A stretch of 64,000 nucleotides of DNA. It comes from Deltaproteobacteria bacterium (GTDB lineage: Bacteria > Desulfobacterota > GWC2-55-46 > JADFVP01). Where the stretch lies: NCBI GenBank assembly GCA_029262515.1, contig JAJCZH010000024.1:1-64000 (forward strand), in the 5' to 3' direction. Position 1 is the stretch's first letter, and each line of letters starts with the position of its first letter. Shown here in pieces: positions 1 to 64,000 of the stretch. The notes beneath the pieces were generated by a model. It had not been told where the DNA came from and did not search any database. It saw only the letters and a program-made list of their open reading frames with translations. Position numbers and translations under genes: made by a program.

Positions 1-72
1 CCCACCTAACAAAAAAAACACTTCTTCATACCGGTAATTTATTTAAAAAAAAATGAAACTCTCTTTAAATTG

Positions 73-104
73 TAGAGGGCCGCGCAAAACGGCGCGGCCC
101 TCTA
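73..104 (-). terminator. stem-loop after sat-cysC
   Basis: A perfect 13-bp stem (TAGAGGGCCGCGC with GCGCGGCCCTCTA) around a 6-nt loop lies about 58 nt past the sat-cysC stop. There is no immediate U-run on either strand; a T-rich stretch appears only further downstream on the minus strand. It probably marks the 3' end of the sulfate operon, as a terminator or an RNA-stabilising hairpin. Confidence 0.55.
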
Positions 105-161
105 TATGATACTGCTATGGTGCCGAAGAGATAGCACCTGAAACAGCTATCTCCTGAAGAC

Positions 162-1883
162 TCATTTACCGCCCTTTATATAACCGAGCTGGTCGAGCTT
201 GAGAATAATCTGCTCCGAGGCCTCATCCGGCGTACAGTCGGCTGTATCTATACAGATCTCCGGGTTCTCCGGTGCTTCATACGGATCGGAAATACCGGTG
301 AACTCTTTGATTTTTCCTGCCCGCGCCAAAGCGTAAAGACCCTTACGGTCGCGCGACTCACAGACTTCAAGCGAAGTAGCGATATGAACCTCTAAAAACC
401 CTCCACATGGCTCTATATCGGCCCTTACGCCCGCACGAGTCGCTGTGTACGGAGCAATAGGCGCACAGATCGCTATACCGCCGTTTTTGGTTATCTCAGC
501 TGCAACAAAACCGATACGACGAATATTGATGTCTCTGTGTTCTTTAGAGAAACCGAGCTCGCTTGAAAGATTCTTCCTTACGATATCTCCATCGAGAAGC
601 GTTACCGACCTGCCGCCAATCTCCATAAGCTTAGCCATTAAAGCGTTCGCGATGGTAGACTTGCCTGAACCCGAGAGTCCCGTAAAGAAGAGCGTAAAAC
701 CCTGCTGGTCACGCGGCGGATAGGTTCTTCTAAGCTCTTCAACGACATTGGAATAACTGAACCAGTCAGGTATATCGAGCCCTTCGGCCAAACGCCTGCG
801 GACTTCGGTACCGGAAATATTCATAACGGTAAGCCCCTCTGGAACCTCTTCTACGGGCATGTACTCGGCCTTCTCCTTTACGTAGACCATCATCTGAAAA
901 GGAACCATCTTTATTCCGAGCTCGTCGGTCAGCTTCTCCATAAGCTCTTGAGCGTCGTAAGGGCCGTAGAAGTCGTTACCCTTGGAATCCTTACCAGGAT
1001 CGGCATGGTTTCTGCCGATAATAAAGTGGGTACAACCGTAGTTTTTCCTGATGATCGCATGCCATATCGCCTCGCGCGGTCCGCCCATACGCATAGCGAG
1101 TGGAAGCAGACTCAGGTCAGTAGAGTGCTCCGGGTACTGCTTTATCAGGTGCTGGTAGCAGCGGATGCGGGAGTAATGGTCCACATCTCCGGGTTTGGTC
1201 ATGCCGACAACAGGCTGGATCAAGAGATTGGCCTCTACCTGGCGAGCGGCCCGGAAAGTGATCTCCTGATGCGCCCTGTGCATAGGGTTACGGGTCTGGA
1301 AAGCAACTATCTTTGTCCAGGCGAGTTTCTGGAACTTGGCTCTCAGTTCTGCCGGAGTATTGCGAAGCTCCCTGAAGTCGTAGTGACGTGGTAGCTCTAA
1401 TCCCTGCAAGGTGCCACCGAGATAGACGTTATTTGCATTATTGAAAAGGTAGTTAACGCCCGGGTGCACAGTATCTTCGGAACCGAAGACCTTTACGGCC
1501 TCGTTCTTTTTATCCGGTGTCCACTTGTCACTTATGGTCAGAACGGCAAGTATAACGCCTTCGGGATCTCTTAGCGCTATTTCAGAGCCGTCAGAAACCT
1601 TCTCGGCAAAAGCTTCGGTAACGTCGAGAGTGATAGGCATCGTCCAGATGGTATTATTCGCAAGGCGCATATTATCGAGCACGCCGTCGTAATCTGCGCG
1701 CCCCATAAAACCCTCCAGCGGCGAAAAAGCACCGCTCAAAAGCATCTCTATATCCCAGAGCTGCCTCTCGGTCAGATCCCAACTCTCAAACTCAAGCGCT
1801 CTCTCTTTCAGTGCAGCCGAGTCAGTCTCGGACAAAATCAACTGCTTTAATTCTCCTCCATGCGGCTCATTCAATGATGACAC
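162..1883 (-). CDS. sat-cysC: Bifunctional sulfate adenylyltransferase / adenylylsulfate kinase (Sat-CysC fusion)
   Basis: This 573-residue protein activates sulfate to APS and phosphorylates APS to PAPS in the cytoplasm. The N-terminal ATP sulfurylase domain (about residues 1-390) has the nucleotide-binding motif QTRNPMHRAHQE and a GRNHADPG motif. The C-terminal APS kinase domain (about 395-573) has an intact P-loop, FTGLSGSGKST, and the downstream GDIVRKNL and RDRKGLY segments, so both activities look functional. The GTG start at 1883 is preceded by AAGGAGG at 9 nt. It is the last gene of the locus, after cysQ with a 59-nt gap. Sat-CysC fusions of this order are known in several bacterial phyla. 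Its neighbour CysH is of the FeS type that usually accepts APS directly, so the role of the kinase half here is not obvious. Confidence 0.95.
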   Translation of the reverse strand: MSSLNEPHGGELKQLILSETDSAALKERALEFESWDLTERQLWDIEMLLSGAFSPLEGFMGRADYDGVLDNMRLANNTIWTMPITLDVTEAFAEKVSDGSEIALRDPEGVILAVLTISDKWTPDKKNEAVKVFGSEDTVHPGVNYLFNNANNVYLGGTLQGLELPRHYDFRELRNTPAELRAKFQKLAWTKIVAFQTRNPMHRAHQEITFRAARQVEANLLIQPVVGMTKPGDVDHYSRIRCYQHLIKQYPEHSTDLSLLPLAMRMGGPREAIWHAIIRKNYGCTHFIIGRNHADPGKDSKGNDFYGPYDAQELMEKLTDELGIKMVPFQMMVYVKEKAEYMPVEEVPEGLTVMNISGTEVRRRLAEGLDIPDWFSYSNVVEELRRTYPPRDQQGFTLFFTGLSGSGKSTIANALMAKLMEIGGRSVTLLDGDIVRKNLSSELGFSKEHRDINIRRIGFVAAEITKNGGIAICAPIAPYTATRAGVRADIEPCGGFLEVHIATSLEVCESRDRKGLYALARAGKIKEFTGISDPYEAPENPEICIDTADCTPDEASEQIILKLDQLGYIKGGK

Positions 1884-1942
1884 TTTACGAATCCTCCTTG
1901 CTTACAGTATTAAGAACGTTGTATGAATAATCAAAAAAAAAT

Positions 1943-2776
1943 CTAATCAAGGCACTCTTTCCACGGATAAGCCGGACTGCCTGCGACCATAAAAGAGGGG
2001 TTGTGCAGATCCTCTTTATTATACCTGAGCGGCCTGCCCTCAAGGTCGGTTACGGTGCCGCCGGCTGCGGTTACTACTGCGTCCGCAGCACCTGTGTCCC
2101 ACTCCATCGTTGGCCCCAGACGCGGATACAGGTGCGCAGAGCCTTCGGCCACGAGGCAGAGTTTTAAAGAACTGCCCATACTGACGAGTTTAACCTCTTC
2201 CTGCGCGTTTTCGGTGCTCTCTATACTGGCCAGAAACTTCTCAAGCTTCTCGCCCTTATGTGAGCGCGACGCGGCAATCTTTAGCCCCTCGCCCTCTTCG
2301 TACGGTGCAACGCAGATTTCCTGCGCATAAACAGAGTCGGTGCCGTTGTCTCCATCAGGAGATAGTACCATCTTATAGGCAATAGAATCTACCGCCAAAT
2401 AGGTCACGCCGGTTACCGGCGCATAAACCACTCCGAGCGTAGGTCGGCCTTTATCTATAAGGGCGATATTTACGGTGAACTCGCCGTTACGCTTGATAAA
2501 CTCCCTGGTGCCGTCAAGCGGATCAACCAGCCAGAACCGGGCCCAGTCCTTACGCTCTTCATACGGCGCTGCGACAGACTCTTCGGAAAGAATCGGTACC
2601 CCGGAAGTAAGCTCTTTAAGCCCCTCGGTAATAATCGCATCGGCTGCGCTGTCGGCAAGCGTCAACGGGGAGCCGCCATCTTTAACCGTGGTGCCGAAGT
2701 TTCCGGAAGAGTAAACCTTCAGTATCGCTAAACCGGCCCTTTGGGACAGAGCGACTATATCATCTATTAGCGCGAT
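1943..2776 (-). CDS. cysQ: 3'(2'),5'-bisphosphate nucleotidase CysQ, apparent ATC start
   Basis: CysQ hydrolyses PAP (and PAPS) and belongs to the inositol monophosphatase fold. The metal-site motifs LVDPLDGTREF and EWDTGAADAVV are visible. The first conventional start in frame is a TTG at 2665, but that would delete about 37 conserved N-terminal residues, including IDDIVALSQRAGLAI and the lead-in to the SPLTLADSAAD segment. The reading frame is open back to a TAG at 2786-2788. An ATC at 2774-2776 sits 5 nt after a strong AGGAGG. I therefore place the start at this ATC, giving 277 residues, close to family length. Either a rare AUC start is used or ATG has mutated to ATC. Position between cysH and sat-cysC supports the role. 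Confidence 0.85.
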   Translation of the reverse strand: MALIDDIVALSQRAGLAILKVYSSGNFGTTVKDGGSPLTLADSAADAIITEGLKELTSGVPILSEESVAAPYEERKDWARFWLVDPLDGTREFIKRNGEFTVNIALIDKGRPTLGVVYAPVTGVTYLAVDSIAYKMVLSPDGDNGTDSVYAQEICVAPYEEGEGLKIAASRSHKGEKLEKFLASIESTENAQEEVKLVSMGSSLKLCLVAEGSAHLYPRLGPTMEWDTGAADAVVTAAGGTVTDLEGRPLRYNKEDLHNPSFMVAGSPAYPWKECLD

Positions 2777-2828
2777 GACAGCCTCCTAAAACAATGAATA
2801 CTCTGTAGGTAATAAGAATAAGAGGTTA

Positions 2829-3569
2829 TCAATGGAGACCGCACTCCGTCTTCTTGTGACCGGTCCACCTGCCGGCCCTGTCATCGTCACCATCTACTAC
2901 AGGGTGTGTACAGGGCTCGCAACCGATAGACGGATAACCGTTATCGAGCAGTTCGTTATACGGCAGGTCGTGAGTCATAATATAGTCCCAGACCTGCTTC
3001 TTGCTCCATGTGGCAAGCGGACTTATCTTTACGAGAGCGAACTTTCTGTCCCAGCCGATTATCGGTATATTGGCCCGTGTCTGCCCCTGGTCTCTGCGTA
3101 TGCCGGTCATCCATAACTTGAGCGTAGAGAGAACCTTCCTGAGCGGTTCGACTTTCCTTATCGTGCAGCACTTGTCCGGATCGGTCTCCCAGAGCTTAGG
3201 TCCGCATACCTTCTCCATATAATCGAGAGTCACCTCTGGCTCGTACCTCTCAACGGTTATCTTATACGTCTCTTCAATCTTCTTCTTCAAATCGAGTGTC
3301 TCTTTGAAATGAAAACCGGTATCAATGTAAAATATCCTGGCATCCGGTTTCTCTTTCAAAAGCATATCGAGAAGAACAAGCTCTTTAAAACTACACGCAA
3401 GAGCAAACTCTTCACGTTCAAAGTTCTCAATCACCCAGCGAATAACCTCCTGCGGGCTCTTGCTCTCAAGCTCGTCATTTACGGCTACGAGCTCTTCCTC
3501 AGTCCAGACCTTATCTTTGACCGTCTCTTTTTCAACCATTTCATCTTTAACCATTTTAATCATCCTCAT
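2829..3569 (-). CDS. cysH: Adenylylsulfate / phosphoadenylylsulfate reductase, [4Fe-4S] type
   Basis: This enzyme reduces APS (or PAPS) to sulfite using thioredoxin or a similar donor. It has the PP-loop fold, the cluster ligands CC (in DKCCTIRKVE) and CxxC (GCEPC), and the C-terminal catalytic ECGLH. These CC/CxxC ligands mark the [4Fe-4S] group, whose members mostly prefer APS, although some use PAPS. The ATG at 3569 follows GAGGGG at 7 nt and gives 246 residues; an upstream in-frame start at 3602 has no comparable ribosome site and lies inside an inverted repeat. It is followed 52 nt later by cysQ and preceded by the stress protein gene. Confidence 0.93.
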   Translation of the reverse strand: MRMIKMVKDEMVEKETVKDKVWTEEELVAVNDELESKSPQEVIRWVIENFEREEFALACSFKELVLLDMLLKEKPDARIFYIDTGFHFKETLDLKKKIEETYKITVERYEPEVTLDYMEKVCGPKLWETDPDKCCTIRKVEPLRKVLSTLKLWMTGIRRDQGQTRANIPIIGWDRKFALVKISPLATWSKKQVWDYIMTHDLPYNELLDNGYPSIGCEPCTHPVVDGDDDRAGRWTGHKKTECGLH

Positions 3570-3585
3570 ATATATTCCCCTCAGT

Positions 3586-3606
3586 TTTAATGGTAACACC
3601 ATTAAA
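3586..3606. promoter_or_regulatory. 9-bp inverted repeat upstream of cysH
   Basis: The arms TTTAATGGT and ACCATTAAA are perfect and separated by AAC. The repeat lies between the universal stress gene and cysH, 17 bp ahead of the cysH start. It could be an operator or a small RNA hairpin inside the operon. No known regulator consensus was recognised. Confidence 0.35.
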
Positions 3607-3627
3607 GAGGAGTAGCTTTTAGGGCCA

Positions 3628-4104
3628 TCACTTCTCGGGAAAGATCACTACCTCGCACCCGGCCTGCTTCTTCACCTCTCCGGCCATATCCCTGGAGAAG
3701 TATTTTATAAAAGAGTGCTCGCGCCTGCTGACCAGAACCGCCAAATCTATGTCGTACCGGCCTATGACGTCGAGTACCTGGGGCACGAAGTTACCGTCCT
3801 CCATTATTGGCTCATATTCTATAGCCGCCTCCATTGCCAGCACCTGTACCCGGCCAAGCTCTTCATAACCGCGCTGGCGATACTCGCGCATCAAAGACTC
3901 CGAGAGTTCGCTGGAGGGTTTGTCACCAATAAAACCGATATCGGTGAAACTATCGAACGCTTCGGAAGCAAGGTCGCTATCTACAGGGTAGAAAGCAACG
4001 AGCCCTGTTCCTTCTTCCGAGGCCCTCTTTACGGCATACTCCAGTGCGCTCTCCGGCGTGCCTGAAGTCGAGAGCACTATCAACACCTTTCTCCCTTGCT
4101 TCAT
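3628..4104 (-). CDS. Universal stress protein family (UspA-like), single domain
   Basis: The 158-residue protein opens with a beta strand and loop, KVLIVLSTSGTPESALEYA, typical of the Usp fold, and ends with a strand before the C-terminus (CEVVIFPEK). The ATP-binding signature G-x2-G-x9-G(S/T) expected near the C-terminus of ATP-binding Usp proteins is not evident, so nucleotide binding is doubtful. Its ATG lies 2 nt after the SLC13 stop, with GGAGG inside the end of that gene, so the two are translationally linked. Usp proteins next to transporters often tune them, but a role in sulfate uptake here is inference. Confidence 0.75.
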   Translation of the reverse strand: MKQGRKVLIVLSTSGTPESALEYAVKRASEEGTGLVAFYPVDSDLASEAFDSFTDIGFIGDKPSSELSESLMREYRQRGYEELGRVQVLAMEAAIEYEPIMEDGNFVPQVLDVIGRYDIDLAVLVSRREHSFIKYFSRDMAGEVKKQAGCEVVIFPEK

Positions 4105-4106
4105 CC

Positions 4107-5534
4107 TCAGCCTCCGAGCCCTATCAGCGGCCAGTAAAAGGCCGCAACGAGATTAAAGACCACCCATGCGGTTAAAAACATGATAAAACCGCCCTTGACC
4201 ATATCCTTAACGGATACGTAACCGGACGAAATCGCAATAGCATTGGCCGGTGTACTCATCGGCAACATAAAAGCGAGTCCCGCCGGTACGGCGATGGCGT
4301 ATGTCAGAAGAGCCGGGTCTATTCCCAGATTATCCGACATGCCTATACTTACTGGTACTAAAACGGCTATAACCGCAGCATTGCTCATGGACTCCGTAAG
4401 CGCAATCGCCAGGAAACTGAAGACTGCGAAGACAGCCCATTGAGAGGTCGCCCAGTCGCTGATAAGACTCTCGACCAGCCAGCGGGCAGCGCCGCTTTTA
4501 TCGAGTGCGCTGCCGAGAATAATAGCGCCGCCGTACATCAATATTATACCCCAATTGACGTACTCTTCGATATTTTTCCACCTGACGAGCCTGAATACGA
4601 AGAGCACGGCTACCGCTATCAGCGATACCGTAGAGAGCCCTATCGTATGGCCTAAAGTAGACCATGCGGCTATTGTCAGCAGCATTACAACGCCAACCGC
4701 ATACTCGGAGTACCGAAGCCTGCCCAGACCCTTAGCGCGTTTCTCGATAACGCCCATCGCTTTTGCGACGTCGGGTATATCTACCGGGAAAATCCGCGTA
4801 AGCACCAGATAACCGACTATAAGAAGCACCACTACGAGCGGAAAGACCGCTACGGTGTACTCGATGAAGCCTATAGTGGAGTCCGTAGTCTCCTGCAGAA
4901 TTCCGAGCGCAAGAGGCACGCGCGCCCCACCGAGAAAGGTCGCCACGCCTCCTATTACCGAACCCCAGGCAAGCGCGAAGAAGAGCAGCTTACCGTAATT
5001 GGAGCGTCCCGGCCTGAGGCCCAACGCCTTCGATATCTCAAGGGCAATAGGCAGTAACATCGCCGCAACAGCATGCTCGGACATAAAGAACGAAAGTACC
5101 GCTGCGAGCAGGAATATGCTGACCAGAAGCCTTCGGGGCGAATGGCCGTAGCGCTTCATCATCGTGAGCGCAATACGGTTGGAGAGCCCTGAATGCATTA
5201 CAGCACCGGCAAGAATGAAGGCGCCGAGGATAAAAAAGACGGCCTCATTACCGAAAAACGCATAGGTCTCGCTTCTGGGCAGTATGCCGAGAAGCGGCAC
5301 AAGGACTATCGCAAGCAGGCTCGTTATGGCAACCGGCACCATATTCGATACCCAGAGAACCAGGCAGAGCAGAAAAACACCGATTGCGCGCTGTCCCTCC
5401 GGCGAAAGCCCATCGGCCGGTTCCATAGTAACGACGGCCCATAAACCGATAGAAATAAGAATAAAAAAGAGCGGCCTGAGCGTCTTGATCCCAAGAAGGA
5501 CCCATATAGACCTTGTGTCTATTTCAACCTTCAT
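4107..5534 (-). CDS. SLC13/DASS-family anion permease, probable sulfate transporter
   Basis: The 475-residue inner-membrane protein has many hydrophobic segments and the paired family motifs: SNAAVIAVLVPVSIGMS and, near the end, MLPMSTPANAIAISSGY, which resembles the SNT signature region of divalent-anion/sodium symporters. Family members carry dicarboxylates, phosphate or sulfate. No substrate is fixed by sequence, but its place upstream of usp, cysH, cysQ and sat-cysC makes sulfate likely. The gene starts 112 nt after the radical SAM gene, and no strong ribosome site is visible before the ATG. Confidence 0.85.
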   Translation of the reverse strand: MKVEIDTRSIWVLLGIKTLRPLFFILISIGLWAVVTMEPADGLSPEGQRAIGVFLLCLVLWVSNMVPVAITSLLAIVLVPLLGILPRSETYAFFGNEAVFFILGAFILAGAVMHSGLSNRIALTMMKRYGHSPRRLLVSIFLLAAVLSFFMSEHAVAAMLLPIALEISKALGLRPGRSNYGKLLFFALAWGSVIGGVATFLGGARVPLALGILQETTDSTIGFIEYTVAVFPLVVVLLIVGYLVLTRIFPVDIPDVAKAMGVIEKRAKGLGRLRYSEYAVGVVMLLTIAAWSTLGHTIGLSTVSLIAVAVLFVFRLVRWKNIEEYVNWGIILMYGGAIILGSALDKSGAARWLVESLISDWATSQWAVFAVFSFLAIALTESMSNAAVIAVLVPVSIGMSDNLGIDPALLTYAIAVPAGLAFMLPMSTPANAIAISSGYVSVKDMVKGGFIMFLTAWVVFNLVAAFYWPLIGLGG

Positions 5535-5646
5535 GGCTCAACACTCACAACTCAATATTAAGTAGGCAACAGGCAAAACTCTTTGCCAATTATTCAATAT
5601 TAAAAAAGCCTAAATACATAGCGCATCCGAGGGTTAAAAGAGCGCT

Positions 5647-6837
5647 TTATTTATCTCCGTTCTTTACCCTCAGCTTTCGTCTTATTGTAGAGAGACCCCA
5701 GGCGGCCTTGAGCCCCAGGTGTGAGCCATAGAGGTTCTTTAAAAGGCTCATCTCGCTCTCAGCCCCCTCCATAAGCATTGATGCCTCTGCAGGTGTGGTA
5801 ACCATGCTTATATCTCTAACCCACTTAAAGTTCACACCGCTCTTCTTGACCGCCGTATAGAGATGCTTGAATACAGGTATTATAATCTCCGTCGTAAGCG
5901 GCTCTATTCTCAAGGTACGCCCCGCGCGCGGCCTGTAGATCGGCAGAATAGGTACCACGCCCATACCAGTCAGGTAATCAATTCCGATCCTTGTAGAGCC
6001 TGGCGGCTCTAAACCGACGATAAGATGCGATGCAACCGTACCGTTAGGAAATATCCCCACCGCGTACTTGAGCGCATCGAGGTACCGTTTTCTTCCCACA
6101 AGCCTGGACCGACCGGGACAGATCACCTCAAAAAGCTCGGCATCGAATATTCCCATATTATAGAGGATCGAATCGGCGCCTAGAGCATACGTATCGTCGA
6201 TCCATCGGTTCTTTTTCGGAGGCAGGGCCTCTACCGCGAGCAGACAACTGTAATGTTTCTTTATCGCCTTTATATACGGACTTAGAAATTCTATGCCACC
6301 GTCATCGCCCTCGGTAAAACCGACAGAGAGATAAATAATCTTCGATAACCCCTCTTTCAAGACTACGCCAACGGCCTCTAAAACCTCTTCTACCGTAAAG
6401 TCTCTCTTCGGCACGCCATCTATATTCTTGTTGAGCGTACAGTACCTGCACTCCGAATCGGTATCGAAGAAGTCGCACTTCGGAGACGGAGTAATTACCG
6501 TATAACTGCCGTGAACAACGGCTATATCTCCAAAAGGCACGCCGGTAGTCGTCTTGCGGCTGTAGAACTCCGGCATGGGCAGTATCTCGGCATTCATCTC
6601 CGAGACCCCGTCAGTTATGTAATGGGTCTCTTCGCGCTTTCTAAGCTCATACGGAGAGCGCTCGGTAAACTCTTCTCTACATGGAATATTGACCAACGTC
6701 TCTTCCGGCAGAAGCATATCTATGCCCGAAGTGCCGCATGCCCAGGCTTTGGCCAACGGATCGACTACCCTTATGCCCCTGAGCATAAGGTCTATCTTTA
6801 ACGCCCAGGGGTTATCGAAGTATCCGAGTGCCGACAT
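5647..6837 (-). CDS. Radical SAM protein with long CX8CX2C cluster motif, function unknown
   Basis: The 396-residue protein has three cysteines in CDFFDTDSECRYC (CX8CX2C) near residues 120-132, followed by beta-strand glycine-rich stretches and a C-terminal region typical of radical SAM barrels. The spacing is unlike the usual CX3CX2C and closer to the long loop of Elp3-type enzymes. No SPASM or extra cluster domain was recognised. The ATG at 6837 has only a weak AGGA ahead; the frame stays open upstream to a TAA but offers no other ATG or GTG. It sits between the MoeB-like gene and the sulfate permease, so a role in sulfur metabolism is suspected, not shown. Confidence 0.8.
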   Translation of the reverse strand: MSALGYFDNPWALKIDLMLRGIRVVDPLAKAWACGTSGIDMLLPEETLVNIPCREEFTERSPYELRKREETHYITDGVSEMNAEILPMPEFYSRKTTTGVPFGDIAVVHGSYTVITPSPKCDFFDTDSECRYCTLNKNIDGVPKRDFTVEEVLEAVGVVLKEGLSKIIYLSVGFTEGDDGGIEFLSPYIKAIKKHYSCLLAVEALPPKKNRWIDDTYALGADSILYNMGIFDAELFEVICPGRSRLVGRKRYLDALKYAVGIFPNGTVASHLIVGLEPPGSTRIGIDYLTGMGVVPILPIYRPRAGRTLRIEPLTTEIIIPVFKHLYTAVKKSGVNFKWVRDISMVTTPAEASMLMEGAESEMSLLKNLYGSHLGLKAAWGLSTIRRKLRVKNGDK

Positions 6838-7017
6838 TATATCCTGTATTATAAACGAGTTTATGGAGCGCTCGGCGATCAGTGAGTGCGAACTATTGAG
6901 GAGCGGAAGTTATGTTCCAGCCGGTGCCATATTTACAAATACAGGGCTACCGAACAGAAGGTAACCGAACACCTCCCAAGAACCTTGAGAGGCATTTAGT
7001 TCCCGGTACTACGAGAT

Positions 7018-7869
7018 TCAGGTCTTGAATTCGCAGACCGCCTCTTCGTACGCCTTGAGTTCAGTGATTGTGGCGCTTTCTCCGCAAAGCGCGCACTCGG
7101 GGTCTTTTCTGACCTTGACTTTTCTAAAGTTCATGCCGAGCGCGTCAAAGATCATAAGTTTTCCGGCCAGACCGTCACCGATACCGAGAAGCTCTTTAAC
7201 CGTCTCAACCGCCTGAAGCACACCGATAACACCTGCAAGCGCACCGAGCACTCCGGCCTCCTGACAACTAGGAACAAGGCCCTTTGGCGGCGGCTCTGGA
7301 TAAAGGCACCTGTAACACGGGTACTCTTCATGCCCCTTAAAGACGGATATCTGGCCGTCAAACCTGAACATGGAGCCGGAAACGAGCGGCTTTTTCTCGA
7401 AAAATGCCGCGTCGTTCATCAGAAAACGAGTTGGAAAGTTGTCCGATCCGTCGAGAACGACATCGTATTCTCTAATAATCTCACGAATATTATCCGCTGT
7501 CAGGCGCGCATTGACCGGTTCAACCTTTACGTCCGGGTTGAGCGACTCTATAGCCGCCTTTGCACTCAAGACCTTCGGCGTACCGATAGTCTCGGTCTTG
7601 TGTATGACCTGTCTCTGCAGGTTGGACATATCGACCACATCGGCGTCGGCCATGCCGATAGTACCTACTCCGGCAGCAGCAAGGTAAAGCAGCGCAGGAG
7701 AGCCTAATCCGCCGGCACCGAGCACAAAGACCTTGCTCTTTAAAAGTTTAGCCTGCCCTACGCCACCAACTTCGGGCAGTATTATGTGGCGTGAATACCG
7801 TTCTATCTGCTCTTCAGTAAAATCCATCTCTAAAAAATCTCCCGCTATATTTTTTTTTGGCTGAGCCAA
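7018..7869 (-). CDS. moeB: MoeB/ThiF-type E1-like adenylyltransferase
   Basis: This 283-residue enzyme adenylates the C-terminal glycine of a small sulfur carrier protein. It has the nucleotide loop GAGGLGSPALLYLAAAG, the DGSDNFPTRFL segment, a cysteine in PSCQEAGVLG at the usual catalytic/loop position, and two zinc-binding pairs (CYRC and CALC). There is no C-terminal rhodanese domain, so sulfur must come from another donor. The likely partner is the MoaD/ThiS-like protein at 10073-10366. It follows the JAMM protease gene by 45 nt. The separate moaD/moaE genes at 31-32 kb may also use it. Confidence 0.9.
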   Translation of the reverse strand: MAQPKKNIAGDFLEMDFTEEQIERYSRHIILPEVGGVGQAKLLKSKVFVLGAGGLGSPALLYLAAAGVGTIGMADADVVDMSNLQRQVIHKTETIGTPKVLSAKAAIESLNPDVKVEPVNARLTADNIREIIREYDVVLDGSDNFPTRFLMNDAAFFEKKPLVSGSMFRFDGQISVFKGHEEYPCYRCLYPEPPPKGLVPSCQEAGVLGALAGVIGVLQAVETVKELLGIGDGLAGKLMIFDALGMNFRKVKVRKDPECALCGESATITELKAYEEAVCEFKT

Positions 7870-7914
7870 AACTGATTAATCAACTATTATACAGACCGGA
7901 ACCTTGAGACCGGT

Positions 7915-8358
7915 TCAGTCTATCTGCTCTATCTTCTCTTCCGAGAAAGGCGCGCCCTCTTTAGTGAATATCCAGCTCTTCACGGATACCTCGGTGCCGC
8001 CCTGCACAGCAACTATCACATACGAGTAATCGAGCTGTCCTCTTTCGCGGTCGAACTCGCTCGGACGATCAGGATGATCCGGGTGCGAATGGTAAAAGCC
8101 GATTATCTCACAGCCCTGCGATCTTGCCACCTTGTCTATAAGGTTCAACTGATGCGGGTCTATCACATACCTGTCGTGAGCCCTCTCAGTATTGGTATTT
8201 GTCATCCGTTCTACATTGAGAACCTTGCGCCCGCCCATCACATGCCCTACCAGAACTCCGCAACACTCCTCCGGGTAAGCATCTTTTGCGTGCTCCACTA
8301 TCTGCGCATAAGCGGACTTTGCCACCTTAAGCTTACTCTTCTTACTCAATAATCCCAT
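7915..8358 (-). CDS. JAMM/MPN+ metalloprotease (Mec-like), probable carrier-processing peptidase
   Basis: The 147-residue protein has a complete JAMM site: glutamate in PEECCGVLVG, then HSHPDHPDRPSEFD, which fits HxHx7Sx2D. Members next to CysO-type carriers remove residues after the carrier Gly-Gly (Mec in Mycobacterium; HcyD in Wolinella). Here the carrier ends in GG-SIGGKR, so a protease of this kind is needed to expose the diglycine. The gene lies between the cysteine-synthase-like gene and moeB with short gaps. Confidence 0.9.
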   Translation of the reverse strand: MGLLSKKSKLKVAKSAYAQIVEHAKDAYPEECCGVLVGHVMGGRKVLNVERMTNTNTERAHDRYVIDPHQLNLIDKVARSQGCEIIGFYHSHPDHPDRPSEFDRERGQLDYSYVIVAVQGGTEVSVKSWIFTKEGAPFSEEKIEQID

Positions 8359-8425
8359 CTCTGTTCAACCTCAAAAAAAAGATTTAATACCGCAGAACCA
8401 CGGCATCAATTTATTAAAAATAATA

Positions 8426-9382
8426 TCAGTCCCAAAGACGCGTAGAGAGGTACTTGTCTCCGCCGTCCGGGAAGATCACCACTATAACTCCACTGCTCAG
8501 TTCCTTCGCTACCTCTAGCGCGCCCCACATTGCCGCCCCAGAGGATTGACCTACTAAAAGCCCCTCCTCTCTCGAAAGCCTCCGTGCCATATCATACGAA
8601 GCGTCGGTTGGAGCCGAAACTTTACGGTCGAGTTTCTCTTCGTGATAGATACCCGGCACTATAGAGGACTCCATATGCTTTAGCCCTTCGAGTCCGTGAA
8701 AAGGGTCATCAGGCTCTACGGCTACAACCTCTATGTTTTTATCGTACTCCTTCAACCTGCGCCCTGTACCCATTATCGTGCCACCGGTACCGATAGTAGC
8801 TACAAAATGGGTGATCTTGCCACCAGTCTGCTCGTACACTTCAACCGCGGTACTGTTGTAGTGGGCCTCTGAATTGCAGGGATTGTTATACTGGTCGAGC
8901 TTGCAATACTTCTCTGGATGCTCGACATACAGTTTCCACGCGTGTCTGATTGCGCCGTCAGAACCTTCGAGCGGATCAGAGAAGATAACCTTGGCGCCGA
9001 AGGCTTTTAATATCTTCTTGCGCTCCTCACTAACATTGGCCGGTACTACAAGCTCTGCCTTATATCCTTTAACAGCGCATATCCATGCATACGCAATTCC
9101 AGTATTGCCCGAAGTGGAATCGAGCACAACCTTGTCGTGCGTAAGTCTGCCACTCCGTTCAGCATCCTCTATCATGCTAAGCGCAGCTCTATCCTTTACG
9201 GAACCGCCCGGGTTGAAACCTTCAAGCTTTGCATAGATCTCAATGCCTTCTGGCAGCCCGACAGTAATTCTGTTAATTTTCACAAGCGGCGTATTGCCTA
9301 CAAGATCAAGCACAGACGTTTTCTTCGGAGGAATGCAACCGACCGAGCAATCATCCACACTAAATAACTTCTGACTTTTCAT
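8426..9382 (-). CDS. cysM: PLP-dependent cysteine synthase family protein (CysK/CysM type)
   Basis: The 318-residue protein belongs to the O-acetylserine sulfhydrylase fold. The PLP lysine lies in GGSVKDRAA, the substrate loop is STSGNTGIAYA, and the phosphate-binding loop is GTGGTIMGTG. It would form cysteine from an activated serine and a sulfur donor. Its tight neighbours are a JAMM protease and a MoeB, so the donor may be a carrier thiocarboxylate, as for CysM with CysO in Mycobacterium; free sulfide is the alternative. The N-terminus has about 20 extra residues with two cysteines (CSVGC). The symbol is tentative because CysK and CysM are hard to separate by eye. Confidence 0.85.
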   Translation of the reverse strand: MKSQKLFSVDDCSVGCIPPKKTSVLDLVGNTPLVKINRITVGLPEGIEIYAKLEGFNPGGSVKDRAALSMIEDAERSGRLTHDKVVLDSTSGNTGIAYAWICAVKGYKAELVVPANVSEERKKILKAFGAKVIFSDPLEGSDGAIRHAWKLYVEHPEKYCKLDQYNNPCNSEAHYNSTAVEVYEQTGGKITHFVATIGTGGTIMGTGRRLKEYDKNIEVVAVEPDDPFHGLEGLKHMESSIVPGIYHEEKLDRKVSAPTDASYDMARRLSREEGLLVGQSSGAAMWGALEVAKELSSGVIVVIFPDGGDKYLSTRLWD

Positions 9383-9839
9383 AAAAAAGAGTACCTCTTA
9401 AGGTCAAAACAGCAAGAGCGCCGCCTCTTCATCCGGGTGCGCTACATAAACCGGCCAGACAAAATATAAAAGCGACATGTTTTAACAGTGGAAAACAGTC
9501 CCGATGCTAAACAGGAAAAAGCAACATTATCTGAACCGACAATACCTTAGTAGTATAATCAAGTTTACTCTATTTTTTATAATAACCAAGTAAGTTTGTC
9601 AAGATATTTATAACCTTATAAATCAAAGGTTTTTCTCGAAATCAAGGTCAAAAATAGTCATGAACTAACTGCTATTTTCAAGCTGGTTTCGGCTACCGTG
9701 GTGTACAATATGCATAAAAAGGGAGCAATAACACTGTGCATGATATAAGAAAACCCCCGCCATAAGTAAGTGACGGGGGTTCACATATAGTGCTTAATGC
9801 TGCATCTTTTTAAAAACAGAGTATACTAACCGTCTTCTA
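9383..9839. other. 457-nt gap between two sulfur transcription units
   Basis: No gene is visible. The right end holds the terminator at 9748-9782. A minus-strand promoter for the cysM unit is possible: TTGACA (complement of 9597-9602) and TATAAA (complement of 9576-9581), but the spacing is only 15 nt. The 195 nt leader before cysM is GC-rich near 9410-9460 and could fold; no known riboswitch was recognised in it. Confidence 0.5.
9748..9782 (-). terminator. intrinsic terminator after NIL-domain gene
   Basis: On the minus strand an 8-bp stem AACCCCCG/CGGGGGTT closes a 14-nt loop and is followed by TTTTC. It lies about 60 nt after the NIL gene stop and ends the first sulfur transcription unit. 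Confidence 0.75.
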
Positions 9840-10076
9840 TTACTCTATGATATCGAGTTCTATGGGCTCGACCTTCACACCCTTTTCTGAAAAGAATGTA
9901 ATCGCCCTCTGTATCTCATCCTCGTCACCGTCGAGTTCGAGGGCTACGATTCCAATCTCGGCGGAGATAGAAGCCTGACGTATATTCGTCACCAGGTTGA
10001 ACTTCTTATTGCACTCATAGAGCAACGGCTCAGGGATCAGTTCCTGAGTATATGTCAGATAAACCCTTTTCTTCAT
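9840..10076 (-). CDS. NIL-domain protein
   Basis: This 78-residue protein is a stand-alone NIL (ACT-like) domain. It opens KKRVYLTYTQELIPEPLLYE and continues with a fold rich in hydrophobic strands, as in the C-terminal domain of MetN ABC subunits and in the NIL-ferredoxin proteins tied to homocysteine synthesis in some archaea and anaerobes. Its start overlaps the stop of the carrier gene by 4 nt (ATGA), so the two are co-translated. NIL domains are linked to methionine binding, which fits control of the unit by a SAM riboswitch. Exact role unknown. Confidence 0.8.
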   Translation of the reverse strand: MKKRVYLTYTQELIPEPLLYECNKKFNLVTNIRQASISAEIGIVALELDGDEDEIQRAITFFSEKGVKVEPIELDIIE

Positions 10077-10366
10077 CTCTTGCCACCTATGCTGCCACCT
10101 GCAATAGCCGGTATGATTGAAAGTTCGTCGTTGTCGTTAAGCGCTGTTGCGAGATTCTCTTTAAAACGTATATCTTCGTCATTGAGGTAGAGGTTGACAA
10201 AACGCCTCAACTCGCCGCTCTCTTCGCAGATACGCTCCTTGATACCCGGATAGTTCTTTTCCAGATCTTCTATGACCTCGGAAATGTTCGCTCCTTCAGC
10301 CACTACCTCGTCATTACCATCAGTAATCTTACGCAACGGTGTCGGAATCCTAACTGTAACCGCCAT
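10073..10366 (-). CDS. MoaD/ThiS-like (CysO-type) sulfur carrier with masked C-terminal Gly-Gly
   Basis: This 97-residue ubiquitin-fold protein starts MAVTVRIPTPLRKITDG. The C-terminus is AIAGG followed by six more residues, SIGGKR. Sulfur carriers need a free terminal Gly-Gly to be adenylated and converted to thiocarboxylate, so the tail must be removed, presumably by the JAMM protease at 7915-8358. The ATG at 10366 follows a run of G residues at about 6 nt; a longer reading frame to 10420 lacks a ribosome site. Downstream it overlaps the NIL gene. It differs from the second MoaD at 31976-32224, which ends directly in GG and sits with moaE. Confidence 0.88.
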   Translation of the reverse strand: MAVTVRIPTPLRKITDGNDEVVAEGANISEVIEDLEKNYPGIKERICEESGELRRFVNLYLNDEDIRFKENLATALNDNDELSIIPAIAGGSIGGKR

Positions 10367-10438
10367 TCTATCCCCCCTTGATACCTCAATACTGTTAAAC
10401 AAAGAAGTTGTCAAAAGCAAGCCCGAACAGGCCGCCTG

Positions 10439-10675
10439 CTACGACCGTACCACCTTTAGCCGGAAATGGTCGCCTTCGTTCTTTACCTCTACTATCTTAT
10501 GACCTTCGTCCTTCAACGATTTCGGAACATTCTGCATAGGCTCGCCGGAGTCGAGTACAAGTTCGAGCACCTGCCCCTCACCCATCGATTCGAGCTTTAG
10601 CTTAGTCTTTACAAAATTTATAGGACAGAGCACGCCACGCAGATCAAGTTCGTCATCGGCATTTATATCACTCAC
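10439..10675 (-). CDS. tusA: TusA/SirA-family sulfur transfer protein
   Basis: The 78-residue protein has the family core LDLRGVLCPINFVKTKLKLE with the conserved sulfur-carrying cysteine in the CP motif. TusA-type proteins pass persulfide sulfur between enzymes. Start is GTG at 10675 with AGGAGG 8 nt upstream. It lies between sulfite reductase and the carrier protein, so it may hand sulfur from reduction to the carrier; that is inference. Confidence 0.9.
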   Translation of the reverse strand: MSDINADDELDLRGVLCPINFVKTKLKLESMGEGQVLELVLDSGEPMQNVPKSLKDEGHKIVEVKNEGDHFRLKVVRS

Positions 10676-10746
10676 TTAAAGAACCTCCTATACCGCCACA
10701 GTGACCGGGCGTTTGTCTTTTATTCAACCAAAAGTACCGTGCCCTG

Positions 10747-11712
10747 TTACTCGGCCACGGCCTTTCTGGCCGATTCCAACGAGTCGTCGAGAAGGTCGCC
10801 CATGAAGTCGGTGTAGTTCTTAACACCCAGCCTATGTATTGCGGTTCCTATACGCTCGAAACGTTTACCGTTGGCATTATACCACTCTATAGTCTTCTCT
10901 ATCACGTCAGGTATTTTCTCCTCTGGAAGAAAGGTACAAACCTCTACCGCTTCCATCGGATGGCGCCCGTGTTTACCGCCTACCCTCACGGTCTGGCCGT
11001 GCCTTAATGGCACCCACGCCTCGGTCGGGCATGCCCTGATGCAGTCGCCGCAGAAGATGCACTTCTCACGGTCAAAGATCGGTTTGCCGGTATCCGGGTC
11101 TGCTACTATCGCACCCTCTTTGCAGGCCTGCTCACAGATGGTGCAACCGGTGCAGAGGGGCTCAACCCACTCCGGGTCCACAACACCCTGAAAACCGAGA
11201 TCCATTTCTTTGGTTCTGGAACAATCTATCGGGCAGCCGGAAAAGCAGGTCTTGAACTTATGCGGTGTCGGCGTGCCGAAGAACTTCTCATCCACCATTG
11301 CGGCCAGCCCCTGAGTGTCGCTTAATCCATTGGGGTTATACTCGCAACCACCGCACGCTGTAGGTACTCTTACGCGCGGGCCGCACGAAGCGACCTTCTG
11401 ACCTATGGCCTCGAGATCGGCTACTATGGCGCTAAAGTCGTTATAATCGACATATAGTATCTCAAGAGACTGTCTGTAACTCAGGTGGATAACACCCTCT
11501 TTGCTGTACTTCTGCGCTATCTTCGATATTTCTACCAGCTTATCGGTCGTCAACCTACCGCCCGGACACCTGAGCCTCACGGTAAAAAGGTCCTTTTGCT
11601 TCTGCTTAATAAAACCACCGGACTTAAGGTCGTTAAAATCGACCTTGCCTTCCATACCCTCAACATGGACCTCGACCTTATTGGTCTTGTCCTCGATGTA
11701 ATGGTCGGTCAT
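10747..11712 (-). CDS. Small siroheme sulfite (or nitrite) reductase with ferredoxin insert
   Basis: The 321-residue protein belongs to the siroheme sulfite/nitrite reductase family. Siroheme/[4Fe-4S] ligands are seen as TACGGCEYN and CFSGCPIDC, and a two-cluster ferredoxin domain is inserted after them (CTGCTICEQACKEG and CIFCGDCIRACP). It is about half the length of the plant-type or CysI enzymes, like the small single-domain reductases of anaerobes. Its place between a threonine-synthase paralogue and tusA indicates assimilatory sulfite reduction to sulfide. The ATG at 11712 follows AAGGAG at 8 nt; the earlier in-frame ATG at 11730 is less well placed. Confidence 0.9.
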   Translation of the reverse strand: MTDHYIEDKTNKVEVHVEGMEGKVDFNDLKSGGFIKQKQKDLFTVRLRCPGGRLTTDKLVEISKIAQKYSKEGVIHLSYRQSLEILYVDYNDFSAIVADLEAIGQKVASCGPRVRVPTACGGCEYNPNGLSDTQGLAAMVDEKFFGTPTPHKFKTCFSGCPIDCSRTKEMDLGFQGVVDPEWVEPLCTGCTICEQACKEGAIVADPDTGKPIFDREKCIFCGDCIRACPTEAWVPLRHGQTVRVGGKHGRHPMEAVEVCTFLPEEKIPDVIEKTIEWYNANGKRFERIGTAIHRLGVKNYTDFMGDLLDDSLESARKAVAE

Positions 11713-11733
11713 CTTAGTGCTCCTTTTCATTAT

Positions 11734-11753
11734 CTTGCAGGAAAACCTGCAAG
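11734..11753. promoter_or_regulatory. Perfect 8-bp hairpin just upstream of sulfite reductase
   Basis: CTTGCAGG and CCTGCAAG flank AAAA (TTTT on the minus strand). The hairpin ends about 22 nt before the sulfite reductase start, close to its ribosome site. The 200-nt gap between this gene and the threonine-synthase paralogue holds no other clear element except a T-rich run (minus strand) just after the paralogue stop. It may control translation or protect processed mRNA. Confidence 0.35.
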
Positions 11754-11930
11754 GTCACCGTTTATATTAGTACCGTGTTCTATTGCAGCCCTGAAAGCAC
11801 TACCGCTCGTATCTCTACAGTTTAGCAGAAAAAGCTAAGCAGTATTGCCGGAGTGCAATCTTAATATTGTACCAGAACAGATGGCTCAAAAAAACAAAAA
11901 AAATTTAACTTGCAAAATCACACAATGGAA

Positions 11931-13190
11931 TCAGACCTTTACCGGCTCTTCGGCTCTGCCTTCCGCCTCAACCAGAGAATCGAACTCAGAGAGTTTCGCA
12001 TTTATGACAACCGGCTCCACAAGATGCCCTTTTAGCGCCTCCTGGGTCTTGAGTCCGTTTCCGGTAATGGAGATAACTATCGATTCGTCTCTTGGGATAC
12101 GCCCCTGCTCGATAAGTTTCTTGGTAACACCGAGCGTAACCCCGCCAGCGGTCTCGGCGAAAATCCCCTCGGTCTCGGCCAGAAGCTTCATCGCCTCTAC
12201 TATCTCGGCGTCTGTCACCTTCTCGCCCCAGCCGTTGCTCTCTTTTATTGCCTTGCATGAGTAGAAGCCGTCGGCTGGGTTACCGATAGCGAGCGACTTG
12301 GCGATCGTGTCGGGCATTACCGGTTTAATCAGTTCGGTATCTTCGAGCACCGAGTTAACTATAGGAGAGCAGCCTGCGGCCTGAGCCCCGTAAATACTGG
12401 ACTCCACATCGCCTTCTATAATACCAAGGGCGTTTAGTTCCTTAAACGCCTTCCATATCTTGGTTATCAGCGACCCGCCGGCCATAGGCACGATCACGTG
12501 CTTCGGGTACCTCCACCCTAGCTGTTCAGCAATCTCGTACCCGAAGGTCTTGGATCCCTCTGCATAATAAGGCCTCAGATTAATATTTACAAAACCCCAA
12601 CCGTACTTGCCCGCAATCTCGCTACAGAGGCGGTTAACCTCGTCGTAAGTCCCCTTTATGCTGACAACCTTTGCACCGTAAACAAGCGTACCGGTTATTT
12701 TCGTCTGCTCAAGGTCATGCGGTATAAAGACAAAACTCGGCATGCCGCATGCAGCGGAATTGGCAGCAACGGAATTCGCGAGGTTTCCGGTAGACGCACA
12801 GGCTATTGTATCGAAACCCATTTCGCGCGCACGAGAGACCGCAACAGAAACGACCCTGTCCTTAAACGATAGTGTCGGAAAGTTTACGGCATCGTTCTTT
12901 ATATAGAGTTCACTGACTCCGAGCGCAGCCTCAAGGTTCGTTGCCCTTATAAGCGGCGTAAAACCGGACTGAAGGCCTACGCTAGGCTCCCCATCTATAG
13001 GAAGGAGCTCGCGGTAGCGCCACATGTTTGGTTTTCTCGACTCTATCACCTCACGGTTCAGAACCGTTTTTATCTTATCGTAATCGTAATCGACCTCAAG
13101 GGGGCCGAAACAGAGTTCACATACATGCAGCGCCTCCTCTGGGTAGACCTTGGAACACTCTCTGCACTTAAGGCCCTTCATATAACTCAT
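11931..13190 (-). CDS. Threonine-synthase-like PLP enzyme heading the SAM-riboswitch operon
   Basis: This 419-residue protein is a fold-type II PLP enzyme with an N-terminal zinc-ribbon-like segment (CRECSKVYP and CELC), a PLP lysine in LSFKDRVVS, a STGNLANSVAA loop and a late ITGNGLK motif. Family members make threonine from O-phosphohomoserine; close relatives make cysteate or act on other beta/gamma substrates. A second, conventional thrC lies in the hom operon at 57848-58924, so this copy probably does something else. It is the first gene after a SAM-I riboswitch and is followed by sulfite reductase, TusA and a sulfur carrier. A homocysteine-forming role from O-phosphohomoserine is an attractive but untested idea. 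ATG at 13190, AAGGAG 8 nt upstream. Confidence 0.82.
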   Translation of the reverse strand: MSYMKGLKCRECSKVYPEEALHVCELCFGPLEVDYDYDKIKTVLNREVIESRKPNMWRYRELLPIDGEPSVGLQSGFTPLIRATNLEAALGVSELYIKNDAVNFPTLSFKDRVVSVAVSRAREMGFDTIACASTGNLANSVAANSAACGMPSFVFIPHDLEQTKITGTLVYGAKVVSIKGTYDEVNRLCSEIAGKYGWGFVNINLRPYYAEGSKTFGYEIAEQLGWRYPKHVIVPMAGGSLITKIWKAFKELNALGIIEGDVESSIYGAQAAGCSPIVNSVLEDTELIKPVMPDTIAKSLAIGNPADGFYSCKAIKESNGWGEKVTDAEIVEAMKLLAETEGIFAETAGGVTLGVTKKLIEQGRIPRDESIVISITGNGLKTQEALKGHLVEPVVINAKLSEFDSLVEAEGRAEEPVKV

Positions 13191-13396
13191 CTTTTACTCT
13201 CCTTCTATATAAACATCATTCTAGATAAACATCATTGGTTATAAAAAACAGTACCTGCTATAAAAAAAATTATTATCAAAAAAACAGTAAACCCGCAAGC
13301 ATAGATACAATAGACACAATCGAATACTCTGGCGTAAAAACAGAAAGAAGCAACTGCCATATCTATAAAACGGGGCTACTCACAAAAAAAGTCCAT

Positions 13397-13432
13397 AAAA
13401 AAACCCCCTCTTTTTTGAAGCTTAAGAAGGGG
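13397..13432 (-). terminator. Riboswitch expression-platform terminator
   Basis: On the minus strand, CCCCTTCTT and AAGAGGGGG pair around an A/T-rich loop and are followed by seven T residues. The 5' arm CTTCTTAAGC can instead pair with the P1 3' strand of the riboswitch (AAGAAG), giving an antiterminator. This predicts premature termination when SAM is bound. Confidence 0.8.
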
Positions 13433-13444
13433 TAAACAAAAAAG

Positions 13445-13557
13445 CTTCTTATCTTCCAGGGCCAATTACTCCCTGCTGGATTTAGCACCTGACGTACTTT
13501 AACGTACCGGTTGCTGTGGTTTCAACGGGCCAGTCCCTCAACCACTCGGGATAAGAA
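13445..13557 (-). promoter_or_regulatory. SAM-I (S-box) riboswitch
   Basis: Read on the minus strand the aptamer has P1 TTCTTATC paired with GATAAGAA, the highly conserved GAGGGACTGGCCC, then TGAAACCACAGCAACC, and GGTGCTAAATCC before the closing helix. This matches the classic S-box core block by block. It lies 19 nt after the predicted transcription start and directly before an intrinsic terminator, so high SAM should shut off the downstream sulfur genes. Confidence 0.95.
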
Positions 13558-13582
13558 ATATCCTATATTCGATTGTTTAAAT

Positions 13583-13611
13583 AATATAATACAAGTTTGG
13601 TGGCATGTCAA
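13583..13611 (-). promoter_or_regulatory. Sigma-70-type promoter for the riboswitch operon
   Basis: TTGACA (complement of 13606-13611) and TATATT (complement of 13583-13588) are separated by exactly 17 nt on the minus strand. The predicted start lies just ahead of the SAM-I aptamer. Confidence 0.8.
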
Positions 13612-13647
13612 GGCCTACCCAATATTTCTCCATATCTGCTCTTGGGC

Positions 13648-14907
13648 CTAATCTTCACCATCACCCGCAGCTGCCTCTGGTGCAGCAAACTCGGCATAGC
13701 TTAAACGTCCGAGAAATTGTTCGCTTGTGCTTGCGAGCAGGTCAACCGTGATGATATGCTTCCCTGCCGGCACCTCTACTTTAAACCTGTCGCGGTCACC
13801 GACAACAGCGTCGGCAAATATCGCATCCGGTTCAGGAGACGCTTTAAAACTCTTCCATGTAAACGGCTCTCCGTCAAGACCTACCTCTACTACATATCTG
13901 CCCGGCTTTACAGTACCGGCCGGCATCAGAAGCCGCACGTCGATTCTCAGAGTCGTTGGACCGTATATGTTAATTTCGAGCGGAGCACCCTTTGAGGATA
14001 TCCACCAATTCTGTTGCCTGACAGGCAGTTGCAGTACCACCTTCTCTGCGTATAACGGAGTCTCTATTGCCCAGGTAATCTTTGCAGTTTCAGTTGCAGA
14101 ATAGTTTCCTATAAGCAGACCTGCAACGAGTACCAGCGCTACCACAACGGCAAGAAGAAGATACTTGGTTCTCCTCCAGTGAATACTCCTCTTCCAGTGC
14201 CCCTTCTCTATTGCGGGCAACACGACTTTCTGGGCACGCTCATAGTCGTTCGGAAAGTCTATTTCAGTCCACGGCATGCCGGCTACATTCAGCGCCTTTA
14301 TTTCAACCTCGGTACATGCAGATCTGACCCCCTCAATAACCCAGGAGTTAACGGCTCCGCTCTCTATCAGAGCGTTTGCTCTTGAAAAGAGTGCGTGTGT
14401 CCCCTGGGTATCGAAACACAAAAGTCCAAGACTCTCCCCCCTCGAAAGTTCCGGCGCCAGATCTTTACCAAGATCTATAACCTTACCCTCGCTGACCGCA
14501 ACCTTCGTCTGCTCTTTACCCTTTGAGGAGGTCGAGTCGAAAGCGAGACCATTTCCGCCTTTGGACAGCAGGCGATCGAGTATCTCGGGATCAAACAAGA
14601 GGTCGCAGTTGAGCAGAACAAACGGGCCCTTTACCCAGTCGCGCGCCATCCATAGCGAATAGAGGCTGTTGGTTTCAGCATAGCGCGTATTCTCGATAAA
14701 CTCTACCCTGTGGCCGAGCACCTTTCTGACTTCATCCGCCTTATGTCCGACGACGACAAGTATCTTGCCAACCCCGGCATCATGTAACGCTTCGAGCTGA
14801 TGCTCCACCAGAGGGCGACCGCCTATAGGAAGCAGGCACTTCGGAAGCCCTCTTGAAACGCGCTCAAGCCTGCTGCCATAACCTGCTGCGAGTATTACCG
14901 CTTGCAT
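13648..14907 (-). CDS. Sugar/choline-phosphate nucleotidyltransferase fused to a membrane anchor and extracytoplasmic domain
   Basis: The N-terminal 235 residues form a nucleotidyltransferase: AVILAAGYGSRL, LPKCLLPIGGRPL, NTRYAETNSLYSLW and LLNCDLLFD. This pattern is closest to LicC-type phosphocholine cytidylyltransferases. A basic stretch (KRSIHWRRTK) precedes one membrane helix (about 243-262, LLLAVVVALVLVAGLLIG), followed by about 155 residues of beta-rich, presumably periplasmic, sequence with no recognised family. Total 419 residues, well above the usual 230-260. ATG at 14907 with AAAGG 7 nt upstream. It follows the ABC gene by 63 nt in the surface polymer cluster. Confidence 0.82.
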   Translation of the reverse strand: MQAVILAAGYGSRLERVSRGLPKCLLPIGGRPLVEHQLEALHDAGVGKILVVVGHKADEVRKVLGHRVEFIENTRYAETNSLYSLWMARDWVKGPFVLLNCDLLFDPEILDRLLSKGGNGLAFDSTSSKGKEQTKVAVSEGKVIDLGKDLAPELSRGESLGLLCFDTQGTHALFSRANALIESGAVNSWVIEGVRSACTEVEIKALNVAGMPWTEIDFPNDYERAQKVVLPAIEKGHWKRSIHWRRTKYLLLAVVVALVLVAGLLIGNYSATETAKITWAIETPLYAEKVVLQLPVRQQNWWISSKGAPLEINIYGPTTLRIDVRLLMPAGTVKPGRYVVEVGLDGEPFTWKSFKASPEPDAIFADAVVGDRDRFKVEVPAGKHIITVDLLASTSEQFLGRLSYAEFAAPEAAAGDGED

Positions 14908-14970
14908 AAAGAAACCTTTCAATTATCTAAAGAAAACCGTACTAGTCTGCTCTATTCGTTACCTGAACTC

Positions 14971-16686
14971 TCAAGCCTCTTTGCTCTCATTCCACTCGCC
15001 GGGATTCCCTTCGAAACGTACCTTTCCATTTCGAAGCGCTACTACTTTATCGAAGCGCTCAATAAGGATCGGGCCGGGGAGACCTACTATAAGCGTCCGC
15101 CCCGCACCGCATTTGAGAATCTCTTCCAGACTCCGGCGCGCCTTCTTGCCCCTTAGTCCCTGTACCGGATTATCAAGGATCCAGACCGGGGACGAGTCGT
15201 TGAGCAGAATCCCCCCAAGGCGTAGAATACGCGCCTCGTTACGCGATATATTACTCGAACCCACCTTTGTTTTAAGCCCCTTGGAGAAACTCTTTATTAT
15301 CTTTAGCGCCTCTATATTATCTAACGTCACTTCCTGCTCAGAGCTTAACTCCACCGGAGCATCAAACCCGAGAACCTTCCAGACATTAGTCGGCGCAAAG
15401 ACCAGGTCTTGCGGAAGATAAGCTACCCTCGAAGAGAGCAAATTAGAGTGTTCGGTTATGTCTTCTCCGTCCCAGTATATATTCCCTTTATCCGGCGTCT
15501 CCACGCCGGCCAGCAGGTGAAGCAAAGTCGATTTACCTGCTCCCACATTACCCAAAACAGCCACATGCGTTTTCGGCTGTATAAAAAGGTCGGTACGTTT
15601 GAGGCGCGGAGAGTCGCCACGGCCACGCGCAGAATCGAGTTTGACGCGCTCAAAACTGAGGCCTGTTTTAAGCTCAGTAACCGGTTCGCTACCACTATCC
15701 GGCTCCTTCGAACCATTATTCGAATTCAGATAAACGCTGATCCTGTCGGCACAAGCCAATACCTTACCGGACCTTGCGGCCTGGCGCCCAACCTGCACCA
15801 TTCGGCGATGTACGGTAAGAGCGTAAGCAATAAAGATAAAGAGGTCTCCTGGTGCGATAAAACCCTCGGCCACTCCGATTGAACCTATCCAGAGAGCGAG
15901 CCCGACGGCTGAGGCCAGCACAATATGTACATATAACGAAGAGCGCGTAATGAGCTTGGTGGTACGTACCTCTTTGCGCGCACTCGACCAGTTAATCTCT
16001 TCTAACTGAGTATCGAGATCTCCGGACTCTATGCCCTCCTGCAATGCCGTGGCATAGATACCCTCTTTTTTCCGTTGCTTGCTTACATTAGCGGCAACAG
16101 GCTTGGAGGCATAGAGACCTATATAGACGGCGATCAGGCCTGCAACTAAAAATATCAGACCGAGCTGGATCGAGATATAGAGCATGACGATACAGACGAG
16201 CAAGAAGAGCAGCCCGTTTTGCAGACCATGTACTAATATACCGGAGAGGCCTGCCTTAATACGTGCCGAATCACCTATTATCCTCGCTATAAAATCGCCA
16301 GATACCGTTTGCTCTTGCGGCATTGCGCTCGCTCCGCGCACTGCCGCCCCGCGCATATCGTGGACAGTCTGCGCGGCGAAACGCATAATATTAACACGCT
16401 GAATCATCTCAAAGAGGCCGAGACCGAAAGCTATGACCAGGTACGCGGCACAGAACCAGAGCACAGGCTCTCCCCAATCCGGTAACAGATCGACAAGGGC
16501 TCTTCCTCCATGCTCGCTCTTGGGAAAAACCGCCTCTATGACGCCGCGAAGAGGCCAAGGCATCAACAGGCGAAAGAAGACCACACCTAAAGAGGCTAAT
16601 ACTCCCCGTGCAAACCACGACCTGTGCGGCCCACCGTAGGTGATTATGGTCTTGATCGCCCGTTTTCTTTTCTTTGCGGTCCACAT
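14971..16686 (-). CDS. ABC exporter-like protein (membrane domain + degenerate ATPase)
   Basis: The 571-residue protein has the half-transporter layout: six membrane helices in about residues 1-300, then a nucleotide-binding domain. Walker A is intact (GNVGAGKST) and a Q-loop glutamine is present (YLPQD). The remaining catalytic motifs are altered: the LSGGQ position reads ISRNE, Walker B ends ILDN instead of DE, the D-loop reads VQGLR, and the switch histidine is missing in LIVGLPG. Hydrolysis at its own site is therefore doubtful; such domains usually pair with an active partner, but none is encoded nearby. Its neighbours suggest export of a surface polymer or lipid-linked unit. Confidence 0.82.
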   Translation of the reverse strand: MWTAKKRKRAIKTIITYGGPHRSWFARGVLASLGVVFFRLLMPWPLRGVIEAVFPKSEHGGRALVDLLPDWGEPVLWFCAAYLVIAFGLGLFEMIQRVNIMRFAAQTVHDMRGAAVRGASAMPQEQTVSGDFIARIIGDSARIKAGLSGILVHGLQNGLLFLLVCIVMLYISIQLGLIFLVAGLIAVYIGLYASKPVAANVSKQRKKEGIYATALQEGIESGDLDTQLEEINWSSARKEVRTTKLITRSSLYVHIVLASAVGLALWIGSIGVAEGFIAPGDLFIFIAYALTVHRRMVQVGRQAARSGKVLACADRISVYLNSNNGSKEPDSGSEPVTELKTGLSFERVKLDSARGRGDSPRLKRTDLFIQPKTHVAVLGNVGAGKSTLLHLLAGVETPDKGNIYWDGEDITEHSNLLSSRVAYLPQDLVFAPTNVWKVLGFDAPVELSSEQEVTLDNIEALKIIKSFSKGLKTKVGSSNISRNEARILRLGGILLNDSSPVWILDNPVQGLRGKKARRSLEEILKCGAGRTLIVGLPGPILIERFDKVVALRNGKVRFEGNPGEWNESKEA

Positions 16687-16764
16687 AAGAACTCTTTACT
16701 CTTTCTCTCTATAACCTGTAGACCGGCGCTCTGTTTTGAAATGAACCGGCAAGAGAAGAGGAGA

Positions 16765-17901
16765 TCAACCCGACGGCTCCTGCTTCTCGGCCTTCAGCGC
16801 CTCTACACTCTCTGGCAGCGTTTCACTCAGGCCTGCAGCATAAAGAACCACACCAGCTACGTTCTCGGTAGCAGAACCCGGGGCATGGAAAATATGGCTA
16901 GCCATTGTACGCCTAATCTCAGACTCACGGTCCGGGTTGGCAAGACTATCGGAAATCGCATAAACAAGATTGTCTGACTTGGCGACGATACTGCCTATCT
17001 TTCTTCCATAGGTGTCGAGATCGAGATTCGGGGCACGCTTTTTTAGCCGTTTGAAAAGTTTAGGAATATCGATAAAGATTATCGGACGATCCATAAGCGT
17101 ATACTCAACGGCAACAGAAGAGGCATCCGTAATCAGTAGATCGGCGGCATGAAGATACGGTATTATATCTTTATCCTTTACAATACGCACCTTATCGGAC
17201 TCAAACGGCGCAAGCTCTGTAAACCAATCAACAACCTTCTTTGGGTGATCGTGCGGTTTCACAAGCAGGTTCCACCTGCCCGCCTCGGAAATAGCCTTAA
17301 CCACCTCAATACCCATGGTATCTAGAGCATTGTGCTTCTCACCGGTTGGAGCGAAGAGTAATGTTGGCAGCTCAGGCGACAGGCCTAACGATGTTAAAAG
17401 AGCGTCTCTATCCAGTTCGCCAGAGACGAGCGAGTCTATCTTTGAAAACCCGGTCAACAGGCACTTCGATCCGTCGTCCGTAATAAAACCGCTCTTGCGA
17501 TAAAGCTCGGCATGGTATCTGCCCGGCAGACAGAGAAGATCGTAGCGCAGAGCCTTGTCCCTGACAGCGAGATTCTTAAAGGAGACGCCGTGGAATATCT
17601 GCACGGTAGTTCCTACGGATTTTGGAAAGAGAGTGTCGGAAAGGTGCGCAGAAACCAGTACGTCGAAGTGCTCGGCGCGGACACTCTCTACCGGTATTAC
17701 GCACTTCTGATCGATCGGAAATTGGTCGTAGAAACCGTCCAGGCAGAAGGTGACCTCACCTGCTTCATCTGTCTTCTTGAAACCACCCGACACAAAGAGT
17801 TCGACACGCGGATCTTTAGACAGTCTCTGAAAGACCGGCAAAAAACAGACAAAGTGAATAGGTGCGTAACCGGTAAAGAGGATCCTCTTTTTTGTTTTCA
17901 T
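16765..17901 (-). CDS. CDP-glycerol:glycerophosphotransferase-like (TagB/TagF family)
   Basis: The 378-residue protein shows the Glyphos_transf family pattern: FHGVSFK, LLFAPTGEKH, LVKPHDHP and ITDASSVAVEYTLMDRPIIF, with the histidines used for catalysis in TagF-type enzymes. These enzymes transfer polyol or sugar phosphate units to lipid-linked or surface glycans. No full poly-repeat polymerase extension is present, so it may add one or few units. It lies between a beta-barrel gene and the ABC exporter, and with the LicC-like enzyme suggests a phosphodiester-decorated surface glycan. Confidence 0.85.
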   Translation of the reverse strand: MKTKKRILFTGYAPIHFVCFLPVFQRLSKDPRVELFVSGGFKKTDEAGEVTFCLDGFYDQFPIDQKCVIPVESVRAEHFDVLVSAHLSDTLFPKSVGTTVQIFHGVSFKNLAVRDKALRYDLLCLPGRYHAELYRKSGFITDDGSKCLLTGFSKIDSLVSGELDRDALLTSLGLSPELPTLLFAPTGEKHNALDTMGIEVVKAISEAGRWNLLVKPHDHPKKVVDWFTELAPFESDKVRIVKDKDIIPYLHAADLLITDASSVAVEYTLMDRPIIFIDIPKLFKRLKKRAPNLDLDTYGRKIGSIVAKSDNLVYAISDSLANPDRESEIRRTMASHIFHAPGSATENVAGVVLYAAGLSETLPESVEALKAEKQEPSG

Positions 17902-17928
17902 ATTCTGTTCGATCCTTCTATTTTTCGG

Positions 17929-17953
17929 GCCCTGCCAACATGGCAGGGCCCTC
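17929..17953 (-). terminator. GC-rich stem-loop after the beta-barrel gene
   Basis: GGGCCCTGCCA and TGGCAGGGCCC pair perfectly around ACA. It lies 30 nt after the beta-barrel stop and 28 nt before the TagF-like start. No U-run follows on the minus strand, so it may act as an mRNA-stabilising hairpin as much as a terminator. Its base resembles the stem at 73-104 (shared GGCCCTCTATA edge). Confidence 0.45.
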
Positions 17954-17982
17954 TATAATCCGTAAGCTAACAACGGAACGTA

Positions 17983-19200
17983 TTAAAAGGTGTACGCCAC
18001 GACTGCGGAAAGTTCGTGCTTGGAGTACGACTTGGTTTCAGCCTTGTCGGTACCGGCAAGCGCATCCCTTCCGGCGCTCTCCTGCGTCCATCTCCATCCG
18101 AGACCGAGCGAGAGGTCTTTTGTAAGCATCTTATCGGCGCCGAGGCCTATCCTGTGACGCACGTCGTTACGGTCGAGACGGGTTATGTCATAAGTCTCAC
18201 TCGATTTGTAGTTCTGGAACCGGAGATCATACTTGGCATAACCGTTCCACCCGTCACCTAGATCTGAGGCGGCCTTTACCGAGAAGGTATGCTCGTTACG
18301 CGAACGGTCTACCGTCTGCACGGTTCTTGCATCAGTATCGGTCGCATCGGCGTCGCCATTGAGAATTACACCGAAATCATTCTCATTACGAATAAGAACT
18401 TCGGTGCTAACAGGCGTATCTATCGCCTCAAAAAAATAACCGAAAGTCAGGTCCACTCCGCTATCGAGCGGCATATCGAAGTCTGCGCCCAACAGAATGG
18501 AATCTTCACTTCGGTTGGAAAAGGGGGCTTCATGCTCCTTACTCCCCAACCCGACTATAAACTCTGCATCAACACTTTTAATACCCAGGGCTCCGCTCCC
18601 GGTATTGCCCTTCCATAGCCGTTTGCCGTACGTAGCAGCTATGGAGTACGTGTCATAGTGAGCTGCCTTATAGACCCTCTCGGCCGCACTGATATCATTA
18701 CCCACATCAACACCATCTACAGCATCGGACAGGTAATTCTTAGCAAAAACATCCGGCGCATACGCAAACTCAAGACCGATAGAACTCTTACTGCCGAGGT
18801 TCTGCTTTATATCCAGAGCGAAATCTGCATGGTTCTTCTCACTATTCTGGGCATAAAGGTTATAGGTGATACTCGGCTTGAGGCTAAGATTGAGCCCGTT
18901 AAGGCCCTTGCCTTTCAAGGCGATTTTAAGAGCCGGGGAGATTATAAGGTCGCTCGTCGACTCCATATCCGTAAAGCGGCCGCTGGTAACGTCATCAGGG
19001 TCATTTGAATCATACCTGTCTGTCTGAGTGGCCGACAACTTATAGATATTAGAGTCGTATGTGAATTCTGTCCTGACATCGGTCTTCACCTTCCAAGAGC
19101 CGACCTCTGCTGCTGCGGCATCCGTACCGATATTGACAAAACCGAATAGGCAAACGCCTACAATAATACCTTTTAAAAGACCTCTTTTTCCTGTAGTCAT
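17983..19200 (-). CDS. Outer-membrane beta-barrel protein
   Basis: The 405-residue protein starts MTTGKRGLLKGIIVGVCLF, a signal peptide with an AAAA cleavage region, then TDVRTEFTYDSNIYKLSA, a sequence typical of the first strands of BBP2/EpsL-like barrels. Alternating hydrophobic strands run through the protein and it ends in aromatic F (LSAVVAYTF), the usual insertion signal. The ATG at 19200 follows AAGGAG at 7 nt; an upstream in-frame extension to 19281 lacks a ribosome site. It leads the polymer cluster, so it may be the exit channel or a cell-surface partner. Exact function unknown. Confidence 0.82.
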   Translation of the reverse strand: MTTGKRGLLKGIIVGVCLFGFVNIGTDAAAAEVGSWKVKTDVRTEFTYDSNIYKLSATQTDRYDSNDPDDVTSGRFTDMESTSDLIISPALKIALKGKGLNGLNLSLKPSITYNLYAQNSEKNHADFALDIKQNLGSKSSIGLEFAYAPDVFAKNYLSDAVDGVDVGNDISAAERVYKAAHYDTYSIAATYGKRLWKGNTGSGALGIKSVDAEFIVGLGSKEHEAPFSNRSEDSILLGADFDMPLDSGVDLTFGYFFEAIDTPVSTEVLIRNENDFGVILNGDADATDTDARTVQTVDRSRNEHTFSVKAASDLGDGWNGYAKYDLRFQNYKSSETYDITRLDRNDVRHRIGLGADKMLTKDLSLGLGWRWTQESAGRDALAGTDKAETKSYSKHELSAVVAYTF

Positions 19201-19623
19201 AGAAAACTCCTTAACTATTTTTTCCACTCTTAAATTATAATAAAAGCGAAAGACTAAAATATGAGAACTGTAATTTACCATTCATACTATACTAAGTACC
19301 CGAAAGATCACAGTAAAAAAAACGACTCGACCTAAACTGAGATCCTCATCCAGAGTATGCCCCGGACCGTTAAGGTTTCATTAGACCACGGTAAACATAC
19401 AAGCGTAAAGTATCCTGATATAGTACAATTGTACGGAATTATCAAGTGACACCAGCGCTAAAGACTGACACTAACTGACACTATAGTAAAGTATAACAAA
19501 AAGCACCCAGGAGAGTACGTGACTTAAGTCCGGTGCGCAAAAATCACGATTTACCTGTTTGCATCTGCTTATCTACTATGATACGCTGATAAGAATACTA
19601 AACTGAAAGGTAGGATATTTAAA
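19201..19623. other. Divergent intergenic region
   Basis: This 423-nt region separates the minus-strand beta-barrel gene from the plus-strand lipoprotein. It holds the minus promoter at 19417-19445 and a 215-nt leader. A plausible plus promoter lies near 19550-19585 (TTTACC ... TACTAT). No reading frame of note or known RNA was recognised. Confidence 0.5.
19417..19445 (-). promoter_or_regulatory. Promoter of the surface cluster with a palindrome in its spacer
   Basis: TTGATA (complement of 19440-19445) and TATATC (complement of 19417-19422) are 17 nt apart on the minus strand. The spacer contains the perfect 12-bp palindrome GTACAATTGTAC (19423-19434), well placed to act as an operator. Confidence 0.55.
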
Positions 19624-19983
19624 GTGAAATCTTTGAAACAGGTTACCATACTACTCATACTACTCACGCTTCCAGCCGTACTCGGAGCATGCACCAAGAG
19701 CGCAAGTTGCGACTCCCCCAAGGTAGAAGCGCAGGTTATAAACTCTATGAAGTCTGTATTCGAGCGCCAGTTCACCCAGACCATGGGTAATGCCGATGCG
19801 TTGAATAAACTGAGCTTCAGCCTCAGTAATATCGTACAGACCGACCTTGATGACAAGACCCATACATACTCCTGCTCGGCTGAGTTAGCCCTTACAGGCC
19901 CTACAACGACAAAGACAATGCCGATAACTTATAGCGCAGCAATGACTCCCGGAGGACTTCGCGTACAGGTAGGTAAATTTTGA
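19624..19983 (+). CDS. Small secreted lipoprotein, unknown function
   Basis: The 119-residue product has a basic start, hydrophobic core LLILLTLPAVLGAC and a lipobox cysteine (LGAC), so it should be lipidated. The mature part is about 97 residues with two further cysteines (SCDSP and YSCSAELAL) that could form a disulfide. The GTG start is preceded by AGGTAGGA. It is monocistronic, upstream of the helicase. No family recognised. Confidence 0.7.
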   Translation: MKSLKQVTILLILLTLPAVLGACTKSASCDSPKVEAQVINSMKSVFERQFTQTMGNADALNKLSFSLSNIVQTDLDDKTHTYSCSAELALTGPTTTKTMPITYSAAMTPGGLRVQVGKF

Positions 19984-20140
19984 CACCTTACCCGACAGAA
20001 AAGTTTGATATGTTCTCCTCGCACACCACACTTCACGCAACGACAACACACCAGCGCTATACAACAGATTGTACGGATATTATAGAGCAGAGCGGCCATT
20101 ACGGCGCCGCTCCGTCCGTACATAAAAAAAATGGAATGAA

Positions 20141-22066
20141 ATGAAATTTGACATCCTAAATATTGACGAAAAGATCTTAAAAGCTATACATGGTATGGGC
20201 TTTGAGCGCTGCACCCCGGTGCAGGAACAATCCCTTCCAGACTCTCTTGCCGGTATGGACATTATCTCCCAATCGCAGACCGGTACAGGCAAGACCGCGG
20301 TCTTTCTTATCACCGCACTCAACCGGCTTATTACAGACGACCTTAAGGATGGACGAGACCCGCGTGCCTTAATTCTCGTACCAACGCGAGAACTCGCTAC
20401 TCAGGTAAAAAAAGAGGCCGACAAGCTAGGGGGGCACTTACCGCTCAGCTCGGTAGCCATATACGGCGGAGTCGATTACGACAAGCAAATCAACCCTTTA
20501 AGAGAGGGTGTGGATATAATCGTTGCGACACCTGGCAGACTTATGGATCTCTACAAGTCGAAGGCATTCAGCTTGAAGGCTATAGAGATGTTTATAATCG
20601 ATGAGGCTGACCGCATGTTCGATATGGGTTTCGCCCCGGACGTTAGATACATCGCAGGTCGCCTGCCGAAAGACAAAGAGCGCCAGACCCTGCTCTTCTC
20701 AGCCACCATCGACTATAACGTCAAGAGCCTTGCCTCTAGATTTATGAAACCGGACCCTGTGCTCGTGGAGATAGAACCCGAATCGGTTACCGTGGACGCC
20801 ATAGACCAGAAGGTTCTCTACGTATCGAATGAAGAGAAGCTCGGCGTACTCATGGGGCTGCTCAAGAGGCCGGACTCGGTCAGGACCATAATATTTACGA
20901 ATATGAAGCGTACTGCGGAGATGCTTGAGTGGAAGTTGAAGGAGAACGGTTTTGAAGCCTCGGTTCTTACAGGAGACGTAAGCCAGTCGAAGCGGGAACG
21001 GATAATGGCCTCCATGAAGGCCGGTAAAGTGAATACGCTTATAGCTACCGACGTCGCCGCGCGCGGAGTCCATATAGACGACGTAACGCATGTTATCAAC
21101 TACGACCTGCCCGATGATCCGGCGAACTACGTTCATCGAATCGGCAGAACCGCACGAGCCGGAAAGAGCGGAAAGGCGTACAGCCTCGGTTGTGAAGACT
21201 CCGTCTTTAACTTGCCGGCCATTGAAGAGTACATAGAGCGCAAGATCGACAAAGAGTGGATGGAAGAAGACGAAATTATTACCGATAAGGCAGGTCGTTA
21301 CAGAAGATCACGCCCTCGCACTGCGGACCAGGTAAAAAAGAGCGGACGCACAGGCTCTTCCAAACCCGGCGGCGGGCAACGCACCAGACCAGCCTCAGCC
21401 TCTAAAAGAGGCGCCGGTGACAAGAAACCGGCTTCCAGGCCATCAAGCGCTAAAAGAAGAACCACTTCGTCATCGAGTACCGGCACTGATAGTAGTGAAC
21501 AAAAGACTTCTACCGAGGCCCGACCCGCGAGACAACGCAGGCCTCGCAGCCGCAAGCCTGTCAATAAAGAAGAACATATTGAGAAGTCCTCACAAGGGGC
21601 GAAACAGCAGAACCACCAAAAACCTGAAGAGGGTGAGGCCGGAAAGGAGGCCGGCACTGAACAGAGACGTACGAACCGACCGCGCAGAACCGGCAGTGCC
21701 ACCACAACCGTTAAAGGACGCAGACCTGTATCACAACGCCAAACATCACAGCGTAAAGATAGCGAGGACACCGGCAAGACAGAATCCGCAGGTAGCAGCA
21801 AACCTCAGAGTCGCACCGGCAGAACAAGGCCATCAGGCGACTCCAAGCAGCGCAGCGGCAGAAGTAGAGTTGAAGCGGACTCGAAACCGGCCGACAACTC
21901 ATCCGATACCCGCCTCTCTTTCTACAAACCGGCACGAGCTCTTGAGCCGAGCGCAAATAAAAGAACGGCACCTAAAAAGAGAACAGATATCCCCGACAGC
22001 AGTGTAGCCGAGGAGAAAACCAGTGGACTTATTTCGCGGGTTTTAAAGTCTTTTTGGAAGAAATAG
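20141..22066 (+). CDS. DEAD-box RNA helicase with long basic disordered tail
   Basis: The helicase core covers residues 1-375: Q motif (GFERCTPVQEQS), SQTGTGKTA, PTRELA, TPGRL, DEAD, SAT, TATDVAARGVHID and HRIGRTARAG are all intact. The last 240 residues are low-complexity, rich in R, K, S, T, P and G, and end in an amphipathic segment, SRVLKSFWKK. This arrangement is common in RhlE/CsdA-type helicases that act on rRNA and cold-structured mRNA; the tail gives non-specific RNA binding. 641 residues in all. It is followed by a 28-nt-span inverted repeat at 22182-22220. Confidence 0.93.
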   Translation: MKFDILNIDEKILKAIHGMGFERCTPVQEQSLPDSLAGMDIISQSQTGTGKTAVFLITALNRLITDDLKDGRDPRALILVPTRELATQVKKEADKLGGHLPLSSVAIYGGVDYDKQINPLREGVDIIVATPGRLMDLYKSKAFSLKAIEMFIIDEADRMFDMGFAPDVRYIAGRLPKDKERQTLLFSATIDYNVKSLASRFMKPDPVLVEIEPESVTVDAIDQKVLYVSNEEKLGVLMGLLKRPDSVRTIIFTNMKRTAEMLEWKLKENGFEASVLTGDVSQSKRERIMASMKAGKVNTLIATDVAARGVHIDDVTHVINYDLPDDPANYVHRIGRTARAGKSGKAYSLGCEDSVFNLPAIEEYIERKIDKEWMEEDEIITDKAGRYRRSRPRTADQVKKSGRTGSSKPGGGQRTRPASASKRGAGDKKPASRPSSAKRRTTSSSSTGTDSSEQKTSTEARPARQRRPRSRKPVNKEEHIEKSSQGAKQQNHQKPEEGEAGKEAGTEQRRTNRPRRTGSATTTVKGRRPVSQRQTSQRKDSEDTGKTESAGSSKPQSRTGRTRPSGDSKQRSGRSRVEADSKPADNSSDTRLSFYKPARALEPSANKRTAPKKRTDIPDSSVAEEKTSGLISRVLKSFWKK

Positions 22067-22181
22067 ACTCGTTTGCTCTCATAATTGAGAATATTTACAG
22101 GTTATCTACCCTACAGCTATAAACACCTCAACACCACCATCAGTTCTATAAATACCCTGTTTGGTTCCATAAGTTGCAATT

Positions 22182-22220
22182 CAGAGCTAAACGTGTTATA
22201 GTAGTTACAGTTTAGCTCTG
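22182..22220 (+). terminator. 11-bp inverted repeat after the helicase
   Basis: CAGAGCTAAAC and GTTTAGCTCTG pair perfectly around 17 nt. It starts about 115 nt after the helicase stop and ends 84 nt before the next gene. A weak T-containing tail (GGGATTTATT) follows, so it could be a terminator; an operator for the next gene is also possible. Confidence 0.4.
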
Positions 22221-22303
22221 CAGGGATTTATTCTCTCGATTTGCTCTCTCACGTAGTACCACAATGCACGCCAAGTGCGGACACGATAAGTGAAGAGGAC
22301 TTA

Positions 22304-22915
22304 ATGGCATTATGGAGCCTTTATAGAAAAAAACCGAACCTCAGATGGTTGACGCCGCTTCTGCTTCTATGCCTTATCTGCCCGACAGTAGTAGAGGCCG
22401 GATTATACCCGGTAATCGACCACCCTCTCTACGGTATCCGCCTAGGCGAGCAACACTCCAACCTATCACACGATATAAGAACTGCCGGCAAACAGATCAC
22501 GCGCGACCTGAACATCAAAAACAAGATGCACAGCCACGGCAAGGTCTGGTCTATCGATGGGGCTCTACAAAACAAGAAAGGAATAGACCTCACGCGTATA
22601 TTTATGTTCAACGGACAGGTCTATGAAATAGAGGTTATATTCAAGAGCGACTCGGACAGAAAATTCAATCATATAAAGAATGCTCTGATAGACAAGTACG
22701 GTGAGTATGAAATAGACGCTACAGGAGGGGCGCTCTTCTCAACGGCAATAGACGGCCAGGATGTCTCGATTCGCTTGAACCGCATCAGCGTAAGCGACAC
22801 CAACTTCAACATTACACTACAGTACTTCTACAAAAGGTTCGTTCGAGACGTAATGAGAATACATAAGAAGAGGATGTCACGCGACCCGCGCTCCAAATCA
22901 TTCACCTCACGCTAA
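22304..22915 (+). CDS. Secreted protein of unknown function
   Basis: The 203-residue product has a signal peptide (RWLTPLLLLCLICPTVVEAG) and a mature part with PLYGIRLGEQHSN, alternating strand-like segments and a basic C-terminus (RIHKKRMSRDPRSKS). The ATG at 22304 follows GAAGAGGAC; an open extension to 22241 lacks good start context. No family was recognised. It stands alone between the helicase and tRNA-Gly. Confidence 0.65.
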   Translation: MALWSLYRKKPNLRWLTPLLLLCLICPTVVEAGLYPVIDHPLYGIRLGEQHSNLSHDIRTAGKQITRDLNIKNKMHSHGKVWSIDGALQNKKGIDLTRIFMFNGQVYEIEVIFKSDSDRKFNHIKNALIDKYGEYEIDATGGALFSTAIDGQDVSIRLNRISVSDTNFNITLQYFYKRFVRDVMRIHKKRMSRDPRSKSFTSR

Positions 22916-23036
22916 GCATACCCCCCGGTTCAAACTCTGCCAACACGCTTAACACGCTCAACCCGACTAACTAAAGATAGCCAACTTGACTACTACAACG
23001 CTCTAGTGCTTTAATAGAGCGGTCGGAACCGAGCAT

Positions 23037-23110
23037 GCGGGTGTAGTTCAATGGCAGAACGTGAGCTTCCCAAGCTCAATACGAGGGTTCGATTCCCTTC
23101 ACCCGCTCCA
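23037..23110 (+). tRNA. tRNA-Gly (CCC)
   Basis: The cloverleaf is complete: acceptor GCGGGTG/CACCCGC, anticodon stem TGAGC/GCTCA with loop TTCCCAA (anticodon CCC), T arm GAGGG-TTCGATT-CCCTT, discriminator T and an encoded CCA end. Confidence 0.95.
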
Positions 23111-23217
23111 ACTTTATTTAATAAAAGCAAAGAGTTGAGTTATACTGTTCTGTAAATACTGAGGGCTCATTGAGGCCCTGAACTCTCTCCCTCACCGCAC
23201 ACACCTACTTCAGTATA

Positions 23218-24291
23218 TTAGAGCCTCTTCTTCAGCTTCAGTATTGGGCGTTCCATCAAGTAGTACGATAGAGTTGCGATAACAAACGTAACAGGCACGC
23301 CGTACAAGAGAACCAGTCTTCCGTCCATCTTAAATATAAACATTACCCTGTAAACAGGCCAGTGCCAGAGGTAGAGGCCATAAGAGATGCTTCCTATCCA
23401 GACGAAGAGCCTGAACGATAGAAGCCTGTTTACGACATTGCCTTTTGAAACAAAGATTGCGAGTATCAATATTGCCGCCAGCAGCTCGACAACAAAGTAT
23501 ATCCACAGGTACATCTGCAGACTTTTCCAGTAGAGCGAATAACAGAAGTAAACAAGCAGCAGCGCAGATACGGGAGCAAGAAAGAGAAGCAGCTTCGACA
23601 ATACCTGTTGCAGCTTTTCACCTATCAGGCTTGAAGAGAGCACCACGCCGAGCGCGCACCCGATGAGCAGCGTATCCACTCTTGTATCGAGGCCATTGTA
23701 AAGCCGGTCTATGGAAGAGCCGCTTAGAGCCAGCAGCACCCTAAGCCCCCACGACAGGAGCGCAAGGCACACCGTGAGTATCGCTACCTTTCGTCTCGAC
23801 TTTATGAAACGGAGCATCAGTATCAGCATTATAGGCCACAGTATATAAAACTGCTCTTCTATGGATAGAGACCATGTATGGGCGAGAAGATTGGGCGGAT
23901 GGATTCCGAAAGCGCGCGCCCAGTTTGTCGCATAAAAGAGCGCAATGAGCGAGTCTATCGCATTATACCGTATCGCATAAGCGTTAAAGAGTATAACGGT
24001 CAGCACAAAGAGAACAAGCAGAAGAAGAAGAAGCGCAGGAGCCAGCCTAAGGGCGCGTCTCAGATAAAAACGCTTAAGGCCTATGCGCCCTTTCTTGTCG
24101 TACTCCTTAATCAATAATGCTGTTATAAGAAAACCGCTAAGAACAAAGAACAGGTCAACACCGATAAAACCACCGCGCGCAAAAGGCGCCCCGGCATGGA
24201 AGAGCAGTACCGCCAGTATTGCGACCCCTCTCATTCCGTCGAGTTCACGAACGTATCCTTGTAGAAAGTGCTCTCTGGATGAACTGTTCAT
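23218..24291 (-). CDS. Acyltransferase family 3 membrane protein (OafA/YrhL type)
   Basis: The 357-residue integral membrane protein opens with YVRELDGMRGVAILAVLLFHAG, the family signature with its catalytic histidine, and has GGFIGVDLFFVLSGFLIT and WSLSIEEQFYILWP as further hallmarks. About ten membrane helices follow. It transfers acetyl or other acyl groups onto surface sugars. There is no C-terminal SGNH domain. It lies downstream of the GT39 cluster and probably modifies the same glycan. Confidence 0.9.
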   Translation of the reverse strand: MNSSSREHFLQGYVRELDGMRGVAILAVLLFHAGAPFARGGFIGVDLFFVLSGFLITALLIKEYDKKGRIGLKRFYLRRALRLAPALLLLLLVLFVLTVILFNAYAIRYNAIDSLIALFYATNWARAFGIHPPNLLAHTWSLSIEEQFYILWPIMLILMLRFIKSRRKVAILTVCLALLSWGLRVLLALSGSSIDRLYNGLDTRVDTLLIGCALGVVLSSSLIGEKLQQVLSKLLLFLAPVSALLLVYFCYSLYWKSLQMYLWIYFVVELLAAILILAIFVSKGNVVNRLLSFRLFVWIGSISYGLYLWHWPVYRVMFIFKMDGRLVLLYGVPVTFVIATLSYYLMERPILKLKKRL

Positions 24292-24459
24292 GTGGTTATT
24301 AATCTTCTATTATTTAAGGAGAGTACTAAATGTGGTTAAAGACCGCCTGCCGGTTGTTTATTGTAGCCCACTCATCTCTGTCACGTCAAGCCGACAGGCT
24401 AACCCGTTTATAGAAGATAGAGAGCGTCCGAACCGGTACAGATAATAACGTCACAACAT

Positions 24460-25119
24460 CTACGACTCGGCCTTACAGCCCCTCATGTAACGGAGGCCGT
24501 ACATAAAGAGGGTCACGATAGAGATGCAGAAAAGAACGGGATCGATGATATAGTCGAAGAAGTTTGGCGAAGGCAGGAGCGTATGGTTCCAGGCAATTAC
24601 ATAAAAGAGAAAGATCCATGCCAACCTCGAACCTATAAAGATGACCAAGAGCGTGATGAGCGCAGTAAGAAGAAATACCCAGGAAAACGTATATCCGAGA
24701 AAATAGAGGTCGTAAGGTAACAATCCGAGTGTCGAAGAGTAGAGTCCAATGCCTAAAAAACTGTTCCAGAGACAAAAGAGCAGCAGGTCCCTCCTGTCCA
24801 GAAGCGCCGCTGTCGTTCCCTTTCCGGCCATAGCCCTACTTTCTGTTACAGCACTGTTTACTGTCACAGCCTTAATGACAAAGAGTGAAAGAAGAACAGT
24901 GCTACCAATAGAGAAGACCGGACTCAAAGAGAGTAACAGACCAGCCGTACTCACTCCGAAAAAGAACGGTACCACTGTGAGCGCTGCTACAACAATACTG
25001 ACTACGGCTCTTATAGTAATCGATAAACCGGACCACCAGCTGTTTCTACTAATAATAATCAGAAATAGGGCTAGAACCATAAGAGCCGGTGCCACTGAGT
25101 TGAAAGAGGTATCAGCCAT
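24460..25119 (-). CDS. Polytopic membrane protein, unknown function
   Basis: The 219-residue protein has about six hydrophobic helices and no recognised motif. Its start overlaps the stop of the sialidase-like gene by 8 nt, so the two are co-translated. It is likely part of the glycan-modifying set around 23-29.6 kb. Confidence 0.6.
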   Translation of the reverse strand: MADTSFNSVAPALMVLALFLIIISRNSWWSGLSITIRAVVSIVVAALTVVPFFFGVSTAGLLLSLSPVFSIGSTVLLSLFVIKAVTVNSAVTESRAMAGKGTTAALLDRRDLLLFCLWNSFLGIGLYSSTLGLLPYDLYFLGYTFSWVFLLTALITLLVIFIGSRLAWIFLFYVIAWNHTLLPSPNFFDYIIDPVLFCISIVTLFMYGLRYMRGCKAES

Positions 25120-26281
25120 TGCTCTGCCCCTTTAACCACGCCTCTGAAAAGGTTATATGTTTTATTCGCTGACGGTCGTAAGTGTAGGTGACGTGATAGA
25201 TACCCTCTGGTGTTCTTACTATGGAAGGATAAGAGAACTCGCGCCCCTCGCTATCTTCCAAAACCTTGACCTCCGTCCACGTTACCCCCGAGTCTGCTGA
25301 GGAGTAGAGTGCGAGGCGAGACCGGTTGCTAAATGTATCGTTGAGCACGATAAGCGCGCGCCCGTTACCCGCCCATGTTACATCCAACCCCGAGTCAGGG
25401 TTAGGCAGGGTCGTCTCCAGAGGTGGTGTCCATGTTTTACCGTTATCACTACTGAGAGATGTAAGCACATACCTTTTATCTGTCTCTGTTGCATTACGGT
25501 AAAAGGCTCTCAACTCTCCGTGCCCGGTAACCAGTAACGAACCCTGCAAAACACCTGGAGCAAAAGAGGTCCTTCTATTTCTACCGTCGAGGCCCACTTT
25601 TTCTGGAGTAGAAAAAGGAGTAAGGAAAAGAAGCTCGGGGAATTTATTGAGGAATTCATGGTAGACCGGCAATATCCACGCGCCGTTATCCAGCAGAACG
25701 GGTTTATTCTTTGCAAGTGTACTTACGTTAAATAACGGACCGGTAACGAGCTTTACGGATTGAGACCAGCTACTACCGCTATCGAGCGATACCTTGTAGT
25801 TGAGAGAACTTCCAGACCACCCTCCTATGGATACGGTAACGTAAACCAGCCAGAGCCTCTCTTCGGCATCGGTAAAGATAACAGGATTGCCAAGTTTCTT
25901 GATATAACGTCCGAGCTCTTTTGACGCCGAACTTCTGGTCACTACAGCGCGCTCCTTCGACCAGCTGCCAACAGTCGGTTCGTAAATAGAGGTCAATATA
26001 CTTACATCACCGGCCCCCTCGCGGCTACCGGAGTACCAGGCGGCCATTACGCGCCCGTCGCTTAAAGGCGTTATGCTAGAGACATGAGAAGCCGTACCTT
26101 CTTTATGAAGATTGACAAAACCCTCTTTATAAAAAACGGTAGACGCAACCTCAGAAACAGAATCTTTTAAAGCTACAGGGGCGCCGTACTCGTACTTCGG
26201 GTGGGCAGACCATAAGTCACCGTAACAGGCCACGGTATAAACGACTATAAAGATCACCAACAAGAGAACTTTTTGTCGCAC
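25112..26281 (-). CDS. BNR/Asp-box repeat protein, exo-sialidase-like
   Basis: The 389-residue protein has an N-terminal hydrophobic signal or anchor (LLLVIFIVVYTVAC) and several Asp-box repeats (SLDSGSSW, SSDNGKTW, SSADSGVTW) of a six-bladed propeller. Family members hydrolyse sialic acid or related sugars; here HVSSITPLSDGRVMAAWYSG and FSYPSIVRTPEG are typical of the sialidase fold. The substrate cannot be told. It is directly downstream of a GT39 gene with no gap and overlaps the membrane protein gene, so trimming or sensing a locally made glycan is likely. Confidence 0.78.
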   Translation of the reverse strand: MRQKVLLLVIFIVVYTVACYGDLWSAHPKYEYGAPVALKDSVSEVASTVFYKEGFVNLHKEGTASHVSSITPLSDGRVMAAWYSGSREGAGDVSILTSIYEPTVGSWSKERAVVTRSSASKELGRYIKKLGNPVIFTDAEERLWLVYVTVSIGGWSGSSLNYKVSLDSGSSWSQSVKLVTGPLFNVSTLAKNKPVLLDNGAWILPVYHEFLNKFPELLFLTPFSTPEKVGLDGRNRRTSFAPGVLQGSLLVTGHGELRAFYRNATETDKRYVLTSLSSDNGKTWTPPLETTLPNPDSGLDVTWAGNGRALIVLNDTFSNRSRLALYSSADSGVTWTEVKVLEDSEGREFSYPSIVRTPEGIYHVTYTYDRQRIKHITFSEAWLKGQSNG

Positions 26282-28012
26282 CTATAGGGCCTCCCAGCTA
26301 TTGTTATTGTTAGCAGGCGAGGAGCTTATAAAGTATAGGCCGAAACCGGTCTTAAGAGTGTCGAGCGAACGTTCCTTGAAAGCCGTACGCCAGTCATCAC
26401 CTGTTACGCCCTCGCGAGCGAATTTCACCCACGACCTCCTCGAATAGAAAGACTTGAAACTGAGCAGAGGTTCATCTATAGAGACTCCCGCAAGCATCGA
26501 CAGGTGCTTAAGATCTTTTTTCAGCCTGTCCTCAACAATAAGATAAATTCCTTTATCTGCTCCCTTTTTCAGGTCGTTCGGGGTTAGAACCTTCTGTATA
26601 GATCTCTTCAAACGTATGGAAAGCATTCCGGGATTATCACTCTTGTAGTAAAATACCTCTTTCGGTCTCTGCTCCAGAACATAGAGCAGCTCGGGCGGCG
26701 TCTTCTGTATACCGAAACCGGGATAGAGCAGACCGAAAAGAGCCATATTAAAAAGGCCTACGGCAACAGCCGCCACAACAAAACTCTTCGACCTCTCACT
26801 GCCTCCCGCCCTCCACATATAACAGAAGAAGAAGGCGAGAAAAAGAATGAGCAAGATTAGCACGGCGCTGTTTGTAAGCATGAACCAGTAACCGAAGGAA
26901 ATAAAGAAGAGACCTATCGCTGTGTAAAAGAGCGCACTGAACCGGTGCGTTATTCCTTTCCACAATAGACTCTTGTACGGCATTGCGCAGAGCATCATTA
27001 CAGCAGGCGGCAATGCAACTATTACGTACCGCTCGAACTTGACCTTCAAGAGCAAAAAGGGTAACAGAGCCGCCAGCGTCCAGCCCAGAAGCCACAACTG
27101 GCGCTTATACTTGCTTTCGAGACCATGGAGAAGCATGCTGAGAAATGCCCTTATATAGAGGAAACTCCATGGCAGAAGAAGCAATAACAGGCCTCCTATA
27201 ACGGCATCCGAACCGGTAGAATACGAGCCAGAGAAACGGCTATGCACAAGTTCGTTCAAGAGTTCGGCTGTAAAGAGATCGCCCCACTTGAAATACATAA
27301 CTAACGGCCACGGAAGCAGAACGACAAAAAAGATAAGTATTGCAACAACAACTTCACTCCATCTCTTCCTAAACTCTGCCCACCCACCGAGGATAAAGTA
27401 ATTGAGCAAAACCGCAAAGAGAGCAACGCCGGGCCCGACCGGCCCTTTTGTAAGCGCTGAGAGAGCACACGCTATTGCCGCACAAAAGACGTACCGACGC
27501 CTGCCCCCGTCCTTCCATAGCAGAAAGAAATAAACTGAGAGCGTAACAAAGAAAGCTAGCGGAAGGTCTAATAACGCAAGGCGCGCCTGAATAGAGGTGC
27601 CGGCGGATGTAAGAACAAGCAGCCCCGGCACAAAACCGAAGAGCATACCGTGCAGCTTGCCGCTCGCCTCCTCCTCAAAGAGTTTTCGATAAATGAGCAT
27701 AGACAACACGCTGAGCCCTATGCCGAAGAAGATGCCCCAGGCGCGAGCGCTCAGAAGATTAATACCGAAAGCCTTATAGTTAGCGCTGATCAGCCAGTAC
27801 AGAAGAGGCGGTTTCTTAAGCCGAGGGGTTTGATCTAGGTAAGGAGTAAGGTACTCTCCGCGCTCCACCATCTCCATGGGCGTCCTAAGAGTCAGCAGAT
27901 ACTCGTCCTTGGAGGTAATTCCTGTCTCGGAGTAGATGCCCGGCAGGTAGATAAAGATTCCGAAGAGGATCAGTATCAGTACCGCAATTTTATTGGTAAA
28001 TCCGCTCACCAC
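26282..28012 (-). CDS. GT39-like membrane glycosyltransferase (ArnT/PMT superfamily)
   Basis: The 576-residue protein has the GT-C layout: an early luminal loop with acidic residues (TSKDEYLLTLRTPMEM) followed by about a dozen membrane helices and a soluble C-terminal domain. Members transfer sugars from polyprenyl phosphates to lipid A or proteins. Its start overlaps the stop of the preceding GT39 gene by 7 nt. Acceptor unknown. Confidence 0.82.
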   Translation of the reverse strand: MVSGFTNKIAVLILILFGIFIYLPGIYSETGITSKDEYLLTLRTPMEMVERGEYLTPYLDQTPRLKKPPLLYWLISANYKAFGINLLSARAWGIFFGIGLSVLSMLIYRKLFEEEASGKLHGMLFGFVPGLLVLTSAGTSIQARLALLDLPLAFFVTLSVYFFLLWKDGGRRRYVFCAAIACALSALTKGPVGPGVALFAVLLNYFILGGWAEFRKRWSEVVVAILIFFVVLLPWPLVMYFKWGDLFTAELLNELVHSRFSGSYSTGSDAVIGGLLLLLLPWSFLYIRAFLSMLLHGLESKYKRQLWLLGWTLAALLPFLLLKVKFERYVIVALPPAVMMLCAMPYKSLLWKGITHRFSALFYTAIGLFFISFGYWFMLTNSAVLILLILFLAFFFCYMWRAGGSERSKSFVVAAVAVGLFNMALFGLLYPGFGIQKTPPELLYVLEQRPKEVFYYKSDNPGMLSIRLKRSIQKVLTPNDLKKGADKGIYLIVEDRLKKDLKHLSMLAGVSIDEPLLSFKSFYSRRSWVKFAREGVTGDDWRTAFKERSLDTLKTGFGLYFISSSPANNNNSWEAL

Positions 28013-29559
28013 TTCTCCACACTCGACCTTTCGGCCCCCTTAAAATCGTAACAGCTATACAACATAATGAGACGAATCGGTTCAGAATCCCGCACGATTT
28101 CTACTCTCTGTCCAGTATCACACGAAGCGAACATCTCGCTCAATTCGCTTCTTAACGGCCCTTCTTGCCATTCGACATAGAGCGCATTCTGCCCTACAAG
28201 TCCGTGAAAACCAGGCCATAGATCGTACTGATTCATACGACGTCCGAAATTAGCGTTGTACGTTACCGGATTACCCGGCATATAAAAAGCGAGTTCACTA
28301 GCAATCTGGTATCTGTCACTAAGAACAAAAGCAGGTCCCTTCTCACTCAACTTGCCGTACACAACTCCGGCACGCTCACCTACTTCCTGCCAGCCAAGAA
28401 GTTTTGAAACCGGCAACTTTACATGGAGTTTGTAACCGGTTACTGCCACCGCCTTCGGGTAGTAGGTTATCACGGTAAAGAGTATACCTACAAGCAGCGC
28501 GGCGATAGCAAACGGCTTTGCCGCGCCCTTGTTGCGGGTAAACCGCCTGCGCATGGCAACGGCCTTTTCAAGTGCGACCACCCCGGCGATAATCCCAGTC
28601 ACATAAACAAGAGCCGCCCAGTTAGCCTGTACTTTACCTTGCAGGCTCTTTGTTATAAAAAAAAGCAGAAGCGGGGCGGAAGTGAAGAAGAGCAGCAAGT
28701 GGACACGGCTGCCCCTTATTCCTTCTATAACCGACCTGTATATACCATAAAGAACGCCCAAGAAGATGAGCGGTGAGAGTATAGCTGCCTGAGAGGCGAT
28801 GAAATCTCCAAAATCACTGAAGTTTATTACAAAACCCTCTGCCACATGGGTTTGGCCGAGAACGTGGCGAAACGTGACCCAGTCATACTTCATGTTCCAG
28901 AGTATTTCCGGAATAAAAAAGATGAGGCTGATAAAGAAAGCTATATACGGCCCCGGCCTGATGAGCCACCTTCTGTCAGACGGTGAACAGAGCAGAAAGA
29001 GAAAAAATGACGGGTAGATGAGCAGCGCTGTGTACTTGCACAAGAAACATAAACCTAAGAAGATGCCGGTAAGAACCCAATATAAACCTCCGGGCCGTCC
29101 ACCGGTAACACTTGTAGCGCAGTAGAAGAAATAAAGAGCAATACCGTAAAATAGAATAAGCGGCGGATCGGTGGTCATCAACAGGGCGCCGGTAGTAAAG
29201 AGCGGAGTTAGCATCGGCACTAGAGCCGAGTAAAAAGCCGCTCTTTTCGACTTGAAAAGTTTTATGGTCAAGGCATAAAATACGCCTGACAGGAGCGCTG
29301 AGATTATGATGGAAGGCAACCGGACGCCGAGTTCGGTAGACCCGAAAAATGAGGTTGAAATAGCTATTATATAAGCAACAGCGGGGCCTTTGCTGTAGTA
29401 GCTCCAGTCGAGCCTGCGCGACCAGTCCCAGTACTGGGCCTCGTCAGGGGCGAGATCCAACGGGCCCCAGATGACGAAACAGAGCCTGAGCAGCGTAAAT
29501 GCGAATACGGCTGCAACCGTAAGGCCACTGTAATTGATATAAGAGTCGCTGTCCTTCAT
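28006..29559 (-). CDS. GT39-family membrane glycosyltransferase (ArnT/PMT-like)
   Basis: The 517-residue protein carries the family signature LAPDEAQYWDWSRRLDW with the catalytic acidic pair, then SKGPAVAYIIA and many membrane helices, ending in a soluble tail. It starts the cluster of two GT39 enzymes, a sialidase-like protein, a membrane protein and an acyltransferase. Donor is probably a polyprenyl-phosphate sugar; acceptor is unknown. Confidence 0.85.
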   Translation of the reverse strand: MKDSDSYINYSGLTVAAVFAFTLLRLCFVIWGPLDLAPDEAQYWDWSRRLDWSYYSKGPAVAYIIAISTSFFGSTELGVRLPSIIISALLSGVFYALTIKLFKSKRAAFYSALVPMLTPLFTTGALLMTTDPPLILFYGIALYFFYCATSVTGGRPGGLYWVLTGIFLGLCFLCKYTALLIYPSFFLFLLCSPSDRRWLIRPGPYIAFFISLIFFIPEILWNMKYDWVTFRHVLGQTHVAEGFVINFSDFGDFIASQAAILSPLIFLGVLYGIYRSVIEGIRGSRVHLLLFFTSAPLLLFFITKSLQGKVQANWAALVYVTGIIAGVVALEKAVAMRRRFTRNKGAAKPFAIAALLVGILFTVITYYPKAVAVTGYKLHVKLPVSKLLGWQEVGERAGVVYGKLSEKGPAFVLSDRYQIASELAFYMPGNPVTYNANFGRRMNQYDLWPGFHGLVGQNALYVEWQEGPLRSELSEMFASCDTGQRVEIVRDSEPIRLIMLYSCYDFKGAERSSVEKW

Positions 29560-29921
29560 AACTTAATAGATACCGTGGTTAAAACTTCGGGTTATTTAAA
29601 CTCTGCTACAACCCGATTATTGATACACTCTTATACCAAGTAAAAAAAGAGTCCGAATTCGATTTTCCTTAGCAGTATAAACAATTTATCATGCTCAAGT
29701 TGCCTTCAATTGTCAATTGTTTAATAGGCTTTAAGTCGAGGTATAACTCTGTCAGCCACGTTTCGCAGACTGTCCGTTAATTATTAAAGCACCTTGCAAC
29801 AACCCGGTATCTTCTGCTATACTTCACATAATCATTGGAACTTATTGGCACTGAAGAATTTTATAAAGCAGATTGTCTACTGTTATAATCTCCGACATAT
29901 CACTACTTTAGGAGGCAGGCG
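29560..29921. other. Divergent intergenic region before the ferritin-like gene
   Basis: This 362-nt region holds two plausible plus-strand promoters: TTGCAA at 29794-29799 with TATACT at 29818-29823 (18-nt spacing), and an extended -10 TGTTATAAT at 29881-29889 close to the gene. A tandem CAATTG-T-CAATTG lies at 29707-29719. No gene or known RNA was seen. Confidence 0.5.
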
Positions 29922-30416
29922 ATGGATCCGGTACACTTTACAGGAAAAGAGATTATAGAGATGGCGGTTCGTATTGAAGAGAACGGTTACCGCTTCTACA
30001 AAGATGCCGCAGAGAATGCGATGACAACACAGCTCAAAGAGCTCTTTACTCTACTGGCTGAAGAAGAGAAACATCATGTCATCTCATTCACCGAGATAAA
30101 AAGCTCAATTGCGGACGACTCTCCGCCCCCGGAGTTCGACCCCTTTATAGCCGACGCCAATGCCTACCTGAAGTCGATGGCAGACTACGAGGTCTTTACT
30201 GAGCCGGACGACGGAGACAAACTCTCCGATACCATCTTCGACGAGAAGCAGGCGCTCGAATATGCTATCAACATGGAAAAAGACTCCCTGCTCTTCTACT
30301 ACGAACTTATAAAGATGGTCACGGAAAAAGATACCGTTGTACTGGAAAAACTTATAGCTCAAGAGAAGGAACACCTTCGCAAGCTGACTATCCAGCGCGA
30401 CGAGCTTTTTAGCTAA
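29922..30416 (+). CDS. Ferritin-like diiron protein (rubrerythrin-type)
   Basis: The 164-residue protein has two helix pairs each with an E and a later ExxH: RIEENGYRFYKDAAE ... LLAEEEKHH, and INMEKDSLLFYYELI ... LIAQEKEHL. These are the ligands of a rubrerythrin/ferritin diiron site. No rubredoxin domain is fused, so electrons must come from elsewhere. Probable role: peroxide or oxygen defence in a low-oxygen bacterium. Start ATG has AGGAGGCAGGCG just upstream. A zinc-ribbon gene follows 35 nt later. Confidence 0.82.
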   Translation: MDPVHFTGKEIIEMAVRIEENGYRFYKDAAENAMTTQLKELFTLLAEEEKHHVISFTEIKSSIADDSPPPEFDPFIADANAYLKSMADYEVFTEPDDGDKLSDTIFDEKQALEYAINMEKDSLLFYYELIKMVTEKDTVVLEKLIAQEKEHLRKLTIQRDELFS

Positions 30417-30451
30417 ATTACAGTTTTTTAGAATCGAAAGGACAAACTTCC

Positions 30452-30700
30452 ATGACGGATTATGTAGAGACCTACCCATGCCCCACCTGTGAAAAAACTG
30501 CCAGCGGTCGCGGGCACCTCTGCCACCCGCGCAAAGAGGCGCTGCCATTTACCTGCGAGTTCTGCTCAAAGAACGTAAATGATGCGCGCCATGTCTGTAG
30601 CGACATGCTCGACAAGATTGAATATGTCTGCAAGAAGTGCGGTCGTCTCGCCATATACGACTCGTTACTCTGCGAACCGGAGCTGGTTTCAGCGGACTAA
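30452..30700 (+). CDS. Small cysteine-rich zinc-ribbon protein
   Basis: The 82-residue protein has several cysteine pairs (CPTC, CEFC, CKKC) plus single Cys and His residues, consistent with two or three zinc-binding knuckles. It lies 35 nt after the ferritin-like gene and has AAAGGA ahead of its ATG, so the two are likely co-expressed. No family function recognised; a redox or metal partner of the ferritin-like protein is possible. Confidence 0.72.
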   Translation: MTDYVETYPCPTCEKTASGRGHLCHPRKEALPFTCEFCSKNVNDARHVCSDMLDKIEYVCKKCGRLAIYDSLLCEPELVSAD

Positions 30701-30833
30701 ATCCATACAGGAAAAGAAGAACGCAAACTGCGCCCTTACAAATCTATCTTTTTCTTCTGCCTGTTTCGATAAGTGCGGCGCAGTACTGTAACCTGTATAT
30801 CTACACACCGTTTTTAATGGTACGCTACAAGTT

Positions 30834-31340
30834 TTATAGAGTAGCGCAATCTTCCGTACTGCCCTTAATCTTCTCTACCGTATGCCTTAATGCCGGAAGA
30901 ACCGCAGCAAGGTTCTCCTTTACGGCCTTAGGGCTGCCCGGAAGGTTTATGATTAGCGTAGCGCCCCTGATTCCGCAGACGGCACGTGAGATCATGGCGT
31001 TCGGTGTCTTCTTCATCGACTCGGCCCTCATCACCTCGCTCATGCCCGGCAGCGCTCGCTCGATAACCGCAAGCGTAGCCTCAGGGGTCACATCTCTAGG
31101 GGTAACACCTGTGCCTCCGGTAGTCAGCACAAGGTCTAATTTCAGATCATCCGAGAAGCTCTTCAGCCGCGACTCTATCACCGGAATCTCATCCGGTATG
31201 ACCTCGTACGCCATAACCTCCGAACCGAGTTCAGCAACCATGCGCCTGATCTCAAGCCCGCTAATATCCTCACGCTCACCCTTTGAGCCCTTGTCGCTCA
31301 TGGTAAGTATGCCGACCGTTATAACCTGCTTGTCACTCAA
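30834..31340 (-). CDS. mogA: Molybdopterin adenylyltransferase (MogA/MoaB family)
   Basis: The 168-residue protein activates molybdopterin with ATP before metal insertion. It has GILTMSDKGSKGEREDISG and LTTGGTGVTPRDVTPEA, the family's nucleotide/pterin-binding motifs. TTG start at 31340 with AAGAGG 7 nt ahead. It follows moaE by 43 nt. moaA and moaC are not in the window. Confidence 0.92.
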   Translation of the reverse strand: MSDKQVITVGILTMSDKGSKGEREDISGLEIRRMVAELGSEVMAYEVIPDEIPVIESRLKSFSDDLKLDLVLTTGGTGVTPRDVTPEATLAVIERALPGMSEVMRAESMKKTPNAMISRAVCGIRGATLIINLPGSPKAVKENLAAVLPALRHTVEKIKGSTEDCATL

Positions 31341-31383
31341 AAAATACCTCTTAAAAATATAGGATCAAAACGGTACGTTATTA

Positions 31384-31812
31384 TCAAGGGGTTTCAGAGA
31401 CCCAGACAGCGCCCTTTGAAGTCGTCTCGGTCTTCCAGATAGGCGTAACCCTCTTAAGCTCGGTAATCGCCCACTCTGCGGCCATAAAGGCATCATTTCG
31501 ATGAGCCGAGGCGGCTACTATAAGTACTATATCTTCACCAATTTCGATCGGGCCTATTCTGTGAAGTATCGCCATCTCGATAATATTGAAGTTCTCAAGA
31601 GCCCGCTCTCTTATCTCCTTAAGCTTCTTCTCAGCCATACCCGGATAATGCTCGAAGTTGAGATCGGTAATTACCTCACCCTTTGAAAAGTCGCGGCCAA
31701 TGCCTAAAAAGGTCACTACGGCGCCGATTCCATTAGAAATCGCCTTTACGTCGGCTATCGCCTCTTCAACAGAGAAAGGCTCCCTCTGTATGCTTATAAG
31801 TCTATTCGCCAT
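31384..31812 (-). CDS. moaE: Molybdopterin synthase catalytic subunit MoaE
   Basis: The 142-residue protein converts precursor Z to molybdopterin with MoaD. It shows the conserved basic/acidic pattern, GAVVTFLGIGRDFSKGE, HRIGPIEIGE, and the catalytic lysines in WKTETTSKGAVW. It is followed by mogA and preceded, after 163 nt, by moaD. Confidence 0.93.
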   Translation of the reverse strand: MANRLISIQREPFSVEEAIADVKAISNGIGAVVTFLGIGRDFSKGEVITDLNFEHYPGMAEKKLKEIRERALENFNIIEMAILHRIGPIEIGEDIVLIVAASAHRNDAFMAAEWAITELKRVTPIWKTETTSKGAVWVSETP

Positions 31813-31975
31813 TACTCTATAATAACAACATTAGCTCTCGGTTGAAATAAAAAAAAACCGCGCTATAATAACTTTGCACGGATTCTAAAAAAACTCAGGT
31901 AGATTTAAATGAAGGCATGAAACTTGAACAGAGTATACGGTTATCGAAACCCGTTAAACGGAAGAACCGGTAGGC

Positions 31976-32224
31976 TCAACCTCCTGAAAATGGCGGCAAA
32001 AAGGCTACCTCATCCCCGTCTGCAACAGTATCGGAGTCTTTGGCAAACTCCTGATTGACAGAAACAAGTATGGACCTGCTTGCAAAGACCTCGGCAAGTG
32101 ACGGTATATCGGCGACTATTCTTTTTTTCAGCTCACCGAGAGTGGTTGGCTCTGTTAATTGATACTGCTTTTCCTCAAGACCTGCAATGCCTCTGAGCAT
32201 CGCAAAAAACTTTACGTCTACCAT
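31976..32224 (-). CDS. moaD: Molybdopterin synthase sulfur carrier MoaD
   Basis: The 82-residue ubiquitin-fold protein ends in PPFSGG, so its Gly-Gly is free for adenylation, in contrast to the masked carrier at 10073. It pairs with moaE downstream. Activation probably relies on the MoeB-like enzyme of the sulfur locus, since no second E1 is seen here. Confidence 0.9.
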   Translation of the reverse strand: MVDVKFFAMLRGIAGLEEKQYQLTEPTTLGELKKRIVADIPSLAEVFASRSILVSVNQEFAKDSDTVADGDEVAFLPPFSGG

Positions 32225-32290
32225 TACTCTTCCTATTTTCTAACGAGATGGCGTAATAAAATAGCCGGTATGCGGATGAACTCTATGGGT

Positions 32291-34741
32291 CTACTTTACC
32301 ACATTGAGTTCTGGAGTGGTAGGCCTATTGAGGTTGAGCCGTTCGCGCGTAGTGGCTTTTGAGTAGAGCTCAGTAAAAGAGTCGCCGTGCTCGGGGAAAG
32401 TGCCGTAACCGTAGAGTACATCGAGGCGCCCATCGACATAAGGGGCGGTAAAACGGTCCTCCGACATTATCAGCCCGGAAATGGCGTCGAGCAGCCTGAC
32501 GACTCGCTCGTTGGTATCCGGGAAGATCATGGCATAGGTCTCGTCGTTAAGCTTTGTCAGCACGTCAAAACTTCTGGTGCTCTTCCTGATCATCAACAGT
32601 ATCAGGGTCTCAAACTCTTCTCTGTCGGCAAAAGAGGGGTCTTTAAGTCCGGACACGCGAAGAGTAGCAACAGACATATTCTTTCCGAGCCTGCGCGCTC
32701 TGTTCAGTTCCTGTTCAACGCGAGTCTGAAAAACTGTAAGCGGAGATACCTTACCTTCTCCTCCCGACAGACCCGCAACTTCCGGTTCCGTTACCGCCGC
32801 AGCGGATGGCGAAGATGGCTGCACCGCACTCTCCTGAGCAGGTGCAGGTTGCTCTATCTGCGCCGTAGTGACAGGTACCGCGCCCTTGCTCCCGGTCTCA
32901 CCCGGGCCCAAGACCCTTGAAAGCGCCTTAACGGAATAGACTCCAAAACGGGCAATGATCTTGAGATCATCCTTTGAAAATGCACAGGGGAAGATATACT
33001 CTTCCGACGACTTGTTGAAGCAGGTGAGCACACCTACGACTTTACCCTCTACCTTTAACGGATATGAGAGCACCGACCTGACATAGATGCTCGCCTCTTC
33101 ACTGAACTCGCGCGATACCGGCTCGCCTTTTCTAAGGACCTCCATCACGGTCTCTTTCTCTATAGGCAGGAAGTACTCCCTCACCTGCTTACTATCGAGC
33201 CCATAGGTGCCCGTCGTCTTAAACTTGGTCGAACCCGGCAGCCTGAGCCTTAAGAGCGAGCCCTCTGCACCGACTATCGCAGCCGGAGTGGTAACTATTA
33301 CGGTCGAAAGCCGCTTAAGGTCACTGATGGATATGGTCTCAAGACCGGCCTCATCAACGGCGAACATCTTTCTGGAGCGCATCTTCTCACTCTCGGCCTG
33401 TTTATGTTTATATATGTTCAGAGCTATCAACTCGCGTATCTCAAGCAGGAAGCACTCATGGTACTTGCTCAGCCCGTGCGTCGAGACAACCTGCGCATTG
33501 AAGGTACCTACATAGGTATCATGGGCGCACATCGGTAGAGTTACGTACTGCCTCTTGACAGCCCTGTCCTCCGTTCTTTCGACCATAAAGATGTCACGTT
33601 TCGCCTCAAACCCGGCACCCTCAAGACCTTCGCCAGGACGAAGAGAGACCAGACCCATAGCCTTTGCATCCTTTACACTAGACGCCTTCAAGAAGAGCTT
33701 TCCGGTATCTTCATCATATATATAGACAAAGCAGCTAAATCCAGGAATTATCGAAGCTAATTTCTTGGCAACCTTGTTGAGCCGCCTCTCCATAGGAAGG
33801 CGAGTGGACATTACAACATCTACATCTTTCCAAAACCTGAACTTGGCGGCATTGACGCGAAGCTGCTCGTATTCGTTAGAGCGCTGAATCACCTCTGCGG
33901 CAAGTCCTGCCAGGCTGGAGAGAAAGTGAAGGTCGTCACTGGTAAAGACGTGCTTCGACTCATTGGAATTTACGTTAATAACTCCTATTACCTCACCCTT
34001 GACTATGAGCGGAACGCACATTGCGCTCTTAACATCGGGACGGCTCATGGGTCGCCTAAAGGCATCGGAGTCGGCTCTTCCAGAGATCAATTGCGGCTTT
34101 CCGGTCTGAGCCACACGACCTGAGATACCTTCGCCTATAGGTACTCGAATCTTGCGCACAACCTCTTCGTCCATGCCCTTGGCAATCTCCACCCTGAGCG
34201 TAGAGTCCTCTGAATACTTGAGCATTATAGAACCGCGCTCCGCCCCTGTCGACTCTGTGGCGAGCTTCAGTATCACGGAAAGAAGTTCTTTACGATCGAT
34301 GCTCAGGCGTACTGCATCGACAATTTCACGAAATGCGGCCAAAAGAGTACTCTGGTTGCCGATGGAGATCACCCCATCGAGGCCGGGGGCGGTACTCGCC
34401 CTGACTCCCCAGAGAAGCCTCGTACTTAAAGGACCGAGCTTTTCAACATCATTAAAAATAGGATCTTCGAGGAATTTTTCAACCTCAGGATCTTCCGTGG
34501 CATTTATTATTATGTCAAGATCGTCTATGCGCTTTAAAGGCTCAAGACCGTTAACAACCTCTATGCCAAGTCGTTTGGAAAGCGTATAACCGAGTTCCGA
34601 GAGTTTAAAGAGCATTGCATTGCTATTTGTGTCGGCAATAACAGAGACACTCGACCTTGAGTCAGCTACAAGCACAGGCAGGAGCTTAAGCCCCTCTTTG
34701 TTTGCGCCGATTATTGCTATCTTCTTCATCTCTACCGTCAT
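32291..34741 (-). CDS. Multi-GAF sensor with N-terminal Rossmann-like domain and degenerate GGDEF domain
   Basis: The 816-residue cytoplasmic protein begins with a Rossmann-like segment (MKKIAIIGANKEGLKLLPVL, then DDLDIIINATED), which looks able to bind a nucleotide. GAF domains follow: one at about 125-285 (GERGSIMLKY... GEGISGRVAQTGKPQLI... PLIVKGEVIGVINV), another near 300-440 and a third near 470-610. A Pro/Ala-rich linker leads to a GGDEF-like domain at about 670-800 that lacks the GGDEF loop (TKLNDETYAMIFPDT instead), so cyclase activity is unlikely. Its downstream partner DUF4388 gene is immediately upstream in transcription. Start at 34741 or the inner MKK at 34729 cannot be separated. 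Confidence 0.8.
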   Translation of the reverse strand: MTVEMKKIAIIGANKEGLKLLPVLVADSRSSVSVIADTNSNAMLFKLSELGYTLSKRLGIEVVNGLEPLKRIDDLDIIINATEDPEVEKFLEDPIFNDVEKLGPLSTRLLWGVRASTAPGLDGVISIGNQSTLLAAFREIVDAVRLSIDRKELLSVILKLATESTGAERGSIMLKYSEDSTLRVEIAKGMDEEVVRKIRVPIGEGISGRVAQTGKPQLISGRADSDAFRRPMSRPDVKSAMCVPLIVKGEVIGVINVNSNESKHVFTSDDLHFLSSLAGLAAEVIQRSNEYEQLRVNAAKFRFWKDVDVVMSTRLPMERRLNKVAKKLASIIPGFSCFVYIYDEDTGKLFLKASSVKDAKAMGLVSLRPGEGLEGAGFEAKRDIFMVERTEDRAVKRQYVTLPMCAHDTYVGTFNAQVVSTHGLSKYHECFLLEIRELIALNIYKHKQAESEKMRSRKMFAVDEAGLETISISDLKRLSTVIVTTPAAIVGAEGSLLRLRLPGSTKFKTTGTYGLDSKQVREYFLPIEKETVMEVLRKGEPVSREFSEEASIYVRSVLSYPLKVEGKVVGVLTCFNKSSEEYIFPCAFSKDDLKIIARFGVYSVKALSRVLGPGETGSKGAVPVTTAQIEQPAPAQESAVQPSSPSAAAVTEPEVAGLSGGEGKVSPLTVFQTRVEQELNRARRLGKNMSVATLRVSGLKDPSFADREEFETLILLMIRKSTRSFDVLTKLNDETYAMIFPDTNERVVRLLDAISGLIMSEDRFTAPYVDGRLDVLYGYGTFPEHGDSFTELYSKATTRERLNLNRPTTPELNVVK

Positions 34742-34756
34742 ATCTTCGAATCTCCG

Positions 34757-35164
34757 CTACTCGGCTTTTTCCAAAATACCCTGTTCAAGCAGACTGTTAA
34801 TCAGCCTGATCGACTCCAAGTCTCCAACGTAAGCGCCTGAACTCTCACCTTTAACACTCGCTTCATCGAGCCTGCGCATACCTTCGAGCAACAGGGCTTC
34901 GGTAGGAGCGTCTATAGTCCTGTCCGGCGGCTCCATATCAGATTCAACCTCAAACTCGCCGTCTTTCCACCCAAGAAGCTGAAAAAAAGCCTCTGTGCCC
35001 GTAAACTCGCGATAGACTGCGTGAACTATATTACCTTCGCATATATAGACACGACCATACCCCATCTCAGAGCCGAGATGTATGGCAGCGGTCTTGTTCT
35101 CGGCATTGAATATCTGAACCACGTCAACGAGGCTCATATCCTTTAGCCTACCTTTTACTCCCAC
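34757..35164 (-). CDS. DUF4388 (PATAN-type) signalling protein
   Basis: The 135-residue protein starts GVKGRLKDMSLVDVVQIFNAENKTAAIHL and continues GRVYICEGNIVHA, the DUF4388 pattern found in bacterial regulatory proteins, often fused to or next to GAF and response-regulator genes. GTG start at 35164 with GGAGG 6 nt ahead. It sits 15 nt before the multi-GAF gene and should be co-transcribed with it. Confidence 0.85.
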   Translation of the reverse strand: MGVKGRLKDMSLVDVVQIFNAENKTAAIHLGSEMGYGRVYICEGNIVHAVYREFTGTEAFFQLLGWKDGEFEVESDMEPPDRTIDAPTEALLLEGMRRLDEASVKGESSGAYVGDLESIRLINSLLEQGILEKAE

Positions 35165-35587
35165 TCAGTGCCTCCGGTATAGAAAAAGATGAATTAGGAA
35201 GTCGAACAGCCATTCTATTCTACTAGAATTTGTGAATTTTATCTATTGATACTTTAAGCCACGAATACTTACATAAGAGAGTATTGCACGGCAGACCAGT
35301 TCCTACTCTCTATAACGACTCATCAGGGAGCGAACTTGAGTATTTTTTATACTTTTTCAAGAGTTAACGACCTGAATATGAAAAATGTCAATAGAGTAAC
35401 AGGCAAGATAACCCGTACAGACCAGACAGGTAAGAGCACTCTAAAAAGCAATAGAAGGTATGAGCGAGAGAAGTATAAAGATAGAACGAATGAAGAGCAA
35501 AAAAAAATCGGCTGTATAGAGGTGAAGACGGATACTGCTTTGAGATTTACCAGACGATATTACGACATAACTCAGTGTCTGGCCTTA
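35165..35587. other. 423-nt stretch with no supported gene
   Basis: The stretch separates the DUF4388 gene and the Cdd1-like gene. It is A/G-rich on the plus strand (35400-35520). Open frames through it look like chance; none has a start with a ribosome site plus recognisable sequence. No known RNA was seen. Confidence 0.5.
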
Positions 35588-35869
35588 TTACTCTTTCTCT
35601 TTCCAGTTCCACCACTTCAACAACAGAGGATCATGCCTTTTTGTAGAGGCGAAGTAGACGGCAAGACGAAAGACATAGAGCACGCATCTATCAATATGTA
35701 TACCACGAAGCCTGCAAAGCTCCAGATAGAGAGTCTCTGGATCTCTTCCCTTCAACCCTTCAACAGAACGGATGCCGAGTGAGTAGAGCGCTTCGGCCAG
35801 TACCGGACCCACACCCGGAATACGCCTCAGGTCTTTCAGAACAGCATCTTTACCTTCCGGCCTGTTCAT
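35588..35869 (-). CDS. Helix-hairpin-helix protein of the Cdd1 family
   Basis: The 93-residue protein contains DLRRIPGVGPVLAEALYSLGIRSVEGLKGRDPETLYLEL, a helix-hairpin-helix pair, followed by a conserved Cys/Trp-rich end (RCVLYVFRLAVYFAS, LLKWWNWKE), as in the Cdd1-like family. DNA binding or a link to competence-like proteins is possible; function is not established. It is 76 nt upstream of nothing obvious and downstream of no clear partner. Confidence 0.75.
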   Translation of the reverse strand: MNRPEGKDAVLKDLRRIPGVGPVLAEALYSLGIRSVEGLKGRDPETLYLELCRLRGIHIDRCVLYVFRLAVYFASTKRHDPLLLKWWNWKEKE

Positions 35870-35945
35870 CTATTATATCCGCATATCCGGCATATCCTGG
35901 TTTTCAAATAAGAGCCTACACGTCAACAGGCGAACAGGCCCGCAA

Positions 35946-37202
35946 TTACTCTCTTATCTGCCCGTCTCCGTAGACGACAAACTTCCTGGTAGTCAGTTCA
36001 TTCAGGCCCATGGGGCCATAGGCGTGGAGCTTGGTTGTAGAGATACCTATTTCAGCCCCTAACCCGTACTCGAAACCGTCAGCAAAACGGGTTGAGGCAT
36101 TTACCATGACGGATGACGAGTTGATCTGACGAATAAAAAGTTCGGCGTTCGTGTAGTTCTCGGTAACTATAGACTCGGTGTGCAAAGAGCCGAAGCGCTC
36201 TATATGCGCCTTTGCTCCATCCATATTATCGACTACCTTTATGGCTATAATAAGGTCAAGAAACTCCTCGGCGTAATCATCATCGGTTGCCAGTCTTGCA
36301 TCTGGCAGAATAGCGCGCGTAGCGTCACACACCCGCATCTCAACACCCGCCTCTGCATATCTCTCGGCAATAAGGGGTAGAAAGGTCTCTGCAATACCTG
36401 CATGTACCAGCAGCGTCTCCATAGAGTTACAGACCCCGGGGCGCTGAACCTTGGCGTTGTAGGCGATGTTTACGGCCTTGTCCATATCGGCATCCGAGTC
36501 GACGTATACGTGACAGACTCCTTTATAATGCTTGATAACCGGAATCTTGGAATTCTCGACTACAAAACGGATCAACCCCTCGCCTCCACGTGGAATAATT
36601 ATATCGATCTGCTCTTCGAGTTTTAACATCTCCAGCACGGCCTCGCGTTCTGTCGTCGTGATTACCTGAATCGCGTCCTCAGGCACTGCGCTCGCGCTGC
36701 AAGCCTCTGCGAGAACCTTTGCAATCGCCCTGTTAGAATCGATCGATTCGCTTCCTCCCCGAAGTACTACGGCATTACCGGACTTGAGGCACAGCCCCGC
36801 AGCATCAGCCGTAACGTTAGGCCTCGACTCATAAATAATACCTATTACGCCAAGCGGTATGGACATGCGCCCGACCCTTAATCCGTTCGGGCGAACGATA
36901 ATTTCACTTACGGTTCCTACGGGATCCGGCAGCGCAGCCACTTCGCGAAGCCCGGTCGCCATGGAATTGATAACCTTGTCCGAGAGCGTCAACCGGTTTA
37001 TCATAGCGTCCGTAAGCCTCTTCTCTTTTGCCCGCGCCAGGTCTTTTGCGTTCTCTTTCTTTAAAGATTCGGCATTCGCCTCCAACCCGGCCGCCATGGC
37101 TTCCAACGCGTTATTTTTTACGAGACTTGACAAGTTGGCCATTTCGAACGAAGCCTTACGTGCCTTATTCGCAATATTGAGAACATCATCCTTAAGAGCC
37201 AT
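35946..37202 (-). CDS. proA: Gamma-glutamyl phosphate reductase
   Basis: The 418-residue NADPH-dependent enzyme makes glutamate-5-semialdehyde in proline synthesis. Family motifs are clear: MSIPLGVIGIIYESRPNVTADAAGLCLKSGNA, RGGEGLIRFV, the catalytic cysteine in QRPGVCNSMETLLVH, and FADGFEYGLGAEIGISTTKLHA. It follows proB by 49 nt, so the two form an operon with obgE upstream. Confidence 0.97.
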   Translation of the reverse strand: MALKDDVLNIANKARKASFEMANLSSLVKNNALEAMAAGLEANAESLKKENAKDLARAKEKRLTDAMINRLTLSDKVINSMATGLREVAALPDPVGTVSEIIVRPNGLRVGRMSIPLGVIGIIYESRPNVTADAAGLCLKSGNAVVLRGGSESIDSNRAIAKVLAEACSASAVPEDAIQVITTTEREAVLEMLKLEEQIDIIIPRGGEGLIRFVVENSKIPVIKHYKGVCHVYVDSDADMDKAVNIAYNAKVQRPGVCNSMETLLVHAGIAETFLPLIAERYAEAGVEMRVCDATRAILPDARLATDDDYAEEFLDLIIAIKVVDNMDGAKAHIERFGSLHTESIVTENYTNAELFIRQINSSSVMVNASTRFADGFEYGLGAEIGISTTKLHAYGPMGLNELTTRKFVVYGDGQIRE

Positions 37203-37251
37203 TGTAAAACTCCTTTCAAAAAAACAGACCGCTTAGACTAATGGGAAATGA

Positions 37252-38412
37252 TTATAAAATAACAAGGTTATCACGGTGGATAACTTCGTCGTATATCTTG
37301 TAACCGAGTACGGACTCTATTGCACTGCTCTTAACACCCTTTATCTCTCCAATCTCAACAGAAGAGTAGTTCGTAACCCCGCGCGCTATCTCCTTGCCAT
37401 CTTTATCTATACAGTGCACGACCTCACCGGAATCGAAGTTGCCGTCAACGCTCTTAATGCCTGTCGGCAGCAGGCTCTTCTTGCCGTCGAGCAGCGCCCT
37501 CGTAGCCCCGTCGTCAATAAAGAGGCGCCCCGTAGGCCTGGCGGAAAAGGCGATCCAGTGTTTGCGGCTCGTAAGCCTGTCGGTTCTGGGTAAAAAAAAC
37601 GTGCCGACCTTATCACCTGAGAGAATGCGCTCTACGATACCCTGTTCAAAGCCGTTGGCAATAACTGTCGCCACGCCATAGTGAGCCGCTTTATGCGCGG
37701 CCTCAGTCTTCGTTCGCATACCTCCGGTACCAAAAGCAGAGACCGGACCTGTCAGAGAATCCAGTTCTAACGCATCGACATTTTCAACGACGTCCAACTT
37801 TTGAGCCGTGGGGTTTACTGCAGGATTAGAGTCGTAAAGGCCATCTCTGTCAGTTAGAATAATCAACAGATCGGCCTCCACAAGACTGGTCGTAAGGGCC
37901 GAGAGTTCGTCATTATCTCCGAGCTTCATCTCATCTACGGCAACTGTATCGTTTTCATTAATAATCGGTACGAGGCCGAGTTCTATCAGCGATTCTATAG
38001 TATTACGCGCGTTTAAAAAACGCTTTCTATCAGCAAAATCATCGTGTGTTAAAAGGACCTGGGCAACCTGCTCATTCTTATCAGAAAAAGCCTCTACATA
38101 GAGCGCCATCAGGCCGACTTGTCCAAGTGCGGCAACTGCCTGCCGCTTCGGTATGCTTGAGATACGTTCCGTTATTCCAAGCCTCTTCATTCCTGTTGCA
38201 ACAGAGCCGGAACTGACTATCACTACCTCTATACCGGTCGAACGCAAGCGCTTCACTTCGGTAGCCAAAGAGGCAAAGACGTCAGGCCCGCCCTCTTCGG
38301 CAGACGTAACAACCGTACTGCCAACCTTTATTACAAGGCGCTTTACACTGCTGATTATCTTTTCCCTGTTCTGGTTCACAACTCTTTTCCACCCTTGAAG
38401 CGGTTCTGTCAT
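37252..38412 (-). CDS. proB: Glutamate 5-kinase (with PUA domain)
   Basis: The kinase phosphorylates glutamate in the first step of proline synthesis. The amino-acid kinase domain shows RLVIKVGSTVVT, VIVSSGSVATG, PIINENDTVAV and FGTGGMRTKTEAA; a PUA domain occupies about the last 90 residues. I place the start at the ATG at 38412 (386 residues); a longer frame to 38490 would overlap obgE by 65 nt and has no typical ProB sequence. The gap to the obgE stop is 13 nt. Confidence 0.95.
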   Translation of the reverse strand: MTEPLQGWKRVVNQNREKIISSVKRLVIKVGSTVVTSAEEGGPDVFASLATEVKRLRSTGIEVVIVSSGSVATGMKRLGITERISSIPKRQAVAALGQVGLMALYVEAFSDKNEQVAQVLLTHDDFADRKRFLNARNTIESLIELGLVPIINENDTVAVDEMKLGDNDELSALTTSLVEADLLIILTDRDGLYDSNPAVNPTAQKLDVVENVDALELDSLTGPVSAFGTGGMRTKTEAAHKAAHYGVATVIANGFEQGIVERILSGDKVGTFFLPRTDRLTSRKHWIAFSARPTGRLFIDDGATRALLDGKKSLLPTGIKSVDGNFDSGEVVHCIDKDGKEIARGVTNYSSVEIGEIKGVKSSAIESVLGYKIYDEVIHRDNLVIL

Positions 38413-38425
38413 AATTAAGCTACTA

Positions 38426-39499
38426 TTACCGTACCGTATCCGTCTCTTCCCATGCACCGCACTCTTCAGACGCTGCATCAGACTCGTCATCCACTTCCAA
38501 GGCCTGCACTACCATGGTACCTACATAGTCCACCAGCTCTTTTAGCCCGACACCTGTAACCGCTGAAATAGGGAATACCTTTATACCCAGTGGCTCGAAG
38601 AATTTCAACAGCTCCTCCACCTTCTCACCGGCCTCGGTAATATCAACCTTGTTCAGAGCAACCACCTGCGGCCTGGTAGCGAGATCCGAATCAAACTTTT
38701 CTAGTTCAATATTTATAGCTAAGAAATCTTCTGTCGGCTCTCTGCCGCTAAAAGGCGAAAGGTCAATAACATGCACCAAAATACGAGTCCGCTCCACATG
38801 CTTCAAAAAACGAATACCGAGCCCCTTGCCCTCGTGCGCCCCCTCGATCAGGCCGGGTATGTCAGCTACGACTATGCCGCCGTGATCACCGAACTTTACA
38901 ACTCCGAGGTTCGGTATAAGAGTCGTAAAAGGGTAGTCGGCCACCTTGGGTTTTGCCGCTGATATCCGCGAGATAAGAGTCGATTTACCGACATTCGGAA
39001 AACCTATGATGCCTACATCGGCCAGAAGCTTCAGTTCAAGTTTTACATCCAGTTCTTGACCCTCTTCACCCGGCTGGGCATAACGAGGTGCCTGATTGGT
39101 GGAAGTGGAGAAGTGAGCGTTACCCTTGCCTCCGCGTCCACCCTTGCAGCATAGAAACTTCTGTCCATTTACGGTCAGGTCTGCCAACGGCTCGCCTGTT
39201 TCAAGGTCTTTAATCACCGTGCCTATAGGCACCTTTACCTTGAGGTTTCTGCCGTTCTTACCGTGGCGCATGGCTCCCTCGCCGTGGCCGCCTTTCTGGG
39301 CCAGTATCCTGCGTTTGTACCTGAAGTCCAACAGGCTCGTCAAACGGCGATCGGCTACAAAGAGTATATCTCCGCCCTTGCCGGCGTCTCCGCCGTCGGG
39401 GCCGCCCTTTGGCACGAACTTCTCCCGTCTGAAGCTTACGCAACCCTGTCCGCCGTCTCCGGCCTTTACATATATCTTCGCTTCATCTACAAACTTCAT
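38426..39499 (-). CDS. obgE: Obg-family GTPase
   Basis: The 357-residue GTPase acts in 50S ribosome maturation and stress control. The glycine-rich Obg domain (GDGGQGCVSFRREKFVPKGGPDGGDAGKG, residues 13-41) precedes the G domain with GFPNVGKSTLIS, DIPGLIEGA and NKVD. The acidic C-terminal tail is short. It lies downstream of rplU and rpmA, as is common, but a terminator separates it from rpmA. Confidence 0.97.
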   Translation of the reverse strand: MKFVDEAKIYVKAGDGGQGCVSFRREKFVPKGGPDGGDAGKGGDILFVADRRLTSLLDFRYKRRILAQKGGHGEGAMRHGKNGRNLKVKVPIGTVIKDLETGEPLADLTVNGQKFLCCKGGRGGKGNAHFSTSTNQAPRYAQPGEEGQELDVKLELKLLADVGIIGFPNVGKSTLISRISAAKPKVADYPFTTLIPNLGVVKFGDHGGIVVADIPGLIEGAHEGKGLGIRFLKHVERTRILVHVIDLSPFSGREPTEDFLAINIELEKFDSDLATRPQVVALNKVDITEAGEKVEELLKFFEPLGIKVFPISAVTGVGLKELVDYVGTMVVQALEVDDESDAASEECGAWEETDTVR

Positions 39500-39547
39500 C
39501 TCTTAAACTCATTCCATTTAATAAGGGCCCGCACTTTGAGCGGGCAT

Positions 39548-39590
39548 AAAAAAAGGCACAACGGAAAGAGTCTACTCTCCACTGCGCCTT
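39548..39590 (-). terminator. Intrinsic terminator between rpmA and obgE
   Basis: On the minus strand a 13-bp stem with a few G-U pairs (AAGGCGCAGTGGA / TCCGTTGTGCCTT) is followed by seven T residues. It lies 90 nt after the rpmA stop. A second small hairpin (GCCCGC/GCGGGC, 39528-39546) follows before obgE. Confidence 0.82.
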
Positions 39591-39679
39591 AAGTCTGCTC
39601 ATAAACCCGTTGCCTTGCGACCAACGGTATCCGTTTCACGGCCCCTGAGAGATACCGTGAAGAAGAACCGGCCGGGTAA

Positions 39680-39931
39680 TCAGTTGGGCAGCACGCTGAC
39701 AAACTTCTTTTTACCCTTGTCCTCAAACTTGACTACACCGTTAACTTTAGCGAAAAGCGTGTAATCTCTGCCCATGCCGACATTGGTGCCGGGATATACC
39801 CTTGTACCGAGCTGACGCACAATTATGGAACCTGCCGGTATATTCTCTCCAGAGTAGCACTTTACGCCTCTTCTCTGACCGTTACTGTCTCTACCGTTTC
39901 TGGAACTTCCGCCCGCTTTCTTATGTGCCAC
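39680..39931 (-). CDS. rpmA: 50S ribosomal protein L27
   Basis: The 83-residue protein has the conserved N-terminus [23 protein letters not shown] and IIVRQRGT-like segment ([19 protein letters not shown]). The start Met is followed directly by Ala, so no N-terminal cleavable extension of the Firmicutes type is present. It is 249 nt from rplU, an unusually wide gap for this pair. Confidence 0.97.
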
Positions 39932-40180
39932 CTTAAAGCCTCCGTATCAAATTCTATCTTTAGCCGGATACCATACATCCGGTATTCATATAATTTAGCC
40001 TACTTAAAAATAAAAAAAATCTCAACCGTAGAAGAAGAACCTTGCTGAACACAAAGCAGGCACCTAACAACAAGAGTACTTAATAGATATCAGGCACCAC
40101 AAGCCGTACCCGCTAACCAAACCACCTGACATGCCTTACAAAAACCAGCGCCAACTCTTCAACCTGTCCCCGGTGTAGAG

Positions 40181-40492
40181 TCAGCCCTTGATCTCTGAAA
40201 TCTTGAGGCTGGTATAGTCCTGCCGGTGTCCCTGTTTACGGGAGTAACCCTTGCGCTTCTTCTTCTTGAAGACAATAATCTTCTTATCGCGGTCGTGTTC
40301 TAGAACCTCGGCCTTAACGCTTGCACCCTCTACCGTAGGAGTTCCTATTTTTACGGACTCACCGACACCTACAGCGAGAACAGAGCCGACCTCAATAGTG
40401 CTGCCTACTTCACCAGTAAGCTTCTCGACCTTGATAGTATCGCCCTCGTTTACTACGTACTGCTTTCCGCCTGTCTTGATAACTGCATACAT
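40181..40492 (-). CDS. rplU: 50S ribosomal protein L21
   Basis: The 103-residue protein reads [20 protein letters not shown] and ends in [17 protein letters not shown], as in L21. The ATG at 40492 follows GGAGG; an upstream in-frame extension to 40510 is less likely. Confidence 0.97.
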
Positions 40493-40604
40493 AATTGGTA
40501 TTTCCTCCAAGTATTATTGAATTGTAAATATTATTCTCTTTCAGACGGTATGTCAAGGTATTTATTGAGTATTGTGAAAATCTTTATGGAGAACTGCTCA
40601 GTTG

Positions 40605-41534
40605 TTAATCGAACTCGTCGAACTCGTTCGCATCCGCTACAGAGTCTACTCTTACCGGCTCTTCGGCCGGAACTCCATCTTCGGGTTCCATAAGGCTGCC
40701 CCTTACATCCCCGAATATTGCCACATCCTTTGCTACCGCGTAATGGGGCACCAAATCCTTAGAGAAGTAGATCTCTATATCACCCTTACCTGAGCCGAAA
40801 AACTCCTTACCGATCGTAGCATCCGCCAGAAACTCTGCCGGGGCATCCTTTCCGCGAAGCCTTTTTTTCATAACATCTTTAGTTGCTATATTGAGTATTA
40901 TCTCAGGTATTCGGTCCTCTTTCGGAAATGTCGTAATCTTATACTCTCCACCGACCTTCATAGGCCCGTAAGCACCGGCCCTGAAGTTATAGAACGCTCC
41001 GAGCGGATCGTCAGGAAAGACCCCATCCGGAAAACCGACTGCGCCGCTCTTCTCTTCTCTGCCGTCTCCCCAGTTTATCCAGCTTACTATCCTGTTCTCA
41101 TAATCGACATAGGTACGGCTCTCCCTGATACGCCCATTTCTAGTCACTGTCTTGGAGAGCGACTTTGTCATAAGCCTGGTACCGTCATCGGAGAGCACAA
41201 GGCGCGCGACATAGTAATCGTGCCGCTGTTGTACGACCCTGGCAATCGCGCCTGTCGTATAGGCATTCATAATAGCGAGATAACCGCCATTTTCATCCTT
41301 TTTAAAGAGGACTTTACCGACAGCTACATTCTTAAAGAACCAGAAGCTGATCTTGTAGACCAGTTCCTCATCAAGAAACTGGTCGGCTATTGTAGCGAAC
41401 TCGATATTAGTGCCTGTTGCACTCTTTGCCGGCACAACCGTAACCTTATCCGCAGCAGCGGCAAGACTCGACAATGCTACGAATGAGAGTAGCAAAAGAG
41501 AAAAGATAACTGTTATCTTCTTATTTATAAACAT
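40605..41534 (-). CDS. Periplasmic DUF3108-type protein
   Basis: The 309-residue protein has a signal peptide (FSLLLLSFVALSSLAAAA) and a mature domain starting EELVYKISFWFFKNVAVGKV, which matches the DUF3108 pattern; such proteins are predicted to sit in the periplasm and resemble lipid-binding beta folds. The C-terminal 30 residues are acidic. It lies 15 nt downstream of selA, but no shared role is known. Confidence 0.75.
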   Translation of the reverse strand: MFINKKITVIFSLLLLSFVALSSLAAAADKVTVVPAKSATGTNIEFATIADQFLDEELVYKISFWFFKNVAVGKVLFKKDENGGYLAIMNAYTTGAIARVVQQRHDYYVARLVLSDDGTRLMTKSLSKTVTRNGRIRESRTYVDYENRIVSWINWGDGREEKSGAVGFPDGVFPDDPLGAFYNFRAGAYGPMKVGGEYKITTFPKEDRIPEIILNIATKDVMKKRLRGKDAPAEFLADATIGKEFFGSGKGDIEIYFSKDLVPHYAVAKDVAIFGDVRGSLMEPEDGVPAEEPVRVDSVADANEFDEFD

Positions 41535-41549
41535 AAGACACCTAACTTT

Positions 41550-42974
41550 TCAAACAAAGTTATTTGGGAGCAGATCTTCAGGTAGCTCGATTGTCCGCAT
41601 ATCGAGTAAAAAAATATCTTTACTAATACGGCCTAGTATCGGCGGATCTGAGGCCAGAAAACCATTATAGATACTCTGTGCCGAGAGTTTAACATGGGTA
41701 ACGCCCAATACCGTTGTTGGCAACATGTAACCCGGCAAAGACCCGCCTCCTATAACCGATCCGTTCTGTGCTCCCGGGGCGCTCTCCAAGACCTCTACCG
41801 TAAAACCGGCCCCGAGCCTCTCTCTTAAAAGCAGGGCCGCCTTTCGGGCATTTTCCTCAATCTCATCTACCTCCCGCGTCATGAGGCGCAGTACCGGAAG
41901 ACGACTAGAGAGATCGTTCTTATTGAGGTAGAGCTTTAACGTAGCCTCAAGGGCCGCAAGCGTCATTTTATCACACCTGAGAGCCCTTTTTAACGGATTC
42001 CTTCTTATCTTATCGACCAGATCCCGGCTGCCTGCAATTATACCGGATTGGGGACCGCCGAGAAGCTTGTCCCCACTAAAGGTCACTACATCGGCCCCGG
42101 CCTCCAGCCTTTCGCCAACAACCGGCTCCTTGGGCAGTCCGAAAACCGACATATCAATCAGTGCTCCAGCACCAAGGTCTTCTACCAAGACCACACGCTT
42201 GTCAGAGGCGATACCTGAGAGCTCTTTCAAACCTACCTCGGCGGTGAAACCCGTCACCTCGTAATTGGACTTATGGGCTTTAAAAAGAATAGAGCTCGAC
42301 CCGGTCACTGCCTCCGCATAATCCGAGGCGTGCGTTCTGTTCGTCGTGCCGACCTCTTTTAACCTGCAACCGCTCTTGGCTATTATATCAGGCAGACGAA
42401 AAGAGCCGCCTATCTCAATCAACTCCCCCCTAGATACGACAACTTCCTCGCCCTCTGCGAGCGTATTCAACACAAGCAGTACGGCTCCAGCGTTATTGTT
42501 CACAACACAGGCCGCCTCGGCTCCGGTAAGGCTGCATACGAGCGCCTCAACAGCTGCGTCGCGCTCGGAACGCAGACCTGTTATAATATCGAATTCCAGG
42601 TTTACCGGATTCTGCGCCGCGACCATTGCCGCATCAACAGCCTCTTTGGCCAACAGAGCCCTGCCGAGGTTCGTATGGAGTATAGTGCCGGTACCGTTTA
42701 CTACTTTTGTAAGCCCGGCTCCTGAGAACCGGTCGAGACTCTCTGCTACTTTTTCGGCTATCTCCTCTACGCTTCTTGCCACTCTGTTTTTCACCACCTC
42801 TTTACCACTCTCGTGCTCCAGTATATCGGCGCGCACCTGCTCCAGAACGGCGCGTGCCGTATCTATCAGTAGGGTGCGTGAGTACTTCTCGGAGATGGCG
42901 CTCAACGCCTCGCTCCGAACAAGCTCATCCACACCCGGAAGCTGCCTCAAAAGTAAACTTCTGCTCTTCTTCAT
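41550..42974 (-). CDS. selA: L-seryl-tRNA(Sec) selenium transferase
   Basis: This PLP enzyme converts seryl-tRNA(Sec) to selenocysteinyl-tRNA(Sec). Diagnostic stretches are LLRQLPGVDELV at the N-terminus, NGTGTILHTNLGRA, CVVNNNAGAVLLVLN and the PLP lysine in FSGDKLLGGPQSGII. The ATG at 42974 gives 474 residues; a longer frame starts at 42992. Its presence predicts selenocysteine use in this genome; selB, selD and tRNA-Sec are not in the window. Confidence 0.96.
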   Translation of the reverse strand: MKKSRSLLLRQLPGVDELVRSEALSAISEKYSRTLLIDTARAVLEQVRADILEHESGKEVVKNRVARSVEEIAEKVAESLDRFSGAGLTKVVNGTGTILHTNLGRALLAKEAVDAAMVAAQNPVNLEFDIITGLRSERDAAVEALVCSLTGAEAACVVNNNAGAVLLVLNTLAEGEEVVVSRGELIEIGGSFRLPDIIAKSGCRLKEVGTTNRTHASDYAEAVTGSSSILFKAHKSNYEVTGFTAEVGLKELSGIASDKRVVLVEDLGAGALIDMSVFGLPKEPVVGERLEAGADVVTFSGDKLLGGPQSGIIAGSRDLVDKIRRNPLKRALRCDKMTLAALEATLKLYLNKNDLSSRLPVLRLMTREVDEIEENARKAALLLRERLGAGFTVEVLESAPGAQNGSVIGGGSLPGYMLPTTVLGVTHVKLSAQSIYNGFLASDPPILGRISKDIFLLDMRTIELPEDLLPNNFV

Positions 42975-43102
42975 ACCACCATAATCTACCATGCAAATAA
43001 AAGCAGCTCAACACCCAATATTATGTTTACCCGCTATATTTATGTTTGCTCTTGACGTCCATGCATAGTATATTTGCATATAATTCATATAAAGGGGCAC
43101 TT

Positions 43103-43336
43103 ATGCGAAAGCTGTTAATCGTTGCACTACTCTGTACCATAGTAACACTTTCACTTTCCTGCTCAAAATCGAAGAACGAAAACGTCGATTCGCCTAAGAG
43201 CACAGGTGAGATTATCGATAACTATGTCGAAACGCTCAGCACGGCTACCGACAAGGCGCGGAGCGCAGCAGGTTCGGTAGATACGCATAACGAAGATGAG
43301 ATGAAGGCATTAGAGGCAATCGATGCGGATAGATAG
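43103..43336 (+). CDS. Very small lipoprotein
   Basis: The 77-residue product has a short signal peptide (LLIVALLCTIVTLSLSC) ending in a lipobox cysteine, and a 60-residue acidic, helical mature part. The ATG at 43103 follows AAAGGGG. It is 29 nt ahead of mobB and reads in the same direction. No family recognised. Confidence 0.68.
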   Translation: MRKLLIVALLCTIVTLSLSCSKSKNENVDSPKSTGEIIDNYVETLSTATDKARSAAGSVDTHNEDEMKALEAIDADR

Positions 43337-43365
43337 CGATATACCCAGCTAGAGGAAGAACAGAA

Positions 43366-44034
43366 ATGATGGTACCGGTAATTTCAATAGTAGGCAGTTC
43401 GGGTAGTGGCAAAACGACATTTATAGAGAAGGTAGTCGGAGAACTTACCCGGCGTGGAATTCGCGTCGGGGTCTTGAAACACGATGCGCACGGCTTCGAG
43501 ATAGACCACGAAGGCAAGGACTCGTGGAGGCACAAACAGGCCGGGGCCGTTACCGTCGGCCTCTCTTCACCCGAGAAGCTCGCGGTCATAAAGGACGTAA
43601 AAAGAGAGTGGAAGCCGGAGCGGATTATTGCCTCCTACCTTCTAGATAATGACATCGTAATCACCGAGGGATATAAGACCGGAGAACTGCCAAAGCTGGA
43701 GGTAATACGCCAGGCGCACTCAAGCACTCCTGCAACGCTCGGGGACTCCACTCTTCTCGGTTACATAACCGACGTCGCACTCGACACCGACCTGTTAACC
43801 TTCGGTCTAGACGATTTTACTGTTGTCGCCGATTTTATCGAAGAGCGTTTCGTTAATAAAAAGAGTGACGCCAGTAACGATACCGTATCGCTCGTTGTAA
43901 ACGGGGCTAATGTAACGCTCAAACCCTTTATAGAAGACCTGCTGCGAGAGGCGGTACTCGGCATGATCAGAAGCCTCAAGGGCTGCGAAGAGGTGGAAGA
44001 GGTCGAACTCAGGGTTAGAAAGTCCGGCAGATGA
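43366..44034 (+). CDS. mobB: Molybdopterin-guanine dinucleotide biosynthesis protein MobB, with C-terminal extension
   Basis: MobB is a P-loop GTPase that assists MobA. It shows ISIVGSSGSGKTTFIEKVV, GVLKHDAHGFEIDHEGKDSWRHKQAGA and EGYKTGELPKLEVIR. The 222-residue length exceeds the usual 165-175; the last 50 residues (LVVNGANVTLKPFIEDLLREAV...) resemble the small C-terminal domain seen in some MobB proteins. It overlaps mobA by 4 nt. Confidence 0.93.
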   Translation: MMVPVISIVGSSGSGKTTFIEKVVGELTRRGIRVGVLKHDAHGFEIDHEGKDSWRHKQAGAVTVGLSSPEKLAVIKDVKREWKPERIIASYLLDNDIVITEGYKTGELPKLEVIRQAHSSTPATLGDSTLLGYITDVALDTDLLTFGLDDFTVVADFIEERFVNKKSDASNDTVSLVVNGANVTLKPFIEDLLREAVLGMIRSLKGCEEVEEVELRVRKSGR

Positions 44035-44624
44035 TCGGCGCAATTATGACCGGAGGAAAATCGCGCCGCATGGGTTTCAACAAGGCCTTCATAGAACTAG
44101 ACGGGAAGAGCAAAGAGACGATCCTATCTAGAACCATTTCAATCTTTACCACTCTCTTCGACGAAACCGTAATCGTAACAGCCGACGCCTCTATCTATGA
44201 GGACTTCGGCGTACCTGTTCTGACCGATATCTACAGCAACGCCGGAAGCCTCGGCGGTATCTTTACCGCCCTTAAAAGCTTCCCGGACTCTGACCTCTTT
44301 ATAGCTGCCTGCGATATGCCGTATATCGATCCAACTGCAATTGAGACTATAATAAGTTCAGCGTCGAAAGAGCAACACTCCTTTGACGCGGCCATTCCGT
44401 TTATCGGATCACGCTACCACCCCCTGCACGCCCTCTACAAACAGAGCTCAACCGACAAGATGGAACGGATGATACTGAAGCGCGAATTACGAGTGCAGGA
44501 TTTTATAGACTCTGCAGAGATACTGAAACTTGTTGAGAGCGATTTTAACGAAGTAGACATAAAAGGATCTATTGCCAATATCAATACGCCTGAAGAGTTA
44601 AAGAGTACGGGTCTGGGTGAATAG
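44031..44624 (+). CDS. mobA: Molybdenum cofactor guanylyltransferase MobA
   Basis: The 197-residue enzyme attaches GMP to molybdopterin. GAIMTGGKSRRMGFNKAFIEL, SLGGIFTALKS and AACDMPYIDP are the signature loop, specificity and metal-binding motifs. It overlaps mobB, confirming an operon. Together with selA it points to a selenocysteine- and Mo/W-bis-MGD enzyme such as formate dehydrogenase elsewhere (inference). Confidence 0.94.
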   Translation: MIGAIMTGGKSRRMGFNKAFIELDGKSKETILSRTISIFTTLFDETVIVTADASIYEDFGVPVLTDIYSNAGSLGGIFTALKSFPDSDLFIAACDMPYIDPTAIETIISSASKEQHSFDAAIPFIGSRYHPLHALYKQSSTDKMERMILKRELRVQDFIDSAEILKLVESDFNEVDIKGSIANINTPEELKSTGLGE

Positions 44625-44654
44625 ATCCCGAAGCGTAACAGAGAGCAGAAAGCC

Positions 44655-44717
44655 TTGAAGAGAAAAGAAGCGGTGATAACGAAGATCGAAGAGCTCGAAT
44701 TAAACAAAACCCACTAA
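44655..44717 (+). pseudogene. Partial duplicate of the mazG 5' end
   Basis: A TTG-started frame of about 20 codons reads KRKEAVITKIEELE and then stops, closely matching the MazG N-terminus KRKEADITKLEEL that begins 95 nt further on. It is a vestigial direct duplication of the gene's first 40-45 nt. Whether it is translated as a leader peptide is unknown. Confidence 0.6.
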
Positions 44718-44749
44718 TTGAACCTGATGATACCGAAAGAGTTGTAATT

Positions 44750-45562
44750 GTGAAGAGAAAAGAAGCGGACATAACGAAGCTCGAAGAGTTGATGGAGAGG
44801 CTCAAGGGGCCAGGTGGATGCCCATGGGACTCGGAACAGACTTTGGAAAGCCTAGTTCCCTTTATTCTTGAAGAGGCGTATGAGGTAGTGGCCGCTATTG
44901 AGGCGCCTGAAGATGTGCGTGCCTTTGAACTACAAGATGAAACGGGCGACCTGCTCTTTCAGATCATCTTCGTCTGCCGACTCGCTACCGAGGCCGGGTG
45001 GTTCGACCTAGCGGACGTAATAGGGACTACGATGGAGAAGATGATCCGGCGCCACCCCCATGTCTTTGCAGACAAGAGCGCTGAGACGCCGCAAGAGGTC
45101 TTGAAACAGTGGGCAGAGATCAAATCGACAGAGACAAAAAATGGTAGCTTGGATACCGATGCGCCGTACCTCTCCACTGTACCATCTGCGCTACCGGCAC
45201 TCTTGAGGGCTCATAAGCTGAGCAAGAAGGCCGCACGTGTCGGGTTCGACTGGCAAGAGATAGAACAGGTACTCGACAAGGTCTCTGAAGAGGTCGAAGA
45301 GTTCAAAGAGGCGGTGCGTGCAAAAAACAGGGAAGAGGTGGAAGAGGAACTCGGTGATGTTCTGTTTACACTCGTCAATGTTGGCAGGTTTCTTGAGATC
45401 AACTCTGAAGAGGCTCTGAGAAAGAGCTTAAACAAGTTCATCCTGCGCTTTCACCATATTGAAGAGTCTATCAAGAAAGAGGGATCTGAGCTCAACGACA
45501 CCCCGTTCGAAAGACTTGAGGAGCTGTGGCAAGAGGCAAAGGAAAGTAAAAAAACCAAGTAA
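44750..45562 (+). CDS. mazG: Nucleoside triphosphate pyrophosphohydrolase MazG
   Basis: The 270-residue protein cleaves (d)NTPs to monophosphates. It has two MazG repeats: GGCPWDSEQTLESLVPFILEEAYEVVAAIE with EXXE motifs, and KVSEEVEEFKEAVRAKNREEVEEELGDVLFTLVNVGRF. GTG start at 44750. The 95-nt-spaced duplicate of its own 5' end lies directly ahead. Confidence 0.95.
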   Translation: MKRKEADITKLEELMERLKGPGGCPWDSEQTLESLVPFILEEAYEVVAAIEAPEDVRAFELQDETGDLLFQIIFVCRLATEAGWFDLADVIGTTMEKMIRRHPHVFADKSAETPQEVLKQWAEIKSTETKNGSLDTDAPYLSTVPSALPALLRAHKLSKKAARVGFDWQEIEQVLDKVSEEVEEFKEAVRAKNREEVEEELGDVLFTLVNVGRFLEINSEEALRKSLNKFILRFHHIEESIKKEGSELNDTPFERLEELWQEAKESKKTK

Positions 45563-45731
45563 AACAGACCATTCGCCACATGTCCCCACAAACTGTTGAT
45601 AACCTGTTCAAAACAGCCCTATTGGAGCACCTATCTCTACTGTCTTTAATGGCCACCCCCAAGACTGCCTAATTTTTAAACAGCATAATTGCTATTATTT
45701 TCAAGTACTTAAGCGACTTTGCTGATTCTAT

Positions 45732-47339
45732 TCATTTAGAAGTACCTTTAGAGCCCCTGCGCATCACAAAACCCTTAAAAAATGTTAGTTCTTCGGCTTT
45801 AAAGAGCTTCGTTAGCAGTAAATAGACCAAAATACCGACTATCATAGCAGCCGCTACAAAGACCAATTTCATCCCCCCTCCCATGCTCTCAAAACCGGAA
45901 AAACGGTACATAAGAGCGAGAATAGCACCCATGAATGCGGCAGAGGAAATGCTCTTTAGGGCAGACGCTATAATACCCCTTCCTCCTATCTTTCCGAACC
46001 TCCTCTTTAGGACGATAAAGAGGATAGTCACATTGACGATACCTGCCAGACTGGTGGCCAATGCGAGCCCACCGTGGGACATAGGCCCTACCAGTAACAG
46101 GCAGAACACGACATTTATTCCAAAAGAGACGAGCGCAGCATAAAGCGGAGTAACGGTATCTTTGAGCGAATAGAAAACAGAAGACAATACGCGGGAGATC
46201 GAGATAGGAACAAGCCCGATAGTATAGTAATAGAGTGCAACAGACGACTCGGTAGCGGCACTGGAACCGAACTCGCCTCGCGTAAAGAGGAGTTCTACTA
46301 TAGGAAAACTAAGCACAAAAAGCCCTACTGCTGCCGGGATCATCAGAAAATTAAGGACTCTTAAGACAAAAGACAGAGAAGACCTGAACTCACCCCACTC
46401 TTCCCTCACCACATGGCCGGAGAGGCTCGGCAGGAGCGCGGTAGATATTGCCACGCCGAAGACCCCCATCGGCAACTCCATAAGTCTGCCGGCATAATAG
46501 AGGTACGAAATGCTTCCCTCTGCAAGGTGTGAGGCAAACCAGAGGGTTACGAAGATATTGAGCTGGTAGACACCGACACCGAAAGAGGCTGGACCCATAA
46601 GTTTGAAGACCCTGCCAATAGCAGGGTCTCTGAACTTAAAACGTAACTCCGGAAGCATGCCTCTCGACTTAAGAAACGGTAATTGCAGAGCAAACTGAAG
46701 CAGGCCGCCTATGAGCACACCGACGGCAAGGGCGTAAACAGGCAGGCTGAAATATGGCGAAAGCAAGAGAACGGAAGCGATTATAGCGAGATTAAAGAGG
46801 ACAGGAGAGAGCGCCGGGGCGAAGAAATGACGAACCGAATTGAGCACACCCATTGCAATAGCCATCAGGCCGATAAAGACCATATATGGAAACATCCAGC
46901 GTGTCAGACTGACTGTTATGGCAAACTTGTTCGGGTCGTCTTGAAAACCGGGACTCATAAGCGAGACGAGCGGCCCGGCAAACAGAATTCCGAGAACCGC
47001 CAGAATAGTTAATGCAAAGAGCATCAGGGTAAAGATGGACGAAACAAACTCTCGGGTCGAAGCGGGTTCTCGCCGACTATACTCTTCGGTGAAGATAGGG
47101 ACAAAAGAGGAGGTCAGAGCGCCCTCGCCGACCAGGCGACGAAGAAGGTTCGATATTCTGAAGGCGACGAAAAAAGCGTCGGAGAACATACCGGCACCGA
47201 AGGCAAAGGCGATAACGGCATCCCTCAAGTAGCCGAGCAGGCGTGAGAATGCCGTAGCAGAGGCGATTACCGAGGCCGCCCCAGCTATCCTGTGCGACTC
47301 ATCCGTCTCTTTGCTTCTTTCAGATGCCAATCTCTCCAC
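45732..47339 (-). CDS. murJ: Lipid II flippase MurJ (MviN)
   Basis: The 535-residue inner-membrane protein has about 14 helices of the MOP fold and typical segments: ASATAFSRLLGYLRDAVIAFAFGAG, FRISNLLRRLVGEGALTSSFVPIF and LMGPASFGVGVYQLN. It flips peptidoglycan lipid II. It reads away from rpsT, whose promoters lie between them. Confidence 0.95.
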   Translation of the reverse strand: MERLASERSKETDESHRIAGAASVIASATAFSRLLGYLRDAVIAFAFGAGMFSDAFFVAFRISNLLRRLVGEGALTSSFVPIFTEEYSRREPASTREFVSSIFTLMLFALTILAVLGILFAGPLVSLMSPGFQDDPNKFAITVSLTRWMFPYMVFIGLMAIAMGVLNSVRHFFAPALSPVLFNLAIIASVLLLSPYFSLPVYALAVGVLIGGLLQFALQLPFLKSRGMLPELRFKFRDPAIGRVFKLMGPASFGVGVYQLNIFVTLWFASHLAEGSISYLYYAGRLMELPMGVFGVAISTALLPSLSGHVVREEWGEFRSSLSFVLRVLNFLMIPAAVGLFVLSFPIVELLFTRGEFGSSAATESSVALYYYTIGLVPISISRVLSSVFYSLKDTVTPLYAALVSFGINVVFCLLLVGPMSHGGLALATSLAGIVNVTILFIVLKRRFGKIGGRGIIASALKSISSAAFMGAILALMYRFSGFESMGGGMKLVFVAAAMIVGILVYLLLTKLFKAEELTFFKGFVMRRGSKGTSK

Positions 47340-47378
47340 CTATTAAACAGTGCCGGACACATTATTGATCTTAAATGA

Positions 47379-47446
47379 TTGACCTTGACTCGAATAGAGA
47401 GTAAAATATCAAACAGCTTGACAATCTCAACAATATTGCATATTAT
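47379..47446 (+). promoter_or_regulatory. Two tandem sigma-70 promoters for rpsT
   Basis: P1: TTGACC (47379-47384), 17 nt, TAAAAT (47402-47407). P2: TTGACA (47418-47423), 17 nt, TATTAT (47441-47446). Both have ideal spacing and lie 60-105 nt upstream of rpsT. Confidence 0.8.
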
Positions 47447-47507
47447 ATCTTACTTCATATGTAACCAAACAAATAATCGATATTGACCGCAATAGGAGAC
47501 ATAGAAC

Positions 47508-47777
47508 TTGGCCAACCATAAGTCTGCCGTAAAGAGGCATAAACAGAACGAAAAGAGACGCGTTAGAAACGCCTCTGTAAAGACCACTATAAAAACCTCC
47601 GTAAAAAAGGTTCGTGAAGCTATCACCAACTCCGATGCCGCAGTCGCTAAAAGCTCTCTCGCTGAAGCGGTTTCAAGACTTGATGGTGCGGTTACCAAAG
47701 GCGTGCTCCACAGAAACAACGCTTCGAGAAAAATATCCCGTCTTACTACTGCGGTTAATACGCTCGAATCGAAGTAA
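47508..47777 (+). CDS. rpsT: 30S ribosomal protein S20
   Basis: The 89-residue basic protein starts ANHKSAVKRHKQNEKRRVRNASVK after a TTG start, with AGGAG 8 nt upstream. A TTG start for S20 is also known in E. coli, where it lowers expression and allows feedback. It ends in a strong terminator at 47855-47892. Confidence 0.96.
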   Translation: MANHKSAVKRHKQNEKRRVRNASVKTTIKTSVKKVREAITNSDAAVAKSSLAEAVSRLDGAVTKGVLHRNNASRKISRLTTAVNTLESK

Positions 47778-47854
47778 CCCGGCCTGGTATAACACGGCTA
47801 TTGCCGCTTACGAAGATTTAAAAAGCATACCCTGACGTACTCTATATTCTCTAT

Positions 47855-47892
47855 AACCCTGCACGGCGTTGCCTGTGCAGGGTTATTTTTTT
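47855..47892 (+). terminator. rpsT terminator
   Basis: AACCCTGCAC pairs with GTGCAGGGTT around a 10-nt loop and is followed by ATTTTTTT on the plus strand, 78 nt after the rpsT stop. Confidence 0.88.
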
Positions 47893-47923
47893 AGGCTCTT
47901 CTCCACTCTTGTCTATAAAAGCC

Positions 47924-48895
47924 CTATGCCATCCCGGCCCCGCCTCCAGTACAGAGTTCTAAAACGAGCTTCGGCATTACGACGCCTACTGGCAGACTCG
48001 AAGACTTAAGTACCGTATCGGCCCGCGCAAGCCTGCCCACGGCGCTCTTAAGCTCCGCTTCAGTAAACCCTTTGCTTCGCCTGATATACCCATCTACCGT
48101 AAATGGCGGAACTCCGAGCTTGGAGGCGAGCGCCTGCCTCGGCACCGATACCCGTTCCAGCGCCTTTACCTTTAAAAGTATCCGTATCTCCCTCGATACT
48201 AACCCCATCATCTGAAGCGGGTGAACCTCGGAAAGCCTGTTCAGTATTTTGAAAGCCGTAGTTGCGTTCTTTGCTCCGATTGCCTCGGTAAGCTTGAAGA
48301 TAGTCTCTTCTCTCAGGTCCAACCCTGCCTCTTCGACATCACTCTCCTCAATGCCCTCGGCTTCGCCTATATAGAGGGTCAACTTCTCTATCTCCCCTCT
48401 TAAATCCCTGAGCCTCGGCCCGGCAGTAGCGGCAAGCCGACTTGCAGCACCCCTTGTTATCTTCTTACCACGTTTGCGCACCTCGGTTACAACCCATGCC
48501 GGAAGATCACGCTCACTCATACGTTTGCAATTTACCAAAAAACCGCTTTTGTCGAGTTGCTTGATAAAAGCTTTGCGCATATCCGGCTTCGTTTCAGAAG
48601 AGATCAGTACCAGCACCGTCGAAGGCGACGGGTCGGCAACGTACTCTAGCAACTGTGCGGCATCGTCTACCTTTAAAGAGCCTGCGCCTTTGAGTATTAT
48701 AACCCTGTAAGTCGAAAAGGCAGGAAGGGTTTGAACGGAAGAGAGCAGCTCGGTGATCTCCAAAGAATCGGCATGAAATATCTGAAGGTTCATGGATTCA
48801 AAACCGGGGGTAAGCTGCCCCTTAATCTCTTCGACCTTCTCTTCTATCAAGAGGTCTTCGGGACCGTAAAAATAGTATACGGGTCTCAATTCCAT
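47924..48895 (-). CDS. holA: DNA polymerase III subunit delta
   Basis: The 323-residue clamp-loader subunit reads MELRPVYYFYGPEDLLIEEKVEEIK at its start and has the typical three-domain AAA-like layout without a Walker A. It follows lptE and leuS in the usual order. ATG at 48895; a GTG at 48913 is less likely. Confidence 0.93.
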   Translation of the reverse strand: MELRPVYYFYGPEDLLIEEKVEEIKGQLTPGFESMNLQIFHADSLEITELLSSVQTLPAFSTYRVIILKGAGSLKVDDAAQLLEYVADPSPSTVLVLISSETKPDMRKAFIKQLDKSGFLVNCKRMSERDLPAWVVTEVRKRGKKITRGAASRLAATAGPRLRDLRGEIEKLTLYIGEAEGIEESDVEEAGLDLREETIFKLTEAIGAKNATTAFKILNRLSEVHPLQMMGLVSREIRILLKVKALERVSVPRQALASKLGVPPFTVDGYIRRSKGFTEAELKSAVGRLARADTVLKSSSLPVGVVMPKLVLELCTGGGAGMA

Positions 48896-48919
48896 CAAAC
48901 ATTGGCCTTTCACAATGAC

Positions 48920-49486
48920 TTAGAAATTATCTAACATCCGCTCTTTTATATTGCGGGCAGTATCAATCGCCAGCTTCTTGAAGACCGTTATCTCGGCCTC
49001 TTCCGTGGCTGTAACATCTGCAGTATCCACGATAAAGTCCTCATAATCGCTAACGCTCTTATCCTCCCAGACAACTTTACCCGTCTCCACAAGCACAATT
49101 CTAAGAGCAAAAGTAACGGTCAACCGGTACTCGAGGTTGATATCGTTCTTGGTATAAGAGACGGCCCTTAAATCATAAGAGAGTAACTCGCCATCTAAAC
49201 GCGCCTCGGCATTCTCTACAACATATACCGTATTTCTGAACTCTTCGGCAAAGAGCGTTGTTACGGTCGCTTCTATATCCGGCTTGCCTGTGCGGTTCTC
49301 AAATATTGGGATACTCAGTTCCGTAATATCTCCCGGCATCTTGCCCCCCGTGCCGGCAACGTGGTAACCGCAACCGGCCATACTCACAATCAAAAGGGCG
49401 AGCACCAGAAAGACTCCAGACCGGCGGCAAAGAGTACGTACACCTCCGGTACGGATAGTACTTATTGAGTTCAATTCAAAACGCAT
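48920..49486 (-). CDS. lptE: LPS-assembly lipoprotein LptE
   Basis: The 188-residue product has a signal segment ending in a lipobox cysteine (VSMAGC) and the LptE pattern GYHVAGTGG, ITELSIPIFENRTGKPDIEATVT. It plugs the LptD barrel that delivers LPS to the cell surface, so the organism makes LPS. Its ATG shares one base with the leuS stop (TGATG). Confidence 0.9.
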   Translation of the reverse strand: MRFELNSISTIRTGGVRTLCRRSGVFLVLALLIVSMAGCGYHVAGTGGKMPGDITELSIPIFENRTGKPDIEATVTTLFAEEFRNTVYVVENAEARLDGELLSYDLRAVSYTKNDINLEYRLTVTFALRIVLVETGKVVWEDKSVSDYEDFIVDTADVTATEEAEITVFKKLAIDTARNIKERMLDNF

Positions 49487-52164
49487 CAGCCTACCACCAG
49501 GTTGAGTATCTTATTCGGCACATAGATCTTTTTGCGAATCACCTTGCCCTCCACCCACTCTGCAACCTTGGTCTCTTTCATTGCCGCCTCTGTAACTGTC
49601 TCCTCGGTAGCATCTACGGAGAGATTCAATTTCGCCCGCACCTTACCGTTTATCTGTACCACAACAGTAACCTCTTCGGTGGTCAGGGCATCTTCATCGT
49701 AATCGGGCCACGGAGTCTTGTATAACGGGGGCGAATCCTCTGTTGAAAGAGCCTGCCACAACTCTTCTGCCATGTGCGGGGCAAATGGAGAGATGAGCTG
49801 CACGACCGCAAGAACAGACCCTTTGAAGACCTTTCTGGACAGTTCATCTCCAGTGTCAACACCTTTATCCTGCTTAAAGAGATAGAGCGCATTAACGAGT
49901 TCCATAACCGCGCTGATCGCGGTATTGAAATGAAAACGGTCTTCAATGTCATGCGTGACCTTCTTAATAGTCTTATGTGTCGCCTGGTAAATAGCCTTTA
50001 ACGCGGTCTGTTCATCGAGCAAGCCGTCTTTACTCTTATAATAAGGCGCCACACCGCTGAGGAGTGCATCATTCTCGGTAACGAGCCTCCAGACACGACT
50101 TAGAAAGCGAAACGAACCTTCCACGCCCTCTACGTTCCAGTCGAGATCCTTCTCAGGGGGTGCGGCAAAGAGCGAAAAGAGGCGAGTTGTATCCGCGCCG
50201 TACTGCTCTATAATCGCATCCGGGTCAACGACGTTCTTCTTCGACTTCGACATCTTCTCAACCGCGCCTACTCTGACCTCGGCTCCGCACTGCCTGCACG
50301 TACCATCCTCAACCTCTTCGGGAAGAAGATAACCGTGTATGGCACACCTCTCGGTCTCCTTGCAGACCATGCCCTGCGTAAGCAGATTTTTAAATGGTTC
50401 GTCTACTGAAAGAAGCCCCATGTCGCGAAGCGCACGCGTAAAGAAGCGCGCATACAAGAGGTGCATGACCGCGTGCTCCACGCCACCTATATACTGGTCT
50501 ACCGGCAACCAGCGCGAAACGGCTTCGGAATCGAAAGGAAGATCGGTTTTTTTCGAAGAGACATAGCGCAGAAAATACCACGAAGAGTCGACGAAGGTAT
50601 CCATCGTATCGGTCTCCCTGCGTGCAACAGAGCCGCAGGCCGGACACTTAACATTTACAAAACTTTCTGAACTTTCAAGAGGCGAGAGCGTGGCGCCCTC
50701 AAACTTCACGTCCTCCGGCAACAGCACCGGGAGCTCGGACTCGGGTACGGGCTGAGTACCGCACTCTTCGCAGTAGATAACGGGAATCGGACAACCCCAG
50801 TACCTCTGGCGCGATATACCCCAATCGCGAAGCTTGTAATTTGTCGCCTCGACTCCTGCGCCTTTTTCTACAAGAAGCTCTATCACTGCCGCTTTGGCAT
50901 CGGTACTCTTCATACCGTCGAACCGGCCGCCGAACCGAGACGAGCCGGTCATAACTCCCTCCCCGGTATACGCCTCTTCCATCTGCTCCGGGTCGAGCGC
51001 CTGGCCTTCCGGGTTTATAACGACATTTATCGCAAGTCCATACTTTTTTGCGAACTCGAAGTCGCGTTGATCATGCGCGGGAACCGCCATAACCGCCCCG
51101 GTTCCGTAACCCATTAAGACAAAGTTGGCCACGTAGACCGGTACCCGCTCGCCCGTAAGGGGGTTTAGACAGTATGCACCGGTAAAGATACCTTTCTTCT
51201 CAGCTTCTTCAGCCCCGCCCGGGCCAGCCTCAGCGCTCTCGGTTTTCACTTCTTCGCGAAACAGAGCGACCCTGTCTCTTTGCCCTTCGGTCACGATTTT
51301 ATCTACAAGCGGATGGTCAGGAGCAAGAGACATAAATGTTACGCCGTAGAGGGTATCGGGGCGGGTAGTGAATATCCGTATCTTCTCTTCAGAACCTTCG
51401 ACAGCAAAGTCGGCCTCGGCACCGGTTGATTTACCTATCCAGTTGCGCTGCATTACGAGAACCTTCTCGGGCCAGCCATCCATCTTTTCCGTCGCCTCTA
51501 ACAGCTCATCTGCATAAGCAGTGGTCTTAAAGAACCACTGCTCAAGCTCCTTGGTCTCAACAACCGATTCGCACCTCCAGCAGAGCCCGTCCTCGACCTG
51601 CTCGTTCGCAAGCACGGTAACGCACTCTGTGCACCAGTTGACCGGTGAGCACTTTTTATACGCAAGCCCCTTCTCGTACAGTTTTAAAAATATCCACTGG
51701 TTCCACTTATAGTAATCCGGCATGCAGGTTGCTATCTCTCTATCCCAGTCGTAACCAAGCCCGATACGCTTTAGCTGAGTGCGCATATTATCTATGTTGG
51801 CGCGGGTCCACTCGGCAGGGTGAATGGAACGCTCTATAGCGGCATTTTCAGCCGGAAGGCCGAAAGAGTCCCACCCCATGGGATGGAGCACATCGAAGCC
51901 CTTCATCTGTTTGAAACGGGCAACCACATCGCCTATAGAGTAGTTACGGACGTGCCCCATATGGATCTTGCCGGACGGGTACGGAAACATCTCAAGGACG
52001 TAGTACTTCTCGGCTCCGGGGTTGTTACCGGCTACAAAGGCGTTGTCACGCTCCCAGATAGCCTGCCATTTCAGCTCTACCTCTGTTGGCACGTACCTCT
52101 TAATTCTTCTCTTTTCGTCCTTTTTCGCGCCTGCTTCCGTACCACTCTTCGTGCTCTCTGCCAT
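49486..52164 (-). CDS. leuS: Leucyl-tRNA synthetase
   Basis: The 892-residue class I synthetase has [19 protein letters not shown] (HIGH-like motif), the CP1 editing domain with [19 protein letters not shown], and [11 protein letters not shown] (KMSKS). A zinc-ribbon-like module ([17 protein letters not shown], then CRQC) is inserted before the KMSKS loop. It starts an operon with lptE and holA. Confidence 0.98.
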
Positions 52165-52314
52165 TTGCCTGCCACCCTATCTAGAAAGTATTCCATATTA
52201 ACTCAACCCGGATAAAAGAGAACCGAGGTTACCCTTCTATTTATCACATAAAATACCGGTTTTTCAAATATTTTCGGTCCCTTTATCCCACAGCAGACCG
52301 ACATTTATATAAAA

Positions 52315-53544
52315 TCAGTACCGCCTGACCCCGCTGGGCCTCCACGACGGCGCTATTACCCACGATGCCTCATTCTCCATAAAGAGCGAGCCCCAGGTGA
52401 GCGTAAAGCGGCCGTACTCCCGGTTGATAGAGTCCATCGCTTCTAATAGCGCCCCGAACCTGTCGCTCTCCCCGAAAAGCTCCATCTGACAGGCGCCCGT
52501 ACCCGCTCGCCCTGTTTCATCCTCTCTCATATCAGAGAGGGTAACGCCGATGAGCCGTACGGGACTCCGTAACTGTATAGATGAAAGTATGCGCTGTGCG
52601 GCCTTGTAAACGATATGGGTATCGTTGGTATGGCAAGAGAGCGTATTCTGGCGGGTAAATGTATAGAAGTCGGAGTACCTGAGCGTAAGCGTCACCTTGC
52701 GCCCCTTTAAGGCGTGCCTGCGCGAGCGTGTGCCGACCATCTCGGAGAGTTTTAGAAGATACCTCTTTATGCTGACCAAGTCGGATATGTCATGCGGCAG
52801 AGTCGTTGAGTGGCCTACGCTCTTGGCCCTAGCCTCTCGCCCCTCCGGCACTACGGCGCCCTCATATATCCCGCGCCCCATCAATGAAAGCTTCTCGCCT
52901 ACGATACCGAAACGCCTCTTCAACTCCCTGACCGGAAAAGCCGCAAGCTCGCCGCAGGTCCTTACTCCCATCTCGGCAAGATGTTTAGTCAACTTCGAAC
53001 CTATACCCCAAAGCTCCTTTACCGGAAGCTCTTTTAAAACGGACTCGACCTCGCTCTCCTCTATCACCACAAGGCCGTCCGGCTTCTCCATCTCTCCGGC
53101 CAATTTAGCTATCAGTTTATTGGGCCCAACTCCTACTGAACAGACCAGGCCCGTGGCCTCTTTTATGCCGCGCTTAATCGACGCGCCCATATCGTAGGGA
53201 GTACCGAAAAGAGCACGTGTGCCGGATATATCCACAAAGGCCTCGTCGATAGAGTAGACTTCGACCATTGGCGAGTACTGTTTTATGATCTCGATTATAC
53301 GGATGGAGGTATCTACGTATTTGCGGTTATCCCCGACAACAAATATTATCTCCGGACAGAGTTTTTTCGCCTCGTAACGATTCATACCTGTCTTTACGCC
53401 AAAAGCGCGCGCCTCGTAAGAGGCCGTGGTGATAACGGTTCTTCCGGCAGAGCCGGTAACGGCGATAGGGCGGCCCCGAAGAGCGGGGTTTGCCCGCTGC
53501 TCCACAGAGGCGAAGAAGGCGTTCATGTCTACGTGCATTATCAT
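52315..53544 (-). CDS. dinB: DNA polymerase IV (Y-family)
   Basis: The 409-residue translesion polymerase reads MHVDMNAFFASVEQRANPALRGRPIAV and has YSIDEAFVDISG with the catalytic acids, then the helix-hairpin-helix and little-finger domains. A CAGGAACC site precedes the ATG. Two copies of the AAAAT-N5-ATTTT palindrome lie 26 and about 127 bp upstream, so SOS control is likely. Confidence 0.95.
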   Translation of the reverse strand: MIMHVDMNAFFASVEQRANPALRGRPIAVTGSAGRTVITTASYEARAFGVKTGMNRYEAKKLCPEIIFVVGDNRKYVDTSIRIIEIIKQYSPMVEVYSIDEAFVDISGTRALFGTPYDMGASIKRGIKEATGLVCSVGVGPNKLIAKLAGEMEKPDGLVVIEESEVESVLKELPVKELWGIGSKLTKHLAEMGVRTCGELAAFPVRELKRRFGIVGEKLSLMGRGIYEGAVVPEGREARAKSVGHSTTLPHDISDLVSIKRYLLKLSEMVGTRSRRHALKGRKVTLTLRYSDFYTFTRQNTLSCHTNDTHIVYKAAQRILSSIQLRSPVRLIGVTLSDMREDETGRAGTGACQMELFGESDRFGALLEAMDSINREYGRFTLTWGSLFMENEASWVIAPSWRPSGVRRY

Positions 53545-53570
53545 CTGAGTGGTTCCTGTGAATATATCTG

Positions 53571-53585
53571 AAAATCAGGTATTTT
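53571..53585. promoter_or_regulatory. Candidate LexA operator at dinB (proximal)
   Basis: AAAATCAGGTATTTT, a 15-bp imperfect palindrome of form AAAAT-N5-ATTTT, lies 26 bp upstream of the dinB start. The same form recurs at 53671 and at lexA. Confidence 0.6.
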
Positions 53586-53670
53586 TTACAATGTCGAGGC
53601 CCATCAAAAGACAAAGCAAGAATACGATAACAAAGAGATTGAGAAAAAGAGCAACTCCTGCGATAGCGTA

Positions 53671-53685
53671 AAAATTAGATATTTT
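53671..53685. promoter_or_regulatory. Candidate LexA operator at dinB (distal)
   Basis: AAAATTAGATATTTT, identical in all 15 bases to the copy upstream of lexA, lies between the small gene's terminator and dinB. Confidence 0.6.
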
Positions 53686-53689
53686 TCCT

Positions 53690-53712
53690 GAGAAAAAAGA
53701 GCGAACGCTCTT
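53690..53712 (-). terminator. Terminator overlapping the small gene's stop codon
   Basis: On the minus strand AGAGCG-TT-CGCTCT is followed by a T run. The stem begins at the TAA stop of the 89-codon gene and ends the lexA unit before dinB. Confidence 0.65.
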
Positions 53713-53980
53713 AGACCTCTACCTGCTCTATAACCCAGCCGAGCGTACTCTTGTTGTATGTTATCTCAAAGAGCGTAGCGCCGTCTGATACCGAGAAGTG
53801 AATGAGGCGCGCCTCGCCTAAGTTGGAGTGCCACTTGTAGGTTACCTCCTTAACGGGATAGACCCTGCCGCGCCACTTGAAGCGGACCGGTTTCAGGCCT
53901 GATTCACCCGAATCAAAAATCGCTATAACCTTTATACTCTCTTTTATCTCGGTAGGCACGCCACTCTCTTTCTTGAACAA
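53711..53980 (-). CDS. Small conserved-looking protein between lexA and dinB, unknown function
   Basis: The 89-residue product has VRFKWRGRVYPVKEVTYKW and ARLIHFSVSDGATLFEITYN, a compact beta-rich pattern like small proteins often found beside dinB-type genes. Start is uncertain: TTG at 53980 lies at the edge of a tandem repeat, while a GTG at 53959 has a GAGAG-type site and may be the true start. It reads with lexA and is followed by a terminator. Confidence 0.7.
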   Translation of the reverse strand: MFKKESGVPTEIKESIKVIAIFDSGESGLKPVRFKWRGRVYPVKEVTYKWHSNLGEARLIHFSVSDGATLFEITYNKSTLGWVIEQVEV

Positions 53981-54051
53981 ACTTGGCTTAAATAAGCTTG
54001 GTTTGAATAGACTTTACTTAGACAGACTTGGCTTAAACGGACTTTATGACG
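53980..54051. repeat. 15-bp tandem repeat at the lexA 3' end
   Basis: About four and a half degenerate copies of a 15-bp unit (GACTTGGCTTAAACG-like on the plus strand) run from the last codons of lexA to the start of the next gene. On the minus strand one copy supplies the lexA stop (TTTAAGCC), and others carry the same stop. Confidence 0.7.
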
Positions 54052-54668
54052 TTAATAACTCTGCCAATGAGGCTGAAATTGATATCAGCGCCTACTTCCT
54101 CTTCTACGATTTTGATCGGCTTAAATTCCGGGTTTTCGGGTCTTAGCGTAATAACAGGATCGTCTCTAAAGAAGCGCTTTACGGTCGCCTCGCCGTCGAG
54201 CATCGCAACTACTATGTCGTTATTAGCAACTTCGCTTCCGGGTTTGACCAGAAGATAGTCGCCTTCGGCTATTCCGGCACCTATCATCGACTCCCCTTCG
54301 ACCTTTAAGACAAAGGAACCGTCGAGATCGAAGAAAGCAGAGTCGAGCTTTACGTGCCCGACAATATCCTCTACTGCGAGGTGCGGTTCACCGGCCTGTA
54401 CGCTGCCGGCTATCGGCACGGAGGTAACAGGGGCGGTACTCTCTATTGCTCCGCCGAGTATATCTATTGCGCGAGAGCGGTTAGGGTGACGAGAGATAAA
54501 ACCCTTGCGCTCTAGCGCTTCCAAGTGCTTGCGCGCGTTCTTGGCGCCCTTTATGCCGAATTCGGCACAGATATCCCTTAAAGAGGGCGGATAACCGTTT
54601 ATTTTCAGATAGTTTTTAAGAAATTGCAGAATACTCTTCTGCCTGAGCGTAAGCTGTCTCTTTACCAT
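54033..54668 (-). CDS. lexA: LexA repressor
   Basis: The 211-residue repressor has a winged-helix domain (TLRQKSILQFLKNYL, YPPSLRDICAEFGIKG, ARKHLEALERKGFI), an Ala-Gly cleavage site (SVQAGEP), the catalytic serine in EGESMIGAGI and the lysine in EATVKRFF. Its recognition helix region (KGAKNARKHL) differs from the E. coli one, in line with a different operator. ATG at 54668 follows AAAGGTG; TTG at 54683 is an alternative. A candidate operator lies 41 bp upstream. Confidence 0.95.
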   Translation of the reverse strand: MVKRQLTLRQKSILQFLKNYLKINGYPPSLRDICAEFGIKGAKNARKHLEALERKGFISRHPNRSRAIDILGGAIESTAPVTSVPIAGSVQAGEPHLAVEDIVGHVKLDSAFFDLDGSFVLKVEGESMIGAGIAEGDYLLVKPGSEVANNDIVVAMLDGEATVKRFFRDDPVITLRPENPEFKPIKIVEEEVGADINFSLIGRVINVIKSV

Positions 54669-54708
54669 CTCAACACCTTTCAAAAAGAAGCACCTGAAAA
54701 TAATTTAG

Positions 54709-54723
54709 AAAATTAGATATTTT
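54709..54723. promoter_or_regulatory. Candidate LexA operator at lexA
   Basis: AAAATTAGATATTTT lies 41 bp before the lexA start, followed by TTCCGAG as at the distal dinB copy (TTCCTGAG). It fits autoregulation. Confidence 0.6.
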
Positions 54724-55022
54724 TTCCGAGGTCGAGGCGGGGAAAAAGTCAGAAGCGGAGCATATATGAATATATGTGAGCACTCTTACCTTTAACACCA
54801 ACAAAGAGATCGGGGAAAAGAGTAATTTTCCACCCTAACTACAGGGTAACAGATGTAGCCCTATTATAAAGAAAAGAAGATGGGGCGTCAAGGGGAGAGT
54901 GCTGCCCGTACGGGGGAGAATTAATAGAGAGAGATTATATAGATTGGTGGGGGAAGTTGATTGTTGGGTAGAGAAGCAAAAAAAACTACGGGGCTTATAG
55001 AGCCGTTTTGTGAAGAGTGCAG
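54724..55022. other. Gap between lexA and the methyltransferase
   Basis: No gene is visible. It holds CATATAT-GA-ATATATG (54761-54776), a small ACCCT/AGGGT hairpin near 54830-54848, one copy of a GTGCTRCCCGYACGGGG repeat at 54899-54918, and TGTTGGGTAGAG (54962-54973), which is repeated inverted at 55657-55668. Confidence 0.5.
54962..54973 (+). repeat. Left arm of inverted repeat around the methyltransferase
   Basis: TGTTGGGTAGAG matches the reverse complement of 55657-55668 perfectly; AAGC follows here and GCTTCG precedes the other arm. The pair brackets one gene. Confidence 0.6.
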
Positions 55023-55631
55023 CTATTGCAAAGCATTCTTTGCCACAACCATTAGTACAGGCATACCACCTTCAGCGTTCGTCATAGAAAACGGCTGAGT
55101 AATAGAGATTGCAGAGAAACCTGCTCCTTTAAAGGCAGCCTCTACTCGTTCTTTACTTAGACCAAAACCAGTGTTTTCTTCCAGTGCAAGCCAATCCCAC
55201 TGAACAAACAGACCATCGGTAACAAGAATGGACCGAAGAAAGGATAAGGTTGACTCATAATCTGGTAAAAAACCACAAACAGATGATGCGACAATTACAT
55301 CAAATTTTTCTTGTAGACATTTGTTTTTGCTTACAGAGTCTTCAGATAATATCTCCGTAATAGTAGTGACATTCGGTAGTCTCTTACTGTCCAGTACCTG
55401 AATCATTTTTTGTGACGCATCTAGTGCAACTATCTGCTTTGCAAATGGCGATAGTTTTTCGCTCAAAAGGCCGGTACCACATCCAAAATCTAGAATATTC
55501 AGTCCATCAAGTTCCACCACTCTAGAAAGGCTTTTAAATGCTTCCTCAGAATATAATATGACATCTTTGTTATTATCCCAATCCTTAGCGTATTCGTCCC
55601 AACTATCATTCATACTATTATCCTTAGTCAC
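55023..55631 (-). CDS. SAM-dependent methyltransferase (class I), substrate unknown
   Basis: The 202-residue protein has LNILDFGCGTGLLSEKLSP (motif I), IVALDASQKMIQVL (motif II) and FDVIVASSVCGFLPDYESTLSFLRSIL. It looks like a small-molecule methyltransferase. Base use is more A/T-rich than in its neighbours and it is flanked by 12-bp inverted repeats, which suggests recent acquisition. Confidence 0.82.
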   Translation of the reverse strand: MTKDNSMNDSWDEYAKDWDNNKDVILYSEEAFKSLSRVVELDGLNILDFGCGTGLLSEKLSPFAKQIVALDASQKMIQVLDSKRLPNVTTITEILSEDSVSKNKCLQEKFDVIVASSVCGFLPDYESTLSFLRSILVTDGLFVQWDWLALEENTGFGLSKERVEAAFKGAGFSAISITQPFSMTNAEGGMPVLMVVAKNALQ

Positions 55632-55656
55632 GTAAGCTGTGTTGGAGTTCGCTTCG

Positions 55657-55668
55657 CTCTACCCAACA
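55657..55668 (-). repeat. Right arm of inverted repeat around the methyltransferase
   Basis: CTCTACCCAACA, preceded by GTTGGAGTTCGCTTCG, is part of an imperfect palindrome of the TTGGGTxxCGCTTCG...ACCCAA type that recurs near acquired genes in many bacteria. Confidence 0.55.
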
Positions 55669-55757
55669 TCTCTAATTAATGGTCTTCACCCATAATATAC
55701 AAAACATACAACACTCCACCAAAAGAAGGAAGTAGGTGAGTTTTTATCTCTAATGTT

Positions 55758-56339
55758 TCAGGTTGTAAATAGACGCCTCCTATAAACTGCCATTGCTATT
55801 AACAGCAGGCACGCGGCAGCGGTAACGACTGGAAAAAGCAGTGTCGTGGTCGAGTAGTTCTCGAGCGCCATAATGGCGATTATGTTGCGTATTGCAAAAA
55901 GCCCGAAAAAGAGTAACGACTCGGAGTACGGCTGGATATATACCTTTCTGAGAGTCGGGCCGAAGCCGAAGGTATCGACCGTAGTGAGAATAACAACAGC
56001 CCATAACGGGTCGGACGTTAAGTACCAGAAAGGCAGCGACGAGATTGCCGAAACAAAAAAGAGCCAGTCAGTTATTGTAATCCTGATATCGGCCCGTTTT
56101 ATATAGGCCAGCAGTGCGATAAAGATTGTAATAACGCCCGAGACACCTATGGGCCAGGCTCCTGCGCCGCCGCCGTCTTTAAGCTGCGCAAGAAATACCA
56201 CAAAGGTCGTTACGCCCCAGATAACCCAGGAAAAGACATGGGGTTTGACCGTGCCCTTAATGATTAAGCGGATATACGGAAGGTACGCTACAAAGGTGAG
56301 GATTATAGCAACAGCGCTTAATAACTCTTTATAGTACAT
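55758..56339 (-). CDS. PQ-loop/SemiSWEET-like membrane protein
   Basis: The 193-residue protein has about six to seven helices arranged as two similar halves: VAYLPYIRLIIKGTVKPHVFSWVIWG and TFGFGPTLRKVYIQPYSESLLFFGLFAIRN. Each half carries a proline in the first helix and a following polar loop, as in PQ-loop transporters. Substrate unknown. A GTGCTACCCGCACGGGG repeat lies directly before its start. Confidence 0.65.
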   Translation of the reverse strand: MYYKELLSAVAIILTFVAYLPYIRLIIKGTVKPHVFSWVIWGVTTFVVFLAQLKDGGGAGAWPIGVSGVITIFIALLAYIKRADIRITITDWLFFVSAISSLPFWYLTSDPLWAVVILTTVDTFGFGPTLRKVYIQPYSESLLFFGLFAIRNIIAIMALENYSTTTLLFPVVTAAACLLLIAMAVYRRRLFTT

Positions 56340-56418
56340 GTGCTACCCGCACGGGGAGTATTGGGTACATAACGCCTGCCTGTCAGTTCTTTTGAGGTAC
56401 TCTTAAACTTCCTGAACC

Positions 56419-56450
56419 GGAGACGGGGAAGCCTTTTGGCTTCCCCGTCT
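56419..56450 (-). terminator. 14-bp stem-loop after the APGM gene
   Basis: GAGACGGGGAAGCC and GGCTTCCCCGTCTC pair perfectly around TTTT (AAAA on the minus strand), 36 nt after the stop of the threonine operon's last gene. No U-run follows, as for the other GC-rich stems in this window. Confidence 0.6.
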
Positions 56451-56485
56451 CAAATCAACTCAAATATACGCCGCGCGCGTAGTGA

Positions 56486-57706
56486 CTACTCGCCTCTAAA
56501 GAAGGCCTCTATAAAGCGGTCGGTATCATCTACTACAAGTCCTGTCGCTTTTGCCCCGTTCTCCGAGAACTTTGCTGCTTCAGTCGTAGCGGCAAGCTCG
56601 GCGCCCGTACAGCGCGCAAAGGGTACGGGATCTGAGGTATGGGTCTTAAGCTCTACAGGAGTAGGATGATCGTTTAAGACCAGCACCGTAAACTCTTCGC
56701 CAGTAGCCTTAAGCGCAGTCAGCACAGGGCCGACCACCTTAGAGTCGAAGTCCTCTATTGCTGTCAACTTATCTTCCAGGCTGCCTTGATGGCCTGCTTC
56801 GTCCGGGGCCTCTACATGGATACAGACAAAGTCCTTCTCCCTCAAAGACTCCATTGCGTAACTGACCTTGCCCTCGTAGTTGGTATCTATGTAACCGGTC
56901 GCTCCTGGTACGTTCAAGACCTCCAGGCCTGCGTAGATCCCGATTCCCTTCATCAGGTCTACCGCCGAGATCATAGAGCCCTCGACACCGAAACGCTCAC
57001 TTATGGTCGTCATGGCGGGCCTGAGTCCCTGCCCCCAGAGCCAAATGGAAGTCGCGGGCTTCTTGCCTTCGGCAATGCGTCTTTTATTGACCGGATGTCC
57101 TCTAAAGAAGGCCTGCGAGCGCTCCATAAGCTCGGCCATCTTCTCTGCTCCGGGGCCAATCGGCAGGTGTCCTTCAATCGAGCGGTCGGAAATGTCATGC
57201 GGTGGTGTAGCGTCTACGCCGGAGACTCCTTCGGGCGCGTTCTCCCAGACCATAAGGTGACGATAAGAAGTTCCGGGATAGAAACGTATGCCGTCTGAAC
57301 CCGCAAGTTCGGCATCAAAATCGCGTACAAGTTCAGCGGCTTCCTCGGTAGTGATGTGCCCGGCAGAGTAATCGTCCATTATAGTAGACTCGCCGTTCTC
57401 TACAAGAGTGACTAAATTACACCTGTAGGCAACGTCGGTTGAAGAGAGCTCTACACCAATAGAAGCGGCCTCAAGCGGCGCCCTGCCGGTATAATACTTC
57501 GCAGGAGGAAAACCGAGTATGGAGAGATTGGCGACATCGCTTCCAGGAGGATACCCTTCGGGCACGGTCGCATAAAGCCCAAACCGACCCGCCCCGGCTA
57601 TAGAGTCCATATTCGGGGTCTTTGCGGCCTCGAGCGGGGTCTTGCCACCGAGCCTTTCCACCGGCTCATCGCTCATGCCGTCGCCTATAAGTATTACATA
57701 CTTCAT
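56486..57706 (-). CDS. APGM-family enzyme, proposed homoserine kinase
   Basis: The 406-residue metalloenzyme belongs to the archaeal-type cofactor-independent phosphoglycerate mutase family: MKYVILIGDGMSDEPVERL, TPNMDSIAGAGRFG, EGYPPGSDVANLSILGF with the phosphorylatable serine region, and HVEAPDEAGHQG, VLNDHPTP. It ends the hom-thrC operon, and no ThrB-type kinase is present here; a subfamily in such operons has been proposed to act as homoserine kinase. True phosphoglycerate mutase activity remains possible. ATG at 57706 preferred over 57724. Confidence 0.85.
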   Translation of the reverse strand: MKYVILIGDGMSDEPVERLGGKTPLEAAKTPNMDSIAGAGRFGLYATVPEGYPPGSDVANLSILGFPPAKYYTGRAPLEAASIGVELSSTDVAYRCNLVTLVENGESTIMDDYSAGHITTEEAAELVRDFDAELAGSDGIRFYPGTSYRHLMVWENAPEGVSGVDATPPHDISDRSIEGHLPIGPGAEKMAELMERSQAFFRGHPVNKRRIAEGKKPATSIWLWGQGLRPAMTTISERFGVEGSMISAVDLMKGIGIYAGLEVLNVPGATGYIDTNYEGKVSYAMESLREKDFVCIHVEAPDEAGHQGSLEDKLTAIEDFDSKVVGPVLTALKATGEEFTVLVLNDHPTPVELKTHTSDPVPFARCTGAELAATTEAAKFSENGAKATGLVVDDTDRFIEAFFRGE

Positions 57707-57847
57707 CAAATCATGTCCTGTCATTGAAGGTAAACGGAAGTTTAGCGCAATACTATATTATAGCCTAATTATAGAGAAATGCGGGAGGAAGAAGCGAGGC
57801 GCCTTTTAATATAACGATTACTTATACACAGGGTTCCTGGGTGGAAC

Positions 57848-58924
57848 TCAGTCCTTCAAGCCCATGATCTTTAGAACCTTTTCAGTGTCGGCCGGAACCT
57901 TCATAGGCTCGGGCGAGATTGCAAGCGCATTGTCAGGATCCTTAAGACCGTGGCCCGTAAGGGTACAGACGATGGTATCGCCATCTATCAATACACCCTC
58001 ATCCCTGAGCTTTATCGCCCCTGCAATCGAGGCCGCAGAGGCAGGTTCGCAGAAGACGCCTTCTCGCGAGGCTACAAGTTTATAAGCGTCGAGTATCTCC
58101 TCATCGGTTACCGACTGAATAACCCCGCCCGACTCGTCGCGCGCCTGTACGGCTGAGTCCCAGCTCGCAGGGTTACCTATTCTGATAGCGGTTGCGATAG
58201 TGTCGGGGTTATCTACCGGATGGCCTAAAACGATCGGGGCGGCGCCTGCCGCCTGAAAACCCATCATCTTCGGCAGGTTTGAAATAAGACCCTGCTCTTT
58301 ATACTCCTTATACCCCTTCCAGTAAGCGGTAATATTTCCCGCATTGCCTACCGGCATAAAGTGATAAGTAGGAGCATGGCCGAGATGTTCGCAGACCTCG
58401 AAAGCAGCGGTCTTCTGCCCTTCTATTCTATATGGATTTAACGAGTTGACGAGCGTAACGGGGTTGTTCTCCGCAATCTCAACGACTATCTTCAACGCGT
58501 CGTCAAAGTTGCCGTCAACTTGCAGAACCACAGCACCATGCATTATAGCCTGCGAAAGTTTGCCAAGCGCTATCGCCCCTTCGGGTATGAGCACGTATGC
58601 CTTCATTCCGGCTCTCGCGGCATATGCTGCGGCAGAGGCAGAGGTGTTGCCGGTCGAAGCGCAGATAACCGCCTTTGCACCCTCTTCACGCGCCTTGGAG
58701 ACCGCCATTGTCATGCCCCGGTCCTTAAAAGAGCCTGTGGGGTTGAGGCCCTCGTACTTAAAGAGCAACCTCAGACCGCCGAAGACGTCGCTCAGGTTAT
58801 GCGACTCTATAAGCGGTGTATTACCTTCGTGAAATGTAGTTACGGCCGTGTCGGAGATTTCAGGCAGGTACTCTCTGAACTCCCTAATCAGCCCTTTCCA
58901 TAACCCCTTTCTAATCAGATGCAC
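57848..58924 (-). CDS. thrC: Threonine synthase
   Basis: The 358-residue PLP enzyme makes threonine from O-phosphohomoserine. It has [25 protein letters not shown] with the PLP lysine, [19 protein letters not shown] and [10 protein letters not shown]. It lacks the N-terminal zinc ribbon of the paralogue at 11931. Its GTG start lies inside the end of hom (14-nt overlap) with a GGAG site 8 nt ahead. Confidence 0.95.
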
Positions 58925-60230
58925 CGAGTCTCTCCTCTATCCTGATATAAACAACCTTCTCTTTCGTTACTTCAAGCTCTTCTATCTCGGTTACAGCCGC
59001 CCTGAGCTCGCGCTCAATAGCATGGTGTGTCCTTATTACAAGCGCCACGGCACCGCCGACTTTACGCTCATGCTGAATAACCGAGTAGATGGAAATATTG
59101 TGAGACCCCAGAACTCCGGCTATACTTGCAAGAACGCCTGGAGTATCGGTAACAAGAAAACGCATGTAGTACTGAACATCGAGCTCTTCGGTGGCTTTTA
59201 TCTCAACTTTCTTTATCGCGTCTGGCAGCGTAGAGAGCGGAGCGGTTCTTCCCACCGCATTACTCTTTATGTTTCTGCATATATCTATAATATCGCCAAC
59301 AACGGCGCTGGCCGTAGGCTCCATTCCGGCACCGAGTCCGTAGAACATAACAGAGCCGACTGCGTCTCCGTGTAAGAATACGGCATTATAGGCCCCGTCC
59401 ACCGTGGCAAGCGGGTGGGTCGAAGGTATCATGGTCGGGTGAACGCGAGCCTCTATCTTGCCATCTATTGACTTGGCTATAGCAAGAAGCTTAATGGTAA
59501 GGCCGAACTCGCTTGCGAACTTTATATCGAGCTGATTAATAGAACGGATGCCCTCGGTATAAACATCTTCATGGGTAATATATGTGCCGTAGGCTATATT
59601 TATGAGCAGAGCGAGTTTATGCGCGGTATCTATTCCGTCTACGTCGTAAGTAGGGTCGGCCTCGGCATACCCTTTTTCTTGGGCGAGTTTCAAGACATCA
59701 TCGAACTTACCTCCCTCGTTCTTCATCTTCGAGAGGATATAGTTGGCCGTACCGTTAATGATTCCGTACATTGAGTCGATATTATTGGCGGCAAGCCCCT
59801 CTCTAAGGGCCTTTAGTACCGGGATACCGCCTCCGACAGAGGCCTCGAAGCCGACCTCAACGCCTTTGTCGGCAGCGTAAGAAAATATTTCGCGGCCGTG
59901 CGTTGAGAGCAACGCCTTGTTAGCCGTAGCTATGTGCTTGCCCTTGCCGATAGCCTGCAACGTAAGCTCTTTAGCGGCATTGGTACCGCCTATCAACTCA
60001 ACGACTATATCTATTTCAGGGTCGTCTATTATAACCGAAGCATCCGAAACGAGCACGCCATCCGGAAGCTTAACCCCCCTGTCGGTCGTTGTATCGTGGT
60101 CGGCAACTCTCTTTAAAACTATCTCGGCGCCGAGCCGTTCGGAAATCAGAACTCCATTCTCCTGAAGAACCTTTACGACACCGCTACCGACGGTACCGAA
60201 ACCTATAAGACCTACGTTTATCTTTTCCAT
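58911..60230 (-). CDS. hom: Homoserine dehydrogenase with ACT domain
   Basis: The 439-residue enzyme reduces aspartate semialdehyde to homoserine. It has [21 protein letters not shown], the TANKALLS and [14 protein letters not shown] motifs, and a C-terminal ACT domain ([21 protein letters not shown]) for feedback control, probably by threonine. It is 13 nt after the aminotransferase gene. Confidence 0.96.
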
Positions 60231-60242
60231 TTTTTTATACCC

Positions 60243-61418
60243 TTAAAGGATCCCTTCCAGAGCTTTTCTTATGCCGCGCGAGGCCTGGCGTATACGGTGC
60301 TCATTCTCAACAAGGGCGAGCCGCACGTAGTCGTCACCGTACTCGCCGAACCCAACTCCCGGAGAGACCGCAACACCTGCCTTCTCTAACATGAACTTTG
60401 AGAACTCAAGGGACTTCATATTGAGAGACTCAGGAATTTTACCCCACATGAACATAGTCGCCTTCGGCTTACCTATCTCCCAACCCGCTTTCGTAAAGCT
60501 CTCGGCAAGCACGTCGCGACGGTTTTTGTACATCAGCCGCACCTCCTCAACACACTCTTGCGGGCCGTTTAGCGCGATAATACCGGCTATCTGTATAGGC
60601 TGGAACATGCCGTAATCGAGATAACTCTTTATGCGCGTAAGCGCACCTATCATCCTCTTATTGCCAACAGCAAAACCGACCCTCCAGCCGGGCATATTGT
60701 AACTCTTGCTAAGCGTATAGAACTCAACAGCGAGGTCCTTGGCTCCGGGAACCTCCAAGATGCTTGGCGCCTTGTAACCGTCAAAGACTATGTCGGCATA
60801 AGCGAGATCGTGGACCACCATCATGTCGTGCTCTTTGGCAAAGTCGACTATCTTGACGAAGAACTCCAAATCGACTACCTCAGTAGTAGGATTATGCGGA
60901 AAATTGAGTATCAGTAACTTCGGTTTCGGCCATGAGACCTTAACCGCCTTCATGAGTTCATCAAAGAAATCCACGCCAGGATAGAGAGGAATGCTAATGA
61001 GGTCGCCACCTGCAATCACCACCGAGTAGGCGTGTATCGGATATGTAGGGTTCGGCACAAAGACCACGTCACCCGGAGCGATAATAGCCATGGCGAGGTG
61101 CGAGATGCCCTCTTTGGAACCGATAGTGGCAACAGCCTCGGTATCCGGGTCCAGATCGACATCGTAGTGGCGCTTGTACCAATCGACGATAGCGAGCCTC
61201 AGTTTGTATATACCCTTTGACGCCGAGTACCGGTGGTTACGCGGATTCTGTACCGCCTCGACCATCTTGTCAACTATATGCTGAGGGGTAGCCTGGTCAG
61301 GGTTGCCCATGCCGAAATCTATTATATCCTCGCCCCGTCGGCGAGCCTCGGCCTTTAACTCAATAACCTGATTGAAGACGTAGGGCGGCAGTCTCTTTAT
61401 TCTATAAAAATCTTCCAT
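60243..61418 (-). CDS. alaC: Class I/II aminotransferase, AlaC-like
   Basis: The 391-residue PLP enzyme has [23 protein letters not shown], a [11 protein letters not shown] motif and the PLP lysine in [14 protein letters not shown], closest to AlaC-type alanine aminotransferases. It starts the alaC-hom-thrC-APGM operon; its link to threonine synthesis could be aspartate or alanine supply. Confidence 0.9.
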
Positions 61419-61511
61419 TGTCCTATAAATTCGATTTCATTAGATTCGTGAATATTAACAGGGCCGTGCAGCAAATATTAACCCGGCTTTATAATTACGC
61501 TACAGGCTCAA

Positions 61512-62405
61512 CTACAGGTACTTCTCGGCATTATATGAACTGCGCACAAAGGTACCGGAGTAGACCGACTCAATGCCGATAGAGCGGCCAAACTCTTCGT
61601 ACTGCGCAAAGACTTCCGGCTCTACGTACTCTATTACCGGCAGACTCTTTCTCGTCGGCTGAAGGTACTGGCCTATCGTCACGGTACGGCACCCGGAAGA
61701 GTGCAGGTCGCGCAGCACCTGTTTCACCTCATCAACGCTCTCGCCAAGGCCTACCATTATACCGCTCTTGGCCTTCATGGTCCGGCCCTGTTCCGAGCCG
61801 TATCGCGCAACCTCCTCTATAACCCTTAAGGAACGGAGGTAATCAGCCTCTGGGCGAACCGTAGCATAGAGGCCGGGCACTGTCTCGAGGTTATGATTGA
61901 AAATATCGGGACCGGAGCCAAGGACCGTTTGAAGATCTTTACTCACGCCTTTAAAGTCCGGGGTAAGAACCTCAATAGTAAGCTTCTCCGTACGACCGGA
62001 CACCGAAGCCTTCAAGGCCCCTATCACTCTCGCAAAATGACCCGCTCCACCGTCAACAAGATCATCGCGCGTCACGGAAGTCAAGACAACGTGCTTGAGT
62101 CCGAGTTCTACCGCCGCTTCCGCGATATTACCCGGCTCGTTCAGGTCTATCGCCTCAGGCCCTCTGCCCTTATCGACGGAGCAGAAACCGCAAGAGCGGG
62201 TACATACTGAACCGAGAATAAGAAATGTGGCCGTAGGTTTTGTAAAGCACTCGCCGATATTGGGGCAACGGGCCGACTCACAAACGGTGTTGAGCCTTCT
62301 ATCCCTTAAAATCTTCTTTGTACGGTGAAGTGAAGCAGGGTGGCCGAGTTTTTTGCGCGCCCAATCCGGAAGCCTCTGTCTGTTTACAGCCACAACCAAC
62401 TCCAT
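61512..62405 (-). CDS. lipA: Lipoyl synthase
   Basis: The 297-residue radical SAM enzyme inserts sulfur into octanoyl chains. It has both clusters' ligands: CESARCPNIGEC (auxiliary) and CTRSCGFCSVDKG (CX3CX2C), and the conserved RSSYNA near the C-terminus. It stands apart from the operon upstream by 94 nt. lipB is not in the window. Confidence 0.97.
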   Translation of the reverse strand: MELVVAVNRQRLPDWARKKLGHPASLHRTKKILRDRRLNTVCESARCPNIGECFTKPTATFLILGSVCTRSCGFCSVDKGRGPEAIDLNEPGNIAEAAVELGLKHVVLTSVTRDDLVDGGAGHFARVIGALKASVSGRTEKLTIEVLTPDFKGVSKDLQTVLGSGPDIFNHNLETVPGLYATVRPEADYLRSLRVIEEVARYGSEQGRTMKAKSGIMVGLGESVDEVKQVLRDLHSSGCRTVTIGQYLQPTRKSLPVIEYVEPEVFAQYEEFGRSIGIESVYSGTFVRSSYNAEKYL

Positions 62406-62504
62406 CTATTTTCTGGGTAATCCCGTAAAAGAACCCTTCATACGGGTCGTATTTAACATCAGACAAGTTACCACCTTATCCCGCGAAATACAACCGCTTA
62501 GCTG

Positions 62505-63245
62505 CTACTTTTGAGGTGAATTCGAAGTAAAAAGTCCAAGTGTTGCAGCAAAGTGTGCGGACCGAGGGGCATCCCGGTTCTCTTTTAACAAAATCAGGTC
62601 ATCAGGGGTATCTATATCATACCAATCGTTAAGGAGCTTAACCTCTATCCCGGCCTCTTCGGCCCTGCTAAGCGTAGAATCGAGAACTTTGGAGGTAGAC
62701 CATGGAACCTCTTCAAATAACTCGCGACATGCGTTACTGAGCGCAATAAGGTAGTAACCGCCGTCAGTTGCCGGGCCAAGTACAACCTGCCTTCTGACAG
62801 GTTCCGCAGTTTTGAGCAACTCTACGGCTTCAGTTATATACTCCATGGGAAGGTCAGGTGAGTCGCTGCCGATTATAACCACAGGACTAAAACCCTTCTC
62901 AAACAGGGTATCAAAGAGGTTCGACATCCTCTGGCCGAGGTTCTCACCCTTCTGCTCCACCAGTTCCACACCCGACCCTGTGACCTCAGCCACTCCGGTT
63001 AGCCCCTCATCGGGCGAGTAGGCGGCAATAGGTTCCAGCATTACCGTATCTTGCGCTGTTATAAAAGACTTAATACGGTTAAAAATATCAGACAGGAATG
63101 CGCCGTATAGGCCGGCAGCCTGTGCATGTGTAAGCGGAGGTACCAGACGCGTGGAGACGCGCCCCGGAATCGGGCTTCTGCACATTATCGCAACGGCAGC
63201 TCTTCGTATTTCACTGCTTGTTTTGCCTGAAACAAGACCGCTCAA
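62505..63245 (-). CDS. DUF2064 / TIGR04282-type nucleotidyl- or glycosyltransferase-like protein
   Basis: The 246-residue protein has the core pattern CRSPIPGRVSTRLVPPLT, VVIIGSDSPDLP and VVLGPATDGGYYLIALS, a GT-A-like fold. Related proteins sit in arsenosugar or small-molecule clusters, but that context is absent here. TTG start overlaps the stop of the zinc-ribbon gene by 4 nt. Confidence 0.85.
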   Translation of the reverse strand: MSGLVSGKTSSEIRRAAVAIMCRSPIPGRVSTRLVPPLTHAQAAGLYGAFLSDIFNRIKSFITAQDTVMLEPIAAYSPDEGLTGVAEVTGSGVELVEQKGENLGQRMSNLFDTLFEKGFSPVVIIGSDSPDLPMEYITEAVELLKTAEPVRRQVVLGPATDGGYYLIALSNACRELFEEVPWSTSKVLDSTLSRAEEAGIEVKLLNDWYDIDTPDDLILLKENRDAPRSAHFAATLGLFTSNSPQK

Positions 63246-63421
63246 ACCTCTGCCGTTCCATTTGATGCTTCCTTACTAACCCGTTCGCACTCTTTCTTAT
63301 CCGAGCACTCTTTGCAGGCGTACCTCTTTTCGTGCCGTACCGATAACCTGTCGTAGTCGCTATCTATTGCGATACGCCTCACGCTGTCAAACTCTTTACC
63401 GCAGAAATCACACTTCAACAT
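63242..63421 (-). CDS. Small zinc-ribbon protein
   Basis: The 59-residue protein has CDFCGKEFDSVRR and CKECSDKKEC, two CxxC pairs. ATG at 63421 follows GGGAG at 7 nt and overlaps the DUF3343 gene's end by 14 nt; it overlaps the next gene by 4 nt. The three genes form a tight operon. Function unknown. Confidence 0.75.
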   Translation of the reverse strand: MLKCDFCGKEFDSVRRIAIDSDYDRLSVRHEKRYACKECSDKKECERVSKEASNGTAEV

Positions 63422-63647
63422 ACTCTTCTCCCTCTTTAGAGTAGATTGCCTTAAGTTTAAGCCCGGCTCCAACAAGCGCGTCTTTAGATACCTCTAACTG
63501 ATCGACGGCAACTGAGATAACAAGGTCGCAGACACGCACAAGAAGTTTAGGTGCCGGCAGCAATCTAAAGGGAATGCCAGCCTCCTTTAGTATACTCTCA
63601 GCTTTAAGCGCCTTGTGCGGCGAACCGAAGACGAGTATATATTCCAT
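63408..63647 (-). CDS. DUF3343 protein (putative Se/S carrier-like)
   Basis: The 79-residue protein starts MEYILVFGSPHKALKAESILKEAGIPFRLLPAP and has one cysteine in VRVCDLVISV, at the site conserved in DUF3343 proteins that are linked to selenium or sulfur trafficking by genomic context. With selA at 41550 this fits a selenium-using genome; direct evidence is lacking. Confidence 0.82.
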   Translation of the reverse strand: MEYILVFGSPHKALKAESILKEAGIPFRLLPAPKLLVRVCDLVISVAVDQLEVSKDALVGAGLKLKAIYSKEGEEYVEV

Positions 63648-63760
63648 ATCTACTAAAAAATATCAGATTATATAGAGATTGGCAAGGTTACAGCACTTAT
63701 GGCCAACGAGTCGAACTCAAACTGCAAACCAGAATAACAAAAAAATAAGATACAGAAAGA

Positions 63761-63789
63761 CCCGCAGAAGAGTTGCTCTCTCCGGCGGG
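63761..63789 (-). terminator. Terminator after glyA
   Basis: A 12-bp stem with one mismatch and one G-U (CCCGCCGGAGAG / CTCTTCTGCGGG) is followed by a pyrimidine tract (TCTTTCTG), 61 nt after the glyA stop. Confidence 0.6.
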
Positions 63790-63850
63790 CCTTCAACCTT
63801 CTACTACTCAATCAATTCAGGCATCCATACTTTCGGGGCCATTAGACTTA

Positions 63851-64000
63851 TCAGGCGCCTGCCAGGAGATCATCGTAGAGCGGAAAACCGGCGCAGAGTT
63901 CTTTGACCTCGGCCTTGATACCCTCAAGCGCCGAATCGTCCTTAATCCCCTTGATCGCGCGGTCAATGAAACCCGCAATCACGGTCATCTCGACCTCCTT
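63851..64000 (-). CDS. glyA: Serine hydroxymethyltransferase, C-terminal end (partial)
   Basis: The frame is open to the window edge; 49 residues are visible, ending FIDRAIKGIKDD...VKELCAGFPLYDDLLAGA, as at the GlyA C-terminus. This enzyme interconverts serine and glycine with tetrahydrofolate. The rest lies to the right. Confidence 0.85.
   Translation of the reverse strand, partial: KEVEMTVIAGFIDRAIKGIKDDSALEGIKAEVKELCAGFPLYDDLLAGA

Follow-up and report, generated by a model that had tools for sequence, protein, structure and literature searches.

The window, the whole 64,000-nucleotide stretch of DNA analysed here, contains an operon of four genes in the order predicted barrel, TagF-like transferase, ABC-type protein and, last, a nucleotidyltransferase fused to a transmembrane (TM) helix and an outer module. 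The genes are arranged head to tail, and 81, 78 and 63 bases separate them. In the corresponding operons of three other loci (L036, L037 and L039; loci are designated L and genomes G) neighbouring genes are no more than 150 bases apart or overlap by one base. The features of the window are as follows.

17983–19281, minus strand: predicted outer-membrane beta barrel (alternating-residue excess z 4.1, C-terminal F)
16765–17901, minus strand: TagF-like polyol-phosphate transferase (PF04464; 58.1 bits, cut-off 22.1)
14971–16686, minus strand: ABC-type half exporter (Pfam ABC_membrane and ABC_tran; motif check)
13648–14907, minus strand: whole fused gene, nucleotidyltransferase, TM helix and extracytoplasmic module, 419 aa (open frame and model)
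14254–14907, minus strand: nucleotidyltransferase domain, residues 1–218 (Pfam NTP_transf_3, E 1.3e-19; Foldseek matches to PntC, IPCT and LicC)
14107–14163, minus strand: TM core, residues 249–267 (hydropathy, charge bias and modelled helix)
13687–14079, minus strand: extracytoplasmic module, predicted jelly roll, residues 277–407 (models; matches of profile A2 elsewhere)

The frame of the fused enzyme starts with ATG at 14907 and stays open until its stop codon at 13648, in agreement with the limits given by the sequence-only reading, to which the minus strand is now added. An AlphaFold2 model of the fused protein, built from a 20-row alignment from which L060 and L077 were excluded because their stretches contained a stop codon, had a mean pLDDT of 91.7 and a pTM of 0.63. 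It predicts a single continuous helix at residues 219–266 and a separate, compact beta domain at 277–407, with block pLDDT values of 92–97 across residues 281 to 400. Since the pTM is low, the model does not fix how the domains are arranged relative to each other. When the module was modelled alone from four rows, a similar strand set was obtained with a mean pLDDT of 87.4, two of the five models dropping to 68 and 50. The hydropathy maximum coincides with residues 249–267 (KD 2.92), with six K/R in the preceding 15 residues and one after the core. In all ten fused proteins compared, the window included, the TM region is the most hydrophobic and its N side is the richer in K/R. Other copies of the module are preceded by apparent signal peptides or a lipobox, as judged by eye. 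The fold is seen in the model, and the topology in the model and the charge bias; together with the N termini of the other copies, these support the proposal made from the sequence of one TM helix leading to a domain outside, and the structure predicted for that outer part is a confident beta domain.

The fusion itself and the conservation of the operon are evident from the sequences. A frameshift, or two proteins in place of one, was considered and ruled out by the intact homologues and by a junction with no internal start backed by a Shine-Dalgarno sequence; the sole internal start with a Shine-Dalgarno-like match is residue 163, within the enzyme domain and away from the junction. A full-length fused protein was found in five relatives when 59 genomes (the home genome and 58 relatives) were searched: two members of the home genus (81 and 77% identity), one further member of the family (61%) and two from different families within the order (61 and 37%). 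Among the best 80 of at least 561 relatives in named records it was also present in one Gemmatimonadota-labelled and two Planctomycetota-labelled MAGs, and further genomes of the phyla so labelled carry it as well. Intact single frames in five relatives of the same order and in other phyla exclude chance or assembly error, and the single fused protein originally proposed is upheld. When 37 enzyme domains were placed in a tree, the 17 intact fused rows, including the window, all fell on one side of a branch with support 98/95; this branch adjoins cassettes whose stand-alone enzyme ends without helix or module. Pairwise dN/dS (Nei-Gojobori) was 0.03 for the enzyme (three pairs, two further pairs being synonymously saturated) and 0.15–0.21 for the outer domain (four pairs, with one further pair saturated), so both parts are under purifying selection. 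In one genome (G1084; L242:7511–8839, minus strand) the fused enzyme is split across two frames, by assembly error or decay. Viral contigs contained eight partial relatives of the enzyme, none of them with a module match.

The nucleotidyltransferase domain matches NTP_transf_3; the outer half had no Pfam or NCBIfam match above cut-off. Foldseek ranks 1–16 for this domain were all PntC (PntC-AEPT), IPCT and LicC chains. PntC-AEPT, IPCT and LicC use CTP. L6, A8, G9, R13, K23, D102, E215 and D217 are among the 11 invariant columns of the 20-row alignment; we take G9, R13, K23, D102 and D217, invariant in 20/20 rows, to be the signature loop, the lysine and the two metal-binding aspartates. The label LicC-like was therefore right at the family level, the nearest solved folds being PntC, IPCT and LicC. 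LicC, which is specific for phosphocholine, tops the sequence scores yet aligns over residues 2–105 only, whereas PntC and IPCT cover the whole domain, and PntC leads by fold comparison. The fused enzyme probably activates polymer building blocks in the cytoplasm. Phosphonate or inositol supply was tried as a clue to the substrate and rejected: the home genome gave no match for PEP mutase and none for inositol-1-phosphate synthase, which argues against these two substrate guesses. The solved PntC-AEPT, IPCT-DIPPS and LicC proteins (PDB 6pd2, 4mnd and 1jyk) resemble the domain in fold and in conserved active-site residues. Two of them are natural fusions too, IPCT-DIPPS being titled a bifunctional membrane protein. 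To our knowledge, none of the three has been described with a TM helix and an extracytoplasmic beta module.

For residues 266–419, which contain the module, Pfam gave at E 0.1 or better only FAP42_B3 (E 0.026) and PPC (E 0.096), both below the cut-off, and no CBM family. By sequence, the PDB gave three matches at E 1.1–1.2. By fold, VIA-align Z scores of about 9–10 were obtained against CBM35/36/6 and related domains, and Foldseek TM by query was about 0.3–0.5, both of them middling values that are common for jelly rolls. Matches to viral structures were weak, and many of these were tail-fibre and collagen-like proteins. BcsB, of the cellulose exporter, would be a parallel as a periplasmic jelly roll in a polymer exporter, and it matched the module weakly (VIA-align rank 43, Z 8.5, rmsd 5.6 over 119 residues, 7% identity). 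As far as we know, BcsB has no nucleotidyltransferase.

The occurrence of the module was followed with profile A2 in 395, 392 and 336 genomes of three phyla, drawn evenly from larger groups with the centre genome included. Among the 395 genomes of the home phylum, matches were found in two, the home genome and G157. Nine matching genomes were found among the 392 of the phylum of G438 (Planctomycetota; G438 is the genome of L047): three with the fused enzyme (G438, G443 and G722), five with a protein in which the barrel family comes after the module and, separately, a two-module protein (G557, G588, G653, G675 and G731), and one, G630 (L234), with a lone module and neither barrel nor PgsB within its 14-kb stretch. 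The 336 genomes of the phylum of G437 (Gemmatimonadota; G437 is the genome of L046) also gave nine, with the fused enzyme in G437 and seven others (one of them the frame-split L242) and only a fragment in the ninth (L247). Reversed-sequence decoys gave 0/2807 matches at E 1e-3 with the module and barrel profiles alike. In G443 a second, stand-alone module (L190:6935–7396, plus strand) directly follows the fused enzyme and has, by eye, a lipoprotein-like N terminus. In G157 the matches lie in a secreted-looking protein of 1878 aa (L137:6115–11751, minus strand), which contains two of them (E 1.1e-7 and 1.3e-4; hhalign probability 95 for one copy). Its gene follows that of a protein of 1402 aa that has weak HEAT repeats and matches PgsB below threshold, and a CapC-like protein of 934 aa is encoded on the other side, two genes away. 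The cassette barrel was also sought in this giant protein and the idea rejected, since profile-profile comparison with its C-terminal 319 residues gave no match.

The resemblance to CBM35/36/6 and related domains, and a single helix that could pass a signal across the membrane, would suit a lectin-like or ion-sensing regulator that reads the state of the polymer or envelope outside and tunes precursor synthesis inside. We regard this role as the main function of the module as unlikely: middling Z scores are frequent for jelly-roll folds, and the module also exists without the enzyme, in barrel-fused, two-module secreted-looking and single lipoprotein-like forms, so that export or assembly fits better than enzyme control.

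The TagF-like neighbour matches SeTagF by sequence and is short (378 aa). According to PMC5974469 the catalytic residues of TagF are H444 and H584. H217 of the TagF-like protein aligns with TagF position 584; H104 is invariant in 11/11 sequences, and the alignment to TagF did not reach the H444 region. Gram-negative TagF-like capsule polymerases, as described in that source, share PF04464, one catalytic-histidine position, the predicted polyol-phosphate transfer and the diderm setting; unlike them, the window has a short, stand-alone TagF-like protein, a linked nucleotidyltransferase and a dedicated predicted barrel. TagF-like matches number three to five per genome in G461, G621, G634 and G678, and TagF-like paralogues lie beside ABC exporters with canonical motifs, and without the nucleotidyltransferase, in L192, L195, L196 and L198.

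The ABC-type protein of the window keeps Walker A (GNVGAGKST) and lacks the signature (ISRNE), the Walker B glutamate (ILDNP) and the H-loop histidine. The same three motifs are gone, with varied replacements, in L035, L036, L037, L039, L047 and L048, and all three are also absent from the ABC protein of L051 and the family copy of L188. L049 retains an LSxGE signature and lacks the glutamate and histidine, L191 retains the glutamate and lacks the signature and histidine, and in L242 the glutamate is the sole motif missing. L046, L190, L240, L241 and L243–L246 keep both the glutamate and the histidine, together with a complete or almost complete signature; the ABC frame of L052 stops before the ATPase domain. 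The degraded ATPase domain has a dN/dS of about 0.10 (two unsaturated pairs), still indicating purifying selection. Since the hydrolysis motifs of the window protein are lost, it is unlikely to be a simple exporter driven by ATP. The home genome encodes at another place (L250) a half exporter with the canonical motifs LSGGER, LLILDEAT and IAHR, which could be its partner. None of the four operon proteins had a Pfam match to a polysaccharide-export family.

The first gene of the operon, whose true start may lie downstream at 19200, had no database family above threshold and no PDB match by sequence. A home-made score of alternating hydrophobic stretches gave z 2.8–6.7 in 10/10 members of the barrel family, against at most 0.2 in four controls, and a C-terminal F is present in eight of the ten; the module-fused barrel of L236 reached only z 1.5. 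The barrel was found in all 11 fused loci with contig room (the window, L036, L037, L039, L046, L048, L190, L242, L244, L245 and L246) and in none of the ten loci where the enzyme lacks the module, lies next to a TagF-like gene and has at least 3 kb on either side (L049, L052, L188, L191, L199, L200, L201, L202, L203 and L205), a difference with Fisher 2.8e-6 over rows that are not independent. With the module-less loci restricted to those having the family ABC gene (L049, L051, L052, L188 and L191) the barrel count was 0/5 (Fisher 2.3e-4), and collapsing by hand to four versus four lineages gave p = 0.029. Six of the 11 barrels were used to build the first barrel profile, which found that of L190; those of L242, L244, L245 and L246 were found by a seven-row version, so that five of the 11 are independent of the profile that found them. 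When whole genomes were searched with the single sequence of the window barrel, no barrel turned up in those of L049, L051 and L052, nor in the 3.1-Mb genome of L047, a fused case whose contig starts just ahead of the TagF gene; this search is weak, as two true barrels scored only 0.0087 and 3e-5.

The TagF-like surveys listed 34 and 16 places, and wider neighbourhoods were taken for 20. Left out of the fused count were L035, L038, L047, L187, L240, L241 and L243 (contig edge) and L247 (fragment). Among the module-less loci, L189 and L204 were left out for lying at a contig edge, L173 and L176 for their shortness, and L051, which has no barrel, for having only 2.9 kb on one side. L050, where no TagF-like gene was found, and L192–L198 and L206, where a TagF-like gene but no enzyme was found, were left out as well.

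In five genomes of the Planctomycetota phylum (L235–L239) the module and the barrel family are joined in one frame, with profile scores of E 6e-7 to 1e-11 for the module and E 3e-10 to 4e-22 for the barrel. A match to PgsB, the poly-gamma-glutamate synthase, lies near the module-barrel gene in 5/5 of these loci (E 8e-31 to 2e-38), an association counted from the module-barrel genes outward. Nine proteins of these loci were scanned, and seven passed curated cut-offs, two as PgsB, three as PgsC and two as a poly-gamma-glutamate system protein; the other two, one module-barrel and one two-module protein, had no family match. As read from the sequences, these direct fusions are stronger evidence than the co-occurrence counts. 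They make the module-barrel protein a candidate outer-membrane component of diderm poly-gamma-glutamate systems. Such systems with PgsB and PgsC are treated in PMC5542703, and in the five Planctomycetota-phylum loci the module-barrel fusion stands beside PgsB; the window differs from them in its synthase, and its home genome has no PgsB above cut-off, the lone match reaching 21 bits over model positions 124–198 against a cut-off of 222.7. A diderm poly-gamma-glutamate operon in Cloacimonadota consists of CapB, CapC and CapA in the Gram-positive order, the outer membrane going unmentioned in the available part of the source (PMC13082233), which suggests that such polymers may not always need the module-barrel device.

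The conserved co-occurrence with the barrel and the direct module-barrel fusions next to PgsB favour, on grounds of association, a role of the module as a periplasmic export adaptor tying membrane-anchored precursor activation to an outer-membrane polymer channel, a reading to which we give about an even chance. Against it speak the non-independence of the co-occurrence rows, the lone module of G630, the L047 genome in which the weak search gave no barrel, and the low score of the L236 barrel. The cytoplasmic domain would make a CDP-linked alcohol or CMP-phosphonate, as its family suggests, and at the inner membrane the TagF-like partner would add the activated unit to a chain that is growing or carried on a lipid. 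The ABC-type protein would provide passage through the inner membrane. The module outside would then take the chain, or hold the complex beside the barrel that the operon's first gene encodes, and the polymer would leave through this barrel. The coupling to export proposed from sequence alone is in this way supported indirectly, through the outer-membrane barrel by co-occurrence and fusions, and not through the ABC protein, whose motifs are lost.

Part of the evidence could suit a simple anchor, with the helix and module doing no more than keep the enzyme close to its transferase and ABC neighbours and the outer part having no partner: the module evolves faster than the enzyme, and module-less cassettes exist. 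The module is nevertheless still clearly constrained, the barrel accompanies every assessable fused locus and in other operons the module is fused to the barrel, and this explanation appears distinctly improbable. It is more improbable still that the cassette makes no long polymer and decorates a lipid or an LPS-like glycan with groups resembling phosphocholine, phosphoethanolamine or aminoethylphosphonate. PntC and LicC among the nearest solved enzymes and the shortness of the TagF-like protein would be in agreement with such decoration, but the home genome lacks a PEP mutase match and the barrel family, common to poly-gamma-glutamate operons, points to a polymer.

Under the adaptor reading the module would serve two kinds of synthase, one making a polyamide and the other CDP-dependent, so that contact with the barrel or with a general, polyanion-like feature is more likely than contact with one specific glycan. 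It may also bind something other than the polymer, its fold matches being common jelly rolls. A wider proposal, which we offer tentatively and consider rather doubtful, is that module and barrel form an undescribed outer-membrane export device of diderm bacteria working on at least two unrelated synthases, PgsBC for poly-gamma-glutamate and the CDP-dependent TagF-like system. In the latter, the enzyme fusion would create a single trans-envelope complex that reaches from precursor activation across the inner membrane to the outer channel; in the window lineage its ABC protein would have lost ATP hydrolysis, and chain growth would drive export. Because the module is welded to the precursor enzyme, the link between activation and export is testable within one protein. 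Enzymes of this type, TagF-like transferases and the concept of a polymer-handling domain in the periplasm are already familiar. Among the open PMC papers listed by our searches, none deals with the fusion architecture in its title or the opening of its abstract, and to that extent the architecture, the module family and its sharing by two polymer systems are undescribed.

Between the operon and a downstream threonine-synthase-like gene (11931–13190) lies a SAM riboswitch (RF00162, 90 bits; 13446–13557, minus strand), accompanied by a promoter-like site at 13611–13583 (11/12). The riboswitch belongs to the downstream gene and not to the fused enzyme.
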